Source of the DNA: Bacteroidales bacterium
GTDB lineage: Bacteria > Bacteroidota > Bacteroidia > Bacteroidales > JAIOZK01
DNA length: 64,000 nucleotides
NCBI GenBank assembly: GCA_021740625.1
Contig: JAIOZK010000018.1
Coordinates: forward strand, 1-64,000
Reading direction: 5' to 3'
The notes under the pieces were generated by a model, which was not told where the DNA came from, did no database searches, and worked only from the letters and a program-made list of their open reading frames with translations. Positions 1 through 64,000 of the stretch are shown here, one piece after another. Made by a program: the position numbers and the translations under genes. Positions within the stretch are counted from its first letter, which is position 1. Each line of letters begins with the position of its first letter.

Positions 1-293
1 CGGCTGCCCAGGTGCGCGAGTTCAGGCCCAAGGGCATCAACCTGGCTTCCTACCAGGTGATCATCTTCGACTCATGGGGAACCAAACTGTGGGAAAGTTC
101 AGAACTTACCCCCAGTGGCAGTCCGGCAGAAGGTTGGGACGGAACATATAACGGGGAGGCCCTGCCCATGGATGTGTATGTGTGGAAGATCAAGGCAAGT
201 TTCCTGGATGGTTCGGTTTGGGATGGAAAATCCATTGGTGAAACTGAAAACATTGAGCAGGAGGCTATGGGGACGGTGACGCTGATCAGATAA
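1..293 (+). CDS. C-terminal end of a secreted protein with a T9SS type B (gliding-motility-associated) sorting domain, 5' end outside window
   Basis: Only the last ~97 codons are present; the frame is open from base 3 and ends at TAA 291-293. The visible part matches the CHU_C / gliding motility-associated C-terminal domain: FDSWGTKLWES, then WDGTYNGEALPMDVYVWKI, a short variable loop and a final GTVTLIR. In this family the domain is a type B secretion signal that sends the protein through the outer membrane by the type IX system, and it is usually cleaved or anchored outside. The function of the passenger cannot be told because its body lies upstream. No clear terminator follows before the convergent gene ending at 412. 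Confidence 0.9.
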   Translation, partial: AAQVREFRPKGINLASYQVIIFDSWGTKLWESSELTPSGSPAEGWDGTYNGEALPMDVYVWKIKASFLDGSVWDGKSIGETENIEQEAMGTVTLIR

Positions 294-411
294 GCGACCC
301 CTGACTGAAAACCGAAAGAATAATTAAAGATGAATATACTCAACAAGCCCGAGAAACAGCTAATTCCACTTTGTTTTTCAGTTCGCTCACGCCCCCGAAA
401 ATAACATTGAT

Positions 412-1713
412 TTATAGTTCTGTCAGCCAGTTTCCAATCCTCTCGAAAGCTTCAACAAGGCGCGGACAATATTGTTTTACCATAAATGTATCGAAATTTT
501 TTCCTTCACTCAATTGTCCTGCACCTTCGAGTGCAGTCTTCCCATCAAAGTCCACATATGCGATGCGGGCTGTGAGCTCTTCTGGTTCCCGGCCAAAATC
601 CGCTCCCGGCAAAACGGCCACACCTGTTTCTTCCAGAATTGCAGCACAAAGTTCAACCGAAGTATTAATTCCTTTTTTTTGAAGTTTTTCCCTATAAGGC
701 CCAAAATCTGGGAACAGATAAAAGGCTCCCTGTGGTCTGGGCAAAGTCAAAGCCATTTCCTCCAGCTTACTATTCAGGTAATGCGCAATTCCTTTCAGGA
801 CTTTTCTGGAATTTTTCAGGTAAACATCAATTTCTTCATTTCCATTGAAAGCAGTAACCGCAGCATGCTGAATGGGTGCACTGGTAGCTGTATATGTTTC
901 ACTGGCAACAATGGACATGGCATTGAGCAACCATTTCAGGTTGGGTGGAAATGAAAAGGTTCCAAGCCTCCACCCACCTGCACCACACCATTTGCTAAGG
1001 CCACTACTGACAATAGTTCCTTCCGGATAATAACGTGCTACAGAAACATGTTGCCCGTTGTGATGAATCATACCGTATATTTCATCCGAAACAAGTATCA
1101 ACTTATATTTCCTGGCAACCTGTGCCAGCAGTTTCAATCGTTCGATGGGATAAGTGCAGCCTGTTGGATTGCCCGGATAATTTAAAATTACAACCCTGGG
1201 ACGTTCGGGGTCGGAACGACAGATCAGATCGAGTTTTTCGGGGCTGAACCGGTAATCATTATCTACTTCCGCAGGTACCCAGTTTACATGCCGTCCCACA
1301 ATTCTTGCCTGTGGGGAATAGGACACCCAGCTTGGCGTAGGAATCACGATATCCCCGTAATATACCAGTTGTAGGATAAAGATCAATTCTTTGGATCCCG
1401 GCCCGATCAGGATATCATCAGGTGATGAATCAATGCGTTGTGTTCTCATGTTGAAGCTTGCCACCGCTTCCTTCAGGGCAGGTAAACCTTTAACCGGAAG
1501 GTAATCTTTCTGATGTGCATTTCTTCTCAAAGCTTCCACAACCGATTCGGGGACAGGAAAAGGAGATTGCCCGAGGCCAAGTCTAAATATTGATTTTCCA
1601 TCCCTGATCAGTTTGTTACATTGTTCATTGATGGCCAATGTAGCTGAAGGTGCCAATCCCCTGACATTCAGATTCAGGTGAACATGTAAATGATTTCTTT
1701 TTGTTCTTGACAT
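412..1713 (-). CDS. PLP-dependent class I/II aminotransferase
   Basis: A 433-residue fold-type I aminotransferase. The N-terminal FRLGLGQSPFPVPESV stretch, the LNYPGNPTGC segment (substrate and PLP contacts), SDEIYG (PLP-binding Asp) and SSGLSKWCGAGGWRLG (Schiff-base Lys followed by the phosphate-binding Arg) are all in order, so the enzyme should be active. It resembles aspartate or aromatic aminotransferases, but the amino donor cannot be fixed. It is the last gene of a minus-strand group, starting 2 bases after the stop of the FGase/DUF1704 gene, so it is very probably co-transcribed with it, the ATP-grasp gene and the sigma factor. That suggests amino acid or amino-keto acid chemistry serving the same pathway (inference). 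Confidence 0.9.
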   Translation of the reverse strand: MSRTKRNHLHVHLNLNVRGLAPSATLAINEQCNKLIRDGKSIFRLGLGQSPFPVPESVVEALRRNAHQKDYLPVKGLPALKEAVASFNMRTQRIDSSPDDILIGPGSKELIFILQLVYYGDIVIPTPSWVSYSPQARIVGRHVNWVPAEVDNDYRFSPEKLDLICRSDPERPRVVILNYPGNPTGCTYPIERLKLLAQVARKYKLILVSDEIYGMIHHNGQHVSVARYYPEGTIVSSGLSKWCGAGGWRLGTFSFPPNLKWLLNAMSIVASETYTATSAPIQHAAVTAFNGNEEIDVYLKNSRKVLKGIAHYLNSKLEEMALTLPRPQGAFYLFPDFGPYREKLQKKGINTSVELCAAILEETGVAVLPGADFGREPEELTARIAYVDFDGKTALEGAGQLSEGKNFDTFMVKQYCPRLVEAFERIGNWLTEL

Positions 1714-1715
1714 TT

Positions 1716-3710
1716 CTATTTGATCCCGCTGATGATATAATTAATGATTGAATTTTCGTTCCTTGGTTCACGGAAAGCAAAAGGTATATATTTGGGTTGC
1801 TGCACAAGTTTTCGTTCGACCAGTTCATCCAGAACAGGCAGATAGGCCATTGAAGTTTTTCCAACGAAAAGATTATCAAGTGAGATATTCTGGTGATACA
1901 ATTTCAGGATATCCTTGAACCCCCTTAAATAAAGATAATCTTTTGTAAAACCACCACCCCGGTATACGCGTGCCGTGATTCCGAATGCTTTTTCAGGTTT
2001 CAGGGAAAGATGACTCACGAGATGATGAAAGCATTCCCGGAAGGTATTCCCTTTCAACATGAAATTTATGGCCAGCACCCGTATCCCGAGTTCTTTTAGT
2101 CTTGCCATGGAAACATTCCCGGAAAGATATTCAGCCATGATGGCAAGGCCTTCCTGGCTCAGGTCGTTGATGGGCAACCCGATGTTGAAAAGATTCAGCT
2201 TTTGCTCCCTCGAATTGAAAGTGGTCAGCATGTGTATGCCAATTTCGTGATGCATCATCGCCTTTAGAGCAGACTCGGTAAAACGGGCACTTTTTCTGAC
2301 CAGCAATTGTTTTTTATGATTGATAACGATGGCTTTCGCAACGATTCGATCGGAAAGGTCGATACGGCAATGAAAGCCATAACGATCTGCTTCTTTCCTG
2401 AAGTAAGATACAGCCTGCGCCGCATCCAGGGTCTGCTCCTCTTCCGGATCAGGTATTGCAGGCAGATGCAGGAGGTACCTGGCATTGTCAAGATCGTTCT
2501 CATCCGGCTTCCCATAATACCGCAAAGAATTATACAGGAATTTTTCTTTCCCGATGGCAGAAATAATATCTACCTTATCAGCATAAGAATCAATCACATC
2601 CCGGTAAAGGTTTCTAATCCTAGAATCTTCGATGCGCTCAATGGGGATCTGATATAATTTCCGGCGGAATTCATAAGGATCCAGGACAAGTTGTTTGTAT
2701 TTAAAAACCGGATCGTACATAAAGTTAGCGGCAAAAAACTTCTTTCTCTCCTTTTCAATATTCAATGGATTGACATAATTCAGAATTTCAAAATTCCAGA
2801 CCATTTTGAAAAGCATTTTGTCTATCTCGAAAATAGACCTGTCCCAGTGGTTATTCAGCAAAGCAACTCTGTTGAATGCTTTCAGAGAAGTCCTGTTTCG
2901 GGTAAATTTCAATGCATGATCGGGAATTACCTGCTCGAGACCTTTTTTCAGAGCTTCGATTACCATTGGGTAAAACTCAGCTGTGTTTTCATCACAATAA
3001 ACCTTTTTGATCTCTGTAGCCAGCACAAGGACATTCCTGAAATTCTGACTGATGTATTGCAGAAAATAACCATGTCCCTCAAACACCTCATTAATCGCAA
3101 CCGATGTATCCACATTCGGGAGTTTTATTTCAGAGAGGGCTTTTTTCCATTCACGCACATAAAAGCCGAATTTTTTAATATCGATACGGTCGGCTCCGAT
3201 ATTAAAAACAGGAAGTTTCTGCTCATAACGCTTATAGTTGTATGAATGTACATCATATACGATGACCCCACCGAAAAGGCTTTCAAGCTTTGCAATCATC
3301 GCATGGACCACTTTGTAGAAGTTCCGGTGTTTTCGCAGGCTGAGCTTTCTTTGTTCTTCGCTGAGCGGTTCTTTCCACACAGGTTTGCTCCAGGCCAAAT
3401 CATAAATACAGGCTGCAGGTTCCCGATTCAGGTCATATTCATACCTTGAATCATTGCCAACGATTGTTATGGGAAAAGAGGCAATAAAATCAGCCGTCAG
3501 GGGATCTTCTTCGTACCATCTTTCCTGATCGCTCAGCAAACATTGTTTTCGCAGGGCAGGCCTGAGTCTGTGCCCGTCATGAATGGCAGCACAAACAAAT
3601 GGTTTGTATGCCGATATCTGGAGGGTGAATGAATGGTCTTTTGCGCTTGCCTCGAAAGTAGTCTTGCTTTCGATCAGGCCCATGATCTGTTTAATTGTCA
3701 GTGCTTGCAT
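1716..3710 (-). CDS. N-formylglutamate amidohydrolase-like domain fused to DUF1704 (QEGLA motif, HExxxH metallopeptidase-like)
   Basis: 664 residues in two parts. The first ~270 resemble the N-formylglutamate amidohydrolase family (AAIHDGHRLRP near the start, IVYDVHSYN near residue 155 as probable metal ligands). The rest is DUF1704, known as the 'flavohemoglobin expression-modulating QEGLA motif' family. It carries HHEIGIH at about 486-492 (an HExxxH zinc motif) and SQEGLAIMAEY near 517, whose Glu is a plausible third zinc ligand. Eukaryotic DUF1704 members (MATCAP/KIAA0895) are tubulin tyrosine carboxypeptidases, so a C-terminal peptidase role is possible but unproven here. The start overlaps the ATP-grasp stop by 20 bases, indicating translational coupling. 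The substrate is unknown. Confidence 0.85.
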   Translation of the reverse strand: MQALTIKQIMGLIESKTTFEASAKDHSFTLQISAYKPFVCAAIHDGHRLRPALRKQCLLSDQERWYEEDPLTADFIASFPITIVGNDSRYEYDLNREPAACIYDLAWSKPVWKEPLSEEQRKLSLRKHRNFYKVVHAMIAKLESLFGGVIVYDVHSYNYKRYEQKLPVFNIGADRIDIKKFGFYVREWKKALSEIKLPNVDTSVAINEVFEGHGYFLQYISQNFRNVLVLATEIKKVYCDENTAEFYPMVIEALKKGLEQVIPDHALKFTRNRTSLKAFNRVALLNNHWDRSIFEIDKMLFKMVWNFEILNYVNPLNIEKERKKFFAANFMYDPVFKYKQLVLDPYEFRRKLYQIPIERIEDSRIRNLYRDVIDSYADKVDIISAIGKEKFLYNSLRYYGKPDENDLDNARYLLHLPAIPDPEEEQTLDAAQAVSYFRKEADRYGFHCRIDLSDRIVAKAIVINHKKQLLVRKSARFTESALKAMMHHEIGIHMLTTFNSREQKLNLFNIGLPINDLSQEGLAIMAEYLSGNVSMARLKELGIRVLAINFMLKGNTFRECFHHLVSHLSLKPEKAFGITARVYRGGGFTKDYLYLRGFKDILKLYHQNISLDNLFVGKTSMAYLPVLDELVERKLVQQPKYIPFAFREPRNENSIINYIISGIK

Positions 3711-4734
3711 CGGCTACCTTGCGCTTAAACTCTTTTTTACGGCTGATGGCAAACTCACGAGCCTGCACCACCTCTTCCACAAAATCCAATACAAGCTTTT
3801 CCAGCTTTGTCCGGTTCAATCGATTGATCCTGGCAATTCCTCCTGGGCTCAACACATTAACCTCAAGCAGCTTACCATTAATGATGTCCAGTCCAACAAA
3901 ATACAATCCGTCTTTTACCAGCTTGGGGCCAATTTTCTTGCAGATCATTTTTTCGGTTTTTGTCAGGCTGTGTTTCATTTCCCTTCCACCGGCATGGATG
4001 TTTGAGCGGATATCATCTGAGGCAGGCACTCTTTTCATGGCCCCGATAGGCTCTCCATTTAACATCAGAACCCGCACATCTCCTTCTTCAGCACCCTCGA
4101 TGTATTCCTGGATGATCACGTAATTGCCTTTACCATCCTTGCTGTCTATGTAAAAATCAAGGAGGGAATTAACATTCTGTGTTGCATTCTTTTCCAGGAT
4201 GATCACACCATGCCCGCCATATCCAGTAAGTGGTTTCAGTATCATTTTACTTTTGGTCGATTCATTGATCATCCGCTTCAGGTATTCCTTGTTTTTGGAT
4301 ACATGTGTTACGGGGATCACTTTGTTTTCGGGGTCGTAGAAGGCAGCGGTGTAAAGTTTGTTATTGGCGATACGCAATCCTTCAACACTGTTAACAATAA
4401 AAGCATCCTCCTTTACTGAATCCAGGAAATTGAGCATCAGGTTATCCAGCGGTGGGTTGGAGCGCATAAAAATAGCATCAAATCCTGCCAATGGCAATAG
4501 TTTTTCATTGAATTTCACATTCCTATGGAAAGCAGTAACGCTTGCAGGGAGCTTTTCCATGGGCTGAATCACCCTGCAAAACGCACTCGTGATGCTGTTC
4601 CTGATGGTTAGATTGTTCGGATAAGTAATGGCCACTTTGTGGTTTCTCCTTGCGGCTTCAAATACCAATCTGAGGGTGGAATCCGTCTGCGCTTCCACTT
4701 CCTCCCATGGGTACATTATAAAGGCTATGTTCAT
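3691..4734 (-). CDS. GshB/RimK-like ATP-grasp ligase (glutathione synthase family)
   Basis: 347 residues with the order of a GshB-type ATP-grasp enzyme: MRSNPPLDN (GshB RxDPPxD-like), LKPLTGYGGHGV (nucleotide-binding glycine loop), QEYIEGAEEGDVRVLML, RSNIHAGG and the metal-binding FVGLDIINGKLLEVNV. Such enzymes join a carboxylate to an amine through an acylphosphate. No gamma-glutamylcysteine ligase is nearby, so glutathione synthesis itself is not supported. RimK-like relatives add amino acids to protein or peptide ends. It starts 9 bases after the sigma gene and overlaps the next gene by 20 bases. Being coupled to a DUF1704 peptidase-like protein suggests that one enzyme makes and the other removes an amide bond (inference). 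Confidence 0.85.
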   Translation of the reverse strand: MNIAFIMYPWEEVEAQTDSTLRLVFEAARRNHKVAITYPNNLTIRNSITSAFCRVIQPMEKLPASVTAFHRNVKFNEKLLPLAGFDAIFMRSNPPLDNLMLNFLDSVKEDAFIVNSVEGLRIANNKLYTAAFYDPENKVIPVTHVSKNKEYLKRMINESTKSKMILKPLTGYGGHGVIILEKNATQNVNSLLDFYIDSKDGKGNYVIIQEYIEGAEEGDVRVLMLNGEPIGAMKRVPASDDIRSNIHAGGREMKHSLTKTEKMICKKIGPKLVKDGLYFVGLDIINGKLLEVNVLSPGGIARINRLNRTKLEKLVLDFVEEVVQAREFAISRKKEFKRKVADASTDN

Positions 4735-4743
4735 CGATGGTAA

Positions 4744-5607
4744 TTAATCCAGGTACTCATTCAAAACCTTGTTCTTGGTTATTTTCCTCATTTTAGCGAT
4801 GGAAGCTTCCTTGATTTGTCTCACCCTTTCCCGTGTGAGGCCAAACTCTTCACCTATCTCACTCAATGTGTAAGGCATTTCACCGCCCAGTCCGTAGTAT
4901 TTTCTGATAATATCGGCATCACGGGGATCCAGCAATGAAAGGGCGCGTTCGATCTCTACCTGCAATGAATTCCGGTGCATACTCATATCGGGCATTTCAG
5001 ATTCATCATTGTTGAGCAGGTCCATGATACTGCCGTCATCATGATCATTTATGGGAGCATCAGCAGAAACTACATTAACCTTATTTCCCATGCTTTGCTC
5101 GATATCATGCTCAGAAAGGGAAAGTTTGGTTGCGATCTCTTCGAATGTGGGTTCCCTTTCAAGTTCCTGTTGCAAATCGGTGGTGGCATTCTTGATCTTA
5201 TTCAGCTCGCTGAGTTTGTTTACGGGTAGTCGGATCATGCGGGTGTTGTTGGATATGGCCTGCATGATCGACTGCCTGATCCACCAGACCGCATAACTGA
5301 TAAACTTAAAACCGCGGGTGGCATCAAAACGGGTGGCTGCTTCAATCAAACCAATATTGCCTTCATTGATCAGGTCGGATAAGGTGAGGCCCTGATTCTG
5401 GTATTGCTTTGCTACCGACACCACAAAGCGAAGATTGGCCTTCACCAGCTTTTCCAGTGCTTCCCTGTCGCCCTTCTTTATCTTATTTGCCAGCTCGATC
5501 TCCTCTTCTACCGTAACCAGGCCGTACTTTTTAACGTCCTGCAGGTACTTCTCCAGAGATGGCAGACTTCTGTCGGTTAATTTATTTAATATGACTAGTT
5601 TCCTCAT
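4744..5607 (-). CDS. RNA polymerase sigma-70 factor, RpoD-like (short Bacteroidota form)
   Basis: 287 residues, the usual size of Bacteroidota primary-type sigma factors, which lack the long region 1.1. Regions in order: 1.2 (SLEKYLQDV), 2.1-2.4 (NLRFVVSVAKQYQNQGL, DLINEGNIGLIEAA, GFKFISYAVWWIRQSI), region 3 (RLPVNKL to VSADAPI) and 4.2 helix-turn-helix (YTLSEIGEEFGLTRERVRQIK). It is clearly not an ECF factor. Whether it is the housekeeping sigma or a paralogue cannot be settled; its place directly ahead of the ATP-grasp and peptidase genes favours an accessory paralogue (inference). A 55-base gap holding a possible promoter separates it from the polyamine genes. Confidence 0.95.
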   Translation of the reverse strand: MRKLVILNKLTDRSLPSLEKYLQDVKKYGLVTVEEEIELANKIKKGDREALEKLVKANLRFVVSVAKQYQNQGLTLSDLINEGNIGLIEAATRFDATRGFKFISYAVWWIRQSIMQAISNNTRMIRLPVNKLSELNKIKNATTDLQQELEREPTFEEIATKLSLSEHDIEQSMGNKVNVVSADAPINDHDDGSIMDLLNNDESEMPDMSMHRNSLQVEIERALSLLDPRDADIIRKYYGLGGEMPYTLSEIGEEFGLTRERVRQIKEASIAKMRKITKNKVLNEYLD

Positions 5608-5624
5608 AAATCAAAATCCTTCTG

Positions 5625-5658
5625 TAAATGTATCAAAATTTCCTTCTGTCCAGAACAA
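5625..5658 (-). promoter_or_regulatory. Possible promoter for the sigma factor group
   Basis: Read on the minus strand: TTG (5658-5656), 23-base spacer, TACATTTA (5632-5625), one mismatch from TAnnTTTG. The spacer is at the long end of the accepted range and the leader to the ATG at 5607 would be very short, so this is tentative. If real, the sigma group can be expressed apart from the polyamine genes. Confidence 0.35.
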
Positions 5659-5662
5659 ATAA

Positions 5663-6679
5663 TTATTCAAAAATTTTGATCCAGTTCCTTTCTTCTCTGT
5701 TTTCGTGGTATTTATTATGATAAAGATAGCTCACTATCAAAGGTAATACCGTTGTTGCTTCGGCATACACCATTTGTTCATATACCGTATCTACTTTCCC
5801 CCAGGAAGATGCTTCCTTGAGGGTAGAACTTGAACAGGCTCCATCACGTGCATCGGCAACGGTAATTTGCACAGCGTATTTATGCATGGGCACATCTTCA
5901 CCGAGCACCTCTGCACAAACAACAGTATCCTGTGCAAAATTTTTGGGAACGCCACCACCGATCATGAACAAGCCTGTCGTTTTGGCTTGCATCTTAATTT
6001 TTGTCAGTTCCAGGAAATCCTTCACCGAATCAATGCTGACATGTTTCACGGGATTTTCCCATTGATGCTTCACCAGGCCAAAACCTGCAGAACTGTCGGA
6101 AAATGCCGGGCAAAAGATCGGTATACCTTTTTCAAAGGCTACCTGCACCAATGAATCTTTTTTCACTGAATGATCCATCAGATATTTCCCCATTTCAGCA
6201 ATAAATTCGCGTGAAGAATATGGACGCGGCTCAAGCTGATCGGCGATCTTTTTAATGGTTTCATCGCAAACCTGTAATTCTTCCTCATCAATGTATGTAT
6301 CATAGATCCTGTCGATGTAATTATTTCGAAGCATTTTATCATCAATATGAGGCGTACCCTGATAATGTTTGAATCCGAGTGCTTCGAAAAAATCCATATC
6401 CACGATGGAGGCGCCGGTTGCCACGATGACATCCACCATGTTATTCCTGACCATATCCACGTATACCTGCATGCAGCCGCCAGCGCTGGTGCTTCCGGCC
6501 AGGGTGAGAAAAACCGAACACTCCTCATCCAGCAGCATTCTTCTGTAAATGTCAGCCGCCATGGCTGTATCCCTTGAGGAAAAAGACATTTCTTTCATTC
6601 CTTCTATGATGGGTGTGGCATCAAAAGATTTGATGTCGATATGTTTAACGGTATTTTTTAAAATATTTTCTTTCTTCAT
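5663..6679 (-). CDS. Deoxyhypusine synthase-family protein (probable spermidine or homospermidine-forming enzyme)
   Basis: 338 residues aligning by eye with deoxyhypusine synthase: LTLAGSTSAGG near residue 60, VDVIVATGAS, FCPAFSDSSAGFGL, MIGGGVPKNF (NAD loop), DARDGACSSSTLKEASSWGKV with the catalytic-lysine context SWGK at about 296, and YAEATTVLPLIV. In eukaryotes and archaea the family modifies eIF5A. Bacteria lack eIF5A, and bacterial members are thought to transfer the aminobutyl group to small amines, for example giving homospermidine (family knowledge; product here is inferred). It is the fourth gene of the arginine-to-putrescine group, 2 bases after the GNAT/hydrolase gene, which fits a polyamine role. 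Confidence 0.88.
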   Translation of the reverse strand: MKKENILKNTVKHIDIKSFDATPIIEGMKEMSFSSRDTAMAADIYRRMLLDEECSVFLTLAGSTSAGGCMQVYVDMVRNNMVDVIVATGASIVDMDFFEALGFKHYQGTPHIDDKMLRNNYIDRIYDTYIDEEELQVCDETIKKIADQLEPRPYSSREFIAEMGKYLMDHSVKKDSLVQVAFEKGIPIFCPAFSDSSAGFGLVKHQWENPVKHVSIDSVKDFLELTKIKMQAKTTGLFMIGGGVPKNFAQDTVVCAEVLGEDVPMHKYAVQITVADARDGACSSSTLKEASSWGKVDTVYEQMVYAEATTVLPLIVSYLYHNKYHENREERNWIKIFE

Positions 6680-6681
6680 TT

Positions 6682-8229
6682 TTATTGATTCTTTTTATTC
6701 CAGTTGATCTGGTAAAGGTCTTTTCTTCGGTCTTTTAAATTATTCACACTGCCGAAATTCCTGAGTTCTTTTAAACTGTTCAGGTCCACATCGGCGATGA
6801 TGGTCATTTCATTGTTGAGCGTTCCTTCTGCAATGATCGCATTCTGCGGGAATGCGAAGTCGGAGGGTGAAAAGATGGCCGATTGCGCAAATTGCAGGTC
6901 CATGTTATTGACCTTGGGCAGGTTGCCCACACTTCCGCCTATAGCCACATAACATTCGTTTTCAATCGCCCTGGACTGAGCACATATTCTTACACGCTGA
7001 TAACCGGTCTGCATATCGGTTGAAAACGGAACAAAAAGTATTTCCATTCCTTTTTCTGCCATGATGCGCGATAATTCAGGAAATTCCACATCATAACAGA
7101 TCAGGATGCCGATTTTGGCTACATCTGTATTGAAAATATGCACATTGTCACCTCCTATGATGCCCCAGTCTGCCCTTTCTGCCTGGGTAACATGCAACTT
7201 TGATTGATAGTCGTAAGTTCCATCCCGGCGACAGAGGTAAGATACATTCAGCAACTGCCCGTTGATCACCTGGGGCATGCTACCGGCAATGATGTTGATG
7301 TTATAATCCACGGCCAGCTTGAGACACCTGTCACGGATCTCTTCTGTATATTTGGCCAGTTCCCGGATGGCATTGATGGTTTCCAGTTCATTAAATTCTG
7401 CCAATACCGGTGCATTGAAGAATTCCGGAAGCAACAGGAAGTCCGACTGGTAATTGCTGACCGAGTCCACAAAAAACTCCACGTTTTCCATCAGGGAGTC
7501 CATGCTGTTCACACGCCTCATCTGCCATTGCACCAATCCGATCCTTACCGTATTGCGGGTACGGCCGATCTTTTTGCTTTTCCGTTTATAATAGATATTG
7601 TTCCATTCGATCAAAGTGGCATAGGCCCGCGAATCCTCATCTTCCGGAAGATAATCGGGTAAAATTTTCTTGACATGAAAATCATTGTTCAGTTGAAAAC
7701 TCAAAACAGGATCAAAAATTTCCTGTTTCTTCACCTTGTCAATATACTGGCGTGCTAAAAGTTCTTCCCGATATTGCCTGTATCCGGGCATCCTTCCCCC
7801 GGCCACAATACTTCTCAGGTTCATGTCTTCACACAACTCCTTTCGTGCATCATACAATCGGCGGCCCAGGCGCATTCCCTGGTGTGTTGGTTTGATGGCA
7901 ACCTCGATGCCATATAATATATCACCTGCAGGATTGTGCGTTTCAAAAGTATCATTGCCGGTGATCTCATAATAAGTATGATCCTCATCAACCATTTCTT
8001 TGTCGATGATAATGGAAAGTGCAAAAGCAACTACCTGGCCCTTGTCTTCAATGCAGAACTGTCCTTCCGGAAAAACATCCACCAGGGTTTTGATATGAGA
8101 ATACTCCCAGCTTTCGATCATATCGCCGTACAACGCATCCATAATCTCCCTGATGATATCAGCATCGCTGATCCTCAGATTCCTGAGATTCAGCAAATGA
8201 TCTCCAAGTGCATCGCTATTGTTTTCCAT
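6682..8229 (-). CDS. Bifunctional GNAT acetyltransferase / carbon-nitrogen hydrolase
   Basis: 515 residues. The first ~215 form a GNAT acyltransferase domain (IEVAIKPTHQGMRLGRRLYDARKEL holds the acetyl-CoA-binding loop). From about residue 228 a nitrilase-superfamily domain starts (VRIGLVQWQMR) with the full Glu-Lys-Cys triad: LLLPEFFNAP (about 270), QSKLHV (about 343) and ILICYDVEFPE (about 377). Fusions like this are common in Bacteroidota and of unsettled function; the hydrolase half is closest to amidases such as N-carbamoylputrescine amidase. Sandwiched between agmatinase and the deoxyhypusine-synthase-like gene with gaps of 4 and 2 bases, it probably acts on an acetylated or carbamoylated polyamine (inference). 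Confidence 0.9.
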   Translation of the reverse strand: MENNSDALGDHLLNLRNLRISDADIIREIMDALYGDMIESWEYSHIKTLVDVFPEGQFCIEDKGQVVAFALSIIIDKEMVDEDHTYYEITGNDTFETHNPAGDILYGIEVAIKPTHQGMRLGRRLYDARKELCEDMNLRSIVAGGRMPGYRQYREELLARQYIDKVKKQEIFDPVLSFQLNNDFHVKKILPDYLPEDEDSRAYATLIEWNNIYYKRKSKKIGRTRNTVRIGLVQWQMRRVNSMDSLMENVEFFVDSVSNYQSDFLLLPEFFNAPVLAEFNELETINAIRELAKYTEEIRDRCLKLAVDYNINIIAGSMPQVINGQLLNVSYLCRRDGTYDYQSKLHVTQAERADWGIIGGDNVHIFNTDVAKIGILICYDVEFPELSRIMAEKGMEILFVPFSTDMQTGYQRVRICAQSRAIENECYVAIGGSVGNLPKVNNMDLQFAQSAIFSPSDFAFPQNAIIAEGTLNNEMTIIADVDLNSLKELRNFGSVNNLKDRRKDLYQINWNKKNQ

Positions 8230-8233
8230 AATC

Positions 8234-9076
8234 TTATTTTAAAAAGTATTTGTAAGCCAGCATCTGGTATACCAGTTTTGCCGCAAGAAAATCAGAAGCT
8301 TTGCTTTGGGGCCCGGGACACAATTCAACCACATCAAATCCCACCAAATTTTTATGTATGATCACCAGTCTGAGAAAATCCAGTACTTCGTAATAAGACA
8401 AACCGCCTGGTTCCGGTGTTCCGGTCGAGGGCAGGAAAGCCGGATCAAAGACATCAAGGTCCAGTGTCAGGTAAACATTATTCGTTAGTTTTTCCAGGGC
8501 TTTGTGCATCCATGCGGAAGATTTTCTCATCTGATGAGCAAAAAAGACACAAGCCGGATCCTTGAGGATCTCATCTTCGCTCATGCTGCGGATTCCAACC
8601 TGCACAATGCGGGATTTTTCCCTGGCCCTGGCCATCACACAGGCATGATTGTATTTACTGCCCTCGTATTCTTCCCGCAGGTCGGTATGTGCATCCAGTT
8701 GCAGTACCGTGAGGTCCTCAAACTTTTCCTGGTGAGCGTATATTGACCCGGTGCTGACTGAGTGTTCACCCCCCAGGGTTACCGTAAATTTCCCGGCAGA
8801 TATCATTTCACTGCATTTATTCTGAACAGTCTTAACCATGGCCTCCGGACTTGACTTCTCTTCAACAGCTTTGGTTGTATGAATCCCAATCTTATATACC
8901 TCAGCCCCTGTCTCAATGTCGAAAAGCTCCATATTGGCAGAAGCTTCGAGCAAGGCTTCCGGTCCTTTGTCGGCTCCTTTCACCCATGTACTGGTTCCAT
9001 CGTAGGGAACCGGGATCATAGCCACCTTGCTTTTTTCAAATGCATAATATTCCTCTGGAATTCCGCCGAAATTCAT
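8234..9076 (-). CDS. speB: Agmatinase (ureohydrolase family)
   Basis: 280 residues. All manganese-binding motifs of the arginase/agmatinase family are visible: GGEHS, LDAHTDLREE, DLDVFDPAF and the agmatinase-like GTPEPGGLSYYE. It should hydrolyse agmatine to putrescine and urea in the cytoplasm. The preceding gene encodes the enzyme that makes agmatine from arginine (24-base gap), so the assignment is supported by both sequence and context. Other ureohydrolase substrates, such as guanidinobutyrate, cannot be excluded from sequence alone. Confidence 0.92.
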   Translation of the reverse strand: MNFGGIPEEYYAFEKSKVAMIPVPYDGTSTWVKGADKGPEALLEASANMELFDIETGAEVYKIGIHTTKAVEEKSSPEAMVKTVQNKCSEMISAGKFTVTLGGEHSVSTGSIYAHQEKFEDLTVLQLDAHTDLREEYEGSKYNHACVMARAREKSRIVQVGIRSMSEDEILKDPACVFFAHQMRKSSAWMHKALEKLTNNVYLTLDLDVFDPAFLPSTGTPEPGGLSYYEVLDFLRLVIIHKNLVGFDVVELCPGPQSKASDFLAAKLVYQMLAYKYFLK

Positions 9077-9100
9077 AACAACTTAAATTTAAGGTTTTTC

Positions 9101-9706
9101 TTAGTTGAGATCCTTTCCACCCGAAATAACAGGATAGAAATAATTAGTAAAGCACAAGGAAACGATCACTGAGCCAAAACGTTTTTGCGGTACAAAGCTT
9201 TCCATGATCAGGCGGGTATCCTTGAGTTCCATATGTTGATAACCCGCATTATACAATTCTTTCAAGCTTTCCTGCAATCTCCACTCCAGCTCATCCAGTG
9301 GGAAGTTACCATAATTTTCACAAACCAGGCCTCCGTATTTTTTATCTTCTTCATACAACCAGGCAAAGATGATCCCTGCACTCAGGCGTTCGCTTTCGTG
9401 ACCGGTAGCCACGGCCATGATACTTTCCATCACTTCACCATGATAAATGCTGTCTGGTTTTGGAATTTCGTTTGCGATGGGTGGCAGAATAGAAGAATAC
9501 GTCATAATATTGGCCATCTCTATTCCTGCGGATTTCAGGGCCAGATGATATGACCCTGCGTGAACGGCAATATCGCTTTCGCCGGTTCCTTTTGTAATGA
9601 AGTAATCCTTTGGGATACGATTACCTATTACCAGTCCGCTTTGCTGGCGAACTGCTGCATCATGAATCCCTTCATGAACTAAGTTGCTGTAATTAATCAT
9701 TGTCAT
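9101..9706 (-). CDS. Pyruvoyl-dependent arginine decarboxylase
   Basis: 201 residues of the PvlArgDC family. IPKDYFITKGTGESDIAVHA is the N-terminal signature, and TYSSILPP contains the self-cleavage Ser71-Ser72 pair that generates the pyruvoyl cofactor. GEVMESIMAVATGHE and the later FAWLYEE segment match the catalytic core. The enzyme converts arginine to agmatine. This family is best known from archaea and chlamydiae and is unrelated to the PLP-dependent SpeA. It leads the minus-strand polyamine group, directly under a good promoter. Start M1 is used; M3 is an equally possible start. Confidence 0.92.
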   Translation of the reverse strand: MTMINYSNLVHEGIHDAAVRQQSGLVIGNRIPKDYFITKGTGESDIAVHAGSYHLALKSAGIEMANIMTYSSILPPIANEIPKPDSIYHGEVMESIMAVATGHESERLSAGIIFAWLYEEDKKYGGLVCENYGNFPLDELEWRLQESLKELYNAGYQHMELKDTRLIMESFVPQKRFGSVIVSLCFTNYFYPVISGGKDLN

Positions 9707-9745
9707 TTACTTTATGTCATATATTCATGTTTTTAAAAAAGCGGG

Positions 9746-9775
9746 CAAATGTAGTAATTTTTTTCATGCATTCAA
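9746..9775 (-). promoter_or_regulatory. Promoter of the polyamine operon
   Basis: On the minus strand: TTG (9775-9773), 19-base spacer, TACATTTG (9753-9746), an exact Bacteroidota -33/-7 match. It lies 40 bases before the ATG of the arginine decarboxylase and divergent from the secDF promoter. Confidence 0.75.
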
Positions 9776-9870
9776 CTTTGACCAGAAATTTTTAAAAATC
9801 CTCCGATTTTTTCTAAAATCAATTTCAGGACATGGAGGCAACAGACATTTATAAATCTCTTGAACTAAAA

Positions 9871-9901
9871 TTGTTAAATTATAAATATTATTCTATTTTT
9901 G
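9871..9901 (+). promoter_or_regulatory. Promoter of secDF
   Basis: TTG (9871-9873), 20-base spacer, TATTTTTG (9894-9901), an exact match to the Bacteroidota vegetative promoter. It is followed by a ~35-base leader to the ATG at 9944. Confidence 0.75.
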
Positions 9902-9943
9902 CACCCTCAAAAATTTTAGTACACTATACAAAAACAATAAGAA

Positions 9944-12900
9944 ATGCAGAGTAGAGGAGCCATTAAATTTTTTGCAATTGTATTCGCATTGGTTTGCCTG
10001 TTTCAACTGTCTTTTACCTTCTTCACAAGCAAAGTCGAAAGCGATGCCGATGATTATGCACACAGCCAGGTAACAGAAAATATTGCCCGAAACCTGGCCG
10101 CAGGTGACGAATTCCTGAAAAGTTACCTGTATGACTCAATTGCAAAAGCCAGAGAAAGTTATTACCTCGATTCCATGTCGGGAGAGGTTGTTTACAATAT
10201 CCTGGTCAGAGAGTATACTTACCAGGATTGTAAGGAAAGGGAGATCAATCTCGGACTTGATCTGAAAGGCGGAATGAACGTAACCCTGGAGGTTCGTGTT
10301 GGTGATATCATTAAAGCTTTATCAGGCAACAGTCAGAATGAAGTGTTCAAACAGGCCCTGGCCATGACCTATGAGAAACAAAAAGCCAGCCAGGAAGATT
10401 TCATCACCCTTTTCGGTGAATCCTTTGAAGAAGTCGACCCCGATGCCAAGCTCGCCTCTGTATTCAATACCGTTGAGTTAAGAGATAAGATCAATTACAA
10501 TTCTACCAACGAGGAAGTGCTGGCTGTTATTCGTGAAGAAACAGAAAGTGCCATCGATCGTGCTTTCAACATTTTAAATACACGTATCAACCGCTTCGGT
10601 GTGGCACAGCCCAACATTCAAAAACTGGCAACTACGGGAAGGATTCTGGTGGAGTTACCCGGTATCAAGGATCCTGAGAGGGTGAGGAAATTGCTCCAGG
10701 GAACAGCCAAGCTGGAATTCTGGGAAACATATGAATTCAGTGAATTGCAACCCTATTTTGCTGAAGCCAATGAAAAATTACGCAAAGTGGTGGAAAGTGA
10801 AAGATTGCAAACACAACTGGAAGAATCGGTGGAAGGAACCGGAGAAGAACCTGAACAACAGGAAATGACCGAATCCGGAACGGAAGAAAGCACTGAAGAA
10901 GGAACAAACCTGCTTGAGCAAATTGAAGGTGAAGACACGCTGACTGAAGAAGAATCCTCATTGCTTGATCAGATCGAATCGGACACCGCTACCCAGGCTG
11001 AAGATCAAACGTTCGAGGAATATGAAAAACAAAATCCCCTCTATGCTTACCTCACCCCTGCTTATTACCAGAACCAGCAGGGACAATGGGTAACCGGAGA
11101 GGGAGCTACCGTAGGTTTTGCTGCCATTAAAGATACATCCCGTGTCAACTATCTCCTGAGAAAGGTTAAGAATATTTTCCCGCGGGACCTTAAACTGCAC
11201 TGGACTGTCAAACCCAGGGCTGATCGCCCGGATGTACTGGAGCTGGTGGCGCTGAAAGTTACTTCGCGTGATGGAACACCTGCCCTTGGCGGTGATGTGA
11301 TCGTTGATGCACGCCAGGACTACAACCAAAACGGACAGGTGATCGTGAGCCTGGACATGAATTCCGAAGGAGCACGGACATGGAAAAGAATTACAGGAGA
11401 AAATATCGGCAGGCAGATCGCCATCGTGCTGGATGACTACGTTTATTCCCATCCGGTCGTTCAGGGTGAGATTCCAAGTGGAAGGACACAGATCAGTGGT
11501 GGCAACATGGATATCAACGAGGCGAAAGACCTTGCAAACATTTTGAAAGCCGGTAAACTCCCGGCCCCTGCCAGGATCGTGGAAGAAGCCGTTGTGGGAC
11601 CTTCGCTTGGTCGCGAGGCCATCAACGCAGGCTTGTGGTCATTTGTTCTTGCATTTGCTCTGGTACTCGTATATATGGTCATGTATTATAACAGGGCCGG
11701 CTGGGTGGCCGACCTTGCATTGCTGACCAATATTTTCTTCCTTTTTGGTGTACTGGCCTCACTGCAGGCAGTCCTGACACTTCCCGGTATTGCAGGTATC
11801 GTGCTGACCCTCGGTATGGCAGTGGATGCCAATGTGATCATTTATGAACGTATCAAAGAAGAGGTACGGGCAGGAAAAGGAATAAGACTGGCCATTGCCG
11901 ATGGTTACAAAAATGCATATTCCGCCATCATCGATGGTAACGTTACCACGCTTTTGACCGGTATCGTCCTGTTTATTTTCGGTTCAGGACCAGTAAAAGG
12001 TTTTGCCACCACATTGATCATCGGTATCCTGACCTCACTTTTCTCTGCCATCTTTATTTCAAGACTGGTGTTCACATACTTTCTGGATAAGAACAAGAAA
12101 GTCAACTTTGCAAACAGCAAAACACAGGATTTCCTGGCCAATGTAAACATTGACTTCCTGAGCATGAGAAAAGGTGCTTATATTTTTTCAACCGTGATCA
12201 TTCTGCTGGGTATCGGATCACTTTTTGTGAGGGGACTGAATTTTGGAGTTGATTTTACAGGTGGCCGAACTTTCATTGTTCGCTTCGATGAGGGGGTTCA
12301 AACTAATGCCGTACGCGATGCGCTGACAGCCGAGTTTGACAACACCCCTCCCGAAGTCAAGACTTTCGGCCCCAGCAAACAGGTCAAGATCACGACCAAG
12401 TATATGATCGATAATGAAGCCAAGGAAGTTGATTCCATTATCCAAAGAAAGTTATTCAACGGTTTACAGGGTTTTTATGCAGAAAGCATAGAATACAAAG
12501 ATTTTGTTTCGGATTCAGATTTGGAGAACAAGCTGGTGGGAATTTTGAGCTCACAGAAAGTAGGACCGACCATTGCGGATGACATCAGAAACAAAGCCAT
12601 CATGGCCATCACCTTTGCCCTGATTGTGATATTCGCATACATCGCCATGCGCTTCAGGCGTTGGCAATTTGGTCTCGCCGGGGTCATCGCCCTTTTCCAC
12701 GACTCCCTGATCACCATTGGGTTGTTTTCATTGTTCTATAACATTTTACCCTTTAACATGGAGATCGACCAGGCCTTCATTGCGGCTATTTTGACGATCA
12801 TCGGTTACTCCATCAATGACTCGGTGATCATCTTCGACCGCATCAGGGAGTTCTTTCACCTGCATCCCAAAAAGGATATGAAGGAAAATATCAACGATGC

Positions 12901-13141
12901 CCTGAACAGTACGCTGTCACGAACCATTAACACTTCCGGTACTACCCTGGTTGTATTGATCATCATATTCATATTTGGGGGTGAGATCATCAGAGGATTT
13001 ACTTTTGCCCTGCTGATGGGGATTCTGATCGGTACGTATTCTTCCCTATTCAATGCAAGTCCTGTAGCATTTGACCTGATCAAATCAAGGATTAAAACAA
13101 AGGCGGAAAAGATGCCGAAAGGCGGCAAAAAGAGAAAATAA
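9944..13141 (+). CDS. secDF: Protein translocase subunit SecDF (fused SecD-SecF)
   Basis: 1065 residues joining SecD and SecF, as is normal in Bacteroidota. One N-terminal helix is followed by GLDLKGGMNVTLEV (SecD signature, about residue 103), the large periplasmic P1 domain, six helices including LTLGMAVDANVIIYERIKEE, then the SecF half with FGVDFTGGRTF (about 768) and IGYSINDSVIIFDRIRE. It uses the proton-motive force to pull exported proteins from SecYEG into the periplasm. A ~65-residue stretch rich in Glu, Thr and Ser (about 285-350) interrupts P1 and is probably a flexible loop. A strong terminator follows directly. Confidence 0.97.
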   Translation: MQSRGAIKFFAIVFALVCLFQLSFTFFTSKVESDADDYAHSQVTENIARNLAAGDEFLKSYLYDSIAKARESYYLDSMSGEVVYNILVREYTYQDCKEREINLGLDLKGGMNVTLEVRVGDIIKALSGNSQNEVFKQALAMTYEKQKASQEDFITLFGESFEEVDPDAKLASVFNTVELRDKINYNSTNEEVLAVIREETESAIDRAFNILNTRINRFGVAQPNIQKLATTGRILVELPGIKDPERVRKLLQGTAKLEFWETYEFSELQPYFAEANEKLRKVVESERLQTQLEESVEGTGEEPEQQEMTESGTEESTEEGTNLLEQIEGEDTLTEEESSLLDQIESDTATQAEDQTFEEYEKQNPLYAYLTPAYYQNQQGQWVTGEGATVGFAAIKDTSRVNYLLRKVKNIFPRDLKLHWTVKPRADRPDVLELVALKVTSRDGTPALGGDVIVDARQDYNQNGQVIVSLDMNSEGARTWKRITGENIGRQIAIVLDDYVYSHPVVQGEIPSGRTQISGGNMDINEAKDLANILKAGKLPAPARIVEEAVVGPSLGREAINAGLWSFVLAFALVLVYMVMYYNRAGWVADLALLTNIFFLFGVLASLQAVLTLPGIAGIVLTLGMAVDANVIIYERIKEEVRAGKGIRLAIADGYKNAYSAIIDGNVTTLLTGIVLFIFGSGPVKGFATTLIIGILTSLFSAIFISRLVFTYFLDKNKKVNFANSKTQDFLANVNIDFLSMRKGAYIFSTVIILLGIGSLFVRGLNFGVDFTGGRTFIVRFDEGVQTNAVRDALTAEFDNTPPEVKTFGPSKQVKITTKYMIDNEAKEVDSIIQRKLFNGLQGFYAESIEYKDFVSDSDLENKLVGILSSQKVGPTIADDIRNKAIMAITFALIVIFAYIAMRFRRWQFGLAGVIALFHDSLITIGLFSLFYNILPFNMEIDQAFIAAILTIIGYSINDSVIIFDRIREFFHLHPKKDMKENINDALNSTLSRTINTSGTTLVVLIIIFIFGGEIIRGFTFALLMGILIGTYSSLFNASPVAFDLIKSRIKTKAEKMPKGGKKRK

Positions 13142-13170
13142 GAAATAATTTGTTGTTAAATATATCGTTA

Positions 13171-13200
13171 AAGTCCCGTCTGTCAGGCGGGACTTTTTTT
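13171..13200 (+). terminator. Rho-independent terminator after secDF
   Basis: Inverted repeat AAGTCCCGTCT / AGGCGGGACTT (one G-U pair) around a 3-base loop, followed at once by a run of eight T. Confidence 0.9.
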
Positions 13201-13202
13201 AT

Positions 13203-13210
13203 TAAATTTG
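13203..13210 (+). promoter_or_regulatory. Possible -7 element for tatA
   Basis: TAAATTTG fits TAnnTTTG and lies 20 bases before the tatA ATG, but no TTG sits 19-22 bases upstream because that space is the secDF terminator. Confidence 0.4.
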
Positions 13211-13229
13211 CCTTCATCAAAATCCATAT

Positions 13230-13544
13230 ATGACCGGGATGCTTTTGTTTTTCGATATAAGTTCGGGTGAAATACTGATCATTCTTGTGATCGCCTTTCT
13301 TGTTTTCGGGCCTTCGAAGTTTCCTGAGCTTGCACGCAAGGTCGGCAAGGGTATTAACGAAATCAAAAGGGCATCGGAAAGCATCAAAAGAGAAATCAGT
13401 CAGGAAGCGGGCAACATAGAAAAGTCGGTAAAAGTGAAGGATAAAGAAAACAAGCCCCGGCCAAAGGATCAGGAATACACTGAAAATACGGAAAAAGAGG
13501 ATAAAGCACACAGCAGCAGCGATTCAAAAAACGACACCAAATAA
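13230..13544 (+). CDS. tatA: Twin-arginine translocase subunit TatA/TatB family
   Basis: 104 residues: a single N-terminal transmembrane helix (GEILIILVIAFLVFG), the hinge FGPSKFPELARKVGKG typical of TatA/B, an amphipathic helix, and a long charged Lys/Glu-rich tail. The protein forms the pore-like part of the Tat system, which exports folded proteins. In this window ActB (34380) carries a twin-arginine signal and is a likely client. It sits between SecDF and a PorE-like protein. TatA and TatB roles cannot be separated by sequence here; no tatC is in the window. Confidence 0.9.
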   Translation: MTGMLLFFDISSGEILIILVIAFLVFGPSKFPELARKVGKGINEIKRASESIKREISQEAGNIEKSVKVKDKENKPRPKDQEYTENTEKEDKAHSSSDSKNDTK

Positions 13545-13588
13545 AAAAGATATTGTGTCGTTGATTATTAATCACAAAGGAATTTAGA

Positions 13589-16066
13589 ATGAACAAACCC
13601 AGACCTTTCATACTTATTTTATTTGCCTTCATCATGATCCCTTTCGGCGGGTTTGCCCAAAAGGATGCGGCAGCAGCGGCAGATGAAGCCTTTGACACCT
13701 ATCGTTATGCCGTAGCCATAGAAAGATATAAAAAGGCCTACACCCGGGTAAAAGGAAATGAAAGCGAAAAGAACAGGATCATTTATCAAATGGGTGAGTG
13801 TTACCGACTGACCAATAATTTGCGCAGGGCAGAAATACAATACCGCCGGCTGATTCGGGATGGTTATGAAAACATCAAGCCAGAACTTTTGCTGCACTAT
13901 GCAGATGTATTAAAAGCTGATGAGCAATACGAAGAAGCCCTGGAATATTATACACAATATACCGCACTGGTCCCTGAAGATCCGCGTGGACCCAATGGTG
14001 TCGAATCCTGCAACCTGGCCATCGAATGGATTGAGAATCCCTCTAAACACCAAGTGGAAGAAGTGAAGAAACTCAACTCCCGTGAATCCGATTTTTCGCC
14101 AAGCTATGCCAACAGCGAATTCAACACCCTGATCTTTACATCAACGCGTGAGGGTGCCACAGGCCGCAGCACAGATGAATGGACCGATCAGAACTTCAGT
14201 GACCTGTTTATCTCCAGAATCGACAGAAAAGGAGAATGGAGCCAACCTGTTTTACTCGACAATAGCGACGGTGAGGGCGAAGATGCGATCAACACGGGTT
14301 CAAATGAAGGTGCTCCAATCATGAATTCAGATTTCACTACACTGTATTTTACGCGTTGTCCGAATGAAGACAAAGAAATTTCGGGTTGCCAGATATATAC
14401 TTCACGCAGAACAGGCAGAACCTTTTCAGCTCCCGAGCTGCTTTTGCTGGGTAGTGACACCAATGCCGTTGTCGGGCATCCAGCCATCAACACCGATGAA
14501 ACGATCATTTATTTTTCTGCAGAGCGGCCCGGCGGATTCGGGGGCAATGACATCTGGGTAGCCACACGCGAAAGCAGCAGGGAAGACTTTGGACGCCCCA
14601 TGAACCTCGGACCACAGGTAAACACCCCGGGCGAAGAACTCTTTCCTTTTCTGCGTGCCGACAGCATTTTATATTTTGCCTCCGACGGGCATCCCGGACT
14701 GGGCGGACTGGACATATTCAAAGTGGGTGAAAACGAGGAAGGAAAATGGGGCAAACCTGTAAACATGGGTGTTCCCATCAATTCCAGTGGTGATGATTTC
14801 GGGATCATTTTTCACCCCGAACTGGTGCAGGGATTTTTCTCTTCCAACAGAGGTTCGCTGCGCGGTAAAGACAATCTTTACTCTTTCATCATCCCTCCGA
14901 TCGAATTTACCCTGACCGGTATTGTCAAGGACGACCGAACACTGCAGTTCATTGAAGCTGCCGAAGTAGAACTGATCGGATCCGACGGAACTTCGGTATC
15001 CACACGCACCAACAACAAAGGGGTATACATGTTCGGTAAATCGCAGGTTAAAGATAACACAACCTACGAAATCGTGGTGAGCAAAGAAGATTATTTTACC
15101 AAGAAAGGAACCACGACCACCGTAGGTTTAAACAAGAGTGAAGAATTGCAAAGGGATTTCATGTTGCAACCCATTCCAGAAGAACCAATCGTATTACCAG
15201 AAATTCTGTATGACCTTGCCAAATGGGATTTGAAACCACAGTACCAGGATTCCCTGCAGGGTTTGATACAAACACTTGACAACAACCCGACCATTGTCGT
15301 AGAGCTCGCATCCCATACCGATATCCGGGCATCTGATGAATACAATGATGTCCTCTCCCAAAAACGTGCACAATCAGTAGTAGATTACCTCATCATGCGG
15401 GGTATCGATCCCGACAGGCTGGTGGCCAAGGGCTACGGTGAACGCGTTCCCAGAGAACTCAAAAAAGATATCACACGCGATGGTTTCACTTTTGAAAAAG
15501 GCACCGTTATTACCGAAGATTTCGTCAACTCGCTGGAGACTGAAGAAGAAAAAGAGGCAGCCCATCAGTTGAACAGGAGAACTGAATTCAGGGTACTGCG
15601 GAAGGATTTTGTTCCCAAACCCAAAAAAGAGATCATTGCCCACAAAGGCGTTGACGTGGTGGTAAATCCCGAGGAAATTAAACTACCTTATACCACAGAT
15701 CCCACCACCGGTGAGATACAGGCTATTTGTACCGTGAACGGATATAGCATGCAATTCACCTATCAGCGGGATGCACGCTCAAGCATCTCACTTGAAAAAG
15801 CACTTGAGTTGTTGAAAAAAGGAGCCATTGGCAAAAACGACTTCCAGGGTGATGCAAACGCTGCCCTGGCAGATGGCACCATCGCCAACAATGCTCTTTT
15901 TAATGTTGAAGAACTTACCATCGCCAACCAGACCGTTTATGACGTGGAATTCAAAGTGAATCACAAATTGCGTCACCCGCTGATGATCGGTAAACTGGTG
16001 ATGAACAAAGTTGGTGATTTCAGGCTTGACGAAGCAAACAAAGAAATTATCTTTGAGCCCAAATAA
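13589..16066 (+). CDS. PorE-like OmpA family protein with TPR, beta-propeller, regulatory-like and OmpA domains plus a degenerate aspartic-protease-like tail
   Basis: 825 residues. Order: signal peptide (1-23), TPR-like helices (about 25-130), PD40/WD40-like propeller (about 150-430, repeated D/N-IW or L-Y-F blades such as GGNDIWVA and GGLDIFKV), a carboxypeptidase-regulatory-like domain (about 435-515), and an OmpA peptidoglycan-binding domain (about 530-670; ELASHTDIRASDEYN, LSQKRAQSVVDYL, NRRTEFRV). This order is the same as PorE of the type IX secretion system. After the OmpA domain a further ~135 residues look like a retropepsin-fold domain whose catalytic DTG is replaced by DAR (Asp728). 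T9SS role is inferred from architecture and from the cargo proteins in the window. Confidence 0.85.
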   Translation: MNKPRPFILILFAFIMIPFGGFAQKDAAAAADEAFDTYRYAVAIERYKKAYTRVKGNESEKNRIIYQMGECYRLTNNLRRAEIQYRRLIRDGYENIKPELLLHYADVLKADEQYEEALEYYTQYTALVPEDPRGPNGVESCNLAIEWIENPSKHQVEEVKKLNSRESDFSPSYANSEFNTLIFTSTREGATGRSTDEWTDQNFSDLFISRIDRKGEWSQPVLLDNSDGEGEDAINTGSNEGAPIMNSDFTTLYFTRCPNEDKEISGCQIYTSRRTGRTFSAPELLLLGSDTNAVVGHPAINTDETIIYFSAERPGGFGGNDIWVATRESSREDFGRPMNLGPQVNTPGEELFPFLRADSILYFASDGHPGLGGLDIFKVGENEEGKWGKPVNMGVPINSSGDDFGIIFHPELVQGFFSSNRGSLRGKDNLYSFIIPPIEFTLTGIVKDDRTLQFIEAAEVELIGSDGTSVSTRTNNKGVYMFGKSQVKDNTTYEIVVSKEDYFTKKGTTTTVGLNKSEELQRDFMLQPIPEEPIVLPEILYDLAKWDLKPQYQDSLQGLIQTLDNNPTIVVELASHTDIRASDEYNDVLSQKRAQSVVDYLIMRGIDPDRLVAKGYGERVPRELKKDITRDGFTFEKGTVITEDFVNSLETEEEKEAAHQLNRRTEFRVLRKDFVPKPKKEIIAHKGVDVVVNPEEIKLPYTTDPTTGEIQAICTVNGYSMQFTYQRDARSSISLEKALELLKKGAIGKNDFQGDANAALADGTIANNALFNVEELTIANQTVYDVEFKVNHKLRHPLMIGKLVMNKVGDFRLDEANKEIIFEPK

Positions 16067-16192
16067 ATTTTTAAAAGCTGCCGGGTTGATGAGGTTTTGC
16101 CACCTATTTTCATTTCTGCAAGCAGACCGGTTTTCACCGAACTTGAATTCTTATCCGCACCAAGAAGACTGTCCTCCGAAATGCTGTCCAGA

Positions 16193-16514
16193 TTATTCTT
16201 CATAATTAAAAATCAGATCATAATCTCGAAACATCTCGAAACCGATCAAACCGTAAACTTCTTGTCCAGGCTCATCTTCCAGGTGAGAAAGTTCGAGACA
16301 GATAACTTCCTGATCACGAATCTTAATACCATGCCGGTTGATTTCTTCCAACGACAAAGTCCTGCTCTCTCTGAATAATCAATACGGGCACCGTGACTTT
16401 ACTTAATTGATCCTCAATATTTATATTATTGTAAGAAGGGGTATCACGGAAAGCTTTGTTCACGAATTCTGCCTTTTCGCCAACCATTATATAATCCTCA
16501 GGGGTATATCGCAT
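16193..16514 (-). pseudogene. Decayed fragments: alpha/beta-hydrolase piece joined to an aspartyl-protease-like C-terminus
   Basis: The ~500-base stretch 16067-16563 has no intact gene. On the minus strand 16514-16323 encodes an alpha/beta-hydrolase-like piece (LSKVTVPVLIIQREQDFVV) that stops early. Overlapping its end in another frame, down to the stop at 16193, is EINRHGIKIRDQEV then LELSHLEDE and VYGLIGFEMFRDYDLIFNY, which resembles the C-terminal end of Bacteroidota aspartyl (retropepsin-like) proteases. Neither has a credible start or full domain, so this looks like remnants of two genes brought together by deletion. Nothing clear is visible in 16067-16192. Confidence 0.4.
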
Positions 16515-16563
16515 TATCGATGGATTCTGTAATACTAAAAAGGCATCATGCTTTTATCACCTT

Positions 16564-16950
16564 TTACCCCAAATCCCACCCTCCTCCAAGTCCACCATTC
16601 CAATAATAAAAATGCAAATGGTCCTCGCCTTCAAAACTTCCACTTGAATATTGGTTTGGAAATTCTGTCAACTCACCATTTTTACCCACACGAAGTTTCA
16701 ACTCCCATACACAATAATCAATCAATAGCTTTTCTCGATCTTCATCATCATAGCTAATCACCCCAATGCATGATACAGTGTCGATGTCAAATTGGCCCTG
16801 GTAATCTACATTGACTTTTTTAACCTCGACCTTAAAAATCCATCTTCCCAGGTATTTATTCCGGTAATCGAATGGTATTTTCTCACATGATGAAAATACC
16901 AGCATTGCCGTGAATATCATGGTGATTATTCCAAAATGTAACTTATTCAT
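16564..16950 (-). CDS. Small hypothetical lipoprotein
   Basis: 128 residues with a lipoprotein signal: basic start, hydrophobic stretch IITMIFTAMLVF, then the lipobox FSSC with the Cys at about residue 22. The mature part begins EKIPFDYRNKYLGRWIF, a pattern common in small Bacteroidota lipoproteins of unknown function with a lipocalin-like start. It ends in a Gly/Trp-rich tail. No family is recognised with certainty. Convergent decayed genes lie behind it. A TATCTTTG box on the minus strand (17015-17008) could drive it, but no -33 element is seen. Confidence 0.7.
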   Translation of the reverse strand: MNKLHFGIITMIFTAMLVFSSCEKIPFDYRNKYLGRWIFKVEVKKVNVDYQGQFDIDTVSCIGVISYDDEDREKLLIDYCVWELKLRVGKNGELTEFPNQYSSGSFEGEDHLHFYYWNGGLGGGWDLG

Positions 16951-17087
16951 CTCTTAACTTCAATAATGAAGATATTGACAAATTACTTTTACAGGAATTA
17001 TTTTTATCAAAGATAATAAATGGTGATCATCACCCGGTAACATTAATCCTGAAAATTCCTTCCCCACTGTTTTTTTGGGGAGCTTGT

Positions 17088-18392
17088 TCAAGCTGTCGGC
17101 GCAAGCAAAAGCCTCAGGTATTCCTGCCAGTCCCATGTACCACTGCCAAAAAAACAATCATCATATGTATAAGTTAATTTTAGATTCACCAGGATGAGTA
17201 ACAGGATCACCAGCCAGATCAGCAACCGGGGCAATATTTTCTGTTGCAGAATCCTTTGATAAAGATGTGCCAGCGGAAAGCTAAAAACAGCAGTATATTC
17301 CACAAAATTCCTGGCGCCGAAAGAGCAGCCGAAAGTTGGGTCCCACCAGGAAGATACAACATAAAGCAAAACAATAAATAACAAGCTAATCAAGCTGCCA
17401 TTCCATTGATTTTTTTTAATCATAATTACAAATGATGCCAGAATGACCAGGAAAAATGGATTATACAAAAACAGGCCGTTGCGAGGCGCAAATAATACTG
17501 TAGTGATGGCAGGTTGCAACCATGAAAATCCTTCACCTTTGTATGTGTAAACAATGAATGAATCATGCAGATAGTTCCAGTAGAGAAATTGCGGCAGGAA
17601 GACCAGCAAAACAATTAACAGGGAAGCGAATAAAAATGCAGGCCGGAAGAAATATCTGATTCTCACTTGACCAGCCTCTTTGTTTCCGGCGAACAGAAAA
17701 AATGCAAATAACAAAAAGAGGAAGTTTGAGGGCCGGATAACCAGGATTAAACCGGCAACAAAAGACAACATAACATGCTGAAATGTGAACTTCCGCTGCA
17801 GAAATCCGGTTTGTTGCAATAAATATAAAAACAGACTGAACAGAAAAAAAGAATACACATGCGACATTCCGGTCTCATCCATGGAGTAATAAAACAGATT
17901 TGTACCGGCCAGGATGGAAAACAAAACCAGCCATACGACAAGCTTTCTGAAATGCTTTTTTAAAAATAAGCCAAGCAACAGCATGCCGGCCATCAAATAA
18001 AAGACGGCGGCAACATTCAAACTCCAGTGATAGACCGGACTGAATGCATTTCTTTCCTGTCCCAGTGGGTTGGCTAGAAAATCAGCGATCAGGTAAAAAG
18101 GCAATTGCATCAGGGCAACGCCATAATTGTATTTTGTCCTAACCTTGCCGTTCATATAATCCAATTGGAATCCCTTTCCTGTCTTCACGTCAATGGAGTC
18201 GGGGAATTGATCGGGATTAAAACCATACTTCAGAGCTGCTGGCAGGTACACATAGTATCCGGCCTTGTCAGCCCAAATTTCACTATGGTAATTAAAATAA
18301 CCCGATTTGCTGTGGATATTGAATGATAAAAACAACATGAAGGCTGTAAGGCATAAAAGTACAGAATAAAGAAAAATCCTTTTCATCATCAT
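17088..18392 (-). CDS. Multi-pass membrane protein, GT-C glycosyltransferase-like
   Basis: 434 residues with about 10-11 hydrophobic helices. The first extracytoplasmic loop contains WADKAGYYVYLPAALKYGF, the D-x-x-x-Y-Y-x-x-x-P-A pattern often found in GT-C-fold membrane glycosyltransferases and their Bacteroidota relatives of unknown function. Later helices (VIRPSNFLFLLFAFFLF, FAPRNGLFLYNPFFLVILA) fit the same group. Catalysis and substrate are unknown. It is probably a single-gene unit between a small lipoprotein and a T9SS cargo gene on the same strand. Confidence 0.65.
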   Translation of the reverse strand: MMMKRIFLYSVLLCLTAFMLFLSFNIHSKSGYFNYHSEIWADKAGYYVYLPAALKYGFNPDQFPDSIDVKTGKGFQLDYMNGKVRTKYNYGVALMQLPFYLIADFLANPLGQERNAFSPVYHWSLNVAAVFYLMAGMLLLGLFLKKHFRKLVVWLVLFSILAGTNLFYYSMDETGMSHVYSFFLFSLFLYLLQQTGFLQRKFTFQHVMLSFVAGLILVIRPSNFLFLLFAFFLFAGNKEAGQVRIRYFFRPAFLFASLLIVLLVFLPQFLYWNYLHDSFIVYTYKGEGFSWLQPAITTVLFAPRNGLFLYNPFFLVILASFVIMIKKNQWNGSLISLLFIVLLYVVSSWWDPTFGCSFGARNFVEYTAVFSFPLAHLYQRILQQKILPRLLIWLVILLLILVNLKLTYTYDDCFFGSGTWDWQEYLRLLLAPTA

Positions 18393-18476
18393 GAATTTAT
18401 AATCAACAGGAAAGAAAACGTAAAATCAACAGTTTGATCATACCAGCTTTCATAAAATGATTAAAACTCATGAATA

Positions 18477-19373
18477 TTAGTTTTTTATGATCTTTTTTGT
18501 CATGACTTCACCCTCAAGATAAATTTTCAGGAAATAAATCCCTTTGGAGAATTTGCTCAAATCCAAAGATACCATATTTTGTTTTCTAATCATTAATTTA
18601 CCATAAGGATTATAGACCTCAAGCTCAAAGTTATGGATACCCAAAATATAAATAAAATCACGGGTTGGGTTAGGATAAATGCTGATTTTGGGCAAAGGGC
18701 TTCCTTCACCTGTAAAGGATGGAAAATCACAATCCTTATTTGTGGCATTGTACAAGGGAAAACGATTGTCCTGAAAACAAGAAAAGCCATAAACGGGGAA
18801 TTCAACAATCATGTTTGAATCGCAACATCTATCGAAAGGGAAAAGATAATTATCCAGTGCACCAAATCTTTCTACAGCCATTCCTTTTAGTCCGACACTT
18901 GATCCTTCAAGCGGGCTTAATGAGATCCATCTGTATGTTTCATCATAAAACTCCATGGTTCCGGTACTATCTACCTGCACAATAGATTTTGAACAAGAAA
19001 GATTATTGGTATCCACTCCCAAATCCCACGTATCGCCTGCCTGAGCGCCGAAGTTATAAAGGATATAAAATTCTCCGTTTTGAAAATAGAAAACCGTATC
19101 TCCATTCTGATAAGTATATTCATATGCGTGATTCACAGCTCCCAGGTATAAATAATTCCCATATTGATCCCAGGTGAATTTATGCTGAACTGGCAACAAT
19201 TGTTGACAGTGCTTGCCATTGATCAGGGTGTCTTTTTCATAAGTTATTTTAAAATAACCTGCTTCCATCAGGTTAAAATAACTATAATGCCACATTGCGC
19301 CTTCATCCACCCATACCTGACTTTGCAATTGTATTGACATCATTAACAGCAAAAAACTTGTAAAATATTTCAT
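18477..19373 (-). CDS. Secreted protein with a T9SS type A sorting domain
   Basis: 298 residues. The signal peptide is MKYFTSFLLLMMSIQLQSQ; the C-terminus from ISIYPNPTRDFIYI through LEVYNPYGKLMIRK to SKGIYFLKIYLEGEVMTKKIIKN is a type A sorting domain for type IX secretion. The middle has no recognised domain; it contains phrases such as KITYEKDTLINGKHCQQLLP that recur in Bacteroidota secreted proteins of unknown role. The protein is expected to be released or bound outside the cell. A good promoter lies just upstream. Confidence 0.85.
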   Translation of the reverse strand: MKYFTSFLLLMMSIQLQSQVWVDEGAMWHYSYFNLMEAGYFKITYEKDTLINGKHCQQLLPVQHKFTWDQYGNYLYLGAVNHAYEYTYQNGDTVFYFQNGEFYILYNFGAQAGDTWDLGVDTNNLSCSKSIVQVDSTGTMEFYDETYRWISLSPLEGSSVGLKGMAVERFGALDNYLFPFDRCCDSNMIVEFPVYGFSCFQDNRFPLYNATNKDCDFPSFTGEGSPLPKISIYPNPTRDFIYILGIHNFELEVYNPYGKLMIRKQNMVSLDLSKFSKGIYFLKIYLEGEVMTKKIIKN

Positions 19374-19407
19374 GACAGTAATTTTTGGTTCGTAGGAGAA
19401 AACCCTA

Positions 19408-19438
19408 TAAATGTAAAAAATAAATTTACCTGTTACAA
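19408..19438 (-). promoter_or_regulatory. Promoter of the T9SS protein gene at 19373
   Basis: Minus strand: TTG (19438-19436, preceded by T), 20-base spacer, TACATTTA (19415-19408), one mismatch from consensus; 34 bases before the ATG. Confidence 0.6.
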
Positions 19439-19540
19439 ACTTACTTACTTAAAAAGAGGATCATTTTTGCTAACAGAAGAAAGTGTACCTGCATATTATC
19501 CCCTGAAAATTACTTAATTTTACCTTCCAAAGCTAACTTC

Positions 19541-20707
19541 ATGTCACAGGATTCCAGATACAACAAACGCGGTGTTTCAGCCAGCAAAGAAGATGTGCAT
19601 AATGCCATCAAAAACATTGACAAGGGAATTTTCCCAAATGCCTTTTGCAAGATCATTCCTGATATCCTTGGGGGTGATGAAACATACTGCAACATCATGC
19701 ATGCAGATGGGGCTGGAACAAAATCCTCCCTGGCCTATCTCTACTGGAAAGAAACCGGTGATCTTTCCGTCTGGAAAGGGATTGCACAGGATGCCATTGT
19801 TATGAATACCGATGACCTGCTTTGTGTAGGAGCTTGCGAAAGCATCCTGCTTTCATCAACCATCGGCAGAAATAAAAATCTTATCCCGGGTGAAGTGATC
19901 GCAGCCATCATCAACGGCACCGAAGAATTCCTGCAGCAAATGCGTGAGCATGGCGTCACTATCTATCCCACCGGGGGCGAGACAGCGGATGTTGGCGACC
20001 TGGTCAGGACGATCATCGTGGATTCTACCGTCACTGCGAGGATGAAAAGATCTGAAGTGATTCAGAACAACATCCAGGATGGGGATGTGATCGTAGGATT
20101 GTCTTCTTTCGGAAAGTCCACTTATGAAACGGAATACAATGGCGGCATGGGAAGCAACGGTCTGACTTCCGCCAGGCATGATGTGCTGAACAAAAACATC
20201 GCCTCAAAATTTCCCGAAAGCTTCGATCCCACTATTCCTGATGAGTTGATCTATTCGGGAAGTATGAAGTTGACAGATCCAACAGAAGTTTCAGGAGTGG
20301 ATGTAGGCAAACTAATCCTTTCGCCTACCAGGACCTATGCTCCAATCATAAAAAAAATACTTCAGGAATACCATGATAAAATCCACGGTATGATCCACTG
20401 CAGCGGTGGCGCCCAGACCAAGGTGCTGAATTTTGTGGAAAGGATGCACATCATGAAAGATAATTTATTCCCTTTGCCACCTCTTTTTAAAATGATACAG
20501 GACCAAAGTGGAACGCCCTGGGAGGAGATGTACAAAGTTTTCAACATGGGGCACAGAATGGAATTGTATGTACCCGAAACCATTGCAAATGATTTGATTA
20601 AGATGTCAGAAGCATTTGATGTTCCGGCCAGGATCGTGGGACGCTGTGAAAAGGCTGATAAGAAGAGATTAACGATCAGGTCGGAATTCGGAGAATTTGA
20701 ATATTGA
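19541..20707 (+). CDS. purM: Phosphoribosylformylglycinamidine cyclo-ligase (AIR synthase)
   Basis: 388 residues, the longer PurM form found in Bacteroidota. Visible motifs: HADGAGTKSSLAYLYWKE (substrate loop), VMNTDDLLCVGA (dimer and ATP site), YPTGGETADVGDLV, and GDVIVGLSSFGKSTYE in the second half. The enzyme closes FGAM to AIR in de novo purine synthesis using ATP. It stands alone here, with no other pur gene nearby. A TAATTTTA box at 19515-19522 is a possible -7 element. Start ATG 19541 gives the expected N-terminus. Confidence 0.95.
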   Translation: MSQDSRYNKRGVSASKEDVHNAIKNIDKGIFPNAFCKIIPDILGGDETYCNIMHADGAGTKSSLAYLYWKETGDLSVWKGIAQDAIVMNTDDLLCVGACESILLSSTIGRNKNLIPGEVIAAIINGTEEFLQQMREHGVTIYPTGGETADVGDLVRTIIVDSTVTARMKRSEVIQNNIQDGDVIVGLSSFGKSTYETEYNGGMGSNGLTSARHDVLNKNIASKFPESFDPTIPDELIYSGSMKLTDPTEVSGVDVGKLILSPTRTYAPIIKKILQEYHDKIHGMIHCSGGAQTKVLNFVERMHIMKDNLFPLPPLFKMIQDQSGTPWEEMYKVFNMGHRMELYVPETIANDLIKMSEAFDVPARIVGRCEKADKKRLTIRSEFGEFEY

Positions 20708-20780
20708 TGTTTGTTTGAAAGAGCAGCAAAGATTTTGTTTTTGAATGATGAATATCTTTTCCATTTCTTTTATGATGTAG

Positions 20781-20820
20781 ATTCATGGGATTAGATTACC
20801 GGTGCTCCGCACCTCAAATG
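20781..20820. repeat. Small dispersed-repeat fragment with hairpin
   Basis: Begins ATTCATGGGATTA and contains the hairpin GGTGC-TCC-GCACC (20801-20813). The starting words recur at 25748 (ATTCATGGATTA), there followed by AGCGGAGCAC. Both look like degraded copies of an intergenic repeat. Confidence 0.4.
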
Positions 20821-20895
20821 ATCACCACATATTCCCATTTCTAAAATTTTGGTCCTTGTTTTCATCAAAACAAGCCTGCTAAAAACATTATTATC

Positions 20896-20903
20896 TAAAT
20901 TTG
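20896..20903 (+). promoter_or_regulatory. Possible -7 element
   Basis: TAAATTTG, exact TAnnTTTG, 22 bases before the ATG at 20926; no TTG at the proper distance. Confidence 0.4.
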
Positions 20904-20925
20904 CATCTGCGATAAAACAACCGGC

Positions 20926-21552
20926 ATGAAAAAAGAAATCTCAATTGAAAGCTGGAAGCGTAAAGCCCATTTCGAACTCTTCAACAGTTTCGACGATCCT
21001 TTCTGGGGACTCACCACCCAGGTAGATTGTTCAGAAGCTTTTGATCATTGCAAAAAAGAAGACATTTCATTTTTTCTGTTTTACCTGCATAAATCGCTGA
21101 TCGCAGCAAACAAGGTGGATGAGTTCCGGCAGAGGGTTGAGCATGGAAAAGTTTTCCAGTATGATGCAGTACATGCCTCCCCAACGATCAGCCGGGAGGA
21201 CGGCACTTTTGGGTTTGCATATTTCGATTTTGACAAAGATTTTACTTCATTTTCAGTCAAAGCGCAAAAGGAAATAGAAAAAGTTAAAAAGGGAAGCGGG
21301 CTGAAGCCCGCCATCAGCAATGAAAATGTAATCCACTATTCAACTGTTCCCTGGGTAAATTTCACAGGAGTTGAATACCCCAGAAATAAGCCTTCTGAAG
21401 ATTCCATCCCCAAAATCACTTTTGGGAAAATATGCAGGCAGGATGATCAATTGCAATTGCCTGTTTCAATGTTGGTCAATCATGCTTTGATCGATGCATT
21501 TCATATTTCCTTGTTTTTAGAAAAGTTTCAGGATTTAATGAATGAAATATAA
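20926..21552 (+). CDS. Chloramphenicol acetyltransferase-like (CatA fold) protein
   Basis: 208 residues matching the CatA family along its whole length: RKAHFELFNSFDDPFWGLTTQVD at the start, SFFLFYLHKSLIAANKVDEFRQRV, and near the C-terminus VNHALIDAFHISLFLEKF, where the catalytic His of HHxxxDG is kept as NHxxxDA. The fold makes a trimeric acyl-CoA-dependent acyltransferase. The altered first His and the Gly-to-Ala change, plus the housekeeping context, mean that drug resistance should not be assumed; many Bacteroidota carry such genes with unknown natural acceptors. Confidence 0.8.
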   Translation: MKKEISIESWKRKAHFELFNSFDDPFWGLTTQVDCSEAFDHCKKEDISFFLFYLHKSLIAANKVDEFRQRVEHGKVFQYDAVHASPTISREDGTFGFAYFDFDKDFTSFSVKAQKEIEKVKKGSGLKPAISNENVIHYSTVPWVNFTGVEYPRNKPSEDSIPKITFGKICRQDDQLQLPVSMLVNHALIDAFHISLFLEKFQDLMNEI

Positions 21553-21675
21553 GCTGACTGACATATTATCACCAGAGGACGAACGTCTTCATCAACATTC
21601 TGCGGAAATGGAAATGAGCAGAAAATACCCATTTACTGATAAAGACGATGATATACAAAAACTGAAAATAATAAT

Positions 21676-22050
21676 ATGAACACACTTGGCAACCTTATCT
21701 GGCTGATCTTCGGGGGCTTCCTGGTTGCCCTCGAATACCTTGTCAGCAGTATACTGCTGATGATCACCATCATCGGCATCCCCTTTGGCATGCAAACCCT
21801 GAAAATGGCCAGTCTGGCATTCTGGCCTTTCGGTCGAAATGCATTTGTCACCGAGCGCAGCAGCGGATGTTTGCATACCCTATTTAATGTAATCTGGATA
21901 TTGATCGGTGGATTCTGGATCGCCCTGACACACCTTGTTTTCGCTTTGCTGCTTGGCATAACCATCATCGGGATTCCCTTTGCACGCCAGCACTTGAAAT
22001 TGGCCAATATTGCATTGACACCCTTTGGAAGGGATATCAGGAATGTCTGA
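21676..22050 (+). CDS. yccF: YccF domain membrane protein
   Basis: 124 residues with two copies of the YccF unit. Each has a hydrophobic helix followed by an IIGIPF motif: LLMITIIGIPFGMQTLKMASLAFWPFGR and then LLLGITIIGIPFARQHLKLANIALTPFGR. About four membrane helices are expected in the inner membrane. The family is widespread but has no proven function. It starts 123 bases after the CAT-like gene, with no clear promoter of its own, so shared transcription is possible. Confidence 0.88.
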   Translation: MNTLGNLIWLIFGGFLVALEYLVSSILLMITIIGIPFGMQTLKMASLAFWPFGRNAFVTERSSGCLHTLFNVIWILIGGFWIALTHLVFALLLGITIIGIPFARQHLKLANIALTPFGRDIRNV

Positions 22051-22259
22051 TCCTAACAACAAAATCAGTTTGATGATATCATGGACCTGCTCTCTTGAAA
22101 CCTGCAAATTTTTCAATCCCTGTTCAGGTTATTGTAATCGATAACTTCACCAAAGTAAAAAAATATTACTCGAATTCATTAGAGTCTGGCTATAAAATCG
22201 CTTTACAAACTGCATTTTTCTTCATTTCCTTTGTAGAAAAAATCCTCATCCAATTTTCG

Positions 22260-22267
22260 TAACTTTG
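22260..22267 (+). promoter_or_regulatory. Possible -7 element for prfA
   Basis: TAACTTTG, exact TAnnTTTG, 19 bases before the ATG at 22287. The nearest upstream TTG is 26 bases away, longer than usual. Confidence 0.45.
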
Positions 22268-22286
22268 CAGGCTAAATTGGCAGAAG

Positions 22287-23366
22287 ATGTTAGAAAAATT
22301 ACAGGAGATAAAAAACCGGTATTTTGAGATCCAAAAAGAAATGAGTGATCCTGATGTGATGTCGGATATGAAAAGATATGTCAAGTTGAACAAGGATTAC
22401 AAGGATCTGCAGCCCATTGTGAATGCCTGTGATCAGTATGAAAACCTGCTCGGGAATATTGAGAATGCCAAAAATATCCTGAAAACGGAAAAGGATGACG
22501 AATTCAGGGAAATGGCAAAAGAGGAATTGAATAATTTTACGGAAGAAAAGGAAAAGCTGGAAGAAGACATCCGGATCATGCTTATCCCGAAAGACCCTCA
22601 GGATGATAAAAATGCCGTGGTTGAGATCAGGGCAGGTACAGGAGGTGATGAAGCCAGTATTTTTGCAGGTGACCTGTACAGGATGCTGTCGAAATTCATA
22701 GAAAACAAAGGCTGGAAGATGGAACCCGTTTCTTCTACCGAAGGAACCATGGGCGGTTTCAAAGAGATTGTATTCAATGTCATCGGAGAAGGTGCTTACG
22801 GAGTTTTGAAATATGAATCGGGTGTGCACCGGGTGCAGCGTGTTCCCAAAACAGAGACCCAGGGACGTGTGCACACCTCTGCTGCTACCGTCGCAATTCT
22901 ACCCGAAGCTGATGAATTCGATGTTGAGATCAAGAATGAAGATATCCGCAAAGATACTTTCTGTTCTTCCGGGCCAGGGGGTCAATCGGTGAACACAACC
23001 TATTCGGCTATCCGCCTGACACACATCCCTACAAATATTGTCGTTACCTGCCAGGACCAGAAATCACAGATCAAGAATTATGAAAAGGCACTGACGGTAT
23101 TGCGAACACGTTTGTATGAACAGGAACATAAAAAATATCTGGACGAGATTTCTTCCAAAAGGAAAACCATGGTATCTTCAGGTGATCGCTCAGCCAAGAT
23201 CAGGACTTATAACTGGCCGCAGGGTAGGGTAACAGACCACAGAATCAACCTGACCCTTTATAACCTGCAGGATATCATAAACGGAAATATACAGGAGCTG
23301 ATCGATCAGTTGCAGTTGGCTGAAAACGCCGAAAAACTGAAAGAAGAAATCGGTACGGAACAATAA
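22287..23366 (+). CDS. prfA: Peptide chain release factor 1
   Basis: 359 residues, full length. The stop-codon reading motif of RF1 is seen as [13 protein letters not shown] (PxT), which distinguishes it from RF2 (SPF). The catalytic loop [23 protein letters not shown] contains GGQ. It releases the finished protein at UAA and UAG codons. It is followed after 15 bases by pyrF and probably shares a transcript with it. Confidence 0.97.
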
Positions 23367-23381
23367 TTAAAAAATCAAACT

Positions 23382-24197
23382 ATGACCCGGAAAGAACTAA
23401 TTGGAAACATCCGTAAAAAGAAATCATTTCTTTGCATAGGGCTTGATTCGGACCTCAACAAAATACCACACTTCCTGATGGAAGAAAATGATCCGGTTTT
23501 CGAGTTCAACAAACAGATCATTGATGCAACTCATGATCTGGCCATTGCCTACAAACCCAACATGGCCTTCTATGAAAGCGGCGGCATTGCCGGATGGAAA
23601 AGCCTGCAGAAAACCATCGATTACCTGCAGAACTTTGAAGATGTTTTCATCATTGCCGATGCCAAGCGGGGAGATATCGGGAATACCTCCAGGCATTATG
23701 CAAGAGCTTTTTTCGAGCATTTCAAAGCAGATGCACTTACCGTAGCTCCATATATGGGCAAAGACAGCATAGAGCCATTTCTTGAATTCGAAAACAAATG
23801 GGTGATCCTGCTGGCACTTACCAGCAACCAGGGAGCATTTGATTTTCAGTATATCCAGAATCGCGAATCCGGTAAAAAAGTTTTCGAGGAAATAATTGAA
23901 ACTTCAAAGCAATGGGCCGGACCCGATAAGATGATGTATGTAGTAGGAGCTACCAAAGCCGAGATGCTCTCCCGTATACGCAAGATCGCACCTGAGCATT
24001 TTCTGCTGGTTCCCGGTATTGGTGCACAGGGCGGCAGCCTGGAAGAAGTAGCCAAACACGGCATGAACAAAGACTGCGGACTGATCGTAAATTCTTCACG
24101 TGGGATTATCTTCGCATCAAAAGATCATGATTTTGCAGAACAAGCCCGTGAGAAAGCATCAGAATTGCAGCAGAAGATGGAAAAGCTTTTAATGTAA
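23382..24197 (+). CDS. pyrF: Orotidine 5'-phosphate decarboxylase (type 2)
   Basis: 271 residues, the longer OMP decarboxylase type found in Bacteroidota and mycobacteria. [12 protein letters not shown] begins the barrel; [19 protein letters not shown] has the catalytic Asp-Lys-x-x-Asp set; [11 protein letters not shown] and [11 protein letters not shown] (phosphate site) follow. The enzyme makes UMP, the last step of de novo pyrimidine synthesis. It is downstream of prfA with a 15-base gap. Confidence 0.96.
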
Positions 24198-24324
24198 TGG
24201 CGCGACTTTGAATTGTTTTGGCAGATAATTAGTTGCTATAGTGATAGCAGTAGTAGTAGCAGTGCCGGTAGCACAAGACAGAAAGTTGATAACAATTTTC
24301 ACAGATGAACAAATATTCAGAAAT

Positions 24325-24537
24325 ATGGGATTTGTTACGATTAAAGAATCTCACATTGAATCAGATTTACTGGTATTGAAAAGCGTACTGGAATCCGAAG
24401 GCATCAAGTGTTTCCTGAAAAATCAATATACCACAGGGATCATGAGCCATATGGCCACATTCGTTGTAGAACTCCAGGTGCACGAATCAGACCTGGAAAT
24501 AGCCCAGAATATCATTAAAGATTTTAATAGTAAATAA
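24325..24537 (+). CDS. DUF2007 family small protein
   Basis: The conserved part is MGFVTIKESHIESDLLVLKSVLESEG to the end (70 residues): a ferredoxin-like fold where one strand-helix leads to VLKSVLESEGIKCFLKN and the second half FVVELQVHESDLEIAQNII. The frame is open upstream to a GTG at 24241, but those 28 codons are low complexity and unlike the family, so the ATG at 24325 is taken as the start. Members are small cytoplasmic proteins called putative signal transducers without proof of function. Confidence 0.75.
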   Translation: MGFVTIKESHIESDLLVLKSVLESEGIKCFLKNQYTTGIMSHMATFVVELQVHESDLEIAQNIIKDFNSK

Positions 24538-24565
24538 TTTGCATCTTTACTCCAGCCTGGAAGCC

Positions 24566-24593
24566 CAGAACTCAGAACTCAAAACTCAGAATT
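24566..24593. repeat. Short tandem direct repeat
   Basis: The unit CAGAACT / AAAACT / CAGAATT is repeated about four times in the gap between two convergent genes; a similar type of array with another unit lies at 41125-41147. Confidence 0.5.
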
Positions 24594-24605
24594 CATAATT
24601 ATTAA

Positions 24606-25631
24606 TTAAACACCCTCAACAACATTTGTCCACCCATATTTGTCTTCTTCTTCTCCTTCCTGTATAGCGCGCAATGTCACATACATTTTGGTAGAAATGG
24701 GTCCGGCCACACCAGATTCGCAATATTCGTAAGTTTTCTTGGTATGCCTGTCCACGATGGTGCCGATGGGTGAAATGATAGCTGCCGTGCCGCATGCACC
24801 AACTTCATCGAAGGTTTCCAGTTCTTCCACCGCAATACTTCTTCTTTCTACTTCCATGCCCATATCTTCTGCCAATTGCTGCAGGCTCATATTGGTGATG
24901 GAAGGCAAAATGGATTCGGATTTCGGTGTTATGTAGGTATTGTTCTTAATGCCAAAGAAATTTGCTGGGCCAGCTTCATCTATATATTTCTTTTCCTTTG
25001 GATCGAGGAACAATGCGGTTGCAAAACCTTCGCTTTTGGAACGCAACCCGGCTTTGAGGCTGGCTGCATAATTACCGCCTACTTTGAACTGGCCTGTACC
25101 CTGTGGTGCAGCCCTGTCGTAATCCTTCACGATCTGTACCTTTACCGGATTGAAACCTTCCTTGAAATAGGGTCCGACAGGGCCAACAAATACCATGAAC
25201 ATATATTCTTCAGCCGGTTTCACTCCCACCTGAGCTCCCGAACCAATCAGCAAAGGCCGGATATAAAGAGACGCTCCTGTTCCATAAGGGGGAATGTAGT
25301 TTGCATTCATCTTCACTGCAGTGGTGATGGCATTGAAGAAAATATCCCTGGGTACTTCTTTCATGACAATGGAATCGGCAGAACGGGCCATTCTTTTGTA
25401 ATTTTCTTCCCACCTGAAGAGTCTTACTTTACCGTCCTTGCCGCGAAAAGCCTTCATACCCTCAAAAGCCTCCTGACCATAATGCAGAGCCGTAGCCGCC
25501 ATATGCAAATTAATGTATTCAGAGGATGAAATCTCGAGTTCTCCCCATTCACCGTTTCTCCAATAGCAACGCACATTGTAATCGGTTTTGAAATAACCGA
25601 AAGGCAACTCTTTCCAATTTATATTTTCCAT
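24606..25631 (-). CDS. ilvE: Branched-chain amino acid aminotransferase
   Basis: 341 residues of fold-type IV, the long BCAT form. HYGQEAFEGMKAFRGKDG is the substrate loop, YIRPLLIGSGAQVGV follows, the PLP lysine is Lys183 in GQFKVGGNYAASL, and DEVGACGTAAIISPIGTI is the phosphate-binding end. It interconverts valine, leucine and isoleucine with their keto acids using glutamate. It is a single gene, convergent with the DUF2007 gene; other ilv genes are not in the window. Confidence 0.96.
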   Translation of the reverse strand: MENINWKELPFGYFKTDYNVRCYWRNGEWGELEISSSEYINLHMAATALHYGQEAFEGMKAFRGKDGKVRLFRWEENYKRMARSADSIVMKEVPRDIFFNAITTAVKMNANYIPPYGTGASLYIRPLLIGSGAQVGVKPAEEYMFMVFVGPVGPYFKEGFNPVKVQIVKDYDRAAPQGTGQFKVGGNYAASLKAGLRSKSEGFATALFLDPKEKKYIDEAGPANFFGIKNNTYITPKSESILPSITNMSLQQLAEDMGMEVERRSIAVEELETFDEVGACGTAAIISPIGTIVDRHTKKTYEYCESGVAGPISTKMYVTLRAIQEGEEEDKYGWTNVVEGV

Positions 25632-25747
25632 CTCTTTGATATTTAATTATATTGAATATTTCATGCCCGGCTAAGGTAGAAATTTTTTTTGAAATCACTT
25701 TGTGAAATCATTCTAAATTGCCTGATACCCTTGCGTCAGGCGTTTTA

Positions 25748-25795
25748 ATTCATGGATTATGAAGTTGTTGGGAAAAGCGCAGCGGAGCACTGAAT
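25748..25795. repeat. Second fragment of the ATTCATGG repeat
   Basis: ATTCATGGATTATGAAG followed by AGCGGAGCACTGAATG. It shares its start with 20781-20820 and has the same GGAGCAC core in the other orientation. It lies in the 280-base gap 25632-25912, which otherwise shows nothing. Confidence 0.35.
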
Positions 25796-25912
25796 GGCCG
25801 GTTCTTCCTTTAGAAGTATTAACGGGTTGTAAGAAAATGTATGTTTGTCGATGGTATTTTATTATGAACTTACCGGAATCCGAAAACCGAAACACAGAGC
25901 CCAGTATACCAA

Positions 25913-26593
25913 CTAACCAAACAAATACACCAGCACCACCACAAACAGCAATGCAGGTATCATATTGAGTATTTTCAGTTTCTTTATTTCCAGGATATTG
26001 ATGCCCAGGCCAATCAACAAAATACCACCCACAGCGGTGAGCTCGCTTACGATCACATCCTCGAAATATTCACCGATGGAAGCGGCAAAGAGTGTAATAC
26101 CGCCCTGGTAAAGGAACAGTGGTATAACAGAAAAAGCAACCCCAATCCCCATGGTTGATGCAAGCGCAATTGAGGATACACCGTCCATCATGGATTTGAT
26201 CAGCAACAGGTTCGGGTCATTGCGCAATCCTTCGTCAATCGCACCGATGATGGTAACCGACCCCATGCAGTAAAGCAAAAAGGCGGTGATCATGCCTTCT
26301 GAGAACTTTTCATTGCCACCCAGTTTAAATCTTCGTTTCAGGTATTCCGAAAAACGGTTCATGTATTTTTCAAGTCCGATCAGTTCTCCCGTGATCGATC
26401 CCAGAATCAGACTCAGGATCAGCAGGAAAACATGGGAAGTTTCCAGTGCCATAGAAACTCCGAGGAATAAAGTGAACAAGCCGATCGCCTGAAATACAAT
26501 TATTATAAATCTTTGAGGCAACCTTTTGTTTAAAAACAGGCCTACAATAGTACCTGTTATGATCGCAATCACGTTTACAATGGTTCCTGTCAT
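25913..26593 (-). CDS. DUF554 (YdfK-like) membrane protein
   Basis: 226 residues from the preferred start MTGTIVNVIAIITGTIVGL, which is the conserved beginning of DUF554; an in-frame ATG 12 codons earlier (26629) is possible but adds non-conserved residues. About seven membrane helices are seen, with the family features ILGSITGELIGLEKYMNRF, FLLYCMGSVTIIGAIDEGL and MMDGVSSIALASTMGIGVAFS. The function is unknown; a transporter role is often guessed. It stands alone, divergent from the Asp-box protein gene. Confidence 0.88.
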   Translation of the reverse strand: MTGTIVNVIAIITGTIVGLFLNKRLPQRFIIIVFQAIGLFTLFLGVSMALETSHVFLLILSLILGSITGELIGLEKYMNRFSEYLKRRFKLGGNEKFSEGMITAFLLYCMGSVTIIGAIDEGLRNDPNLLLIKSMMDGVSSIALASTMGIGVAFSVIPLFLYQGGITLFAASIGEYFEDVIVSELTAVGGILLIGLGINILEIKKLKILNMIPALLFVVVLVYLFG

Positions 26594-26721
26594 GGGGTAA
26601 AAATAAAAATTTGAAATGAATTGTATCATTTGCAGGTTTTTTTCGTCATATAAGTAAAGTTATTTTGAATGATATGCAATCGTTTGTGTTTTATGGTTAA
26701 CGATAAGCTCATAAACACGAA

Positions 26722-26754
26722 TTGTCAAACATATAAAAAAACAGCATTTATTTG
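26722..26754 (+). promoter_or_regulatory. Probable promoter of the gene at 26794
   Basis: TTG (26722-26724), 22-base spacer, TTTATTTG (26747-26754), one mismatch from TAnnTTTG; 39 bases before the ATG. Confidence 0.5.
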
Positions 26755-26793
26755 AAATAACTTCGTATTGATTATTAACCAAAACAGCATATT

Positions 26794-28743
26794 ATGAAAA
26801 ATTTTTTCCTTTTTGCACTTAGCCTGCTGATGAGTACGGCACTTGCTCAGCAGAACAAAAATGGTTTTAAAGCAATGAGCAAACATGCTCCCGATGAAAT
26901 GCAGATCACCGGCCATGATTTTTCTTCCGGTAGTTCTGTCGAAAACCCCCTCAAACCCGAGGCACAAAGAAGCCCCAATGCGGTATCCGTGATTCCTATC
27001 GGGGAGGCTGGGAATGCTTTTGGTTTTGCATTCATGCGCACGACCTATCTTTGGGCCGACAACAATATCAACAGTGTATCATTCATTCACAGGATGCTCA
27101 ATCCCCCGGGAACAGGATATCTGGCCATGGATATTTCAAAAGACGGAGGAGAAAACTGGGAAAGCAACATACAGGTTTATGACCCCACACTCTCCGGTGC
27201 CGCCAACGGCAGGTATCCCCAGGCAGCACTCTATAATCCCGAAGGAAACACAGATCCCGACAATGCCTTCTTTCACTATTTTGCACCTACCCTCGATGGA
27301 TCGAATACAGGCAGCGGAACAGATTGGGGAGGATATGGATATGGCGTTAAGCAATTGATGACCGGCGTGGCTCCCACACAACATGATCAGACCAGTGAAC
27401 CACCTGACAGGTATCAGTACCTGCCTTCTGGGTTTACCATCACACAAACAGGCGAAGCCTGGATGCTGGATCAAAACAACCTCGGCGAAACAGGCGGCTA
27501 CATATACCAGGATGAGCTGATCATTGGACACGGCATCTGGAATGAGGATAACAATGATTTTGACTACACTTTTGATTTTATCGAACTGGAAATCAATCCC
27601 GATGATGGTATCAATGATGCGAAAATTGCTTTTGCACCCGATGGGCAAACAGGATGGATTTGTGTTTTGACCAACCTGCCCGATGTTCTTGAATATTCCA
27701 GCTATCATCCAATATTTTTGAAAACAGAAGACGGAGGCGAAAACTGGAGTGATCCTGTCGAAGTTCCCCTGGGAGGACCTGACGGACTCGAAGCCATTCA
27801 GCAATTCATTTCAGATGAAAATCTGGAAGCTTTCTTCAGTCCCGATCCTGTGCCACCAAGAGATGAAATTGAATACTATATGGGTTACTATTGTGATCTT
27901 TCGGTGGATGCATGGGGAAATCCCCACATTTCTGGTATGGTATGTTTATCCGATAATGAGGCAGGCAGCATCTGGCCAAACGAAGGAGTTATGGCCATGT
28001 TCCACATCTGGAGCGATGACCAGGGTGAAACCTGGGAGGCCTTTAACCTGCGTGATCTGAAACGTTTCCGCGCCGATTTCTCAAATGGCAACAGTACGAT
28101 TTCGCAATTCAACCGGCCACAAGTAGCAACCACCATGGATGGTGGTATTATTTTCTTTAGCTGGCTGGATACCGATGTGGAAGGCGTTGAAGACAACAGT
28201 TCTCCCGATATCTGGTTCAGGGAGTATCTTCCCACCCTGGGTACTCATGGAGAAGATCCCACCAATGTTACGGAGTTCTCCGCAGCCATGTGGGTTTCCA
28301 ACTTTGGCTGTATGTCGCATTACGTTTTCTCGGAAGAAACCGAAACTGATTACACCTGCACCATTCCTTTTGTTTACGAAGAAATGCAGGACGGAGACCC
28401 GCTTGCACCAGTTCAGTTTCACTATATCCCAGATTTTATAAAATCTTATACCATAACAGATATCACACCTGAGCACATCAATCCAGTAACTTCGGTTGAT
28501 CAAAACTATCCGAATCCATTTCAGGGTTCCACAAGCATTCAGATCAATCTGCTGAGAAGCAGCGACCTGGTCATGGAGGTTCACAATATCGCAGGCCAAA
28601 TGGTGAAAACCATTGATCTCGGTAAAGTGAGTAAAGGACTCCACGACATCGTGCTGAATGCCGAGGACCTGAACCCGGGTATTTATTTCTATACCCTGGA
28701 TACGGGTAAGGATAGAATTACGAAAAAGATGATCATACGATAA
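26794..28743 (+). CDS. Secreted Asp-box (BNR-like) protein with T9SS type A sorting domain
   Basis: 649 residues. Signal peptide MKNFFLFALSLLMSTALAQ. The body has three Asp-box motifs typical of propeller folds: SKDGGENWES, TEDGGENWSD and SDDQGETWEA. The C-terminus from VDQNYPNPFQGSTSIQI to NPGIYFYTLDTGKDRITKKMIIR is a type A sorting domain. The protein is expected at the cell surface or outside; Asp boxes alone do not show sialidase activity, and no sialidase catalytic set was recognised. A strong terminator follows. Confidence 0.88.
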   Translation: MKNFFLFALSLLMSTALAQQNKNGFKAMSKHAPDEMQITGHDFSSGSSVENPLKPEAQRSPNAVSVIPIGEAGNAFGFAFMRTTYLWADNNINSVSFIHRMLNPPGTGYLAMDISKDGGENWESNIQVYDPTLSGAANGRYPQAALYNPEGNTDPDNAFFHYFAPTLDGSNTGSGTDWGGYGYGVKQLMTGVAPTQHDQTSEPPDRYQYLPSGFTITQTGEAWMLDQNNLGETGGYIYQDELIIGHGIWNEDNNDFDYTFDFIELEINPDDGINDAKIAFAPDGQTGWICVLTNLPDVLEYSSYHPIFLKTEDGGENWSDPVEVPLGGPDGLEAIQQFISDENLEAFFSPDPVPPRDEIEYYMGYYCDLSVDAWGNPHISGMVCLSDNEAGSIWPNEGVMAMFHIWSDDQGETWEAFNLRDLKRFRADFSNGNSTISQFNRPQVATTMDGGIIFFSWLDTDVEGVEDNSSPDIWFREYLPTLGTHGEDPTNVTEFSAAMWVSNFGCMSHYVFSEETETDYTCTIPFVYEEMQDGDPLAPVQFHYIPDFIKSYTITDITPEHINPVTSVDQNYPNPFQGSTSIQINLLRSSDLVMEVHNIAGQMVKTIDLGKVSKGLHDIVLNAEDLNPGIYFYTLDTGKDRITKKMIIR

Positions 28744-28766
28744 AAATACTGGGTTTTCTTAACAGC

Positions 28767-28794
28767 AAAGGGGAGCGGGGGCTCCCCTTTTTTT
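28767..28794 (+). terminator. Rho-independent terminator
   Basis: Arms AAGGGGAGC and GCTCCCCTT around a G-rich loop, then a run of seven T; ends the Asp-box gene transcript. Confidence 0.9.
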
Positions 28795-28884
28795 ATACCG
28801 TCAATTTGTCATAAAGCCTTTGGGTGGCACATGCTTTGATCTTTGCGGCTGGAATTTAAATCACGAACTAAAACGACAGAGAAT

Positions 28885-30789
28885 ATGGAACAGGGAAAAA
28901 TCAATGTTCAAACCGAAAACATTTTTCCAATCATCAAGAAATTCCTTTACTCCGATCATGAAATTTTTCTCAGGGAGTTAATATCCAATGCAGTTGATGC
29001 CACGCAAAAACTGAAAACGCTGGCTTCTGTTGGAAAGTTTAAAGATGAATTGGGAGATTTGACAATACGCGTTGATGTTGATAAAAAGAAAAAAACCATC
29101 AGCGTGCATGATCACGGCATAGGAATGACAGCCGATGAGATCAAAAAATACATCAACGAAGTGGCCTTCTCGAGCGCTGAAGAGTTCGTTAAAAAATTCA
29201 AGACAAAATCAGAAGCCGAGCAAAATGCTATCATCGGCCATTTCGGATTGGGTTTTTATTCCAGTTTCATGGTTGCTGATAAGGTGGAGATAGAAAGCAA
29301 AACTTACAAAAAAGGTGGCTCAACCAGGGCAATCCATTGGGAATGCGACGGCAGCCCGAATTACAAGCTGGAGGAAAGCGATCGCCAGGAAAGAGGTACT
29401 ACAGTGACCCTTTATATGGACAAAGATTCCAAAGAATTCCTGGAAGAAAGCAGAATCCTGGAATTGTTGAACAAATACAGTAAATTTTTGCCCGTCCCAA
29501 TTGAGTTTGGAACAGAAAAGGTGACTGAAGAAATCGAAGGAGAAAAAGACAAAGACGGTAATCCCAAAACCAAAGAAGTTGAAAAGCCCCGCATTATCAA
29601 CAATACGGACCCGCTCTGGAGAAAACCCCCGGCAGAATGTACCGATGAGGATTATAAGAAATTCTACCGCGAGCTTTATCCCTATACTTTTGAGGAACCT
29701 TTATTCCACATTCATCTCAACGTGGACTATCCTTTCAATCTGACCGGGATTTTGTACTTCCCCAAGATCAAGAAAAACATTGAGGTACAGAAAAATAAGA
29801 TACAATTATACAGCAACCAGGTATTTGTGACGGATAGCGTGGAGGGTATCGTTCCCGAATTTCTTACCCTCTTGCACGGAGTGATCGACTCACCAGATAT
29901 TCCACTCAACGTTAGCAGGTCATATCTGCAAAGTGATGCAGCAGTGAAAAAAATCTCAAATTACATCATGAAGAAAGTTGCAGATAAGCTGGAAGAACAT
30001 TTCAAAAAAGATCGTAAAAAGTTTGAGAAAAAATGGGACGATATCAGGGTGTTCATCGAATATGGTATGATCACAGAAGAAAAGTTCTATGAAAGGGCTG
30101 AAAAATTTACCCTTCTGAAAAACATCGAAGACAAATACTTTACCCTGGAAGAATATAAAAAGAAGGTCAAAGATATACAGAAGGACAAAGAAAAGAAGAT
30201 CATATACATTTACACAACAGATAAAGAAGGACAATTCAGCTTTATTGAATCGGCCCGTGAAAGAGGTTATGACATTCTGCTCATGGACGGTGTACTTGAC
30301 AATCATTTCATCAATCACCTGGAGCAAAAACTAACGGATGTGCAATTCAAGCGTGTGGATGCCGATACCGTTGAAAAACTCATCGAGACAAAAGAAGAAG
30401 CACCTTCTAAACTCGACGACAAGCAGAAGGAAGGCCTGAAACCAGTGATCGAAAGAAACATCAACAAAGAAAAATTCACGGTCATATTCGAAAACCTGAG
30501 CGAAAATGATCCTCCTGCCGTGGTTACGCAGCCCGAATTCATGCGGCGTATGAAAGACATGTCTGCCCTTGGAGGCGGCAGTCCTTTCATGGGAGATATG
30601 CCCGATCAGTACAACCTGGTGATCAATGCAAACAACCCGGTGATCGGAAAGATCCTGGAAGAGAAAGAGGACAAAAGCCAGGACAAGCTGGTGAAGCAGG
30701 TTTACGACCTGGCCCTGCTTTCACAGAACCTGCTGAAAGGAGAAGAACTCAACAAGTTTATCAAAAGGAGTGTCGATATTATAAAATAG
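28885..30789 (+). CDS. htpG: Molecular chaperone HtpG (Hsp90)
   Basis: 634 residues from ATG 28885 (MEQGKINVQTENIFPI). A TTG 14 codons earlier (28843) is in frame, but it lies inside a likely -7 box GATCTTTG (28838-28845), so the ATG is chosen. GHKL ATPase motifs are clear: FLRELISNAVDATQK, DHGIGMTADEI, and GHFGLGFYSSFMVADKV. Middle and C-terminal dimerisation parts are complete. It refolds client proteins in the cytoplasm. It is a single gene bounded by terminators. Confidence 0.97.
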   Translation: MEQGKINVQTENIFPIIKKFLYSDHEIFLRELISNAVDATQKLKTLASVGKFKDELGDLTIRVDVDKKKKTISVHDHGIGMTADEIKKYINEVAFSSAEEFVKKFKTKSEAEQNAIIGHFGLGFYSSFMVADKVEIESKTYKKGGSTRAIHWECDGSPNYKLEESDRQERGTTVTLYMDKDSKEFLEESRILELLNKYSKFLPVPIEFGTEKVTEEIEGEKDKDGNPKTKEVEKPRIINNTDPLWRKPPAECTDEDYKKFYRELYPYTFEEPLFHIHLNVDYPFNLTGILYFPKIKKNIEVQKNKIQLYSNQVFVTDSVEGIVPEFLTLLHGVIDSPDIPLNVSRSYLQSDAAVKKISNYIMKKVADKLEEHFKKDRKKFEKKWDDIRVFIEYGMITEEKFYERAEKFTLLKNIEDKYFTLEEYKKKVKDIQKDKEKKIIYIYTTDKEGQFSFIESARERGYDILLMDGVLDNHFINHLEQKLTDVQFKRVDADTVEKLIETKEEAPSKLDDKQKEGLKPVIERNINKEKFTVIFENLSENDPPAVVTQPEFMRRMKDMSALGGGSPFMGDMPDQYNLVINANNPVIGKILEEKEDKSQDKLVKQVYDLALLSQNLLKGEELNKFIKRSVDIIK

Positions 30790-30805
30790 CAATTTAATCA
30801 TATAC

Positions 30806-30830
30806 AAACCCCGGAAGCAAACCGGGGTTT
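30806..30830 (+). terminator. Terminator hairpin after htpG
   Basis: Arms AAACCCCGG and CCGGGGTTT around a 7-base loop; the trailing T run is short. Confidence 0.75.
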
Positions 30831-30881
30831 ATTACTTATATTAGCAATATTATTTGGAAGCTGATCATTTGTTTTTATATC

Positions 30882-30900
30882 TTAGCTTAATTAAATCTAA
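30882..30900. promoter_or_regulatory. AT-rich dyad in front of the lemA operon
   Basis: TTAGCTTAATTAAATCTAA is an imperfect palindrome (7 of 9 pairs) ending 6 bases before the lemA ATG. It resembles dyads at 41245, 45445 and 47370 in sharing TTAAT and CTAA blocks. Confidence 0.35.
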
Positions 30901-30906
30901 ATAAGA

Positions 30907-31497
30907 ATGAAGAAATCCTGGATCATCATCATTGTTTTGGCCATACTGGCTTTGATCATATATTTCTCCGTCAAGGGAACATATAACAGCCTGGTAAACA
31001 AGGAAGAGTGGATCAACGAAAGCTGGGCCCAGGTCGAAAATGTTTACCAGCGCCGTGCCGACCTGATCCCGAATCTGGTCAACACGGTGAAGGGTTATGC
31101 AGAACATGAACGACAGACTCTCACCGATGTCATAGAAGCAAGAGCCAAAGCAACATCTGTGAACATTGATCCGGCAAATTTAAATGCCAGCACCATACAA
31201 CAGTTTCAGCAAGCCCAGAGCGGATTAAGCCAGGCATTATCGAAATTGATGGTTGTTGTTGAGAGATATCCCGAACTCAAAGCCAATCAGAACTTCCTGG
31301 AATTGCAGGCCCAACTCGAAGGAACCGAAAACCGGATTGCAGTTGAAAGACAGAAATTCAACCAGGCGGTTCGGGATTATAATGCCTACATACGGATTTT
31401 CCCAAAGAATATCTGGGCCAAGCTTTTCGGTTTTGAACGAAAAGCATATTTCGAAGCACAGGAAGGAGCGGAAACGGCCCCGGAAGTACAGTTTTAA
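30907..31497 (+). CDS. lemA: LemA family protein
   Basis: 196 residues: one N-terminal membrane helix (SWIIIIVLAILALIIYFSV), then the coiled LemA core with the signature NEEW-like VNKEEWINESWAQVENVYQRRADLIPNLVNTVKGYA and ENRIAVERQKFNQAVRDYNAYIRIFPKN. It is inner-membrane anchored with the helical part probably facing outward. Its function is poorly known. It is the first gene of a lemA-TPM-TPM operon found across bacteria. Confidence 0.95.
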   Translation: MKKSWIIIIVLAILALIIYFSVKGTYNSLVNKEEWINESWAQVENVYQRRADLIPNLVNTVKGYAEHERQTLTDVIEARAKATSVNIDPANLNASTIQQFQQAQSGLSQALSKLMVVVERYPELKANQNFLELQAQLEGTENRIAVERQKFNQAVRDYNAYIRIFPKNIWAKLFGFERKAYFEAQEGAETAPEVQF

Positions 31498-31522
31498 TAT
31501 TTTAAACCAAAGAATTTAGATT

Positions 31523-31966
31523 ATGCCAAAATCAGCCAGAAGTTTCTTCAGCAGGCAAGAAAAAGCTGAAATCAAACAAGCGATCCTGAATGCAGAACTG
31601 GATACCTCGGGAGAGATCAGGGTTCATATCGAAAATCATTGCGATGGTGATGTACTGGAAAGAGCTGCCGTTATTTTTGAAAAGCTCAAGATGCACGACA
31701 CCGATCTGCGCAATGGCGTTTTGTTTTACCTGGCCGTACAAGATAAAAAATTTGCCATCATCGGCGATAAGGGGATCAATGCGGCCGTTCCTGAAAATTT
31801 CTGGGATGAAATCAAAGAAAATATGAAGGCTTCATTCAAAAACGGGAAATTCACGGAAGGTCTCGTAGATGCCATCAATTCAGCGGGCAATCACCTGAAA
31901 AAGCACTTTCCTTACCACTCTGATGATATCAATGAATTGTCGAATGAAATATCTTTTGGGAGCTAA
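31523..31966 (+). CDS. TPM domain protein, cytoplasmic form
   Basis: 147 residues, almost wholly a TPM domain: IKQAILNAELDTSGEIRVHIENHC at the start, NGVLFYLAVQDKKFAIIGDKGINAAVPENFW in the middle, and EGLVDAINSAGNHLKKHFP at the end. There is no signal peptide and no membrane helix. It follows lemA by 25 bases and precedes the larger TPM protein by 2 bases. TPM proteins are linked to photosystem repair in plants; bacterial roles are unknown. Confidence 0.9.
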   Translation: MPKSARSFFSRQEKAEIKQAILNAELDTSGEIRVHIENHCDGDVLERAAVIFEKLKMHDTDLRNGVLFYLAVQDKKFAIIGDKGINAAVPENFWDEIKENMKASFKNGKFTEGLVDAINSAGNHLKKHFPYHSDDINELSNEISFGS

Positions 31967-31968
31967 GC

Positions 31969-32796
31969 ATGATAAAACGCAATACAACCGGAGTATTCAT
32001 ATTTCTGATCCTGTTGATCAGCCATTTTACGCTACATGCCCAGGAAATCCCGGAAAGGCCTTCTCCACCCAGGCTGGTAAATGACTTTAGCGGTACACTG
32101 ACGCCAGCAGAAATCAATAGCCTTGAAAGGAAACTGGTTAACTTTTTCGATACAACATCCAACCAGATCGCAGTTGTATTTGTGAAATCACTGCAAGGAT
32201 ATGACCCTGCTCAATTTGCATACAAAATTGGTGAAAGTTGGGGTGTTGGCAGCAAAGATTTCAACAATGGCATCGTGATCCTGGTCAAGCCAAAAACAAA
32301 CTCGGAAAAAGGGCGCACCTTCATTGCAACCGGATATGGACTGGAAGGAGCCATCCCCGATGCCATTGGTAAACGCATCGTTGAAAACGAAATGATCCCC
32401 GAATTTAAAAACAACAATTATTACAATGGGATCAATAAAGCCACGAATGTGTTAATGGCACTGGCCTCGGGAGAATACTCGAAAGAACAGTACCGCAAGG
32501 AAAACCAGAACTTTCCCCTTGCAGGCATCATCCCTTTCATCGTGATCATGGTGATCTTTATTCTTATCAATATAAGCCGCAGAAGAACCTACTCCATGGG
32601 TGGCCGGAAAGAAAGGGGTACGGATAGTTTGTGGACTGCCCTTTTCCTGGGCAGCATGCTGGGTAGCACCGGAAGACACCACAGCGGCGGCTGGGGTAAT
32701 TTTTCCGGCGGAAGCAGGAGCTTTGGAGGTGGTGGAAGCTTTGGAGGTTTCGGCGGCGGTAGCTTTGGCGGTGGTGGAGCCGGTGGTAGCTGGTAA
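31969..32796 (+). CDS. TPM domain membrane protein with glycine-rich tail (YgcG-like)
   Basis: 275 residues. Signal sequence (IFLILLISHFTLHAQ), TPM domain (about 35-160; LVNDFSGTLTPAEINSLERKL, NGIVILVKPK, ATGYGLEGAIPDAIGKRIVENEM), a membrane helix (AGIIPFIVIMVIFILINI) and a C-terminal tail of Gly-Phe-Ser repeats ending GGAGGSW. The layout is typical of YgcG-type partners of LemA. The Gly-rich tail is cytoplasmic by topology. Third gene of the lemA operon, coupled to the preceding TPM gene. Confidence 0.92.
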   Translation: MIKRNTTGVFIFLILLISHFTLHAQEIPERPSPPRLVNDFSGTLTPAEINSLERKLVNFFDTTSNQIAVVFVKSLQGYDPAQFAYKIGESWGVGSKDFNNGIVILVKPKTNSEKGRTFIATGYGLEGAIPDAIGKRIVENEMIPEFKNNNYYNGINKATNVLMALASGEYSKEQYRKENQNFPLAGIIPFIVIMVIFILINISRRRTYSMGGRKERGTDSLWTALFLGSMLGSTGRHHSGGWGNFSGGSRSFGGGGSFGGFGGGSFGGGGAGGSW

Positions 32797-33074
32797 TTGA
32801 ATAAAACACGAATCAAAAAAAACTCAAAATACCTATCCCTTCCTGCCCGAAAAAATCATCCAAGAAAGAAAATACCTGAATTTCTCCAAATTCCAGTCAC
32901 ATCTGCTTTTTTCGTGAAATTCAATATCATAGCTCAGATAGATTTTAATTCCGGTAATTAACTACCTTTTTTTTATAACTGATTTACAAAAAATTTATAC
33001 TTTTATCTGCCATAAAATCAAGGGCTTTTTCATAAATTCGATCCTTGCTAGTATAAGAGAGTCAGTTATTTAGA

Positions 33075-34337
33075 ATGATTTCAAATAATATTATTTTGAG
33101 AAAGATGGACGATTCCCATTCGAAGATTCGCATTTTAGGCTTTAAAGGTGTCACAAAATTAAGCCTCCTGCTCTTCATAAATCTGATGTTGTTAAGTTCA
33201 TTCAATTTACCAGCGCAAAATGCCCGGCAAGGGAAAAAATTATTCCAGGAATGTGCTGCTTGTCATACCATTGGAGGTGGTCGACTTGTAGGCCCAGACC
33301 TGAAAGGGGTAAACGAACGCAGGGACAAAGAGTGGTTGTACAGTTTCATCAGGAATAGCCAGGCCATGATTCAGGCCGGTGATCCCATCGCTGTGGAACT
33401 TTTTAATGAATACAACAAAGTCCCCATGGCTTCTTACGATTATACCGATGAACAAATTGAATCCATCCTCACATACATCAGTGCAAAAAGTGAAGGCAAA
33501 GAAGTTGAAGATGCTGCCCCTGAAACCAGCAAAGAAACTGAAGAATCGGGAGAAACTGTTTCTGAAAAAGCCGACAAGGAAATAGCTCTCCAGGAAGAAA
33601 TGGCAAAGCATGAGCTTGAAAGAGACCGCAATTACAGTCCCGCTTTCTGGATCTCCATTTTGCTGCTTGTCCTCTCCATCTTCGACCTGGCAGTTACAAA
33701 ATTCATCAAGGCAAAATTTGTCAATGTTATCGTGATCATTATCACCGGTGTTATTGTGGTAGAGATCACAGTTAGGGAAGCCATTGCACTTGGCCGGCAG
33801 GAAGGCTATTCACCCGAACAACCGATCTGGTTTTCGCACAAAGTACACGTACAACAAAACAAGATCGACTGCCGGTATTGTCATCATACGGTAGATGATA
33901 GTAAGCATGCAGGTTTCCCCTCAGCACAACTTTGCATGAACTGCCACAATGTGGTGAAAGAAGGATCAAGAACCGGTAAAACCGAGATAGCCAAAATATA
34001 CGACGCCATAGAAAACAACAAACCCATCGAATGGGTCAAAGTTCACAACCTGCCCGACCATGTGTATTTCAGCCATGCCCAGCACACCAACATAGGCCAG
34101 ATAGACTGTGCAGTATGTCATGGACCTGTTGAGGAAATGGATAAAGTCAAACAGCTTAGTGACCTGAGCATGGGCTGGTGCGTAAACTGCCATCGAGAGA
34201 CAAATGTAACCCAGTTTGAAACCAATACTTTTTACAAGCATTACACCGAACTACACGAAAAACTAAAATCCGGTGAGATCAAAGAGGTTACGGTTCAGGA
34301 TATTGGTGGCAATGATTGCCAGAAATGTCATTATTAA
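33075..34337 (+). CDS. actA: Alternative complex III subunit ActA, multiheme cytochrome c with extra N-terminal cytochrome domain
   Basis: 420 residues with six CxxCH heme sites. The first, CAACH near residue 58, belongs to a small cytochrome c domain after the signal peptide; then an acidic linker, two membrane helices (about 193-240), and the pentaheme part with CRYCH (265), CMNCH (288), CAVCH (345), CVNCH (369) and CQKCH (415). In alternative complex III this subunit moves electrons from the ActB iron-sulfur clusters to cytochrome c or the oxidase. The N-terminal domain appears usual in Bacteroidota. First gene of act operon. Confidence 0.92.
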   Translation: MISNNIILRKMDDSHSKIRILGFKGVTKLSLLLFINLMLLSSFNLPAQNARQGKKLFQECAACHTIGGGRLVGPDLKGVNERRDKEWLYSFIRNSQAMIQAGDPIAVELFNEYNKVPMASYDYTDEQIESILTYISAKSEGKEVEDAAPETSKETEESGETVSEKADKEIALQEEMAKHELERDRNYSPAFWISILLLVLSIFDLAVTKFIKAKFVNVIVIIITGVIVVEITVREAIALGRQEGYSPEQPIWFSHKVHVQQNKIDCRYCHHTVDDSKHAGFPSAQLCMNCHNVVKEGSRTGKTEIAKIYDAIENNKPIEWVKVHNLPDHVYFSHAQHTNIGQIDCAVCHGPVEEMDKVKQLSDLSMGWCVNCHRETNVTQFETNTFYKHYTELHEKLKSGEIKEVTVQDIGGNDCQKCHY

Positions 34338-34379
34338 TTTATTTTTTGAACATCGGGATATACCATAATATAGATTGGA

Positions 34380-37358
34380 ATGAAGAAATATTGGAAAAGT
34401 CTTGAAGAACATCAGGAGATAAAAAACAAAGGAACGCTTGACAAAAAAGCCGAGCCCGAATTTTCTATCGACGGATTGAGCCAGGAAGAAGTCAAAGGCA
34501 AGGCCAGCCGGCGGGATTTTTTAAAAATGCTCGGCTTCACCATTGGCTATGCCTCCCTGGCCAGCAGTTGCGAAATGCCCGTACGGAAAGCGATCCCTTT
34601 TCTGAACAAACCCGAAGAAGTTACCCCGGGAGAGGCCAATTATTATGCCTCCACATATTTCGATGGAAAGGATTATTGCAGTGTTCTGGTGAAGGTAAGG
34701 GAAGGCAGGCCGATCAAGATCGAAGGCAATACCCTCTCCCCCATCACCCAGGGAGGCACCTCCGCCAGGGTGCAGGCTTCTGTGCTGAATCTATATGATA
34801 CAACCCGCCTCCAGAACCCATTTGAAAATGCTAATGAATCAGATTGGGATAGCATCGACGGCAAGATCAAAAAACAACTTCAGGAAATTTCTTCCGCCAA
34901 TGGAAAAATTGTACTGCTATCATCCTCCATCATCAGTCCAACAACAAAAAAACTTATCGGTGAATTTCAGGATAAATATCCTGCAACAGAGTGGATCACT
35001 TACGATGCCATCTCCGCATCAGCAATGCTGGAAGCAAATGAACAAAGCTTCGGGAAAGCTGTTATTCCCGATTATAAATTTCAGAATGCAAATGTGATTG
35101 TGAGTTTCAATGCCGACTTTCTTGGAACCTGGTTATCTCCCATAGAATATGCAAAAGCATATGCACGCAAAAGAAACCTGGAGGATTCGAAGGAAATGTC
35201 GAAGCATTACCAGGTCGAATCTTACATGTCACTCACAGGGAGCAATGCCGACAACCGATATAAAATAAGACCCTCACAAGAGCAAGAAGTACTGATGGCT
35301 CTCTACAATGAGCTGGCAGCCGCCACCGGTGTTCAAACATACGAACTGATAGCTTCACCGGTTGATGTGGAACCTATCGCAAAAGACCTGTTGAAGAACA
35401 AAGGAAAAACGCTGGTGGTATGTGGCAGCAACAGTTTAAAGTCCCAGTTGATCGTAAATTCCATCAACCACTTGCTTGGCAATTATGGTCAGACCATCGA
35501 CATGAACAATCCCCTGCAGACAATCCAGGGAATGGACAAGCGAATGTATGATCTTGTCGACAGGATGAATCGCGGTGAAATTGCAGGACTGATCACCTAC
35601 AACACAAATCCTGCTTATACCTATCCTGAAGCAGATAAGTTTGTGCAAGGCCTGCAAAAAGTTTCACTGAAAATCAGCCTGGCGGATATTGAGGATGAAA
35701 CTGCCAGACACATGCAGTTTATTTGTCCCGATAACAATTACCTGGAGTCATGGAACGATGCGGAGCCCAAACCGGGCCATTACAGCCTGGGCCAACCCAC
35801 AATACAAAAACTGTTTAACACGCGGCAGGCCCAGGAAAGCTTGATGAAATGGGCAGGTATAGAAGGTGATTATTACCTTTATATGAAAGATCACTGGGAA
35901 TCGGATATTTTCCCGAAACAGGACCAATACAGCACCTTTGAGAAATTCTGGGTGCAAAGCCTGCACGATGGTGTTTTTGCTTTAAGACAGGATGAAGCAG
36001 CACAACCCAAGTTCAACAAACCTGATTTAAAGCCGGACAATCAACCAAAGGGAAATGGAATAGAACTCCTCCTGTACGAAACTGTTGCCATGGGAGAAGG
36101 CCGCAATGCCAACAATCCCTGGTTGCAGGAATTACCCGATCCCATTTCTAAAGTTACATGGGACAATTATGCAAATGTTTCCCCGAAATATGCCGAGGAA
36201 AACGACCTGAAAAATGAAGACCTTATTTCCATCCAAAAGGATCTTATCTTACCAGTACTTATTCAGCCCGGCCATGATGATCATACAGTTTCCATACCCC
36301 TCGGATACGGAAGGACCAGTGGCGGAAGAGTAGCCGACGGTATAGGAAAGAATGTTTTTGGGTTTATCAGGAACATTGCCGGAAACATGGCTTATTCAGG
36401 CAACAACATTGAAATAAAAGCGACAGGGGAAAAGTATCCCCTTGCACTTACCCAGAGTCATCATACCATGGAAGGCAGACCGATCGTACGCGAAACAACA
36501 TTAAAACACTGGCAACAGGATCCTGACTCAGGCAATGAACTGCACGACAAGGTCGAAAAGCAACACGTATCCCTGTATAATACGCCTAGCTTCCCAAATT
36601 TCCACTGGGGTTTGGCCATCAACCTGAATTCCTGCATCGGTTGTGGTGCCTGCGAGATTGCATGCCAGGCAGAAAACAATGTGGCCGTAATCGGAAAAGA
36701 AGAAGTCAGGAAACGTCGCATCATGCACTGGATCAGAATTGACCGCTATTACTCAGAAGATTCGGATAATCCCGAAGTCTTCCATCAACCAGTCATGTGT
36801 CAGCAATGCGACAATGCACCCTGCGAGAATGTCTGCCCGGTGGCCGCCACACCCCACAGCAACGAAGGACTGAACATGATGGCTTATAACCGCTGTATCG
36901 GCACCCGGTATTGCATGAACAACTGTCCTTACCGGGTAAGAAGGTTCAACTGGTTTGAGTATGCAAACAATGCCAAATTCCCCTATAACATGGATAACGG
37001 CCTTGGCAAGATGGTGCTCAATCCTGATGTAACAGTGCGCTCGAGAGGTGTTGTTGAAAAATGCTCTTTCTGTTCGCAACGCATACAGGACAAGAAATTG
37101 AAAGCCAAGAAAGAAGGGAGGATGGTAAAAGACGGTGACATCAAGGTTGCCTGTGAGCAGGCCTGCCCCACCGAAGCCATTGTATTCGGCAACCTGAATG
37201 ACAAGAAAAGCAGGGTATCCAAAGCATTTGCAAACCCGCGCAATTATCATCTGCTCGAGGAATTGCACACTTTACCTTCGGTCGGTTATCTGACCAAAGT
37301 CAGAAACAAGAAAAGCATTGATGCTGAAGTGAAACATGAATCAGGAAAACACGAATAG
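34380..37358 (+). CDS. actB: Alternative complex III subunit ActB, Tat-exported molybdopterin-oxidoreductase-like iron-sulfur protein
   Basis: 992 residues. After ~40 residues comes the twin-arginine motif SRRDFLKMLGF followed by a lipobox-like LASSC. The first two thirds resemble the molybdopterin oxidoreductase fold, which in this complex binds no cofactor. The last third is a four-cluster ferredoxin unit: CIGCGACEIACQ (about 751), CQQCDNAPCENVCP (806), CIGTRYCMNNCPY (838), CSFCSQ (895) and CEQACPTEA (924). It passes quinol electrons to ActA. Tat export fits the tatA gene in the window. It starts 42 bases after actA and ends 3 bases before actC. Confidence 0.95.
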   Translation: MKKYWKSLEEHQEIKNKGTLDKKAEPEFSIDGLSQEEVKGKASRRDFLKMLGFTIGYASLASSCEMPVRKAIPFLNKPEEVTPGEANYYASTYFDGKDYCSVLVKVREGRPIKIEGNTLSPITQGGTSARVQASVLNLYDTTRLQNPFENANESDWDSIDGKIKKQLQEISSANGKIVLLSSSIISPTTKKLIGEFQDKYPATEWITYDAISASAMLEANEQSFGKAVIPDYKFQNANVIVSFNADFLGTWLSPIEYAKAYARKRNLEDSKEMSKHYQVESYMSLTGSNADNRYKIRPSQEQEVLMALYNELAAATGVQTYELIASPVDVEPIAKDLLKNKGKTLVVCGSNSLKSQLIVNSINHLLGNYGQTIDMNNPLQTIQGMDKRMYDLVDRMNRGEIAGLITYNTNPAYTYPEADKFVQGLQKVSLKISLADIEDETARHMQFICPDNNYLESWNDAEPKPGHYSLGQPTIQKLFNTRQAQESLMKWAGIEGDYYLYMKDHWESDIFPKQDQYSTFEKFWVQSLHDGVFALRQDEAAQPKFNKPDLKPDNQPKGNGIELLLYETVAMGEGRNANNPWLQELPDPISKVTWDNYANVSPKYAEENDLKNEDLISIQKDLILPVLIQPGHDDHTVSIPLGYGRTSGGRVADGIGKNVFGFIRNIAGNMAYSGNNIEIKATGEKYPLALTQSHHTMEGRPIVRETTLKHWQQDPDSGNELHDKVEKQHVSLYNTPSFPNFHWGLAINLNSCIGCGACEIACQAENNVAVIGKEEVRKRRIMHWIRIDRYYSEDSDNPEVFHQPVMCQQCDNAPCENVCPVAATPHSNEGLNMMAYNRCIGTRYCMNNCPYRVRRFNWFEYANNAKFPYNMDNGLGKMVLNPDVTVRSRGVVEKCSFCSQRIQDKKLKAKKEGRMVKDGDIKVACEQACPTEAIVFGNLNDKKSRVSKAFANPRNYHLLEELHTLPSVGYLTKVRNKKSIDAEVKHESGKHE

Positions 37359-37361
37359 GAT

Positions 37362-38765
37362 ATGTATAAAACCAAAGTCAGAGGTGTAATCATTGAAGGC
37401 AATAAGTCGTACGGGCAAATAACCCGCGACATTCTTGCCCCCATAGATGGGAAAACGCCCCGATGGTGGTTCATCACGATGGGCATCGGCACTTTGATGA
37501 TGCTTGCCGGGATGGTAGCCATCGTGAATACAATCGCTACAGGCATTGGTACGTGGGGATTGAACAACTCCGTGGCCTGGGGCTGGGGAATTATCAATTT
37601 CGTCTGGTGGATTGGCATCGGACATGCCGGAACTGCATTTTCCATTTTCCTCCTGATCCTGCGGCAAAAATGGAGAACTTCCATCAACCGGGCTGCCGAA
37701 GCCATGACGGTTTTTGCCGTTATTTGTGCCGGTTTGTTTCCTGCCCTCCATATGGGAAGGATCTGGCTGGCATTCTTTATATTTCCCTATCCCAACACCC
37801 GGGGTCCGCTCTGGGTCAATTTCAACTCGCCTTTGTTCTGGGACGTTGTGGCCATCAGTACTTATTTTATGGCATCAGCCACCTTCTGGTATATCGGCAT
37901 GTTACCCGACCTGGCCACCATCCGCGACAAAGCCACCAACAAGGTCAAAAAAGCCATTTACGGTTTCTTTGCTTTCGGATGGGTCGGAAAAGCTACCTCC
38001 TGGTTGCGTTTCGAAACTACAGTATTGATCCTGGGCGGACTGGCTGCACCCCTTGTGATTGCAGTTCACTCCATCGTTTCTATGGACTTTGCCACTTCGG
38101 TTATGGCCGGATGGCATACCACGGTTTTTCCTCCCTATTTCGTTGTAGGGGCTATCTTTTCAGGTTTTGCCATGGTGCTCACCCTGATGATCATCATCCG
38201 GAAAGTATACAAATACCAGGATTATGTGACCGATGGCCACCTGGATGCCATTGCCCGCATCCTTACATTTATCAGTTTGATCATGGGTACAGCCTATGCA
38301 ACAGAGATATTCATTGCCTGGTATTCGGCCATGGAGGGGGAAATGTACACTTTCTTCCACAACAGGATTGCGGGTGATCATACGGCTGCTTTCTGGACGA
38401 TGGTGACATGCAATGTCTTCTTCCCCCAGCTTTTCTGGTTCAAAAAGATCAGGAGCAATATCTGGGCGGTATTCGTTATATCCATCATTATTAATATCGG
38501 TATGTGGTTCGAGCGTTATGTGATCATCATTACCTCGCTCACCAAAGATTATCTGCCGGCCAACTGGGCACCCTACGCACCTTCAATCACGGAAGTGGGA
38601 ATTTTTGTCGGAACACTTGGTATTTTTGTCATTGGTGTGCTCCTTTTCCTGCGTTTCGTTCCGATGATGGCCATGAGTGAATTAAAAGGTGTATTGAAAG
38701 ATACGATGCCAGCAAAGAAAAAAGCCGGCAAAACACCTGATGATCCTGAAAACAAAACTTTGTAA
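37362..38765 (+). CDS. actC: Alternative complex III subunit ActC (NrfD/PsrC-like quinol-binding membrane protein)
   Basis: 467 residues with about ten membrane helices of the NrfD/PsrC type. Typical stretches are NNSVAWGWGIINFVWWIGIGHAGTAFS near residue 65 and TVFPPYFVVGAIFSGFAMVLTLMIIIRK. In alternative complex III this subunit oxidises menaquinol and may move protons. It follows actB by 3 bases. The C-terminal Lys-rich tail is cytoplasmic by prediction. Confidence 0.95.
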   Translation: MYKTKVRGVIIEGNKSYGQITRDILAPIDGKTPRWWFITMGIGTLMMLAGMVAIVNTIATGIGTWGLNNSVAWGWGIINFVWWIGIGHAGTAFSIFLLILRQKWRTSINRAAEAMTVFAVICAGLFPALHMGRIWLAFFIFPYPNTRGPLWVNFNSPLFWDVVAISTYFMASATFWYIGMLPDLATIRDKATNKVKKAIYGFFAFGWVGKATSWLRFETTVLILGGLAAPLVIAVHSIVSMDFATSVMAGWHTTVFPPYFVVGAIFSGFAMVLTLMIIIRKVYKYQDYVTDGHLDAIARILTFISLIMGTAYATEIFIAWYSAMEGEMYTFFHNRIAGDHTAAFWTMVTCNVFFPQLFWFKKIRSNIWAVFVISIIINIGMWFERYVIIITSLTKDYLPANWAPYAPSITEVGIFVGTLGIFVIGVLLFLRFVPMMAMSELKGVLKDTMPAKKKAGKTPDDPENKTL

Positions 38766-38783
38766 ACAAGAAAGATTGTTAAA

Positions 38784-39299
38784 ATGAGCAAAGCAAAAAA
38801 TTATATTGTAGGTATTTTTGACGATCATGATAAGCTTCTGAACGGGGTTGAGGCCACCAAAAATGAAGGCTATAAAATATCCGATGTGATATCTCCCTAC
38901 CCCATTCACGAAGTGATCGAAAGCCTGAACCTTAAAACCAGAATTCCGGTGCTGGCGCTCCTTTATGGTATCTTTGCAGTGCTGGTAACCTTCGGGTTTC
39001 TGTACTGGACATCCGTGGTGGATTACCCCCTGAGGTTCGGAGGCAAACCTCAAAACACCCTCTCATTCGTGGTGGTAATCTTTGTGATGACAATTAATAT
39101 TACATCTGCCTTTACGATCGTCACCTTCTTCCTGCGGGAGAAAAAAGGGCCCGGGGCCAAAGCACATGTGATCGATGAAGGACTGGGGGATGACAAATAT
39201 GCCATCATTCTGGATGAAGAGGAAGAAAAAACCGCTCAGCAGGAAGAATACCTGAAGCAAATCGGGGCGATCAGGATCGTTCATGACAAACAAAAATAA
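38784..39299 (+). CDS. actD: Alternative complex III subunit ActD (DUF3341)
   Basis: 171 residues. The N-terminal part is a soluble DUF3341 domain (IVGIFDDHDKLLNGVEATKNEGYKI, YPIHEVIESL), followed by two membrane helices (VLALLYGIFAVLVTFGFLYW and FVVVIFVMTINITSAFTIVTF) and an acidic cytoplasmic end. It is a structural subunit of ACIII anchoring the membrane part. Its position between actC and actE confirms the call. Confidence 0.93.
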   Translation: MSKAKNYIVGIFDDHDKLLNGVEATKNEGYKISDVISPYPIHEVIESLNLKTRIPVLALLYGIFAVLVTFGFLYWTSVVDYPLRFGGKPQNTLSFVVVIFVMTINITSAFTIVTFFLREKKGPGAKAHVIDEGLGDDKYAIILDEEEEKTAQQEEYLKQIGAIRIVHDKQK

Positions 39300-39313
39300 C
39301 ACAGCAGAAGATT

Positions 39314-39886
39314 ATGAAAAGGATCATAAAATATTTTCTCATACCGGCATTGATGCTCATCATCTTCAATGCCTGTAACCACAAAGAGGAACATCCCGGA
39401 TGGGTGTACATGCCCGACATGATGTATTCAGAAGCTTATTCAGCATATTCGGAGAACCCGAATTTTGAAGACGGGAAAACGAACCAGCCTCCGGTTCAGG
39501 GCACGATTGCCAGGGGAAAAGCACCCTATCCATATGAAAGGACTTTTCAGGGTCAGCAAAGCGCCGGCAAGGAGCTGCACAACCCGCTGGAGGCCAACGA
39601 AGAAAACCTGGCCATGGGCAAGGAGCAATACAGGATTTTCTGTGCCAGTTGCCATGGCGAACAGGGAAAAGGCGATGGCCACCTATATACCTCAAAGCTA
39701 TTTACAGCAAAACCCACTTCGCTGGTGGATGATTATGTACAGGAAAAACCCGACGGAGAGATCTATCATGTCATCACAATGGGCTCCCTTTCAGGATTGA
39801 TGGGTGCCCATGGAGCACAGATATCACCCGGCGAAAGATGGAAGATCATTCATTATGTTAAGAATGGATTAAGCGAGAATAAGTAA
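39314..39886 (+). CDS. actE: Alternative complex III subunit ActE, monoheme cytochrome c lipoprotein
   Basis: 190 residues. The signal ends in IIFNAC, a lipobox with Cys near residue 20. The mature start HPGWVYMPDMMYSEAYSAYSENP is characteristic of ActE. One heme site, CASCH, lies near residue 115, and MGSLSGLMGAHG supplies the likely axial Met. It is tethered to the outer face of the inner membrane and is the probable exit point of electrons in ACIII. Confidence 0.93.
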   Translation: MKRIIKYFLIPALMLIIFNACNHKEEHPGWVYMPDMMYSEAYSAYSENPNFEDGKTNQPPVQGTIARGKAPYPYERTFQGQQSAGKELHNPLEANEENLAMGKEQYRIFCASCHGEQGKGDGHLYTSKLFTAKPTSLVDDYVQEKPDGEIYHVITMGSLSGLMGAHGAQISPGERWKIIHYVKNGLSENK

Positions 39887-39910
39887 GAAATCTTAATAAA
39901 AAATACAGCA

Positions 39911-41086
39911 ATGGAGCAGAAATTTACATTATCACCAAAATTGATCAGCCTCGCAGGTGCATTTATTCTGATTGGCATTGTCGCTTTCGTTTGGGGATTT
40001 ATCGCTGACGCCGAAAGGACCTGGGCCAATTATCTGCTCAACAATTATTATTTCCTGTCGCTGGCCATCGGTGGAACATTCTGGCTGGCCCTGCAAAGAA
40101 TTACACAATCGGGCTGGTCTTCAGCCTTTATCAGGATACCCGAGGCGTTTGCCAATTACATCCCGGCAGCAGCAGTTTTTTTCCTGCTCATGTGGGTGGG
40201 GTTTCATCATCTTTACGAATGGACGCATACCCATGTGGTTGAACATGATCCGGTACTTCAGCACAAAACTCCCTATCTGAACCTACCCTTTTTTATGATC
40301 CGGCTACTGCTGTTTTTTGCCACATGGATCATCATGACCCAGTTGATGCGAAGGGTTTCCAGGCAGGAAGATGAAACGGACGGCATGCGACCCTTTGAAA
40401 AAAACGAATGGTATTCTAAAGTTTATATTTTCGTGCTGGCCCTTACTTTTTCCCTGGCCTCTTTCGACTGGATCATGTCGATAGAACCTCACTGGTACAG
40501 CACCATCTTTTCACTAAAAAACTTTGTGGCAGCCTTTTACCACGGGTCAGCCACCATTGTGCTGATCATCGTTATCATGCATCATTATGGGTACTTTAAA
40601 TTCATCGACAACTCCCATATGATCGATCTTTCAAAATATATTTTCATTCTTAGTATTATATGGGGATATTTCTGGTTTTCACAGTTCCTGCTGATGTGGT
40701 ATGCCAACATCCCTGAAGAAACCATCTATTATGTGAAGAGGATCGAAGGCCCCTATACTGTGCTTTTCTGGCTCAACATTGCCTTAAACACAGGTGTTCC
40801 CTTCTTTTTCCTGCTTTCCAATTACCTGGCAAAAAGCAAGACCATGCTCGGGATTGTTGGAGTTATTCTTATGATTGGCCAGTGGATAGATCTTTACCTG
40901 CAGATCATGCCGGGTGCTACTTTCAGCAAGGTGCATACGATTGGGTTCATTGAAATCGGTTCATATCTTGGTTACCTAGGCCTGTTCATGCTGATCGTCT
41001 TCTGGTCGCTGAGCAAAGTACCGCTCATACCCAAACATCACCCCTATCTTGAAGAGTCCCTGAAGCATCACCTGCACGAGGTATAA
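39911..41086 (+). CDS. actF: Alternative complex III subunit ActF (NrfD-like membrane protein)
   Basis: 391 residues with about ten membrane helices. It resembles ActC but lacks strong quinol-site features. Family marks are LPFFMIRLLLFFATWIIMTQLMRRVSRQED and FDWIMSIEPHWYSTIFS. It completes the actABCDEF set, so the whole complex is encoded. It is followed by a 223-base gap with a small direct repeat and then a promoter for ccsBA. Confidence 0.93.
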   Translation: MEQKFTLSPKLISLAGAFILIGIVAFVWGFIADAERTWANYLLNNYYFLSLAIGGTFWLALQRITQSGWSSAFIRIPEAFANYIPAAAVFFLLMWVGFHHLYEWTHTHVVEHDPVLQHKTPYLNLPFFMIRLLLFFATWIIMTQLMRRVSRQEDETDGMRPFEKNEWYSKVYIFVLALTFSLASFDWIMSIEPHWYSTIFSLKNFVAAFYHGSATIVLIIVIMHHYGYFKFIDNSHMIDLSKYIFILSIIWGYFWFSQFLLMWYANIPEETIYYVKRIEGPYTVLFWLNIALNTGVPFFFLLSNYLAKSKTMLGIVGVILMIGQWIDLYLQIMPGATFSKVHTIGFIEIGSYLGYLGLFMLIVFWSLSKVPLIPKHHPYLEESLKHHLHEV

Positions 41087-41124
41087 AAAGATAGCATACG
41101 CACACAATCTCTTGACAAAGATCA

Positions 41125-41147
41125 AGTATCCAGTATCCAGTATCCAG
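41125..41147. repeat. Short tandem direct repeat
   Basis: AGTATCC is repeated three times (last copy followed by AGAATC) in the gap after actF. Confidence 0.55.
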
Positions 41148-41213
41148 AATCTAGGATTTAAGATCGAGCATCCTTCAACTTCAATTTATTGCGATGCATT
41201 CATCTCATCATCG

Positions 41214-41242
41214 TTGGGGAACTTTAATTTTTCATACTTTTG
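41214..41242 (+). promoter_or_regulatory. Promoter for ccsBA
   Basis: TTG (41214-41216), 18-base spacer, TACTTTTG (41235-41242), exact -7 match. It would start transcription inside the dyad at 41245-41263. Confidence 0.6.
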
Positions 41243-41244
41243 CT

Positions 41245-41263
41245 ATTTAAAATTAATCTAAAT
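41245..41263. promoter_or_regulatory. Palindromic AT-rich element ahead of ccsBA
   Basis: ATTTAAAATTAATCTAAAT: arms ATTTA and TAAAT with 9 bases between, 7 of 9 pairs complementary. Almost the same element lies at 47370-47388 before the SCO gene. Confidence 0.45.
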
Positions 41264-41309
41264 ATTCTGATAACATATACGTGTTGATACACGCTAAATC
41301 ACAATAAAT

Positions 41310-44300
41310 ATGAAGAAATTTTGGGATTACTTGTTTTCAATGCAGTTGGCTGGTATATTGCTTCTGGTGCTGGCCGCTTCCATGGCTACAGCCACATTTC
41401 TTGAAAATGATTTTGGAACGCTGGCTGCCCAGGAATTGGTATACCGGGCCACCTGGTTTGAAATACTGATGGCATTGTTTTGCATCAACCTTCTGGGTAC
41501 CATTTTCAGGAAACGTTTAATCCAGCGAAAAAAATACGGAGCTTTTCTTTTTCACCTGTCCATGGTCATCATCCTGATTGGTGCTGGAATAACCCGCTTC
41601 ATCAGTTATGAAGGCACCATGTTCATTAGAGAAGGGAAGTCGAGCAATGTGATCTATTCAGAAAATCCCCATCTGCAGATCAAGGTGCAGGATGGAAACA
41701 AATCATACAACTTTGCTGACCAGCAGGTGTTTTCTCCCTTTTCAAATAACGAATACAGCAATAGCTTCCGGTTTAACAATAAGGAAGTTGATATAGAAGT
41801 TGAAGGTTTTGTTCCGAATGCCATTCGCACAGTGACTGCCGTTGAAAAAGGCGAACCCGTCATTTCCCTGGTAATCTCCGGGGGCAATTCCGGAAGGCAA
41901 AACCATTTGCTTGAAAAAGGAGAAGAAGTCAGTGTTCTCGAGCAGAAAGTGCTTTTCTCACCAACCGAAATAGATTCATCAAAAATCAGCTTTCATATAA
42001 AAGATAATGATTTGATGATCTTTTCCCCATCACCCCTGATAATCATGAGCATGGCAGATCAGTCAACAGACACCCTCCCTGCCATGAACAGTTATCCCTT
42101 CCAGCCCATGAAGCTTTATACCCTCGGCCAGGTCAGTCTTGTGCTGAAACAATTTTATCCCAATGCTGAAGTCAGACTATCAAGCGCGGGCAATACCGCC
42201 AATGGAAATGCACAAAATGCACTGATCCTGAGCCTCAGCCAGGGAGGACAAAGCAAAGAAGTAATCGTTGCAGGAGGAAAAGGAATGGTAGGCGAAGAAG
42301 CCATGATAGAATTAAATGGCATTGAATACAGTGTATCTTATGGTTCCAGGCCTATTGAATTGCCATTCAGGCTGGAACTTGTAGATTTCCAGTTGGAACG
42401 GTACCCTGGATCGGATAGTCCCTCATCCTATGCTTCCGAAGTGATCCTGATCGATGAAAACAAAGGGATCAGGGAACCCAGGAGGATTTTCATGAACAAT
42501 GTGCTGAACTATGGAGGATACCGCTTTTTCCAGTCCTCCTACGACCAGGATGAGAAAGGAACCATACTTTCGGTAAACCATGATTACTGGGGCACGCTGA
42601 TCACTTATGTGGGTTATTTTCTGCTGGCTTTCGGTATGGTATACAGTTTTTTCTCAAAAAACAGCCGCTTCCGTTTCCTGGCAAAATCAACCAGCGACCT
42701 GAAGAGGGCAAGCGGCACAGCCGGGGTGATACTGTTGTTCCTGACATCGGGTATTTTTGCCAGCCAGTCAGCCCGTGCCCAGACACAAACGAATCCCAAA
42801 CTTACCGATCAATATGCAAACAAGGCCCATGCGGAGCGTTTTGGCAAACTGCTGGTACAGGATCACGACGGCAGGATAGAACCCATGAATACCCTGGCCT
42901 CCGAACTGCTCAGAAAAGTTGCAAGAAAAAATAATTTAAACGGGCTTACGCCCAACCAGGCATTGCTGGGTATGATCATTAATCCTGTAAAATGGCAGGA
43001 AATCCCCATGATTAAGGTAAAGAACAGTGAGGTGGCCCGTATACTGGGTATCGATGGCAGTTATGCCAGCTTTATGGATTTTATTGATATGCAAAGTGGC
43101 GGAACTTACAAACTTCAGTCTTATGTAGAAGAAGCCTATCGCAAAAAACCCGCTGAAAGGTCCAAGTTCGACAACGAGATCATGAAGGTTGACGAACGCC
43201 TGAACATCAGCTTCCTGGTATACAACAACAGCCTGCTTCGGATCTTCCCCATACCAGAAGATCCCACCCATAAGTGGGTTTCGAACCAAAAGGCAGAATC
43301 TGCTTTCAATGATGAAGCATCCGTTTTTGTGGGCAGTATCCTGGATATTTATGCCGATTCGGTGAAATACGGGATCGCCACAGGAAACTGGGAACCAGCA
43401 AACAATACACTCAACTATTTGTTCACCTTCCAGGATCGTTATGGAAAAGAACTGTTCCCATCACAAGCAAAACTCAAGCTGGAAATCCTTTACAACAAAG
43501 CCAATATTTTCAAGAGGTTATTCCAGTTATATGGTTTGATCGGTTTTATCATGCTTATATTTCTTTTCATCAACATCCTGCGACCAAAATTGAAATTCGG
43601 GATCATTCTGAATATCTCTGTCTGGATACTGATCATCGGTTTTCTTTTGCATACCCTCGGCCTGGCAGCCCGGTGGTATATTTCCGGTCATGCTCCCTGG
43701 AGCAATGGTTATGAATCCATGATCTATATTGCCTGGGCCACCATGCTTGCAGGACTGATATTTACAAAGAGATCCAGGATCGCACTTGCAACGACAGCTA
43801 TACTGTCATCCCTGATACTAATGGTTGCTCACCTGAGCTGGATGGATCCGCAGATCACCAACCTGGTGCCGGTTCTGAAATCATACTGGCTGGTCATTCA
43901 TGTGGCCATTATCACTGCCAGCTATAGTTTTCTGGGATTGGGTGCACTGCTGGCATTTTTCAACCTGATCCTGATGATCTCCAAGACGAAAAATAATTTC
44001 ACATCTCTCAACACCAAGATAAAGGAGTTGACTTACATCATAGAAATGGCATTGATCATCGGTGTGATCATGCTGAGCATTGGAACATTCCTGGGTGGCG
44101 TTTGGGCCAACGAAAGCTGGGGACGTTACTGGGGATGGGATCCGAAAGAAACATGGGCACTGATCACAATTTTAGTCTATTCCTTTATACTTCACATGCG
44201 ACTGATCCCAGGCCTGAGAAGCATCTTTACATTCAATTTTGCTTCTCTGATCGGATTCGCATCTGTGATCATGACCTATTTCGGGGTGAACTATTATTTA

Positions 44301-44438
44301 TCTGGTTTGCACTCTTATGCTGCCGGTGATCCGCTTCCTGTTCCTTCTTTTGTGTATTATACTGTGGCCGTAGTGTTCATCACCGGATTTCTGGCATACC
44401 TCAAACACAGGAAGTTTGTAAAGCCTTCTTATTATTAA
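41310..44438 (+). CDS. ccsBA: Cytochrome c biogenesis protein, CcsB-CcsA (ResB-ResC) fusion
   Basis: 1042 residues. The N-terminal ~450 residues are ResB/CcsB-like with a large periplasmic part. A central helix near 470 and a periplasmic linker follow. The last ~320 residues are CcsA with the tryptophan-rich heme-binding motif WANESWGRYWGWDPKETWAL (about 931) and flanking His-containing helices. System II maturation: it carries heme out and attaches it to CxxCH motifs. The many cytochromes c around it (ActA, ActE, small cytochrome c, CoxB) are its natural substrates. It lies under its own promoter, downstream of actF. Confidence 0.95.
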   Translation: MKKFWDYLFSMQLAGILLLVLAASMATATFLENDFGTLAAQELVYRATWFEILMALFCINLLGTIFRKRLIQRKKYGAFLFHLSMVIILIGAGITRFISYEGTMFIREGKSSNVIYSENPHLQIKVQDGNKSYNFADQQVFSPFSNNEYSNSFRFNNKEVDIEVEGFVPNAIRTVTAVEKGEPVISLVISGGNSGRQNHLLEKGEEVSVLEQKVLFSPTEIDSSKISFHIKDNDLMIFSPSPLIIMSMADQSTDTLPAMNSYPFQPMKLYTLGQVSLVLKQFYPNAEVRLSSAGNTANGNAQNALILSLSQGGQSKEVIVAGGKGMVGEEAMIELNGIEYSVSYGSRPIELPFRLELVDFQLERYPGSDSPSSYASEVILIDENKGIREPRRIFMNNVLNYGGYRFFQSSYDQDEKGTILSVNHDYWGTLITYVGYFLLAFGMVYSFFSKNSRFRFLAKSTSDLKRASGTAGVILLFLTSGIFASQSARAQTQTNPKLTDQYANKAHAERFGKLLVQDHDGRIEPMNTLASELLRKVARKNNLNGLTPNQALLGMIINPVKWQEIPMIKVKNSEVARILGIDGSYASFMDFIDMQSGGTYKLQSYVEEAYRKKPAERSKFDNEIMKVDERLNISFLVYNNSLLRIFPIPEDPTHKWVSNQKAESAFNDEASVFVGSILDIYADSVKYGIATGNWEPANNTLNYLFTFQDRYGKELFPSQAKLKLEILYNKANIFKRLFQLYGLIGFIMLIFLFINILRPKLKFGIILNISVWILIIGFLLHTLGLAARWYISGHAPWSNGYESMIYIAWATMLAGLIFTKRSRIALATTAILSSLILMVAHLSWMDPQITNLVPVLKSYWLVIHVAIITASYSFLGLGALLAFFNLILMISKTKNNFTSLNTKIKELTYIIEMALIIGVIMLSIGTFLGGVWANESWGRYWGWDPKETWALITILVYSFILHMRLIPGLRSIFTFNFASLIGFASVIMTYFGVNYYLSGLHSYAAGDPLPVPSFVYYTVAVVFITGFLAYLKHRKFVKPSYY

Positions 44439-44544
44439 CGAGCTGGGCGTTTTAAATGTAAATAACTGTATATCAAGTCAAAATGACAAGCAATATCTTA
44501 TATAATCAAAACGCACAACATGTTATTATTCCTAAATTGTTAGG

Positions 44545-45426
44545 TTGAAAACCTACAGAACATTGACTTTTAAAAGCTTTTTGCAACAAATACAAATCCT
44601 GAGTCTCGATGTGGTGGCCGGTTCTTTTGCAAGCTTCATCATGGCATGGAAAATATTGAATATGCAGGCACCTGCTATCCTATTCATCATCATCCCGCTA
44701 TGTGTGTGGATCGTTTACACAACGGACCATCTCATCGACGGGATCAAACTTAAAGAAAGTGCCATTGCTTTTCGGCATCGTTTTCATTACGCAAAACAAT
44801 TTCCCCTGATTGCTTTTGTTCTATTCCTTTGTTTTATGGCCCTGCTCTTAAGCTTTCTCTATTTGCCCCGGGAGATCCATTATTTCGGCTTGCTGATGGG
44901 TATGTTTATCATGCTTTACCTCTCCCTTGTTTATGTATACGGTAAAATGAAAAGGATTTTCATACCAAAAGAATTCGTCATCGCATTGGTATACACAGCG
45001 GGGATCTGGGGCGCTCCTGTCCTTTTATCGACACAAGTCTTAGGCAATGCAGAAATTATGATCATAGCAGAATTCCTGTTACTCGCATTCGGAAATACAA
45101 TATTGCTTTCATATTTCGAATACAAGCAGGATTCGGATAGTGGACAGGTTTCATTCAGTATTCAATATGGATTGGGATTTACCAGGATATTCCTGATAAC
45201 ACTTTTCGTCCTTCTCATAGCACTTGGCACGATCGGGGTGCTTTTATTCGATCAAAAATTAATATCGCTCGCCTTCCTTATCTTTTCTGTTATGGCAGCA
45301 ATAATGCTATGGATGATCCTTCATCCAGCTTCGTTTTATAAGCATAAAATGTACAAATGGCTGATCGAATCCGTGTTTCTGTTACCTGCACTGATCCTGC
45401 TGGATGGCAAAATGATTTCAATTTAG
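44545..45426 (+). CDS. UbiA-like prenyltransferase-fold membrane protein of unknown function
   Basis: 293 residues (TTG start) with about nine helices. Two polar motifs sit where UbiA enzymes carry Asp-rich motifs: YTTDHLIDGIKLKES (about 57-71) and YFEYKQDSDSGQVSF (about 189-203). Both are only partly like NDxxDxxxD and DxxxD, so it is a divergent UbiA relative. It lies between ccsBA and an FKBP gene, inside the cytochrome island, which suggests a link to heme or quinone biology (inference). CtaB at 51849 is the island's regular UbiA-type heme enzyme. Confidence 0.6.
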   Translation: MKTYRTLTFKSFLQQIQILSLDVVAGSFASFIMAWKILNMQAPAILFIIIPLCVWIVYTTDHLIDGIKLKESAIAFRHRFHYAKQFPLIAFVLFLCFMALLLSFLYLPREIHYFGLLMGMFIMLYLSLVYVYGKMKRIFIPKEFVIALVYTAGIWGAPVLLSTQVLGNAEIMIIAEFLLLAFGNTILLSYFEYKQDSDSGQVSFSIQYGLGFTRIFLITLFVLLIALGTIGVLLFDQKLISLAFLIFSVMAAIMLWMILHPASFYKHKMYKWLIESVFLLPALILLDGKMISI

Positions 45427-45444
45427 TTCCTTATTTTTATTTGT

Positions 45445-45480
45445 ATTTAATCTAAATTATAATTAAAATTTCTACATTTG
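45445..45480 (+). promoter_or_regulatory. Promoter region with ATTTA/TAAAT element before the FKBP gene
   Basis: TACATTTG (45473-45480) is an exact -7 element 18 bases before the ATG. No TTG is at -33; instead that place is taken by ATTTAATCTAAAT (45445-45457), a compact palindrome. Confidence 0.45.
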
Positions 45481-45498
45481 TAGACCCTAATAATTAAA

Positions 45499-46128
45499 AT
45501 GAGAACCAGAATGAAAGTAGATAATTATACAGTAGCAAGCATAGCATACGAATTAAAAGATAATCGCACAGGCCAGATGATTGAAATGATCAATCCCGAT
45601 CAGCCCCAGGAATTTTTGTTCGGGGCCGGGCTTCTGATCGATGGTTTCGAAAACAACCTCAAGGGACTGGAATCCAACTCCGATTTCAGCTTTGTGATCG
45701 AAGCATCAGAAGCATATGGCGAACGTGATGAAAATGCACTGATCGAAATACCCAAAGACACTTTTGAAGTAGACGGGAAAATAGATGATTCGGTCATTGA
45801 AATCGGAAACCAGATTCCCATGCGGGATAATTACGGTAACAAACATCTTGGAATAGTGGTCGATCATAGAGGCGAGCAGATACTGATGGATTTTAATCAC
45901 CCCCTGGCAGGAAGAGAGTTGAAATTCTCAGGGAAGATCCTTTCCGTTAGAGAGGCCACACAACAGGAAATCGAAGGCAGCAGTGGTTGTGCATGTGGTG
46001 GCTCCTGCGGTTGCGGAGATCATGATCATAAGCACGAACATACCTGGGACGAAACGGAAAACTGCCAGGTTTGTGGAAATCCGCCCGAAATGCAGGGACA
46101 AGGAATTGGTGATTGCAAATGCTCATAA
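45499..46128 (+). CDS. FKBP-type peptidyl-prolyl isomerase, SlyD-like, with Cys/His-rich metal-binding tail
   Basis: 209 residues. FKBP part: YTVASIAYELKDNRTGQ at the start, FLFGAGLLIDGFENNLKGLESN, an insert-in-flap region, then FNHPLAGRELKFSGKILSVREAT, as in SlyD. The C-terminal ~55 residues hold a run of Cys and His (CACGGSCGCGDHDHKHEH, later CQVCGNP and CKCS), suited to bind nickel, copper or zinc. SlyD-type proteins fold clients and hand over metal. In this place, ahead of cytochrome and SCO genes, a role in copper or heme protein assembly is plausible but unproven. Confidence 0.85.
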   Translation: MRTRMKVDNYTVASIAYELKDNRTGQMIEMINPDQPQEFLFGAGLLIDGFENNLKGLESNSDFSFVIEASEAYGERDENALIEIPKDTFEVDGKIDDSVIEIGNQIPMRDNYGNKHLGIVVDHRGEQILMDFNHPLAGRELKFSGKILSVREATQQEIEGSSGCACGGSCGCGDHDHKHEHTWDETENCQVCGNPPEMQGQGIGDCKCS

Positions 46129-46177
46129 ACCAATGCAATTTGTATATTTATACGATAATCTTTAAAACCAAATTGAC

Positions 46178-46612
46178 ATGAAATTATTAACAGGATTAAT
46201 TACAGGAATAACGATTGTAGCCGCAATGGTCTTTCTCCAGGCTTTTGAGCTTCCTGAGAAAAAAAATAATAATCTCTCACAGGATACAGAATTTACCGAA
46301 GGCAAGAAGATCTACGAGGAAAAATGCGTGGTTTGTCATCAGGCCAATGGAGAAGGCATCAAAGGAGCCTTTCCCCCGCTGGCAAATTCGGATTATTTGC
46401 TGGCTGATAAAAAACGGGCGGTTGAACAGGTGCTGAACGGTTCCAATGAAGAAATGGTGGTGAACGGTGTAACATACAGAACCCCCATGCCACCACAGGT
46501 CGACAGCCATGAAGATGCAGTTGCCGTCATCAATTATGTGCTGAATGCCTGGGGAAACGATGGTGGTACCTTAACACTTGAAGAGGTGCAGGATATCGAA
46601 ATAATACGCTAA
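46178..46612 (+). CDS. Monoheme cytochrome c (class I)
   Basis: 144 residues. An N-terminal signal anchor (ITGITIVAAMVFLQAFEL) precedes one heme site, CVVCH at 50-54, in the context EGKKIYEEKCVVCHQANGEGIKGAFPPLA, and a later PMPPQ holding the likely axial Met. It is a periplasmic or membrane-anchored electron carrier, and could link ACIII with the caa3 oxidase, although both already carry their own cytochrome c domains. It is 4 bases ahead of the DUF4920 gene. Confidence 0.9.
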   Translation: MKLLTGLITGITIVAAMVFLQAFELPEKKNNNLSQDTEFTEGKKIYEEKCVVCHQANGEGIKGAFPPLANSDYLLADKKRAVEQVLNGSNEEMVVNGVTYRTPMPPQVDSHEDAVAVINYVLNAWGNDGGTLTLEEVQDIEIIR

Positions 46613-46616
46613 TAAT

Positions 46617-47120
46617 ATGAAGAACATTATTTTATTGATCTTGCTGTTGGGGTTTGTTGCTGCTTGCAACCAGGCTCCAAAAGAAAAAGATAATGCGAAA
46701 ATTGCAACTGAGGAGAAAAAAGTTAAGGGTTCCTACGGGGAGTTGATCACGACTGACCATGCAGTTCCGGTCGCTGAATTGAAAACTCTGATGAAAGATA
46801 CAGATTCATTGCCAATCAAATTAAAGGGCGAGATCGTCGCCAACTGTCAGAATTCAGGATGCTGGATGGATCTGAAAATCGATGAAAAAGATGAGCTGAA
46901 AGTCACCTTTAAAGATTATGCCTTCTTCATTCCACTTGATTCAAAAGGTAAAATTGCTTACATCGAAGGTTTTGCGAAAAAGGAAATCATACCTGTTGAA
47001 AAGCTTAGGCATTATGCCATGGATGAGGGAAAACCAAAATCGGAAATCGAAAAAATCACTGAGCCCAAAATGGCATATACCTTCGAAGCCTCAGGTGTAC
47101 TGCTGAAAGATAAAAAATAA
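46617..47120 (+). CDS. DUF4920 family lipoprotein
   Basis: 167 residues. A lipobox VAAC (Cys near 17) marks it as a lipoprotein. The mature part is DUF4920, with the conserved NCQNSGCWMDLKID, in which two Cys and a Met could hold a metal ion, and KDYAFFIPLD after it. The family has no proven role. Its neighbours are a cytochrome c (4 bases upstream) and SCO, a copper chaperone (downstream), so copper handling for the oxidase is a reasonable guess. Confidence 0.85.
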   Translation: MKNIILLILLLGFVAACNQAPKEKDNAKIATEEKKVKGSYGELITTDHAVPVAELKTLMKDTDSLPIKLKGEIVANCQNSGCWMDLKIDEKDELKVTFKDYAFFIPLDSKGKIAYIEGFAKKEIIPVEKLRHYAMDEGKPKSEIEKITEPKMAYTFEASGVLLKDKK

Positions 47121-47246
47121 ACAACAAGTCATCGCAGGAGTGAACTTTTGAACACTGATAATTGTTTTCTTCTGCGATCAAAATATTTAAAAAACATTAT
47201 ATTGCAGATCAATTGAGAACGTCTTAAAAGTATTCATTGCTATTTT

Positions 47247-47317
47247 GGTCACCTCGAGCATAGTCGAGCTGGACTAATAATCAGTCGCCATTGGACTTCG
47301 ACTACGCGCAGCCTGAC
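47247..47317. repeat. Dispersed intergenic repeat (CTTCGAC/GTCGAG type)
   Basis: GGTCACCTCGAGCATAGTC at one end and CTTCGACTACGCGCAGCCTG at the other. It is of the same kind as 63229-63308. The surrounding 303-base gap 47121-47423 holds only this and the dyad at 47370. Confidence 0.5.
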
Positions 47318-47369
47318 GAAAAATCATACTTTTTTGACAATGTATAACATCACACAGTATTTGGATATT

Positions 47370-47388
47370 ATTTAAATTAATTCTAAAT
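47370..47388. promoter_or_regulatory. Palindromic AT-rich element ahead of the SCO-cox operon
   Basis: ATTTAAATTAATTCTAAAT: the same arms and spacing as the element at 41245-41263, 35 bases before the SCO ATG. Confidence 0.45.
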
Positions 47389-47423
47389 TAGCAAACTAAA
47401 AGCATCAAAGCATATATTAAAAA

Positions 47424-48233
47424 ATGTCACTGAATATCAACAAATTAACAATAGGGAATTTTTTTATTTTCATCATCGTTTTCATCTTATTTGGAATTAG
47501 CCTCCATGCCCAGGAAGACCCTCCCAAACAGGAAGAGCTGGGAATATATGAACAACTGGATGAATATATCCCCGAAGATCTCACATTTGTGAACCAGGAT
47601 TATGATACGGTAAACCTGAAAGCGGTCATCGACAAGCCAACAGTTCTGGTATTGGTTTATTACGAATGTCCCGGAATTTGCAGTCCTTTGCTGGAAGGGG
47701 TGGCCGAAGTTGTTTCACGAACGGATATGGAACTGGGGAAGGATTACCAGGTATTTACCGTTAGCTTCAATCCTGCTGAAACACCGCGACTGGCAGGTGA
47801 TAAAAAAAAGAATTATGCGAAACTTGTAAAAAACAAGGATGTGAGCGAAGGCTGGTCTTATTTTGTCGGCGACAGTGCCAGCATAGACCAACTATTGAAC
47901 GGTGTGGGATTCAAGGTAAAAAAAGTTGGCAAAGACTGGATACATCCCACTGCATTGATCGTATTAAGTCCGGATGGAAAGATCACAAGATATTTGCACG
48001 GATTGGAGTTTTTACCATTTGACCTTAAAATGGCTGTAGCCGAAGCACAAAAAGGGAAATCCGGTCCCACCATCAACAAAGTACTGAGATATTGTTTCAG
48101 TTATGACCCTGAAGGTAAGACCTATGTTTTTAACATTACAAAGATTACAGGTACCATCATTTTGTCATTGGCTGCTATTTTGTTGCTGGTATTGATTTTT
48201 AAGAAACGTAAAAAACAAACGAAACAAAGTTAA
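47424..48233 (+). CDS. SCO1/SenC family copper chaperone
   Basis: 269 residues. Signal sequence near the start, then a thioredoxin-like domain with the copper-binding VYYECPGICSPLL (CxxxC at about 82-86) and the distal His in LRYLHGLEFLPFD-like RYLHGLEF. A C-terminal membrane helix (GTIILSLAAILLLVLIF) is added. SCO proteins deliver copper to the CuA site of cytochrome oxidase subunit II, encoded downstream. The cox subunit I gene starts 3 bases after its stop. Confidence 0.93.
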   Translation: MSLNINKLTIGNFFIFIIVFILFGISLHAQEDPPKQEELGIYEQLDEYIPEDLTFVNQDYDTVNLKAVIDKPTVLVLVYYECPGICSPLLEGVAEVVSRTDMELGKDYQVFTVSFNPAETPRLAGDKKKNYAKLVKNKDVSEGWSYFVGDSASIDQLLNGVGFKVKKVGKDWIHPTALIVLSPDGKITRYLHGLEFLPFDLKMAVAEAQKGKSGPTINKVLRYCFSYDPEGKTYVFNITKITGTIILSLAAILLLVLIFKKRKKQTKQS

Positions 48234-48236
48234 TCC

Positions 48237-49865
48237 ATGTCAGATACATCCAATAACTATGTAAATTTTTTCCAGGCCAAAAAAGGTATTAAGTCCTGGA
48301 TTTTTACTTTAGATCATAAGCGTATCGCTTTATTGTATTTGTATGCAGTCATGTCATTTTTCCTGGTTGGGGTGTTGCTCGGTTTGTTGATGCGACTGGA
48401 ACTGATCGCGCCCGGAGAGACCATCATGAAAGCAACAATGTACAATCAAACATTCACCCTGCACGGGGTGATCATGATCTTTTTGTTCATCATTCCATCC
48501 GTGCCCGCAATATTCGGGAACTTCTTTCTTCCGATTATGATCGGTACGGATGATGTGGCTTTTCCCAGGCTCAACCTCTTATCGTGGTGGCTTTACATTG
48601 CAGGCGCCACATTGGCGCTTTTAACACTTGTTGTCGGGGAAGGACCGGCCGATACAGGATGGACCTTTTACGCACCTTACAGCGTTCAAACCGGAACCAA
48701 CGTAACCATGGCGGTCATGGCAGCATTCATTCTCGGTTTTTCTTCCATTCTTACAGGGCTAAACTTCATCGTAACCATTCATCGTCTGAGAACGCCCAAA
48801 ATGAAATGGTTCAACATGCCACTTTTCACCTGGGCACTCTACGCGACATCCTGGATACAATTGCTGGCGACTCCTGTGATCGGCATTACCTTGCTGATGA
48901 TCGTTGCCGAAAGAGTTTTCGGCGTGGGTTTGTTCGACCCGGCCATTGGCGGTGACCCCATTTTATACCAGCATCTGTTTTGGATCTATTCCCATCCGGC
49001 CGTTTATATCATGATCCTGCCGGCCATGGGCATTATTTCCGAGATCATTCCAACTGCAGCCCACAGAACGATTTTTGGATACAAGGCAATAGCCATTTCA
49101 TCACTTGCAATTGCTTTTGTCGGCTACTTTGTCTGGGGGCATCATATGTTCACCTCCGGAATGAGCGGCCCGGCGCGGATCATTTTTTCCATCCTGACCT
49201 TCCTGGTTGCCATCCCTTCGGCTATCAAAGTTTTCAACTGGACGGCCACACTGTATAAAGGATCTATTGAGATAAATACCCCCCTGCTGTATACGCTGGC
49301 GTTTATTTTCCAGTTTTCAGTGGGTGGCCTGACAGGCCTTGTGGTGGGTGCCCTTGCAGCAGATGTGCATATCCACGATACCTATTTCGTTGTGGGACAT
49401 TTTCACTACGTAATGTTCGGCGGCACCGGTTTTGCCATGTTCGGAGCCCTTCATTACTGGTTCCCCAAGATCTGGGGCAAAATGTACAATACACTGGTTG
49501 CCAAGGTTGGATTCACAATTCTCTTCATTGGATTCAATGTTTTGTATTTTCCCATGTTTGTGCTGGGATTGCTTGGAATGCCAAGAAGATATTATGACTA
49601 CCTGCCCGAATTTACCTTGTGGAATCAGGTTTCCACTGTGGGTTCCTGGATCCTTGCCACCGGACTGATCATTGTGATCATAAACCTGATCAATGCTTAC
49701 CGAAAAGGAGCCAAAGCACCTGTCAATCCCTGGGGTGGAGTTACACTTGAATGGCAGGTCAAATCTCCTCCTCCATTGCATAATTTTGACAGGATGCCGA
49801 TCGTATCGGAAGACGGCCCATATGATTTCAGCGAAGAATACAAGCAAAAAATAAAACAAGCATGA
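48237..49865 (+). CDS. ctaD: Cytochrome c oxidase subunit I (heme-copper oxidase, A2 type)
   Basis: 542 residues, about twelve helices. Copper and heme ligands are all there: [10 protein letters not shown] (heme a His), [13 protein letters not shown] (CuB His cross-linked to Tyr, about 252), [11 protein letters not shown] (CuB His pair, about 301) and [17 protein letters not shown] (hemes a3 and a, about 379-391). The helix VI motif is YSHPAVY, without the Glu of A1 enzymes, which marks the A2 type. It reduces oxygen to water while pumping protons. It overlaps coxIII by 4 bases. Confidence 0.97.
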
Positions 49866-50485
49866 TGGAACATTTCGTATTGCCAAACTCTGGACATGTC
49901 AGGGATGCCGAATCAAATAAGCTGGGCATGTGGCTTTTCCTCTTTACGGAACTGCTGTTGTTCGGAGGGCTCTTTATCGTTTACCTTGTATACAGGGCCC
50001 TGAACCCTGACGCCTTTCTGCTGGCTTCATTCGAATTGAGCATCCCCATGGGAACCATTAACACGGTGGTGCTGCTCACCAGCAGTATGACCATCGCTAT
50101 GTCAATTACTGCATTACAGAAAGGAAAAAAAGAACTGGCACTTTATCTGATGATGGCAACGGTAGCCGCTGCCCTGATCTTTATGGTGATCAAGTTTTTC
50201 GAATGGAATGCCAAGATCCACCACGGTTTGTTTCCGGGTATGGAAACATACAGTTCCCTGCCAGCCGGGGAGAGCCTTTTTTTCTTTCTCTATTTTTTCA
50301 TGACCGGACTACACGCCCTTCACGTAATCATCGGTGCAATTTTTATTGCAGTTGTAATTGCCAAAGTCGGGAGCGACAAGGTGACCGGAGAAAGGATTTC
50401 TTTGCTCGAAAACAGCGGACTTTACTGGCACCTTGTCGACGTTATCTGGATTTATCTGTTCCCATTGTTTTACTTAATCCATTAA
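49862..50485 (+). CDS. ctaE: Cytochrome c oxidase subunit III
   Basis: 207 residues, five helices, the short bacterial form. Motifs [48 protein letters not shown] and [24 protein letters not shown] are typical of subunit III. It stabilises the oxygen-reducing core. The gene overlaps subunit I by 4 bases and precedes subunit IV by 3. Confidence 0.95.
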
Positions 50486-50488
50486 ATC

Positions 50489-50782
50489 ATGAAAGAAAAC
50501 GAAATTCAACATATTACAAGTTTCAGGGAACATTTCAGCACCTATGTTTCCCTGGTCATTTTAACCATCATGACTGTAGCAGTTTCAGTATTCGGAGCCG
50601 ATCTCCTGAGCCTGACCGTTCTGACTGCCATGGCAATTGCTACTACCAAAGCAGTTGTGGTAGGTTATTATTTCATGCACCTGAAATATGATCCCATGAT
50701 TTACCGCCTGCTTGTTGGTATTGTCATGTTATTATTTGTCGTATTCATGATACTTACAATTTTCGATTACGTATTTAGATAA
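50489..50782 (+). CDS. Cytochrome c oxidase subunit IV (prokaryotic type)
   Basis: 97 residues with three helices: STYVSLVILTIMTVAVSVFG, VLTAMAIATTKAVVVGYYFMHLKYDP and LVGIVMLLFVVFMILTIFDY. The segment ATTKAVVVGYYFMHLKYDP is the mark of the COX4_pro family. It is a small accessory subunit. It sits tightly between subunits III and II. Confidence 0.93.
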   Translation: MKENEIQHITSFREHFSTYVSLVILTIMTVAVSVFGADLLSLTVLTAMAIATTKAVVVGYYFMHLKYDPMIYRLLVGIVMLLFVVFMILTIFDYVFR

Positions 50783-50794
50783 AAATATTGAGCA

Positions 50795-51709
50795 ATGAAT
50801 TCAGGAGCATCAAGTTTTGTAGAAGGCGTTGATTTATCATTTTATATCATCCTGGGGATATCCGCTTTTTTCCTTGTCGGGATCACATTTGCCATGATCT
50901 TTTTTGTGATCAAATACCGCAGGTCGAAGAATCCAAAAGCCTCAAATATCAAAGGGAGCAACACACTTGAGATCGTGTGGACCGTCATTCCCACCATCTT
51001 GGTACTGATCATGTTTTATTATGGTTGGCTGGGATTCAAACCCATGCGTGAAAAACCCGACAATGCCATGACGATCAAGGCACATGCCCAGATGTGGAGC
51101 TGGTCTTTTGAATACGAAGACGGTAGAAGAAACCAGGAACTTGTCGTACCCATCAACAAACCCATTATCTTAGAACTGATTTCTCATGATGTATTGCACA
51201 GCCTCTATATTCCCGCCTTCAGAATAAAAGAAGATATGATCCCGGGGAAAAAAGACAACTGGATGTGGTTCAAAGCCCAGGAAGAAGGTGAATATGATAT
51301 ACTGTGTGCAGAATATTGCGGAGAAAGACATTCTTATATGTTATCAAAAGTAAGGGTTTTACCGGAAGATGAATATAAAACCTGGTACAGGGAAAAACTA
51401 GGAAAATCCGATGATCCTCCAGGTTTGCAGATCCTGAAGCAGAACGCATGCATCAGTTGCCACTCAATGGATGGATCTGAGATCGTAGGCCCTACCTTCA
51501 AAGGGATCTGGGGAAGGAAAGAAATGGTAACAACAGATGGGAAAAAACGGGAGATCACCGTCGACAGGGATTATATTATAAAATCCATTTACCAGCCCAA
51601 TGCCGATGTGGTGGAAGGTTTCAATTCCGGGCAAATGATCTCTTATGAAAGCACGATCTCCGAAGAACAGATCGACCAGATCATTGAATACTTAAAGACA
51701 TTGGAATAG
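50795..51709 (+). CDS. ctaC: Cytochrome c oxidase subunit II with C-terminal cytochrome c domain (caa3 type)
   Basis: 304 residues: two membrane helices, a cupredoxin domain with CuA ligands (HDVLHSLYIPAFRIKED; CAEYCGERHSYM at about 170), then a fused cytochrome c domain with CISCH near residue 218 and a later Met. The fused heme makes this a caa3 oxidase that takes electrons directly from ACIII or a soluble cytochrome c. The gene comes last in the order I-III-IV-II, where many relatives have II first. Confidence 0.95.
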   Translation: MNSGASSFVEGVDLSFYIILGISAFFLVGITFAMIFFVIKYRRSKNPKASNIKGSNTLEIVWTVIPTILVLIMFYYGWLGFKPMREKPDNAMTIKAHAQMWSWSFEYEDGRRNQELVVPINKPIILELISHDVLHSLYIPAFRIKEDMIPGKKDNWMWFKAQEEGEYDILCAEYCGERHSYMLSKVRVLPEDEYKTWYREKLGKSDDPPGLQILKQNACISCHSMDGSEIVGPTFKGIWGRKEMVTTDGKKREITVDRDYIIKSIYQPNADVVEGFNSGQMISYESTISEEQIDQIIEYLKTLE

Positions 51710-51848
51710 GAAGGAAAAAGGAAAAAAGGGAAGAAGTATTAACAAACATTTCAAATAACATCAGGAATCGAAGTGTGAAATGTTTTTACCAGGTCTTTTT
51801 TTTATTATTGATTGAATGAGGATTGAATGACAACTGAATAACAAGCAA

Positions 51849-52709
51849 ATGATAAAGTACCTGAGACTCATCGCAGAACTGGGCAAAATGAAGATTACTT
51901 TTGCCGTATCGCTCACAACCATTGCGGGTTATGTGTTGGCCAATGATGGTTTTGATACGGGGCTCATCCTGCCGACACTGGGTATTTTTCTACTGGCCTG
52001 TGGTTCATCTGCTTTGAACCACTACCAGGAGCGGGACAAAGATGCCATGATGGAAAGAACCAAGGACAGACCCATTCCTTCCGGGAAAATTTCCCCCTCG
52101 GGTGCAATGATCATTGCCATCCTTTTTATCGTTTCAGGCGCTTATCTCTTATACTTCGGGTCTGGTTTCCTGGCCATGCAACTGGGTTTGCTGGCACTGA
52201 TCTGGTACAATGCCATCTATACTCCATTAAAAAGAAAGACAGCATTTGCAGTTGTTCCGGGATCAATCATCGGTGCCATCCCGCCCGTGGTGGGATGGGT
52301 GGCAGCAGGTGGATCACTGACCAACCCACAGGTATTAATTCTGGCCTTCTTCTTTTTTATCTGGCAGGTTCCGCACTTCTGGCTCCTGCTCCTCAAGTAT
52401 GGCAAAGAATACGAACAAGCCGGGTTCCCCTCTCTTACCAGCATTTACACCGAAAACCAGATCAGGAACATCACTTTTATCTGGACATTGGCAACAGCCA
52501 TTGCATCCCTGATGATCGCAACCTTTGGTGTCATCGATTCCATCATTACAAAGATATTGTTGTTGCTGGCGGCCATCTGGCTGGTCATAGCATTTGCCGA
52601 TCTCATACTCAGGAAAAACCAGGCATTTAATCCTTTTAAGTATTTTATGAAGATCAATTACTTTGTACTGATGGTTTTGTTCCTGCTAACCCTTGATGTT
52701 TATCTGTAG
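51849..52709 (+). CDS. ctaB: Heme O synthase (protoheme IX farnesyltransferase)
   Basis: 286 residues, about nine helices, UbiA superfamily. The first Asp-rich motif reads NHYQERDKDAMMERTKDRP (about 56-75), with the family's RDxDxxMxRT arrangement; IWQVPHFWLLLLKYGKEYEQAGFPSL is the second conserved block. It attaches the farnesyl tail to heme b to make heme O, the precursor of heme A for the caa3 oxidase. The gene follows the oxidase by 139 bases. Confidence 0.95.
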   Translation: MIKYLRLIAELGKMKITFAVSLTTIAGYVLANDGFDTGLILPTLGIFLLACGSSALNHYQERDKDAMMERTKDRPIPSGKISPSGAMIIAILFIVSGAYLLYFGSGFLAMQLGLLALIWYNAIYTPLKRKTAFAVVPGSIIGAIPPVVGWVAAGGSLTNPQVLILAFFFFIWQVPHFWLLLLKYGKEYEQAGFPSLTSIYTENQIRNITFIWTLATAIASLMIATFGVIDSIITKILLLLAAIWLVIAFADLILRKNQAFNPFKYFMKINYFVLMVLFLLTLDVYL

Positions 52710-52713
52710 GCAT

Positions 52714-53094
52714 ATGATACAAATTGTTTCGTTGAACACAGAATGAAAAAAAGTAGGATACGCAAGAGCCATCCGGAATGGTGATTTGATTGAAGTTTCA
52801 GGCACCACGACAGTGGATGAGAAAGGCAATATCATCGGTAAAAATGATCCTTACGAGTAAACCAGGCATATTATCCTGAAAGCTGAAAAAGCCCTGAAAG
52901 TATTGGGAGCAGAACTGGAAGATGTGATCCGCACCCGCATGTTTGTTGCCAATATTTCCCACTGGGAAAAAATCGGTACAGACCATGGGGAATTTTTTCA
53001 TCATATCAAACCTGCAGCCACCATGCTTGAAGCACAGAAACTCATTCAGCCGGGGCTTCTGATTGAGATCGAATTTACCGACAAATTACATTGA
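52714..53094 (+). pseudogene. RidA (YjgF) family gene inactivated by two in-frame stops
   Basis: Read in a single frame from ATG 52714 to TGA 53092-53094 this is a 126-codon RidA-like gene. KVGYARAIRNGDLIEVSGTT, a break, then LKAEKALKVLGAELEDVIRTRMFV and GLLIEIEFTDKLH match the family. Two stops interrupt it: TGA at 52744-52746 (where relatives have Trp, TGG) and TAA at 52858-52860 (in DPYE-stop-TRHI, where relatives have Gln, CAA). There is no frameshift, so the loss is recent. RidA hydrolyses reactive enamines. It lies directly behind ctaB. Confidence 0.85.
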
Positions 53095-53137
53095 TTTTCT
53101 GCACTGATTTTGTTCAATCCTGCTCAGATCCGATTTT

Positions 53138-53170
53138 TTGTAAAACAAGCATGCGAGTTGCATACCTTTG
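53138..53170 (+). promoter_or_regulatory. Promoter of pruA
   Basis: TTG (53138-53140), 22-base spacer, TACCTTTG (53163-53170), exact -7. It overlaps an upstream in-frame start at 53168 and so supports the ATG at 53198. Confidence 0.65.
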
Positions 53171-53197
53171 CAATTCGAAATTAAAAATACTTATATT

Positions 53198-54826
53198 ATG
53201 AACAACGCTATTTATAATTTCTCATCTCCGGAGAATGAACCTGTATTGAAATATATGAAAGGTTCGCCTGAAAGAGTTGAACTTGAAGAAGAACTTAAAA
53301 GACAGATCAATCAGGAGGTAGAGATCCCCCTGATTATAGACGGTAAAGAGATCCGGACTGGCAATACGACAGATGTCATCATGCCGCATGAACATGGTCA
53401 CGTACTGGCCAAATGTCACCAGGCAGGTGAGAAAGAGATCGGCATGGCCATCGATGCGGCATTGAAAGCGCACAGGCAATGGTCCGACCTTACCTGGACC
53501 ATTCGTGCATCCATCATGCTCAAAGCCGCCGATCTGATCTCGACAAAATACAGGGCAACCATCAATGCATCTACCATGCTGGGACAGAGCAAAAACATTT
53601 ACCAGTCGGAGATTGATGCTGTTTGCGAAGTGATAGACTTTTTAAAATACAATTCCTATTATGCAGGAAAGATTTATGAATCCCAGCCCAAATCCGCTTT
53701 CAACCAGTTGAACAGAATGGAATTCAGGGCACTGGAAGGATTCATCTTTGCCGTAAGTCCCTTTAATTTCACATCCATTGCCTCCAACCTCAACATGGCT
53801 CCCATCATCATGGGAAACACCACCATCTGGAAGCCGGCACCAACAGCCATTCTTTCAAACTATTATCTGATGAAGGTTTACATGGAAGCCGGCGTTCCTG
53901 CAGGGGTTATCAATTTCCTCCCTGGCAATGGACCGCAAATTGGCAAACAACTGATGGCATCACCGGATTTTGCAGGCTTTCATTTTACCGGTTCCAATCA
54001 AACTTTTAATACATTGTGGAAGCAGGTGAGCGAAAATCTAACGAAGTATAAATCCTATCCCAGGGTAGTTGGAGAAACAGGCGGGAAAGACTATATTTTC
54101 GTACATCCATCTGCAAAACCGGATGAAGTGGCAGCCAATACCATCCGTGGAGCATTCGAATACCAGGGACAGAAATGCTCAGCCGTTTCGCGCATGTATG
54201 TACCCACCTCCCTCTGGCCCGAACTCAAAGAATTGCTTGTAGATATGACAAATGACATCCGCATGGGTGAAGTGACCAATGTTAAAAATTTCATGAACGC
54301 CGTTATCGACGAAAAAGCATTTGATAAGATCACTGGTTATATTGAAGATGCCAAAGAATCCGCTGATGCGGAAATCATTGCGGGTGGCGAATACGACAAA
54401 TCAGAAGGTTATTACATCAGGCCCACCCTGGTGCAGGTAAAAGATCCAAGATTCAAGACCATGCAGGAAGAGATCTTTGGACCGGTACTCAGCATTTATG
54501 TATACCCGGACGAAAAACTGGAAGATACCATCAGGCTTTGCGATACCACCTCTCCTTTCGGGCTGACAGGCGCGGTATTTTCGAAAGACCGTGTAGCTGC
54601 CGCCAGGATTTGCGACCAGCTCCGGTATTCGGCCGGCAATTTCTATATCAATGACAAACCCACTGGGGCCATCGTCGGACTGCAACCCTTTGGAGGTTCA
54701 AGAATGTCGGGCACCAACGACAAAGCCGGCGGAGAGTTTAACCTGGTAAGATGGGTCAGCCCACGAACCATCAAAGAAACCTTTGTACCTGTGAGTGATT
54801 ATCGATATCCGTATATGAAAGAATAA
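53198..54826 (+). CDS. pruA: 1-Pyrroline-5-carboxylate dehydrogenase
   Basis: 542 residues from ATG 53198 (MNNAIYNFSSPENEPVLKY). An earlier in-frame start at 53168 lies inside the promoter and is rejected. Aldehyde dehydrogenase features: FIFAVSPFNFTSIASNLNMAPI, NAD-loop FHFTGSNQTFNTLWK, catalytic Glu in VVGETGGKDY (about 291) and catalytic Cys in EYQGQKCSAVSRMY (about 327). The sequence is of the P5CDH type. It oxidises glutamate semialdehyde to glutamate in proline breakdown. It has its own promoter and terminator. Confidence 0.95.
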   Translation: MNNAIYNFSSPENEPVLKYMKGSPERVELEEELKRQINQEVEIPLIIDGKEIRTGNTTDVIMPHEHGHVLAKCHQAGEKEIGMAIDAALKAHRQWSDLTWTIRASIMLKAADLISTKYRATINASTMLGQSKNIYQSEIDAVCEVIDFLKYNSYYAGKIYESQPKSAFNQLNRMEFRALEGFIFAVSPFNFTSIASNLNMAPIIMGNTTIWKPAPTAILSNYYLMKVYMEAGVPAGVINFLPGNGPQIGKQLMASPDFAGFHFTGSNQTFNTLWKQVSENLTKYKSYPRVVGETGGKDYIFVHPSAKPDEVAANTIRGAFEYQGQKCSAVSRMYVPTSLWPELKELLVDMTNDIRMGEVTNVKNFMNAVIDEKAFDKITGYIEDAKESADAEIIAGGEYDKSEGYYIRPTLVQVKDPRFKTMQEEIFGPVLSIYVYPDEKLEDTIRLCDTTSPFGLTGAVFSKDRVAAARICDQLRYSAGNFYINDKPTGAIVGLQPFGGSRMSGTNDKAGGEFNLVRWVSPRTIKETFVPVSDYRYPYMKE

Positions 54827-54833
54827 ATAACAA

Positions 54834-54866
54834 AAAACCGGTCGGTAAAAGTGGCCGGTTTTTTTT
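54834..54866 (+). terminator. Rho-independent terminator after pruA
   Basis: Arms AAAACCGGTC and GGCCGGTTTT (one G-U pair), 12-base loop, followed by a run of T. Confidence 0.85.
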
Positions 54867-54896
54867 ATATTTACACTTTTAGCAACATCAAGTATT

Positions 54897-56105
54897 ATGA
54901 ACAAATGGGCCACCCTTTTCCTGATCTTTTTTTCATGCGGTATTTATGCCCAGGAGATCAAATATGAATCATTCAACGATCTCTCGAAAAACATCATCTT
55001 GCAGGGATTTTTCAATTACTCATCAGATTATTATTTCATTTTCATTCCTGTTGTTACCGATGACTGGTCGTTTTTCTATTACGGATCCTACAATACAAGG
55101 AGCAGCACATCCTTTATCAAAGATGACTATTTTCTGAAAAATGATTACTTCGGAAATGCCAGGAAACTTTTTAAAAAAGAAATATTTGAAAGCGTTGAAA
55201 TGGAACTCTTTCCGGAATTGCCAGACAAAGACTCCCTGATGACCATCAAAGTCCTGAACAAAGACGAAAGGATGTTCGACCTTATTTATCACCCGACTCA
55301 TGCCGACAGTTTTTCCCTGGTGAAGGTACATCCAGACAAAACCGTCACCAAAACATGGAAGTTTAATGATGATGAAATATACGAGATCGATATACAACAG
55401 GGAACTGAATACATGAAAGTGTTTAACCTCTACAAAAAAGATACACTGTTTCAAACACAGTATATCGACACACGAAAAGCCAGGTTCTATAGGATTGATT
55501 ATAACTACAACAAAAAGGGCCTAAAGAATAAAACATATTTCAAGGGCAGGGTGGGCCAAAACAAATTGAAGCTTTACCGCTATTTCGACTATATTTACTT
55601 GAACGGGCTTCTATCGGTATATCACAAAAAGAAAAGATCAGGCAGAATACTGGAAACCATAAAGTATTATTATAACAGCCAGGGACAGCTAACAGGCACA
55701 ACCAAAATCAACAATACGGAGGCACCCAACTGGAATCTTAAATATGATTATGAAAATGGGCAATTAACAGAAAAGAATATTTACCAGGGGCCTGAACATG
55801 TTTTTCGGATACAATATCTTTATACCTCCAATGGAGAAATCGATAAAATTATATTTGATGAGTTGAAAAGCAATATCCAGAAAATCGCTTCTTTTGACTA
55901 CAATCTGATGAAAAGGATTTATGGAATCTCCATTACAAGGAAAAAAGGTGGTTTTACTTCTAAGTTCCAGTCAGAGCTGGCCCTCAATTATAATAAAAAG
56001 GGAAATATTGATGTGATCTATGAACTTGACAAAAGCGGAAGGATCATCAATGAAGTAGATTTTGTGTACTACCCCGAACCCATTCCTTCGACAAATGCAA
56101 AATAA
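54897..56105 (+). CDS. Hypothetical secreted protein with YD-like repeats
   Basis: 402 residues. Signal peptide MNKWATLFLIFFSCGIYAQ. The first half has no recognised domain. The second half has recurring Tyr-x-Tyr-(x)n-Gly units: YYYNSQGQLTGTTK, YDYENGQLTEKNIY, YLYTSNGEIDKI, LNYNKKGNIDVIYE. These resemble YD/RHS-type strand repeats but are too few for a toxin. No sorting domain is seen, so it may be periplasmic or exported otherwise. It lies between pruA and the cyd operon. Confidence 0.65.
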   Translation: MNKWATLFLIFFSCGIYAQEIKYESFNDLSKNIILQGFFNYSSDYYFIFIPVVTDDWSFFYYGSYNTRSSTSFIKDDYFLKNDYFGNARKLFKKEIFESVEMELFPELPDKDSLMTIKVLNKDERMFDLIYHPTHADSFSLVKVHPDKTVTKTWKFNDDEIYEIDIQQGTEYMKVFNLYKKDTLFQTQYIDTRKARFYRIDYNYNKKGLKNKTYFKGRVGQNKLKLYRYFDYIYLNGLLSVYHKKKRSGRILETIKYYYNSQGQLTGTTKINNTEAPNWNLKYDYENGQLTEKNIYQGPEHVFRIQYLYTSNGEIDKIIFDELKSNIQKIASFDYNLMKRIYGISITRKKGGFTSKFQSELALNYNKKGNIDVIYELDKSGRIINEVDFVYYPEPIPSTNAK

Positions 56106-56216
56106 TTGAACTGTATTTGTTTTGAATGTCAATCCCTTCAAAAAAATACAAGCAGACCATAATTCCAGGTAAAAGTCATCAGGCCTTTATTTATAAAAAT
56201 TATAAATTACACTTAA

Positions 56217-56236
56217 TTAAGTATCCGAATACTTAA
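56217..56236. promoter_or_regulatory. Near-perfect 20-base palindrome, putative operator of the cyd operon
   Basis: Arms TTAAGTAT and ATACTTAA around CCGA (9 of 10 pairs). It occupies the place where the -33 element would be for the -7 box at 56242. This is the setting of a repressor or redox-sensor site. Confidence 0.6.
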
Positions 56237-56241
56237 ATCAC

Positions 56242-56249
56242 TATTTTTG
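56242..56249 (+). promoter_or_regulatory. -7 element of the cyd operon
   Basis: TATTTTTG, exact TAnnTTTG, 28 bases before the DUF4492 ATG. No TTG lies upstream at the normal distance, which suggests activator-dependent or regulated use. Confidence 0.5.
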
Positions 56250-56277
56250 ATTCTCAATACTTCAAAGGCAAGATGAC

Positions 56278-56493
56278 ATGAAACTGCTTAGAAAAGTATT
56301 CAACTTTTACGTTGAAGGATTCAGGAACATGGATAAACTGGGCATCAAACTCTGGACCATCATCCTGATCAAGCTTTTCATCATGTTTGCCGTCCTCCGC
56401 CTGATCTTCTTTCCCAATTTCTTAAACTCCAAATTTGAATCCGACCAGGAAAAAAGCGATTACGTCATTGAACAATTAACAAAACCCAAGTAA
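56278..56493 (+). CDS. DUF4492 small membrane protein
   Basis: 71 residues: an amphipathic start FNFYVEGFRNMDKLGIKLW, one membrane helix (IILIKLFIMFAVLRLIFFP), and a charged tail. The DUF4492 family is repeatedly found just before cydA in Bacteroidota and some Campylobacterota, and the cydA gene starts 4 bases after its stop, so it belongs to the cytochrome bd operon. Its function is unknown; assembly or structural roles are possible. Confidence 0.85.
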   Translation: MKLLRKVFNFYVEGFRNMDKLGIKLWTIILIKLFIMFAVLRLIFFPNFLNSKFESDQEKSDYVIEQLTKPK

Positions 56494-56497
56494 CAAT

Positions 56498-58036
56498 ATG
56501 GAGAACATTGACATTTCATTAGTCGATTGGTCGCGAGCGCAATTTGCCCTGACGGCATTTTACCACTGGTTATTTGTGCCCCTGACCCTCGGCCTGTCGT
56601 TTATCATCGCCATTATGGAGACCTTATACGTCAGGACGGGAAATCCCGAATGGAAAAGAATCACCAAGTTCTGGATGATACTGTTCGGGATCAATTTTGC
56701 CATTGGCGTGGCAACCGGTATCATCCTGGAATTTGAGTTCGGGACCAACTGGTCGAATTATTCCTGGTTCGTAGGGGATATTTTCGGTGCTCCCCTGGCT
56801 GTGGAAGGCATCATGGCCTTTTTCCTTGAATCCACTTTTATTGCTGTGATGTTTTTTGGCTGGAATAAAGTCAGTAAAAAATTCCATCTTATGTCGACCT
56901 GGCTCGTAGCTTTCGGAGCCAACCTTTCAGCTTTGTGGATCCTGGTAGCCAATGCATGGATGCAAAATCCTGTGGGCATGCAATTCAACCCGGATACCGC
57001 CCGGAATGAAATGCAGAATTTCTGGGAGGTGCTCTTTTCCCCCACAGCCATCAGCAAATTCCTCCATACGATAACTTCAGGATATGTGCTGGCTGCCATC
57101 TTCGTAATCGGTATCAGCGCCTGGTTCCTTTTGAAAAAAAGACATCAGTTATTTGCCCAGAGAAGCATTGTTGTGGCTGCAGTATTCGGATTGCTTTCAG
57201 CAGCATTTCTGACCTTGTCGGGTGATTCATCAGCACGGGAAGTTGCAAGAGTTCAACCCATGAAGTTTGCAGCCATGGAAGGTCTTTATGATGGACAGAC
57301 CAATGCCCCCCTGGTTGCCATCGGATTTTTAGAAAAACCAACCCCACCCGGCATGGAGCGGGAATTCGCATTTAAACTGGAAATACCCAATATGCTTTCG
57401 TATATGGCATTTCTTTCCCCCAACGCTTTCGTTCCCGGCATCAAGGACCTGGTCAGGGGCAATCCTGATCAGGACATTGAATCCTATTTTTCCAAGATGG
57501 AAAGGGGGAAGAAAGCGCAAAAGGCACTGGCTGACTATAAAAAATATAAGAAGGAAGGCAATGAGGAAAAAAGTGCCCGGGCTTTACAAGTTTTTGAAAA
57601 GAATTATGACAGTTTTGGATTCGGCTATTATGATGATCCGCAAAAACTCATCCCCAACGTACCCCTTAGTTTTTATTCCTTCCATGCAATGGTGATCCTG
57701 GGTGTGCATTTCGGGATTGTATTCCTGCTTTCACTCATATTCTTATACAACAAAAGTCTGCCAAGACAGAGATGGTTCCTGTGGATTTCATTTATTACCA
57801 TTCCCTTTGCCTACCTGGCAACCATGCTTGGATGGACTGTTGCCGAATTGGGCCGTCAGCCATGGGTGATCCAGGATCTTATGCCTACTTTGTCTGCAGT
57901 TTCGAATATTTCGAGTCGCAATGTGCAAATAACATTCTGGCTGTTTGCCTTCATTTTCACAGCATTGCTGATTGCAGAATTCTTTATCATGCGTCGTCAA
58001 ATTCTTAAAGGACCCAAAGAAGAAGGAGGAAATTAA
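56498..58036 (+). CDS. cydA: Cytochrome bd ubiquinol oxidase subunit I
   Basis: 512 residues, about nine helices. LVDWSRAQFALTAFYHWLFVPLTLGLSF opens the protein (heme b595 His), GRQPWVIQDLMPT is the invariant block, and a long insert between KLEIPNMLSYMAFLSPNAFVPGIKDL and VPLSFYSFHAM makes a long quinol-binding Q-loop as in the E. coli type. It oxidises menaquinol and reduces oxygen without proton pumping, usually at low oxygen. The cydB start follows 1 base after its stop, with a good AGGAGG site inside its last codons. Confidence 0.96.
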   Translation: MENIDISLVDWSRAQFALTAFYHWLFVPLTLGLSFIIAIMETLYVRTGNPEWKRITKFWMILFGINFAIGVATGIILEFEFGTNWSNYSWFVGDIFGAPLAVEGIMAFFLESTFIAVMFFGWNKVSKKFHLMSTWLVAFGANLSALWILVANAWMQNPVGMQFNPDTARNEMQNFWEVLFSPTAISKFLHTITSGYVLAAIFVIGISAWFLLKKRHQLFAQRSIVVAAVFGLLSAAFLTLSGDSSAREVARVQPMKFAAMEGLYDGQTNAPLVAIGFLEKPTPPGMEREFAFKLEIPNMLSYMAFLSPNAFVPGIKDLVRGNPDQDIESYFSKMERGKKAQKALADYKKYKKEGNEEKSARALQVFEKNYDSFGFGYYDDPQKLIPNVPLSFYSFHAMVILGVHFGIVFLLSLIFLYNKSLPRQRWFLWISFITIPFAYLATMLGWTVAELGRQPWVIQDLMPTLSAVSNISSRNVQITFWLFAFIFTALLIAEFFIMRRQILKGPKEEGGN

Positions 58037-58037
58037 A

Positions 58038-59189
58038 ATGTTTGAAAATTTATCACATCTCGCATTGCAGCAATACTGGTGGATCATCATATCCCTGCTT
58101 GCTGGTATACTTGTCTTCCTGATGTTTGTTCAGGGAGGACAAACCCTGATCTTCACGCTTGGTAAATCAAAATTACAGCGCAACATGCTGGTAAACTCCC
58201 TGGGAAGAAAATGGGAATTCACATTTACCACGCTCGTTACTTTTGGTGGTGCATTCTTTGCCTCTTTCCCATTGTTTTACGCTACCAGTTTCGGTGGGGC
58301 TTACTGGGTATGGATCATCATATTGTTTGCCTTCATCATACAGGCAGTTTCCTATGAATTTCGTTCAAAACCAAACAACATTTTCGGTGCAAGAACCTAT
58401 GAAGGCTTCCTGTTTGTGAATGGCCTCCTCGGAACCATTTTGATCGGAACGGCTGTAGCTACTTTTTTTACCGGATCCAAATTTCTGGTAAACGAATACA
58501 ACCAATCCACCTGGCAAACTGCCTGGGGCGGACTGGAACTGGCATTTGATTTCGGAAGATATGCAACTTTCATCAACCTTTCGCTGGGACTGGCCGTATT
58601 TTTCCTTGCCCGTTCCCTGGCATTGTTGTATTTTATGAACAACATCGATGATGATGAGCTCATGGGATGGTCGAAGAAGAAACTCTGGAACAATGCCATT
58701 CCTTTCGTATTTTTCTTTTTGTTCTTCCTCGTGAATATCCTGCTAAGAAAAGGATTTGCCTATGATCCGGAAACCATGGTCGTTTCCATGGAAGCATACA
58801 AATACCTGCACAACATCCTCGACATGCCCATCAATACGATCATACTGCTTGTGGGAGTTGTCCTGGTGCTTTATGGTATCATCAGATCCATGCTGGTCAG
58901 ATGGTCATACGGCATCTGGTATGCAGGCCTCGGAACCATCTTAACTGTATTTGCCCTTTTCATCCTGGCCGGTTTTAACAATACGGCATTTTATCCTTCG
59001 GTTTATGACCTGCAAAGCTCCCTGACCATCAGGAACGCTTCCTCAAGTCATTATACTTTAACAGCCATGAGCTATGTTTCATTGATGGTGCCCTTTGTGA
59101 TCGCCTATATCTGGTGGGCCTGGAAATCGATCAACAACAAAAAGATCGATGCTGCCGAAATGCAGGACGAAAGCGGACATAATTATTAA
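58038..59189 (+). CDS. cydB: Cytochrome bd ubiquinol oxidase subunit II
   Basis: 383 residues from ATG 58038 (MFENLSHLALQQYWWIIISLLAG). The frame is open 22 codons further upstream, but these lie inside cydA, while AGGAGG sits 7 bases before the ATG. About eight or nine helices; features are FVQGGQTLIFTLGKSKLQRNMLVNSLGRKWEFTFTTLVTFGGAFFASFP and the RSMLVRWSYGIWYAGLGT loop. It supports the heme core in CydA. A 40-codon reading frame begins 19 bases after its stop. Confidence 0.95.
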   Translation: MFENLSHLALQQYWWIIISLLAGILVFLMFVQGGQTLIFTLGKSKLQRNMLVNSLGRKWEFTFTTLVTFGGAFFASFPLFYATSFGGAYWVWIIILFAFIIQAVSYEFRSKPNNIFGARTYEGFLFVNGLLGTILIGTAVATFFTGSKFLVNEYNQSTWQTAWGGLELAFDFGRYATFINLSLGLAVFFLARSLALLYFMNNIDDDELMGWSKKKLWNNAIPFVFFFLFFLVNILLRKGFAYDPETMVVSMEAYKYLHNILDMPINTIILLVGVVLVLYGIIRSMLVRWSYGIWYAGLGTILTVFALFILAGFNNTAFYPSVYDLQSSLTIRNASSSHYTLTAMSYVSLMVPFVIAYIWWAWKSINNKKIDAAEMQDESGHNY

Positions 59190-59208
59190 ACAATAAAATC
59201 AGAGAACT

Positions 59209-59331
59209 ATGTTTGAACAAATATTATGGTTATTATCCTGGCCGGTTTTTATCTTTATAACCTACCGGCTGGTGCTTGTTGCAGTAAAAAAGCTGGAAAA
59301 AAAGATAGCCCTTGAAAAGAAAGCAGATTGA
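59209..59331 (+). CDS. 40-residue single-helix protein, candidate CydX-like cytochrome bd subunit
   Basis: ATG 59209 to TGA 59329-59331. The product starts MFEQILWLLSWPVFIF, continues with a hydrophobic stretch to about residue 26 and ends in a basic tail KKLEKKIALEKKAD. Size, one N-terminal Trp-containing helix, charged cytoplasmic end, and position right after cydB all equal CydX of E. coli, although no clear sequence similarity can be claimed. The long Q-loop of this CydA fits an enzyme that uses such a subunit. The spacing to cydB is 19 bases, and a terminator hairpin follows. Confidence 0.65.
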   Translation: MFEQILWLLSWPVFIFITYRLVLVAVKKLEKKIALEKKAD

Positions 59332-59367
59332 CATATTGGTTTAATCGTATCATTTTTTGCTTGCTTT

Positions 59368-59394
59368 AACGCGGTCTTAGTCAACGATCGCGTT
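59368..59394 (+). terminator. Terminator-like hairpin after the cyd operon
   Basis: Arms AACGCGGTC and GATCGCGTT (one G-U pair) with a 9-base loop, followed by TTAAATTTT. Confidence 0.6.
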
Positions 59395-59516
59395 TTAAAT
59401 TTTCTGTCAGGATCTTGGCAACCTCTGATAACTTGTCCCTGTCATTAAAAGGTGAAGGTTAAATTGAAACTTAGTATCTTTACGCACTACATAATTGAAA
59501 TGAATAATCCAAAAAA

Positions 59517-62500
59517 ATGAAAAAAGTATTTTTATTCCTGATGCTTGGAATAATTAGTATTTCCGGCATCTATGCACAAAACGAACCTGCACAGGCCGAT
59601 ACTGCTGATTATCCTTACTGGATAGAGATGATGCAGGATCCTGAAGCAAATTATTACGAAACAGTCAAAGCTTTCGAAACCTACTGGGAAGGAAGAGAGA
59701 TTACCAAGGGAAGCGGCTGGAAGCCTTTCAAAAGATGGGAATATTCCATGCGGTTCCACATCCGTCCCGACGGAAGTCGCTTACCACAAGACCATGACAT
59801 CAAAGCATATAATGATTTCAAAGCCAGCAATCCACCAAGCCGCGATTTCACAGGCAACTGGATCAGCCTGGGCCCCTTTGAATTGCCCCAGGGTGACCGG
59901 GGGTACAAAGGCCTTGGCCGCCTGAATGCCATTGCCTTTCATCCAACTGATTCCGATATCATTTATGTAGGAGCCCCGCAGGGTGGCTGCTGGAAGACAA
60001 CGGATGGCGGTTCCACCTGGGAAAGCAACACGGATGCACTCCCTTCACTCGGTGTTTCCGCGATTATCGTGGATTATAACAACCCCGACAATATATACAT
60101 CGGAACCGGTGATCGCGATGCAGGCGATGCTGCAGGCGTGGGTGTATACAAAAGTGATGATGCCGGAGGAACCTGGGTGGAACACAACAACGGAATGGGC
60201 AACAAGATCGTTGGCAGATTGTTGCAACACCCAAGCGATCCGAACAATATGCTCGCTGCAACAAGCGGTGGAATCTATAAAACAACAGATGCAGGTGACA
60301 ATTGGGTTTTGAAGCAAGGCGGTAATTTCAAGGAAATCGTTTTCAAACCCGGCAACCCCAATGTTGTTTATGCCGCCAGTGGCGGATCATTTTATAAATC
60401 ATCCAACAACGGTGAAAGCTGGAGCCAGGTCAGCAACGGACTTCCGGGTGGTTACCGGGGCGTCATCGCTGTAACCCCCGACAACCCCGATGTTGTATAT
60501 TTCCTGATCACCAATAGCGATTCTTTTAAAGGATTATACCGTTCGTCGAACTCCGGAAACTCCTTTACCGAAAAATCAACCTCACCCAATATCATGAGCT
60601 GGGGATGCAATGGCGGAAGCGGCGGACAGGCCTGGTACGACCTGGATATCGCAGCCGACCCAAATGATGAAGACATTATTTATGCCGGTGGCGTAAACTG
60701 CTTCAAATCATCCAATGGTGGTGTTACATGGCAAATCAACTCCCACTGGTGGGGGGATTGTAACGTACCATCCGTGCATGCCGACCTGCATGTGCTGGAA
60801 TGGAATCCCGTTGACGGAAGATTGTACGCCGGCAATGATGGTGGCATTTACTGGACCGATAATGGCGGTTCCACCTGGATTGAGATCACCGAAGGACTTG
60901 CCATCGGGCAGGTTTATAAGATCGGTCAGAGTGCCACGGTCAGAGATATGTGCGTGAACGGTTACCAGGACAATGGCTCTTCTACCTACCTCGGAACACA
61001 CTGGCAGAATGTTGGTGGCGGTGACGGCATGGAATGCGCCGTTGACCACGAAGATGCAAATTACAGTTATTATACCCTTTACTATGGATCCATTTACAGG
61101 GTTTACAACAACCAGAGTTCTACCCAGGTGGCCGGCCAGGGAGTGAACGGCATTACCGAATCGGGTGCCTGGATCACACCTTTCTGCCTGCTCCCCGCAA
61201 ATTCGGAAGTGATGTTCGCAGGCTATAAAAATATCTGGCGCTGCGACAACATCAAAAGCGGAAATCCAAGCTGGAAAAAAATCAGCAATAACCTGGGCGG
61301 AAGCAATTCACAAAACCTCAGGGTACTTGAAGCTTCACCGGCCGATGAGAATCTCCTCTATGCCGCACGCTACGATAACAAAATGTTCAGAACGGACAAT
61401 GCACTGGATGGCAATCCTTCCTGGACCGACCTGACCTCCCTGCTGCCGCCGGGTGGCGCCAGCCCGACAGATATAGAGGCACACCCGGAAGATCCCAATA
61501 TTGTATACATTACATATAATTCCAAAGTTTATAAGTCTGTCGACAAAGGTCAGACCTGGGAAGATATCACGGTAAATCTGCCCAGCACAAGTTTAAATAC
61601 AATCGAATATTACAAGAACAGTCCGGACGGCTTATACGTGGGATCAAATGTAGGTATTTTCTACCGTGATAATTCCATGAGTGAATGGATAGAGTTTTCG
61701 GATGGTTTACCCGCTTCCAGCGAAATCACAGAAGTTGAAATCTATTATCATCCTGACAGCGTTGAAAATGATGTGCTGAGGGCCTCAACTTATGGCCGTG
61801 GACTGTGGGAGTCAGAACCCTATTATTATGCTCCCGTAGCTGATTTCTATGCCAGCGAGGATACCATCCCCGTGGGCTGCCCGGTGGATTATTTTGATAA
61901 TTCAACCGGCATTCCCCATTATTACCAATGGACTTTCGAAGGTGCCACACCGGAAACCTCAACGGAAAGGAATCCATCCGATATTGTTTACAATGATGAA
62001 GGAACTTTTAGTGTTACGCTTGAAGTCAGTAATCCTGCCGGTAACGATGTGCTAACAAAAGAAGAATTTATTACTGTAAGCGCCACCGCCCTGCCCAATG
62101 TTGATTTCACTGCAAGTTCCACAGCCGTCTGTGTGGGAGATACCGTTCAGTTCACCGATCAGACACAAAATTGTCCCACCGGCTGGTTGTGGGAATTCGA
62201 TCCCGATGATGTGAACTTCGTGAATGGCTCCAATGAAAACTCCCAGCACCCAGAGCTTGAATTTCCCAATCCGGGTACCTACACGGTTACACTAACTTCT
62301 ACAAACAATGCAGGTAGCAACAGCAAAACAAAAACTGATTATTTAAACAGTGGAGGAGCCATCATTCCTTTTGCCGAAGATTTTGAATCTGCTTCTTTCA
62401 CAGCCCGGGGCTGGACCATTGAGAATGATGATTTCGGCAAAACCTGGACCATTGATACGGTTTCCGGAACAACACCCGGGAACCATGCTGCCTGGATAAA

Positions 62501-63188
62501 CTTCTATAATTACTATAACCTGAACGCAAGAGACAGACTCATCTCTCCGGGACTTGATCTTACTTTAACCGGTTCTTACGACCTGGAATTGAAATTTGAA
62601 CATGCTTATGCCCAGCGTTATAACCAGAAAGATTCTTTGATCATCTATATCAGCCTGGATTGTGGAAACACCTGGGAAAGAATCTGGGGGATGGGACCGG
62701 ATGGAAGCGGTGTTTTTGCAACCGCCCAACCGACTGCAGATTTCTTTGCTCCGGAATCTTCCGCCGACTGGTGTGGCGAAGGTTATGGTACAAATTGCTA
62801 TAGCATTGATATCAATGATTATAAAGGATATTTCGATGTCAAGTTTGCCTTTGAATCTTTCAACCAGTTCGGAAACAACCTTTACCTCGACAATATCGAA
62901 GTGACTTATACAGTTGGGGTCGATGAAGCCAATTTAAATCCCGAAACTGTCCTGATCAGGCCCAATCCATCGGATGGTGCATTCCTGATCACGATTCCCG
63001 AATCGGAACAGGACATGAACATGGAGATCTACGATGCCCTGGGTAATTCAATCATCAAACAAAAACTGCAAACAAGCAGTGGAAAAATTGAGAAGATGAT
63101 TGATCTTGAGAATTATCCCAGCGGGATCTATCTTGTAAAAATATTCAACAAAGAAAATTCCTTCATCAGGAAAGCAGTAATTGAATAA
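59517..63188 (+). CDS. Large T9SS cargo protein: sortilin/BNR-like propeller, two PKD domains, MAM-like domain, type A sorting domain
   Basis: 1223 residues. Signal peptide MKKVFLFLMLGIISISGIYAQ. Residues about 110-750 form a Vps10/BNR-type propeller with many Asp-box units (KTTDGGSTWES, KSDDAGGTWVE, KSSNNGESWSQ, KSVDKGQTWED). Two PKD domains follow (about 770-860 and 861-945; FDNSTGIPHYYQWTFEGA, FTDQTQNCPTGWLWEFD), then a ~180-residue concanavalin/MAM-like unit (FAEDFESASFTARGWTIENDD). The end, VLIRPNPSDGAFLI to SGIYLVKIFNKENSFIRKAVIE, is a T9SS type A signal. It is a surface or secreted adhesin- or glycan-related protein; no catalytic set was recognised. Confidence 0.88.
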   Translation: MKKVFLFLMLGIISISGIYAQNEPAQADTADYPYWIEMMQDPEANYYETVKAFETYWEGREITKGSGWKPFKRWEYSMRFHIRPDGSRLPQDHDIKAYNDFKASNPPSRDFTGNWISLGPFELPQGDRGYKGLGRLNAIAFHPTDSDIIYVGAPQGGCWKTTDGGSTWESNTDALPSLGVSAIIVDYNNPDNIYIGTGDRDAGDAAGVGVYKSDDAGGTWVEHNNGMGNKIVGRLLQHPSDPNNMLAATSGGIYKTTDAGDNWVLKQGGNFKEIVFKPGNPNVVYAASGGSFYKSSNNGESWSQVSNGLPGGYRGVIAVTPDNPDVVYFLITNSDSFKGLYRSSNSGNSFTEKSTSPNIMSWGCNGGSGGQAWYDLDIAADPNDEDIIYAGGVNCFKSSNGGVTWQINSHWWGDCNVPSVHADLHVLEWNPVDGRLYAGNDGGIYWTDNGGSTWIEITEGLAIGQVYKIGQSATVRDMCVNGYQDNGSSTYLGTHWQNVGGGDGMECAVDHEDANYSYYTLYYGSIYRVYNNQSSTQVAGQGVNGITESGAWITPFCLLPANSEVMFAGYKNIWRCDNIKSGNPSWKKISNNLGGSNSQNLRVLEASPADENLLYAARYDNKMFRTDNALDGNPSWTDLTSLLPPGGASPTDIEAHPEDPNIVYITYNSKVYKSVDKGQTWEDITVNLPSTSLNTIEYYKNSPDGLYVGSNVGIFYRDNSMSEWIEFSDGLPASSEITEVEIYYHPDSVENDVLRASTYGRGLWESEPYYYAPVADFYASEDTIPVGCPVDYFDNSTGIPHYYQWTFEGATPETSTERNPSDIVYNDEGTFSVTLEVSNPAGNDVLTKEEFITVSATALPNVDFTASSTAVCVGDTVQFTDQTQNCPTGWLWEFDPDDVNFVNGSNENSQHPELEFPNPGTYTVTLTSTNNAGSNSKTKTDYLNSGGAIIPFAEDFESASFTARGWTIENDDFGKTWTIDTVSGTTPGNHAAWINFYNYYNLNARDRLISPGLDLTLTGSYDLELKFEHAYAQRYNQKDSLIIYISLDCGNTWERIWGMGPDGSGVFATAQPTADFFAPESSADWCGEGYGTNCYSIDINDYKGYFDVKFAFESFNQFGNNLYLDNIEVTYTVGVDEANLNPETVLIRPNPSDGAFLITIPESEQDMNMEIYDALGNSIIKQKLQTSSGKIEKMIDLENYPSGIYLVKIFNKENSFIRKAVIE

Positions 63189-63228
63189 ATTTATGCGTTG
63201 TGCGGCTTGGTTGTGTATGATATTGGCT

Positions 63229-63308
63229 GTCAGTCTGAGCGTAGGCGAAGACCGGACCGTCACACTTCGACTCCCTGCCTAGCCGGCAGGCAAAGCGCTC
63301 AGTGTGAC
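63229..63308. repeat. Dispersed intergenic repeat with nested inverted repeats
   Basis: GTCACACT (63259-63266) and AGTGTGAC (63301-63308) are perfect 8-base arms; inside, CCTGCC and GGCAGG form a second hairpin. A neighbouring half, GTCTGAGCGTAGGCGAAGAC, repeats the same words. Same class as 47247-47317. Confidence 0.6.
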
Positions 63309-63395
63309 TTGATTTTCAGTTATTTGCACTCATACCACACAACGCGCTAATTTACTAATATATCAATATACTAACACACTAATAAACGAAACAAA

Positions 63396-64000
63396 ATGCG
63401 TACTTTTTTCATAAAATCATTTTTGAGCCTGTTCCTGCTCATGCCTTTGTTTTTATCGGCTGCATACCTGGTCGATTATCCCATGACCATTGCACAGCCC
63501 GACGGCACAAAGATCAGTTGTTTTGCCAGCGGCGATGAATATTACAACTGGCTGCACGATGCCAATGATTATACGATCATTCGGAGTCAGACAGATGGCT
63601 ATTACTACTATGCAACAATGAGGAACGGGAAACTTGTTCCTTCAGAATATAAAGTCGGAAGTGTTGATCCAGCCACTGCAGGACTAAGGCCCAACATCAA
63701 CATCTCTCCTGATCAAAGAAAACAGATCAGGGAGGAATTCCTGGCAAGCACCCCTGCATGGCCTGAGCCTCAAAGAGGTGCCAGGGATGGTGCTGATACC
63801 CTGAACAACCTGGTCATTTATATCCGGTTCAGCGACCAGGATGAGTTTGGGGATGATACCATTGTGAACTGGAATAAATTTAACAATAGCACTGCAGGTT
63901 ATAATTCCATGTATAACTATTACAAGGAAGCATCCTATGAACAATTGGAGTTGCCTTCCCATTTTTATCCTGTTCCACCTACAAATATAATTTTGTCTTA
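63396..64000 (+). CDS. M6-family metalloprotease, N-terminal part (runs off the window)
   Basis: The frame opens at ATG 63396 and has no stop up to the window end (201 codons). Signal peptide SFLSLFLLMPLFLSAAYL, then the propeptide pattern common in Bacteroidota M6 (immune inhibitor A-like) proteases: MTIAQPDGTKISCFASGDEYYNWLHD, DGYYYYATMRNGKLVPSEYKVG, and then NLVIYIRFSDQDEF with YNSMYNYYKEASYEQLELP, the beginning of the catalytic domain. The zinc-binding HExxH lies beyond the window, so activity cannot be checked. A sorting domain is expected at the unseen end. Confidence 0.8.
   Translation, partial: MRTFFIKSFLSLFLLMPLFLSAAYLVDYPMTIAQPDGTKISCFASGDEYYNWLHDANDYTIIRSQTDGYYYYATMRNGKLVPSEYKVGSVDPATAGLRPNINISPDQRKQIREEFLASTPAWPEPQRGARDGADTLNNLVIYIRFSDQDEFGDDTIVNWNKFNNSTAGYNSMYNYYKEASYEQLELPSHFYPVPPTNIILS

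Follow-up and report, generated by a model that had tools for sequence, protein, structure and literature searches.

A putative CydY/CioY-type small subunit gene behind cydB in long-Q cytochrome bd operons of Bacteroidales

Cytochrome bd is reported to underlie the use of nanomolar oxygen by Bacteroides fragilis (PMC4668044). The closest relatives found for the small gene described here are the CydY/CioY proteins of Campylobacterota. CydY was described as a small ORF behind cydB, found in 15 species in a set of 35 long-Q operons lacking cydX (Allen 2014, PMC4325964). The species belonged to the Epsilon- and Deltaproteobacteria, with Desulfurispirillum among those shown, and an unnamed small hydrophobic protein was noted upstream in every CydY operon (Allen 2014). 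The same authors proposed independent origins for CydX and CydY. More recently, the Campylobacter jejuni protein was renamed CioY and described as a translated protein of 34 aa with a conserved tryptophan, proline and tyrosine (Froschauer 2025, PMC11955535). Reciprocal co-immunoprecipitation of CioY and CioA was reported in C. jejuni, and CioY was modelled at the site of CydX (Froschauer 2025). For CydX itself, the structure paper describes contacts with CydA helices 1, 5 and 6 and a C-terminus in the cytoplasm (PMC6853902), unlike the older prediction of a periplasmic C-terminus (Allen 2014). The name CydY has also been used for E. coli YnhF/CydH, a different protein (PMC6853902, PMC8951039).

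The main text of Allen 2014 never uses the word "bacteroidetes", and the open-access literature yielded no report of the peptide in Bacteroidota (subscription papers and preprints lay outside this scope). Here, a 40-codon gene behind cydB of a Bacteroidales bacterium is compared with these systems. With this assignment, CydY/CioY reaches a second phylum besides Campylobacterota, and the question of one or two origins for CydX and CydY is reopened.

The cyd operon and its 40-codon gene

The window (the whole stretch of DNA analysed, 64,000 nucleotides) carries the operon listed in Table 1. The original prediction placed a 40-codon ORF right behind cydB and a DUF4492 gene in front of cydA, giving two small membrane proteins in one operon, and this arrangement is present. 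The ORF reads from an ATG to a stop codon (40 codons plus stop), starts 19 nt after the cydB stop on the same strand and has the product MFEQILWLLSWPVFIFITYRLVLVAVKKLEKKIALEKKAD. The single hydrophobic helix and the charged, KK-rich tail ascribed to it hold, with the correction that it has two tryptophans (W7 and W11) and not one. Modelled alone from its single sequence, the peptide formed one helix over residues 2-39 (AlphaFold2, mean pLDDT 85). No Pfam or NCBIfam model matched it at E up to 10; the window operon thus lacks cydX in the sense that the peptide behind cydB matches no CydX model. The long Q-loop claimed for CydA was borne out, since the region between the same fixed anchors spans 138-142 aa in six CydX-bearing proteobacterial CydA proteins and 82 aa in one Enterococcus CydA. 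The DUF4492 protein is likely of the kind named CydW in Porphyromonas gingivalis.

Table 1. Features of the cyd operon in the window
Feature	Position	Strand	Evidence
DUF4492 protein gene (71 aa)	56278..56493	+	PF14899, E 1.5e-28
cydA, long-Q cytochrome bd subunit I (512 aa)	56498..58036	+	PF01654, E 1.9e-167; Q-region 139 aa
cydB, subunit II (383 aa)	58038..59189	+	PF02322, E 1.1e-63
Putative cydY/cioY-type small subunit gene (40 aa, single helix)	59209..59331	+	ORF, model search, profiles, codon signal
Hairpin and U-rich stretch, possible operon terminator 3' of cydY	59368..59394	+	weak

The hairpin behind the small gene has a 9-bp stem (-11.6 kcal/mol, z -2.4) and was equalled by 7 of 200 shuffles; a consensus terminator scanner listed none, and the hairpin is only a weak candidate for the operon terminator. 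Right after the operon lies a 1223-aa ORF (59517-63188) with a signal-like start and many DGG-x-TW repeats. These repeats we take to be Asp-box-like, and its C-terminal tail presumably resembles Bacteroidota secretion signals.

The original prediction staked the gene on conservation behind cydB in relatives and on a coding signal, and both were found. When cydB was sought in 60 genomes, it was matched in 40, and the sequence that follows cydB was inspected at the 30 best loci: 22, including that of the window, carried a similar short ORF within about 90 nt of cydB, and one further locus carried a short ORF further downstream. A model built from 21 of these peptides (hereafter the Bacteroidota model) was then used for a genome-wide search blind to the position of cydB. 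It returned 59 matches in 58 of the 149 genomes of the order (E up to 0.001), and 55 of the 59 lay downstream of cydB on the same strand, at a median distance of 26 nt from the cydB stop to the match start (three of the 55 at 396-623 nt). Among the 38 matches from genomes outside model building, 34 lay behind cydB by hand count. The four exceptions of the 59 stood at a contig end (G059), in isolation (G219), in a genome with no cydB detected (G278) or as a weak second match (G212).

Across eight pairs of related genomes, pooled pS was 0.75, near saturation of synonymous sites, and pN was 0.21; in the other two reading frames pN/pS was 0.95 and 1.75. Third codon positions held 155 of 292 differences (P about 3e-12, simple binomial). 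The comparison leans somewhat towards the peptide frame, as the genome pairs were aligned at the protein level. W7, W11, P12, I15, Y19 and K27 are kept family-wide; among the 55 Bacteroidota members, W11 is conserved in 49, P12 in all and Y19 in 48. Because of the size of the pN/pS effect and the conserved W-P-I-Y positions, there is little doubt that the ORF is a real gene, under purifying selection in that frame only. That the Bacteroidales peptide is translated and binds CydA is inferred.

Family assignment and distribution

The campylobacterotal comparison covered 16 genomes reached by a 16S pattern, one of which was not campylobacterotal. Seven of the 16 encoded a CydA like that of the window (58-61% identical), and a DUF4492-like protein was found upstream in all seven loci by tblastn. 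In five of these seven genomes, the Bacteroidota model matched a peptide right behind cydB, four of them at E below 1e-5: Sulfurospirillum cavolei (E 1.3e-12), S. diekertiae (3.0e-9), Campylobacter coli (4.0e-7), C. concisus (7.4e-6) and Poseidonibacter, whose E of 0.008 is above the usual 0.001 limit. The other genome-wide matches listed at E up to 1 began at 0.06. C. showae and C. gastrosuis had a weakly matching copy in the same place (0.03 and 0.06); in these two loci (L287, L288) the tryptophan and tyrosine are kept and the proline, invariant in the 55 Bacteroidota copies, is lost. In the nine other genomes, including the C. jejuni isolate G303, CydA was not matched and the peptide had no good match.

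Aligned with hhalign, the Bacteroidota and Campylobacterota peptide profiles reached a probability of 98.5 and a score of 66, with 200 column shuffles scoring at most 24. The C. coli peptide has the length of CioY, 34 aa, and was taken as CioY by this length, its place and its motif, not by comparison with the published letters. On account of the model matches behind cydB, the profile alignment and the length of the C. coli peptide, the window peptide is filed, as judged by sequence likeness, with the CydY/CioY small subunits (CydY as defined by Allen 2014), as their representative in Bacteroidota.

Within the order, CydB was found in 92 of 149 genomes (E below 1e-30). The peptide lay behind cydB in 55 of these and elsewhere in two (G059, G219); the remaining 35 had no match at E 0.001 and no significant match in the cydB-flanking stretch with the HMMER filters off. 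Its lack falls mainly in a group including Bacteroides and Parabacteroides, in line with the published finding of cydW, and of no cydX, cydY or cydZ, in P. gingivalis (PMC4668044). DUF4492 was present in 88 of the 149 genomes and, with the lists compared by hand, in 87 of the 92 with CydB. DUF4492/CydW, encoded at 56278-56493 in the window, is thus kept more widely than CydY, and it may be a second subunit.

Of 148 genomes drawn from the phylum, the listed ones being from other orders or classes, only the window's own genome contained the peptide and DUF4492; CydA was matched in 67. For the 66 others, CydA aligned in at least two pieces in 62, mostly breaking about residues 320-380, and gave a weak match to the first part only in the remaining four; these are read as probable short-Q or distant enzymes. 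In this sample, therefore, DUF4492 and CydY go with long-Q CydA.

The 104-row tree of CydA plus CydB (FastTree) divided the 38 rows labelled CydY-less into one group of 27, containing the B. ovatus and P. distasonis records, and eleven scattered rows, and parsimony on it counted ten changes (gains or losses) of CydY. Because these two records sit beside genomes of the sampled order, the order is taken to be Bacteroidales. The group was less clean in a 72-row tree, where the CydY-bearing row L123 stood among its neighbours. The B. ovatus and P. distasonis plasmid records were labelled CydY-less from gene tables and an ORF scan, not from the model search; both have an opposite-strand gene within 150 nt after cydB. 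A search of plasmids with the consensus CydY query gave no match. The direction of transfer between Bacteroidota and Campylobacterota was considered and set aside, as FastTree nests Campylobacterota inside Bacteroidota and IQ-TREE, on 72 hand-picked rows, makes them sister groups.

A candidate replacement ORF (20-80 aa, TM-like, within 400 nt) was present in seven of the 38 CydY-less loci, with no motif shared by eye, and at L096, counted among the seven, the ORF is cydB with its frame broken; the same scan was positive at 48 of 53 CydY loci. As the 35 genomes showed neither a peptide match nor a shared replacement ORF, the bd enzyme can do without CydY where the peptide is missing. CydA and CydB columns were also searched for changes tracking the loss, defined as a change in the group of 27 and in more than half of the eleven scattered rows, and only CydB 147 (S, mostly to A) qualified. 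The patchy presence of CydY offers a natural test of the function of the small helix.

Two copies lie away from the usual place. In G219, a CydY copy beginning MYWREILWLISWPLMIW... (L302; G219:C112, 19361-19468, minus strand, E 8e-9) stands away from cydAB, and the cydB of this genome is on another contig without a peptide behind it. In G278, a genome 82% complete, a CydY-like ORF (L303; G278:C212, about 25930-26130, plus strand, E 3.5e-5) has opposite-strand neighbours that, judged by eye, resemble heme-copper oxidase and SCO genes.

Proposed role and alternatives

In the favoured reading, with a probability of about 0.8, the peptide is a CydY/CioY family member whose helix clamps CydA, as CydX does, within a CydW(DUF4492)-CydA-CydB-CydY oxidase. 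The operon would yield these four proteins, and CydY would insert as one helix, probably with its N-terminus outside and its KK-rich tail in the cytoplasm. With its W7/W11/I15/Y19 face it would pack against CydA helices 1, 5 and 6, in the groove occupied by CydX in the E. coli enzyme; there it would clamp the heme bundles and aid assembly or stability of the di-heme site. These residues follow an i, i+4, i+8, i+12 pattern, and conservation along the peptide has a helical period with a best angle of 102 degrees (P 0.046 at 100 degrees). Orientation, CydA site and heme-site stabilisation are inferred; the clamp appears likeliest because of the CioA binding of the homologue, the CydX structure, the conserved face and the KK-rich tail. 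Part of the original prediction, a CydX-like small subunit of a long-Q CydAB, thus most likely stands, while membership in the CydX family itself does not.

A PDB sequence search with the window CydB returned five distinct sequences, the best being E. coli bd-I at 83 bits, and one with the peptide profile returned no match; a close Bacteroidota bd structure seems to be lacking there, as far as a match table without organism names can tell. A conserved subunit outside the Pfam and NCBIfam models could be omitted from expression constructs and structures.

Patchy presence, with ten gains or losses while CydAB stays, would also suit an assembly factor or heme-insertion helper that leaves the enzyme. 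This is unlikely, given that CioY co-precipitates with CioA in C. jejuni (PMC11955535). Slightly less probable still is a gate like E. coli CydH/YnhF, in which the helix would occupy another CydA groove (helices 1 and 9) and block one oxygen path. Either groove could accommodate a single helix that has one conserved face; however, CydH is encoded away from the cyd operon and accompanies CydX in E. coli bd-I (PMC6853902, PMC8951039), modelling placed the C. jejuni homologue where CydX sits (PMC11955535), and the window gene is within the operon, closely behind cydB.

That the peptide is a true CydX of the TIGR02106 family, as originally predicted, is very improbable, even though it shares with CydX the place behind cydB of a long-Q CydA, a similar size and the W-x3-W-x18-E spacing. 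None of the 55 Bacteroidota members matched TIGR02106 or NF011333 (E up to 1), and none of seven Campylobacterota members matched the CydX models, which recognised all controls (two CydX and one CbdX from plasmid records). The MWY N-terminus, invariant in six CydX/CbdX sequences, is absent from the window peptide. No Pfam model for CydX or CydZ was matched by the 55 members at E up to 1, with positive controls available for the NCBIfam models only. CydZ (DUF2474, PF10617) was rejected separately: it is not among the nine Pfam families matched by any of the 55 members at that limit, and it partners a short-Q CydA, whereas the window CydA is long-Q.

Against the six CydX/CbdX sequences, the Bacteroidota profile reached a probability of 52.5, far from the 98.5 obtained with CydY. 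Its score of 21.6 is weak; it nevertheless exceeded all of 200 column shuffles (maximum 21.1) and all of 202 natural controls (maximum 16.9), the latter being overlapping membrane-helix windows of CydA and CydB. In the ungapped alignment, W7/W11 fall on CydX W2/W6, and E30 pairs with the acidic residue 25. The Campylobacterota profile scored 17.8 against CydX (probability 18), a score reached by one of 200 shuffles. Profile score and shared spacing together hint at a possible common origin of CydX and CydY. In a broader version, which we offer tentatively and regard as doubtful, CydX and CydY/CioY would both descend from a single ancient small subunit that accompanied long-Q CydA; Bacteroidales would carry an oxidase of four parts, CydW-A-B-Y, and the Bacteroides/Parabacteroides lineage would later have dropped CydY and kept CydW. 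If so, E30 would correspond to Glu25 of E. coli CydX, which is cytoplasmic, and the Bacteroides/Parabacteroides enzymes would be natural long-Q oxidases without a clamp helix.

The ORF is short and belongs to no database family, yet the peptide matches in 58 genomes, the third-position bias and the lack of such a signal in the other two frames make it barely credible that it is spurious or merely a regulatory stretch behind cydB.

Comparison with known systems

Among the systems considered, CydP (NF045611) in an Acinetobacter plasmid record is a small gene directly before cydA and hence a positional counterpart of DUF4492; it does not correspond to the 40-aa peptide. CydS of Geobacillus goes with a short-Q enzyme. 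By description, it resembles the peptide as a single-helix CydA partner at the CydX place (PMC8951039). CydH/YnhF is likewise a small single-helix bd subunit; in contrast to the window gene, its own lies outside the operon and its helix occupies another CydA groove, so that only the name CydY is shared (PMC6853902, PMC8951039).

CydX/CbdX (AppX) of Proteobacteria is alike in operon place, size and long-Q CydA, and in having W-x3-W near the start with an acid 23 residues after the first tryptophan. It differs in that the Bacteroidota peptide lacks a family-model match and the MWY start, and has a conserved WP motif and a basic tail. The fullest likeness is to CydY/CioY of Campylobacterota, which agrees in profile, single helix, conserved tryptophan, proline and tyrosine, place behind cydB, long-Q CydA and the DUF4492-like gene upstream. 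Compared with these, the Bacteroidota peptides usually have two tryptophans and a KK/E tail, and they are missing from a large group of Bacteroidales.
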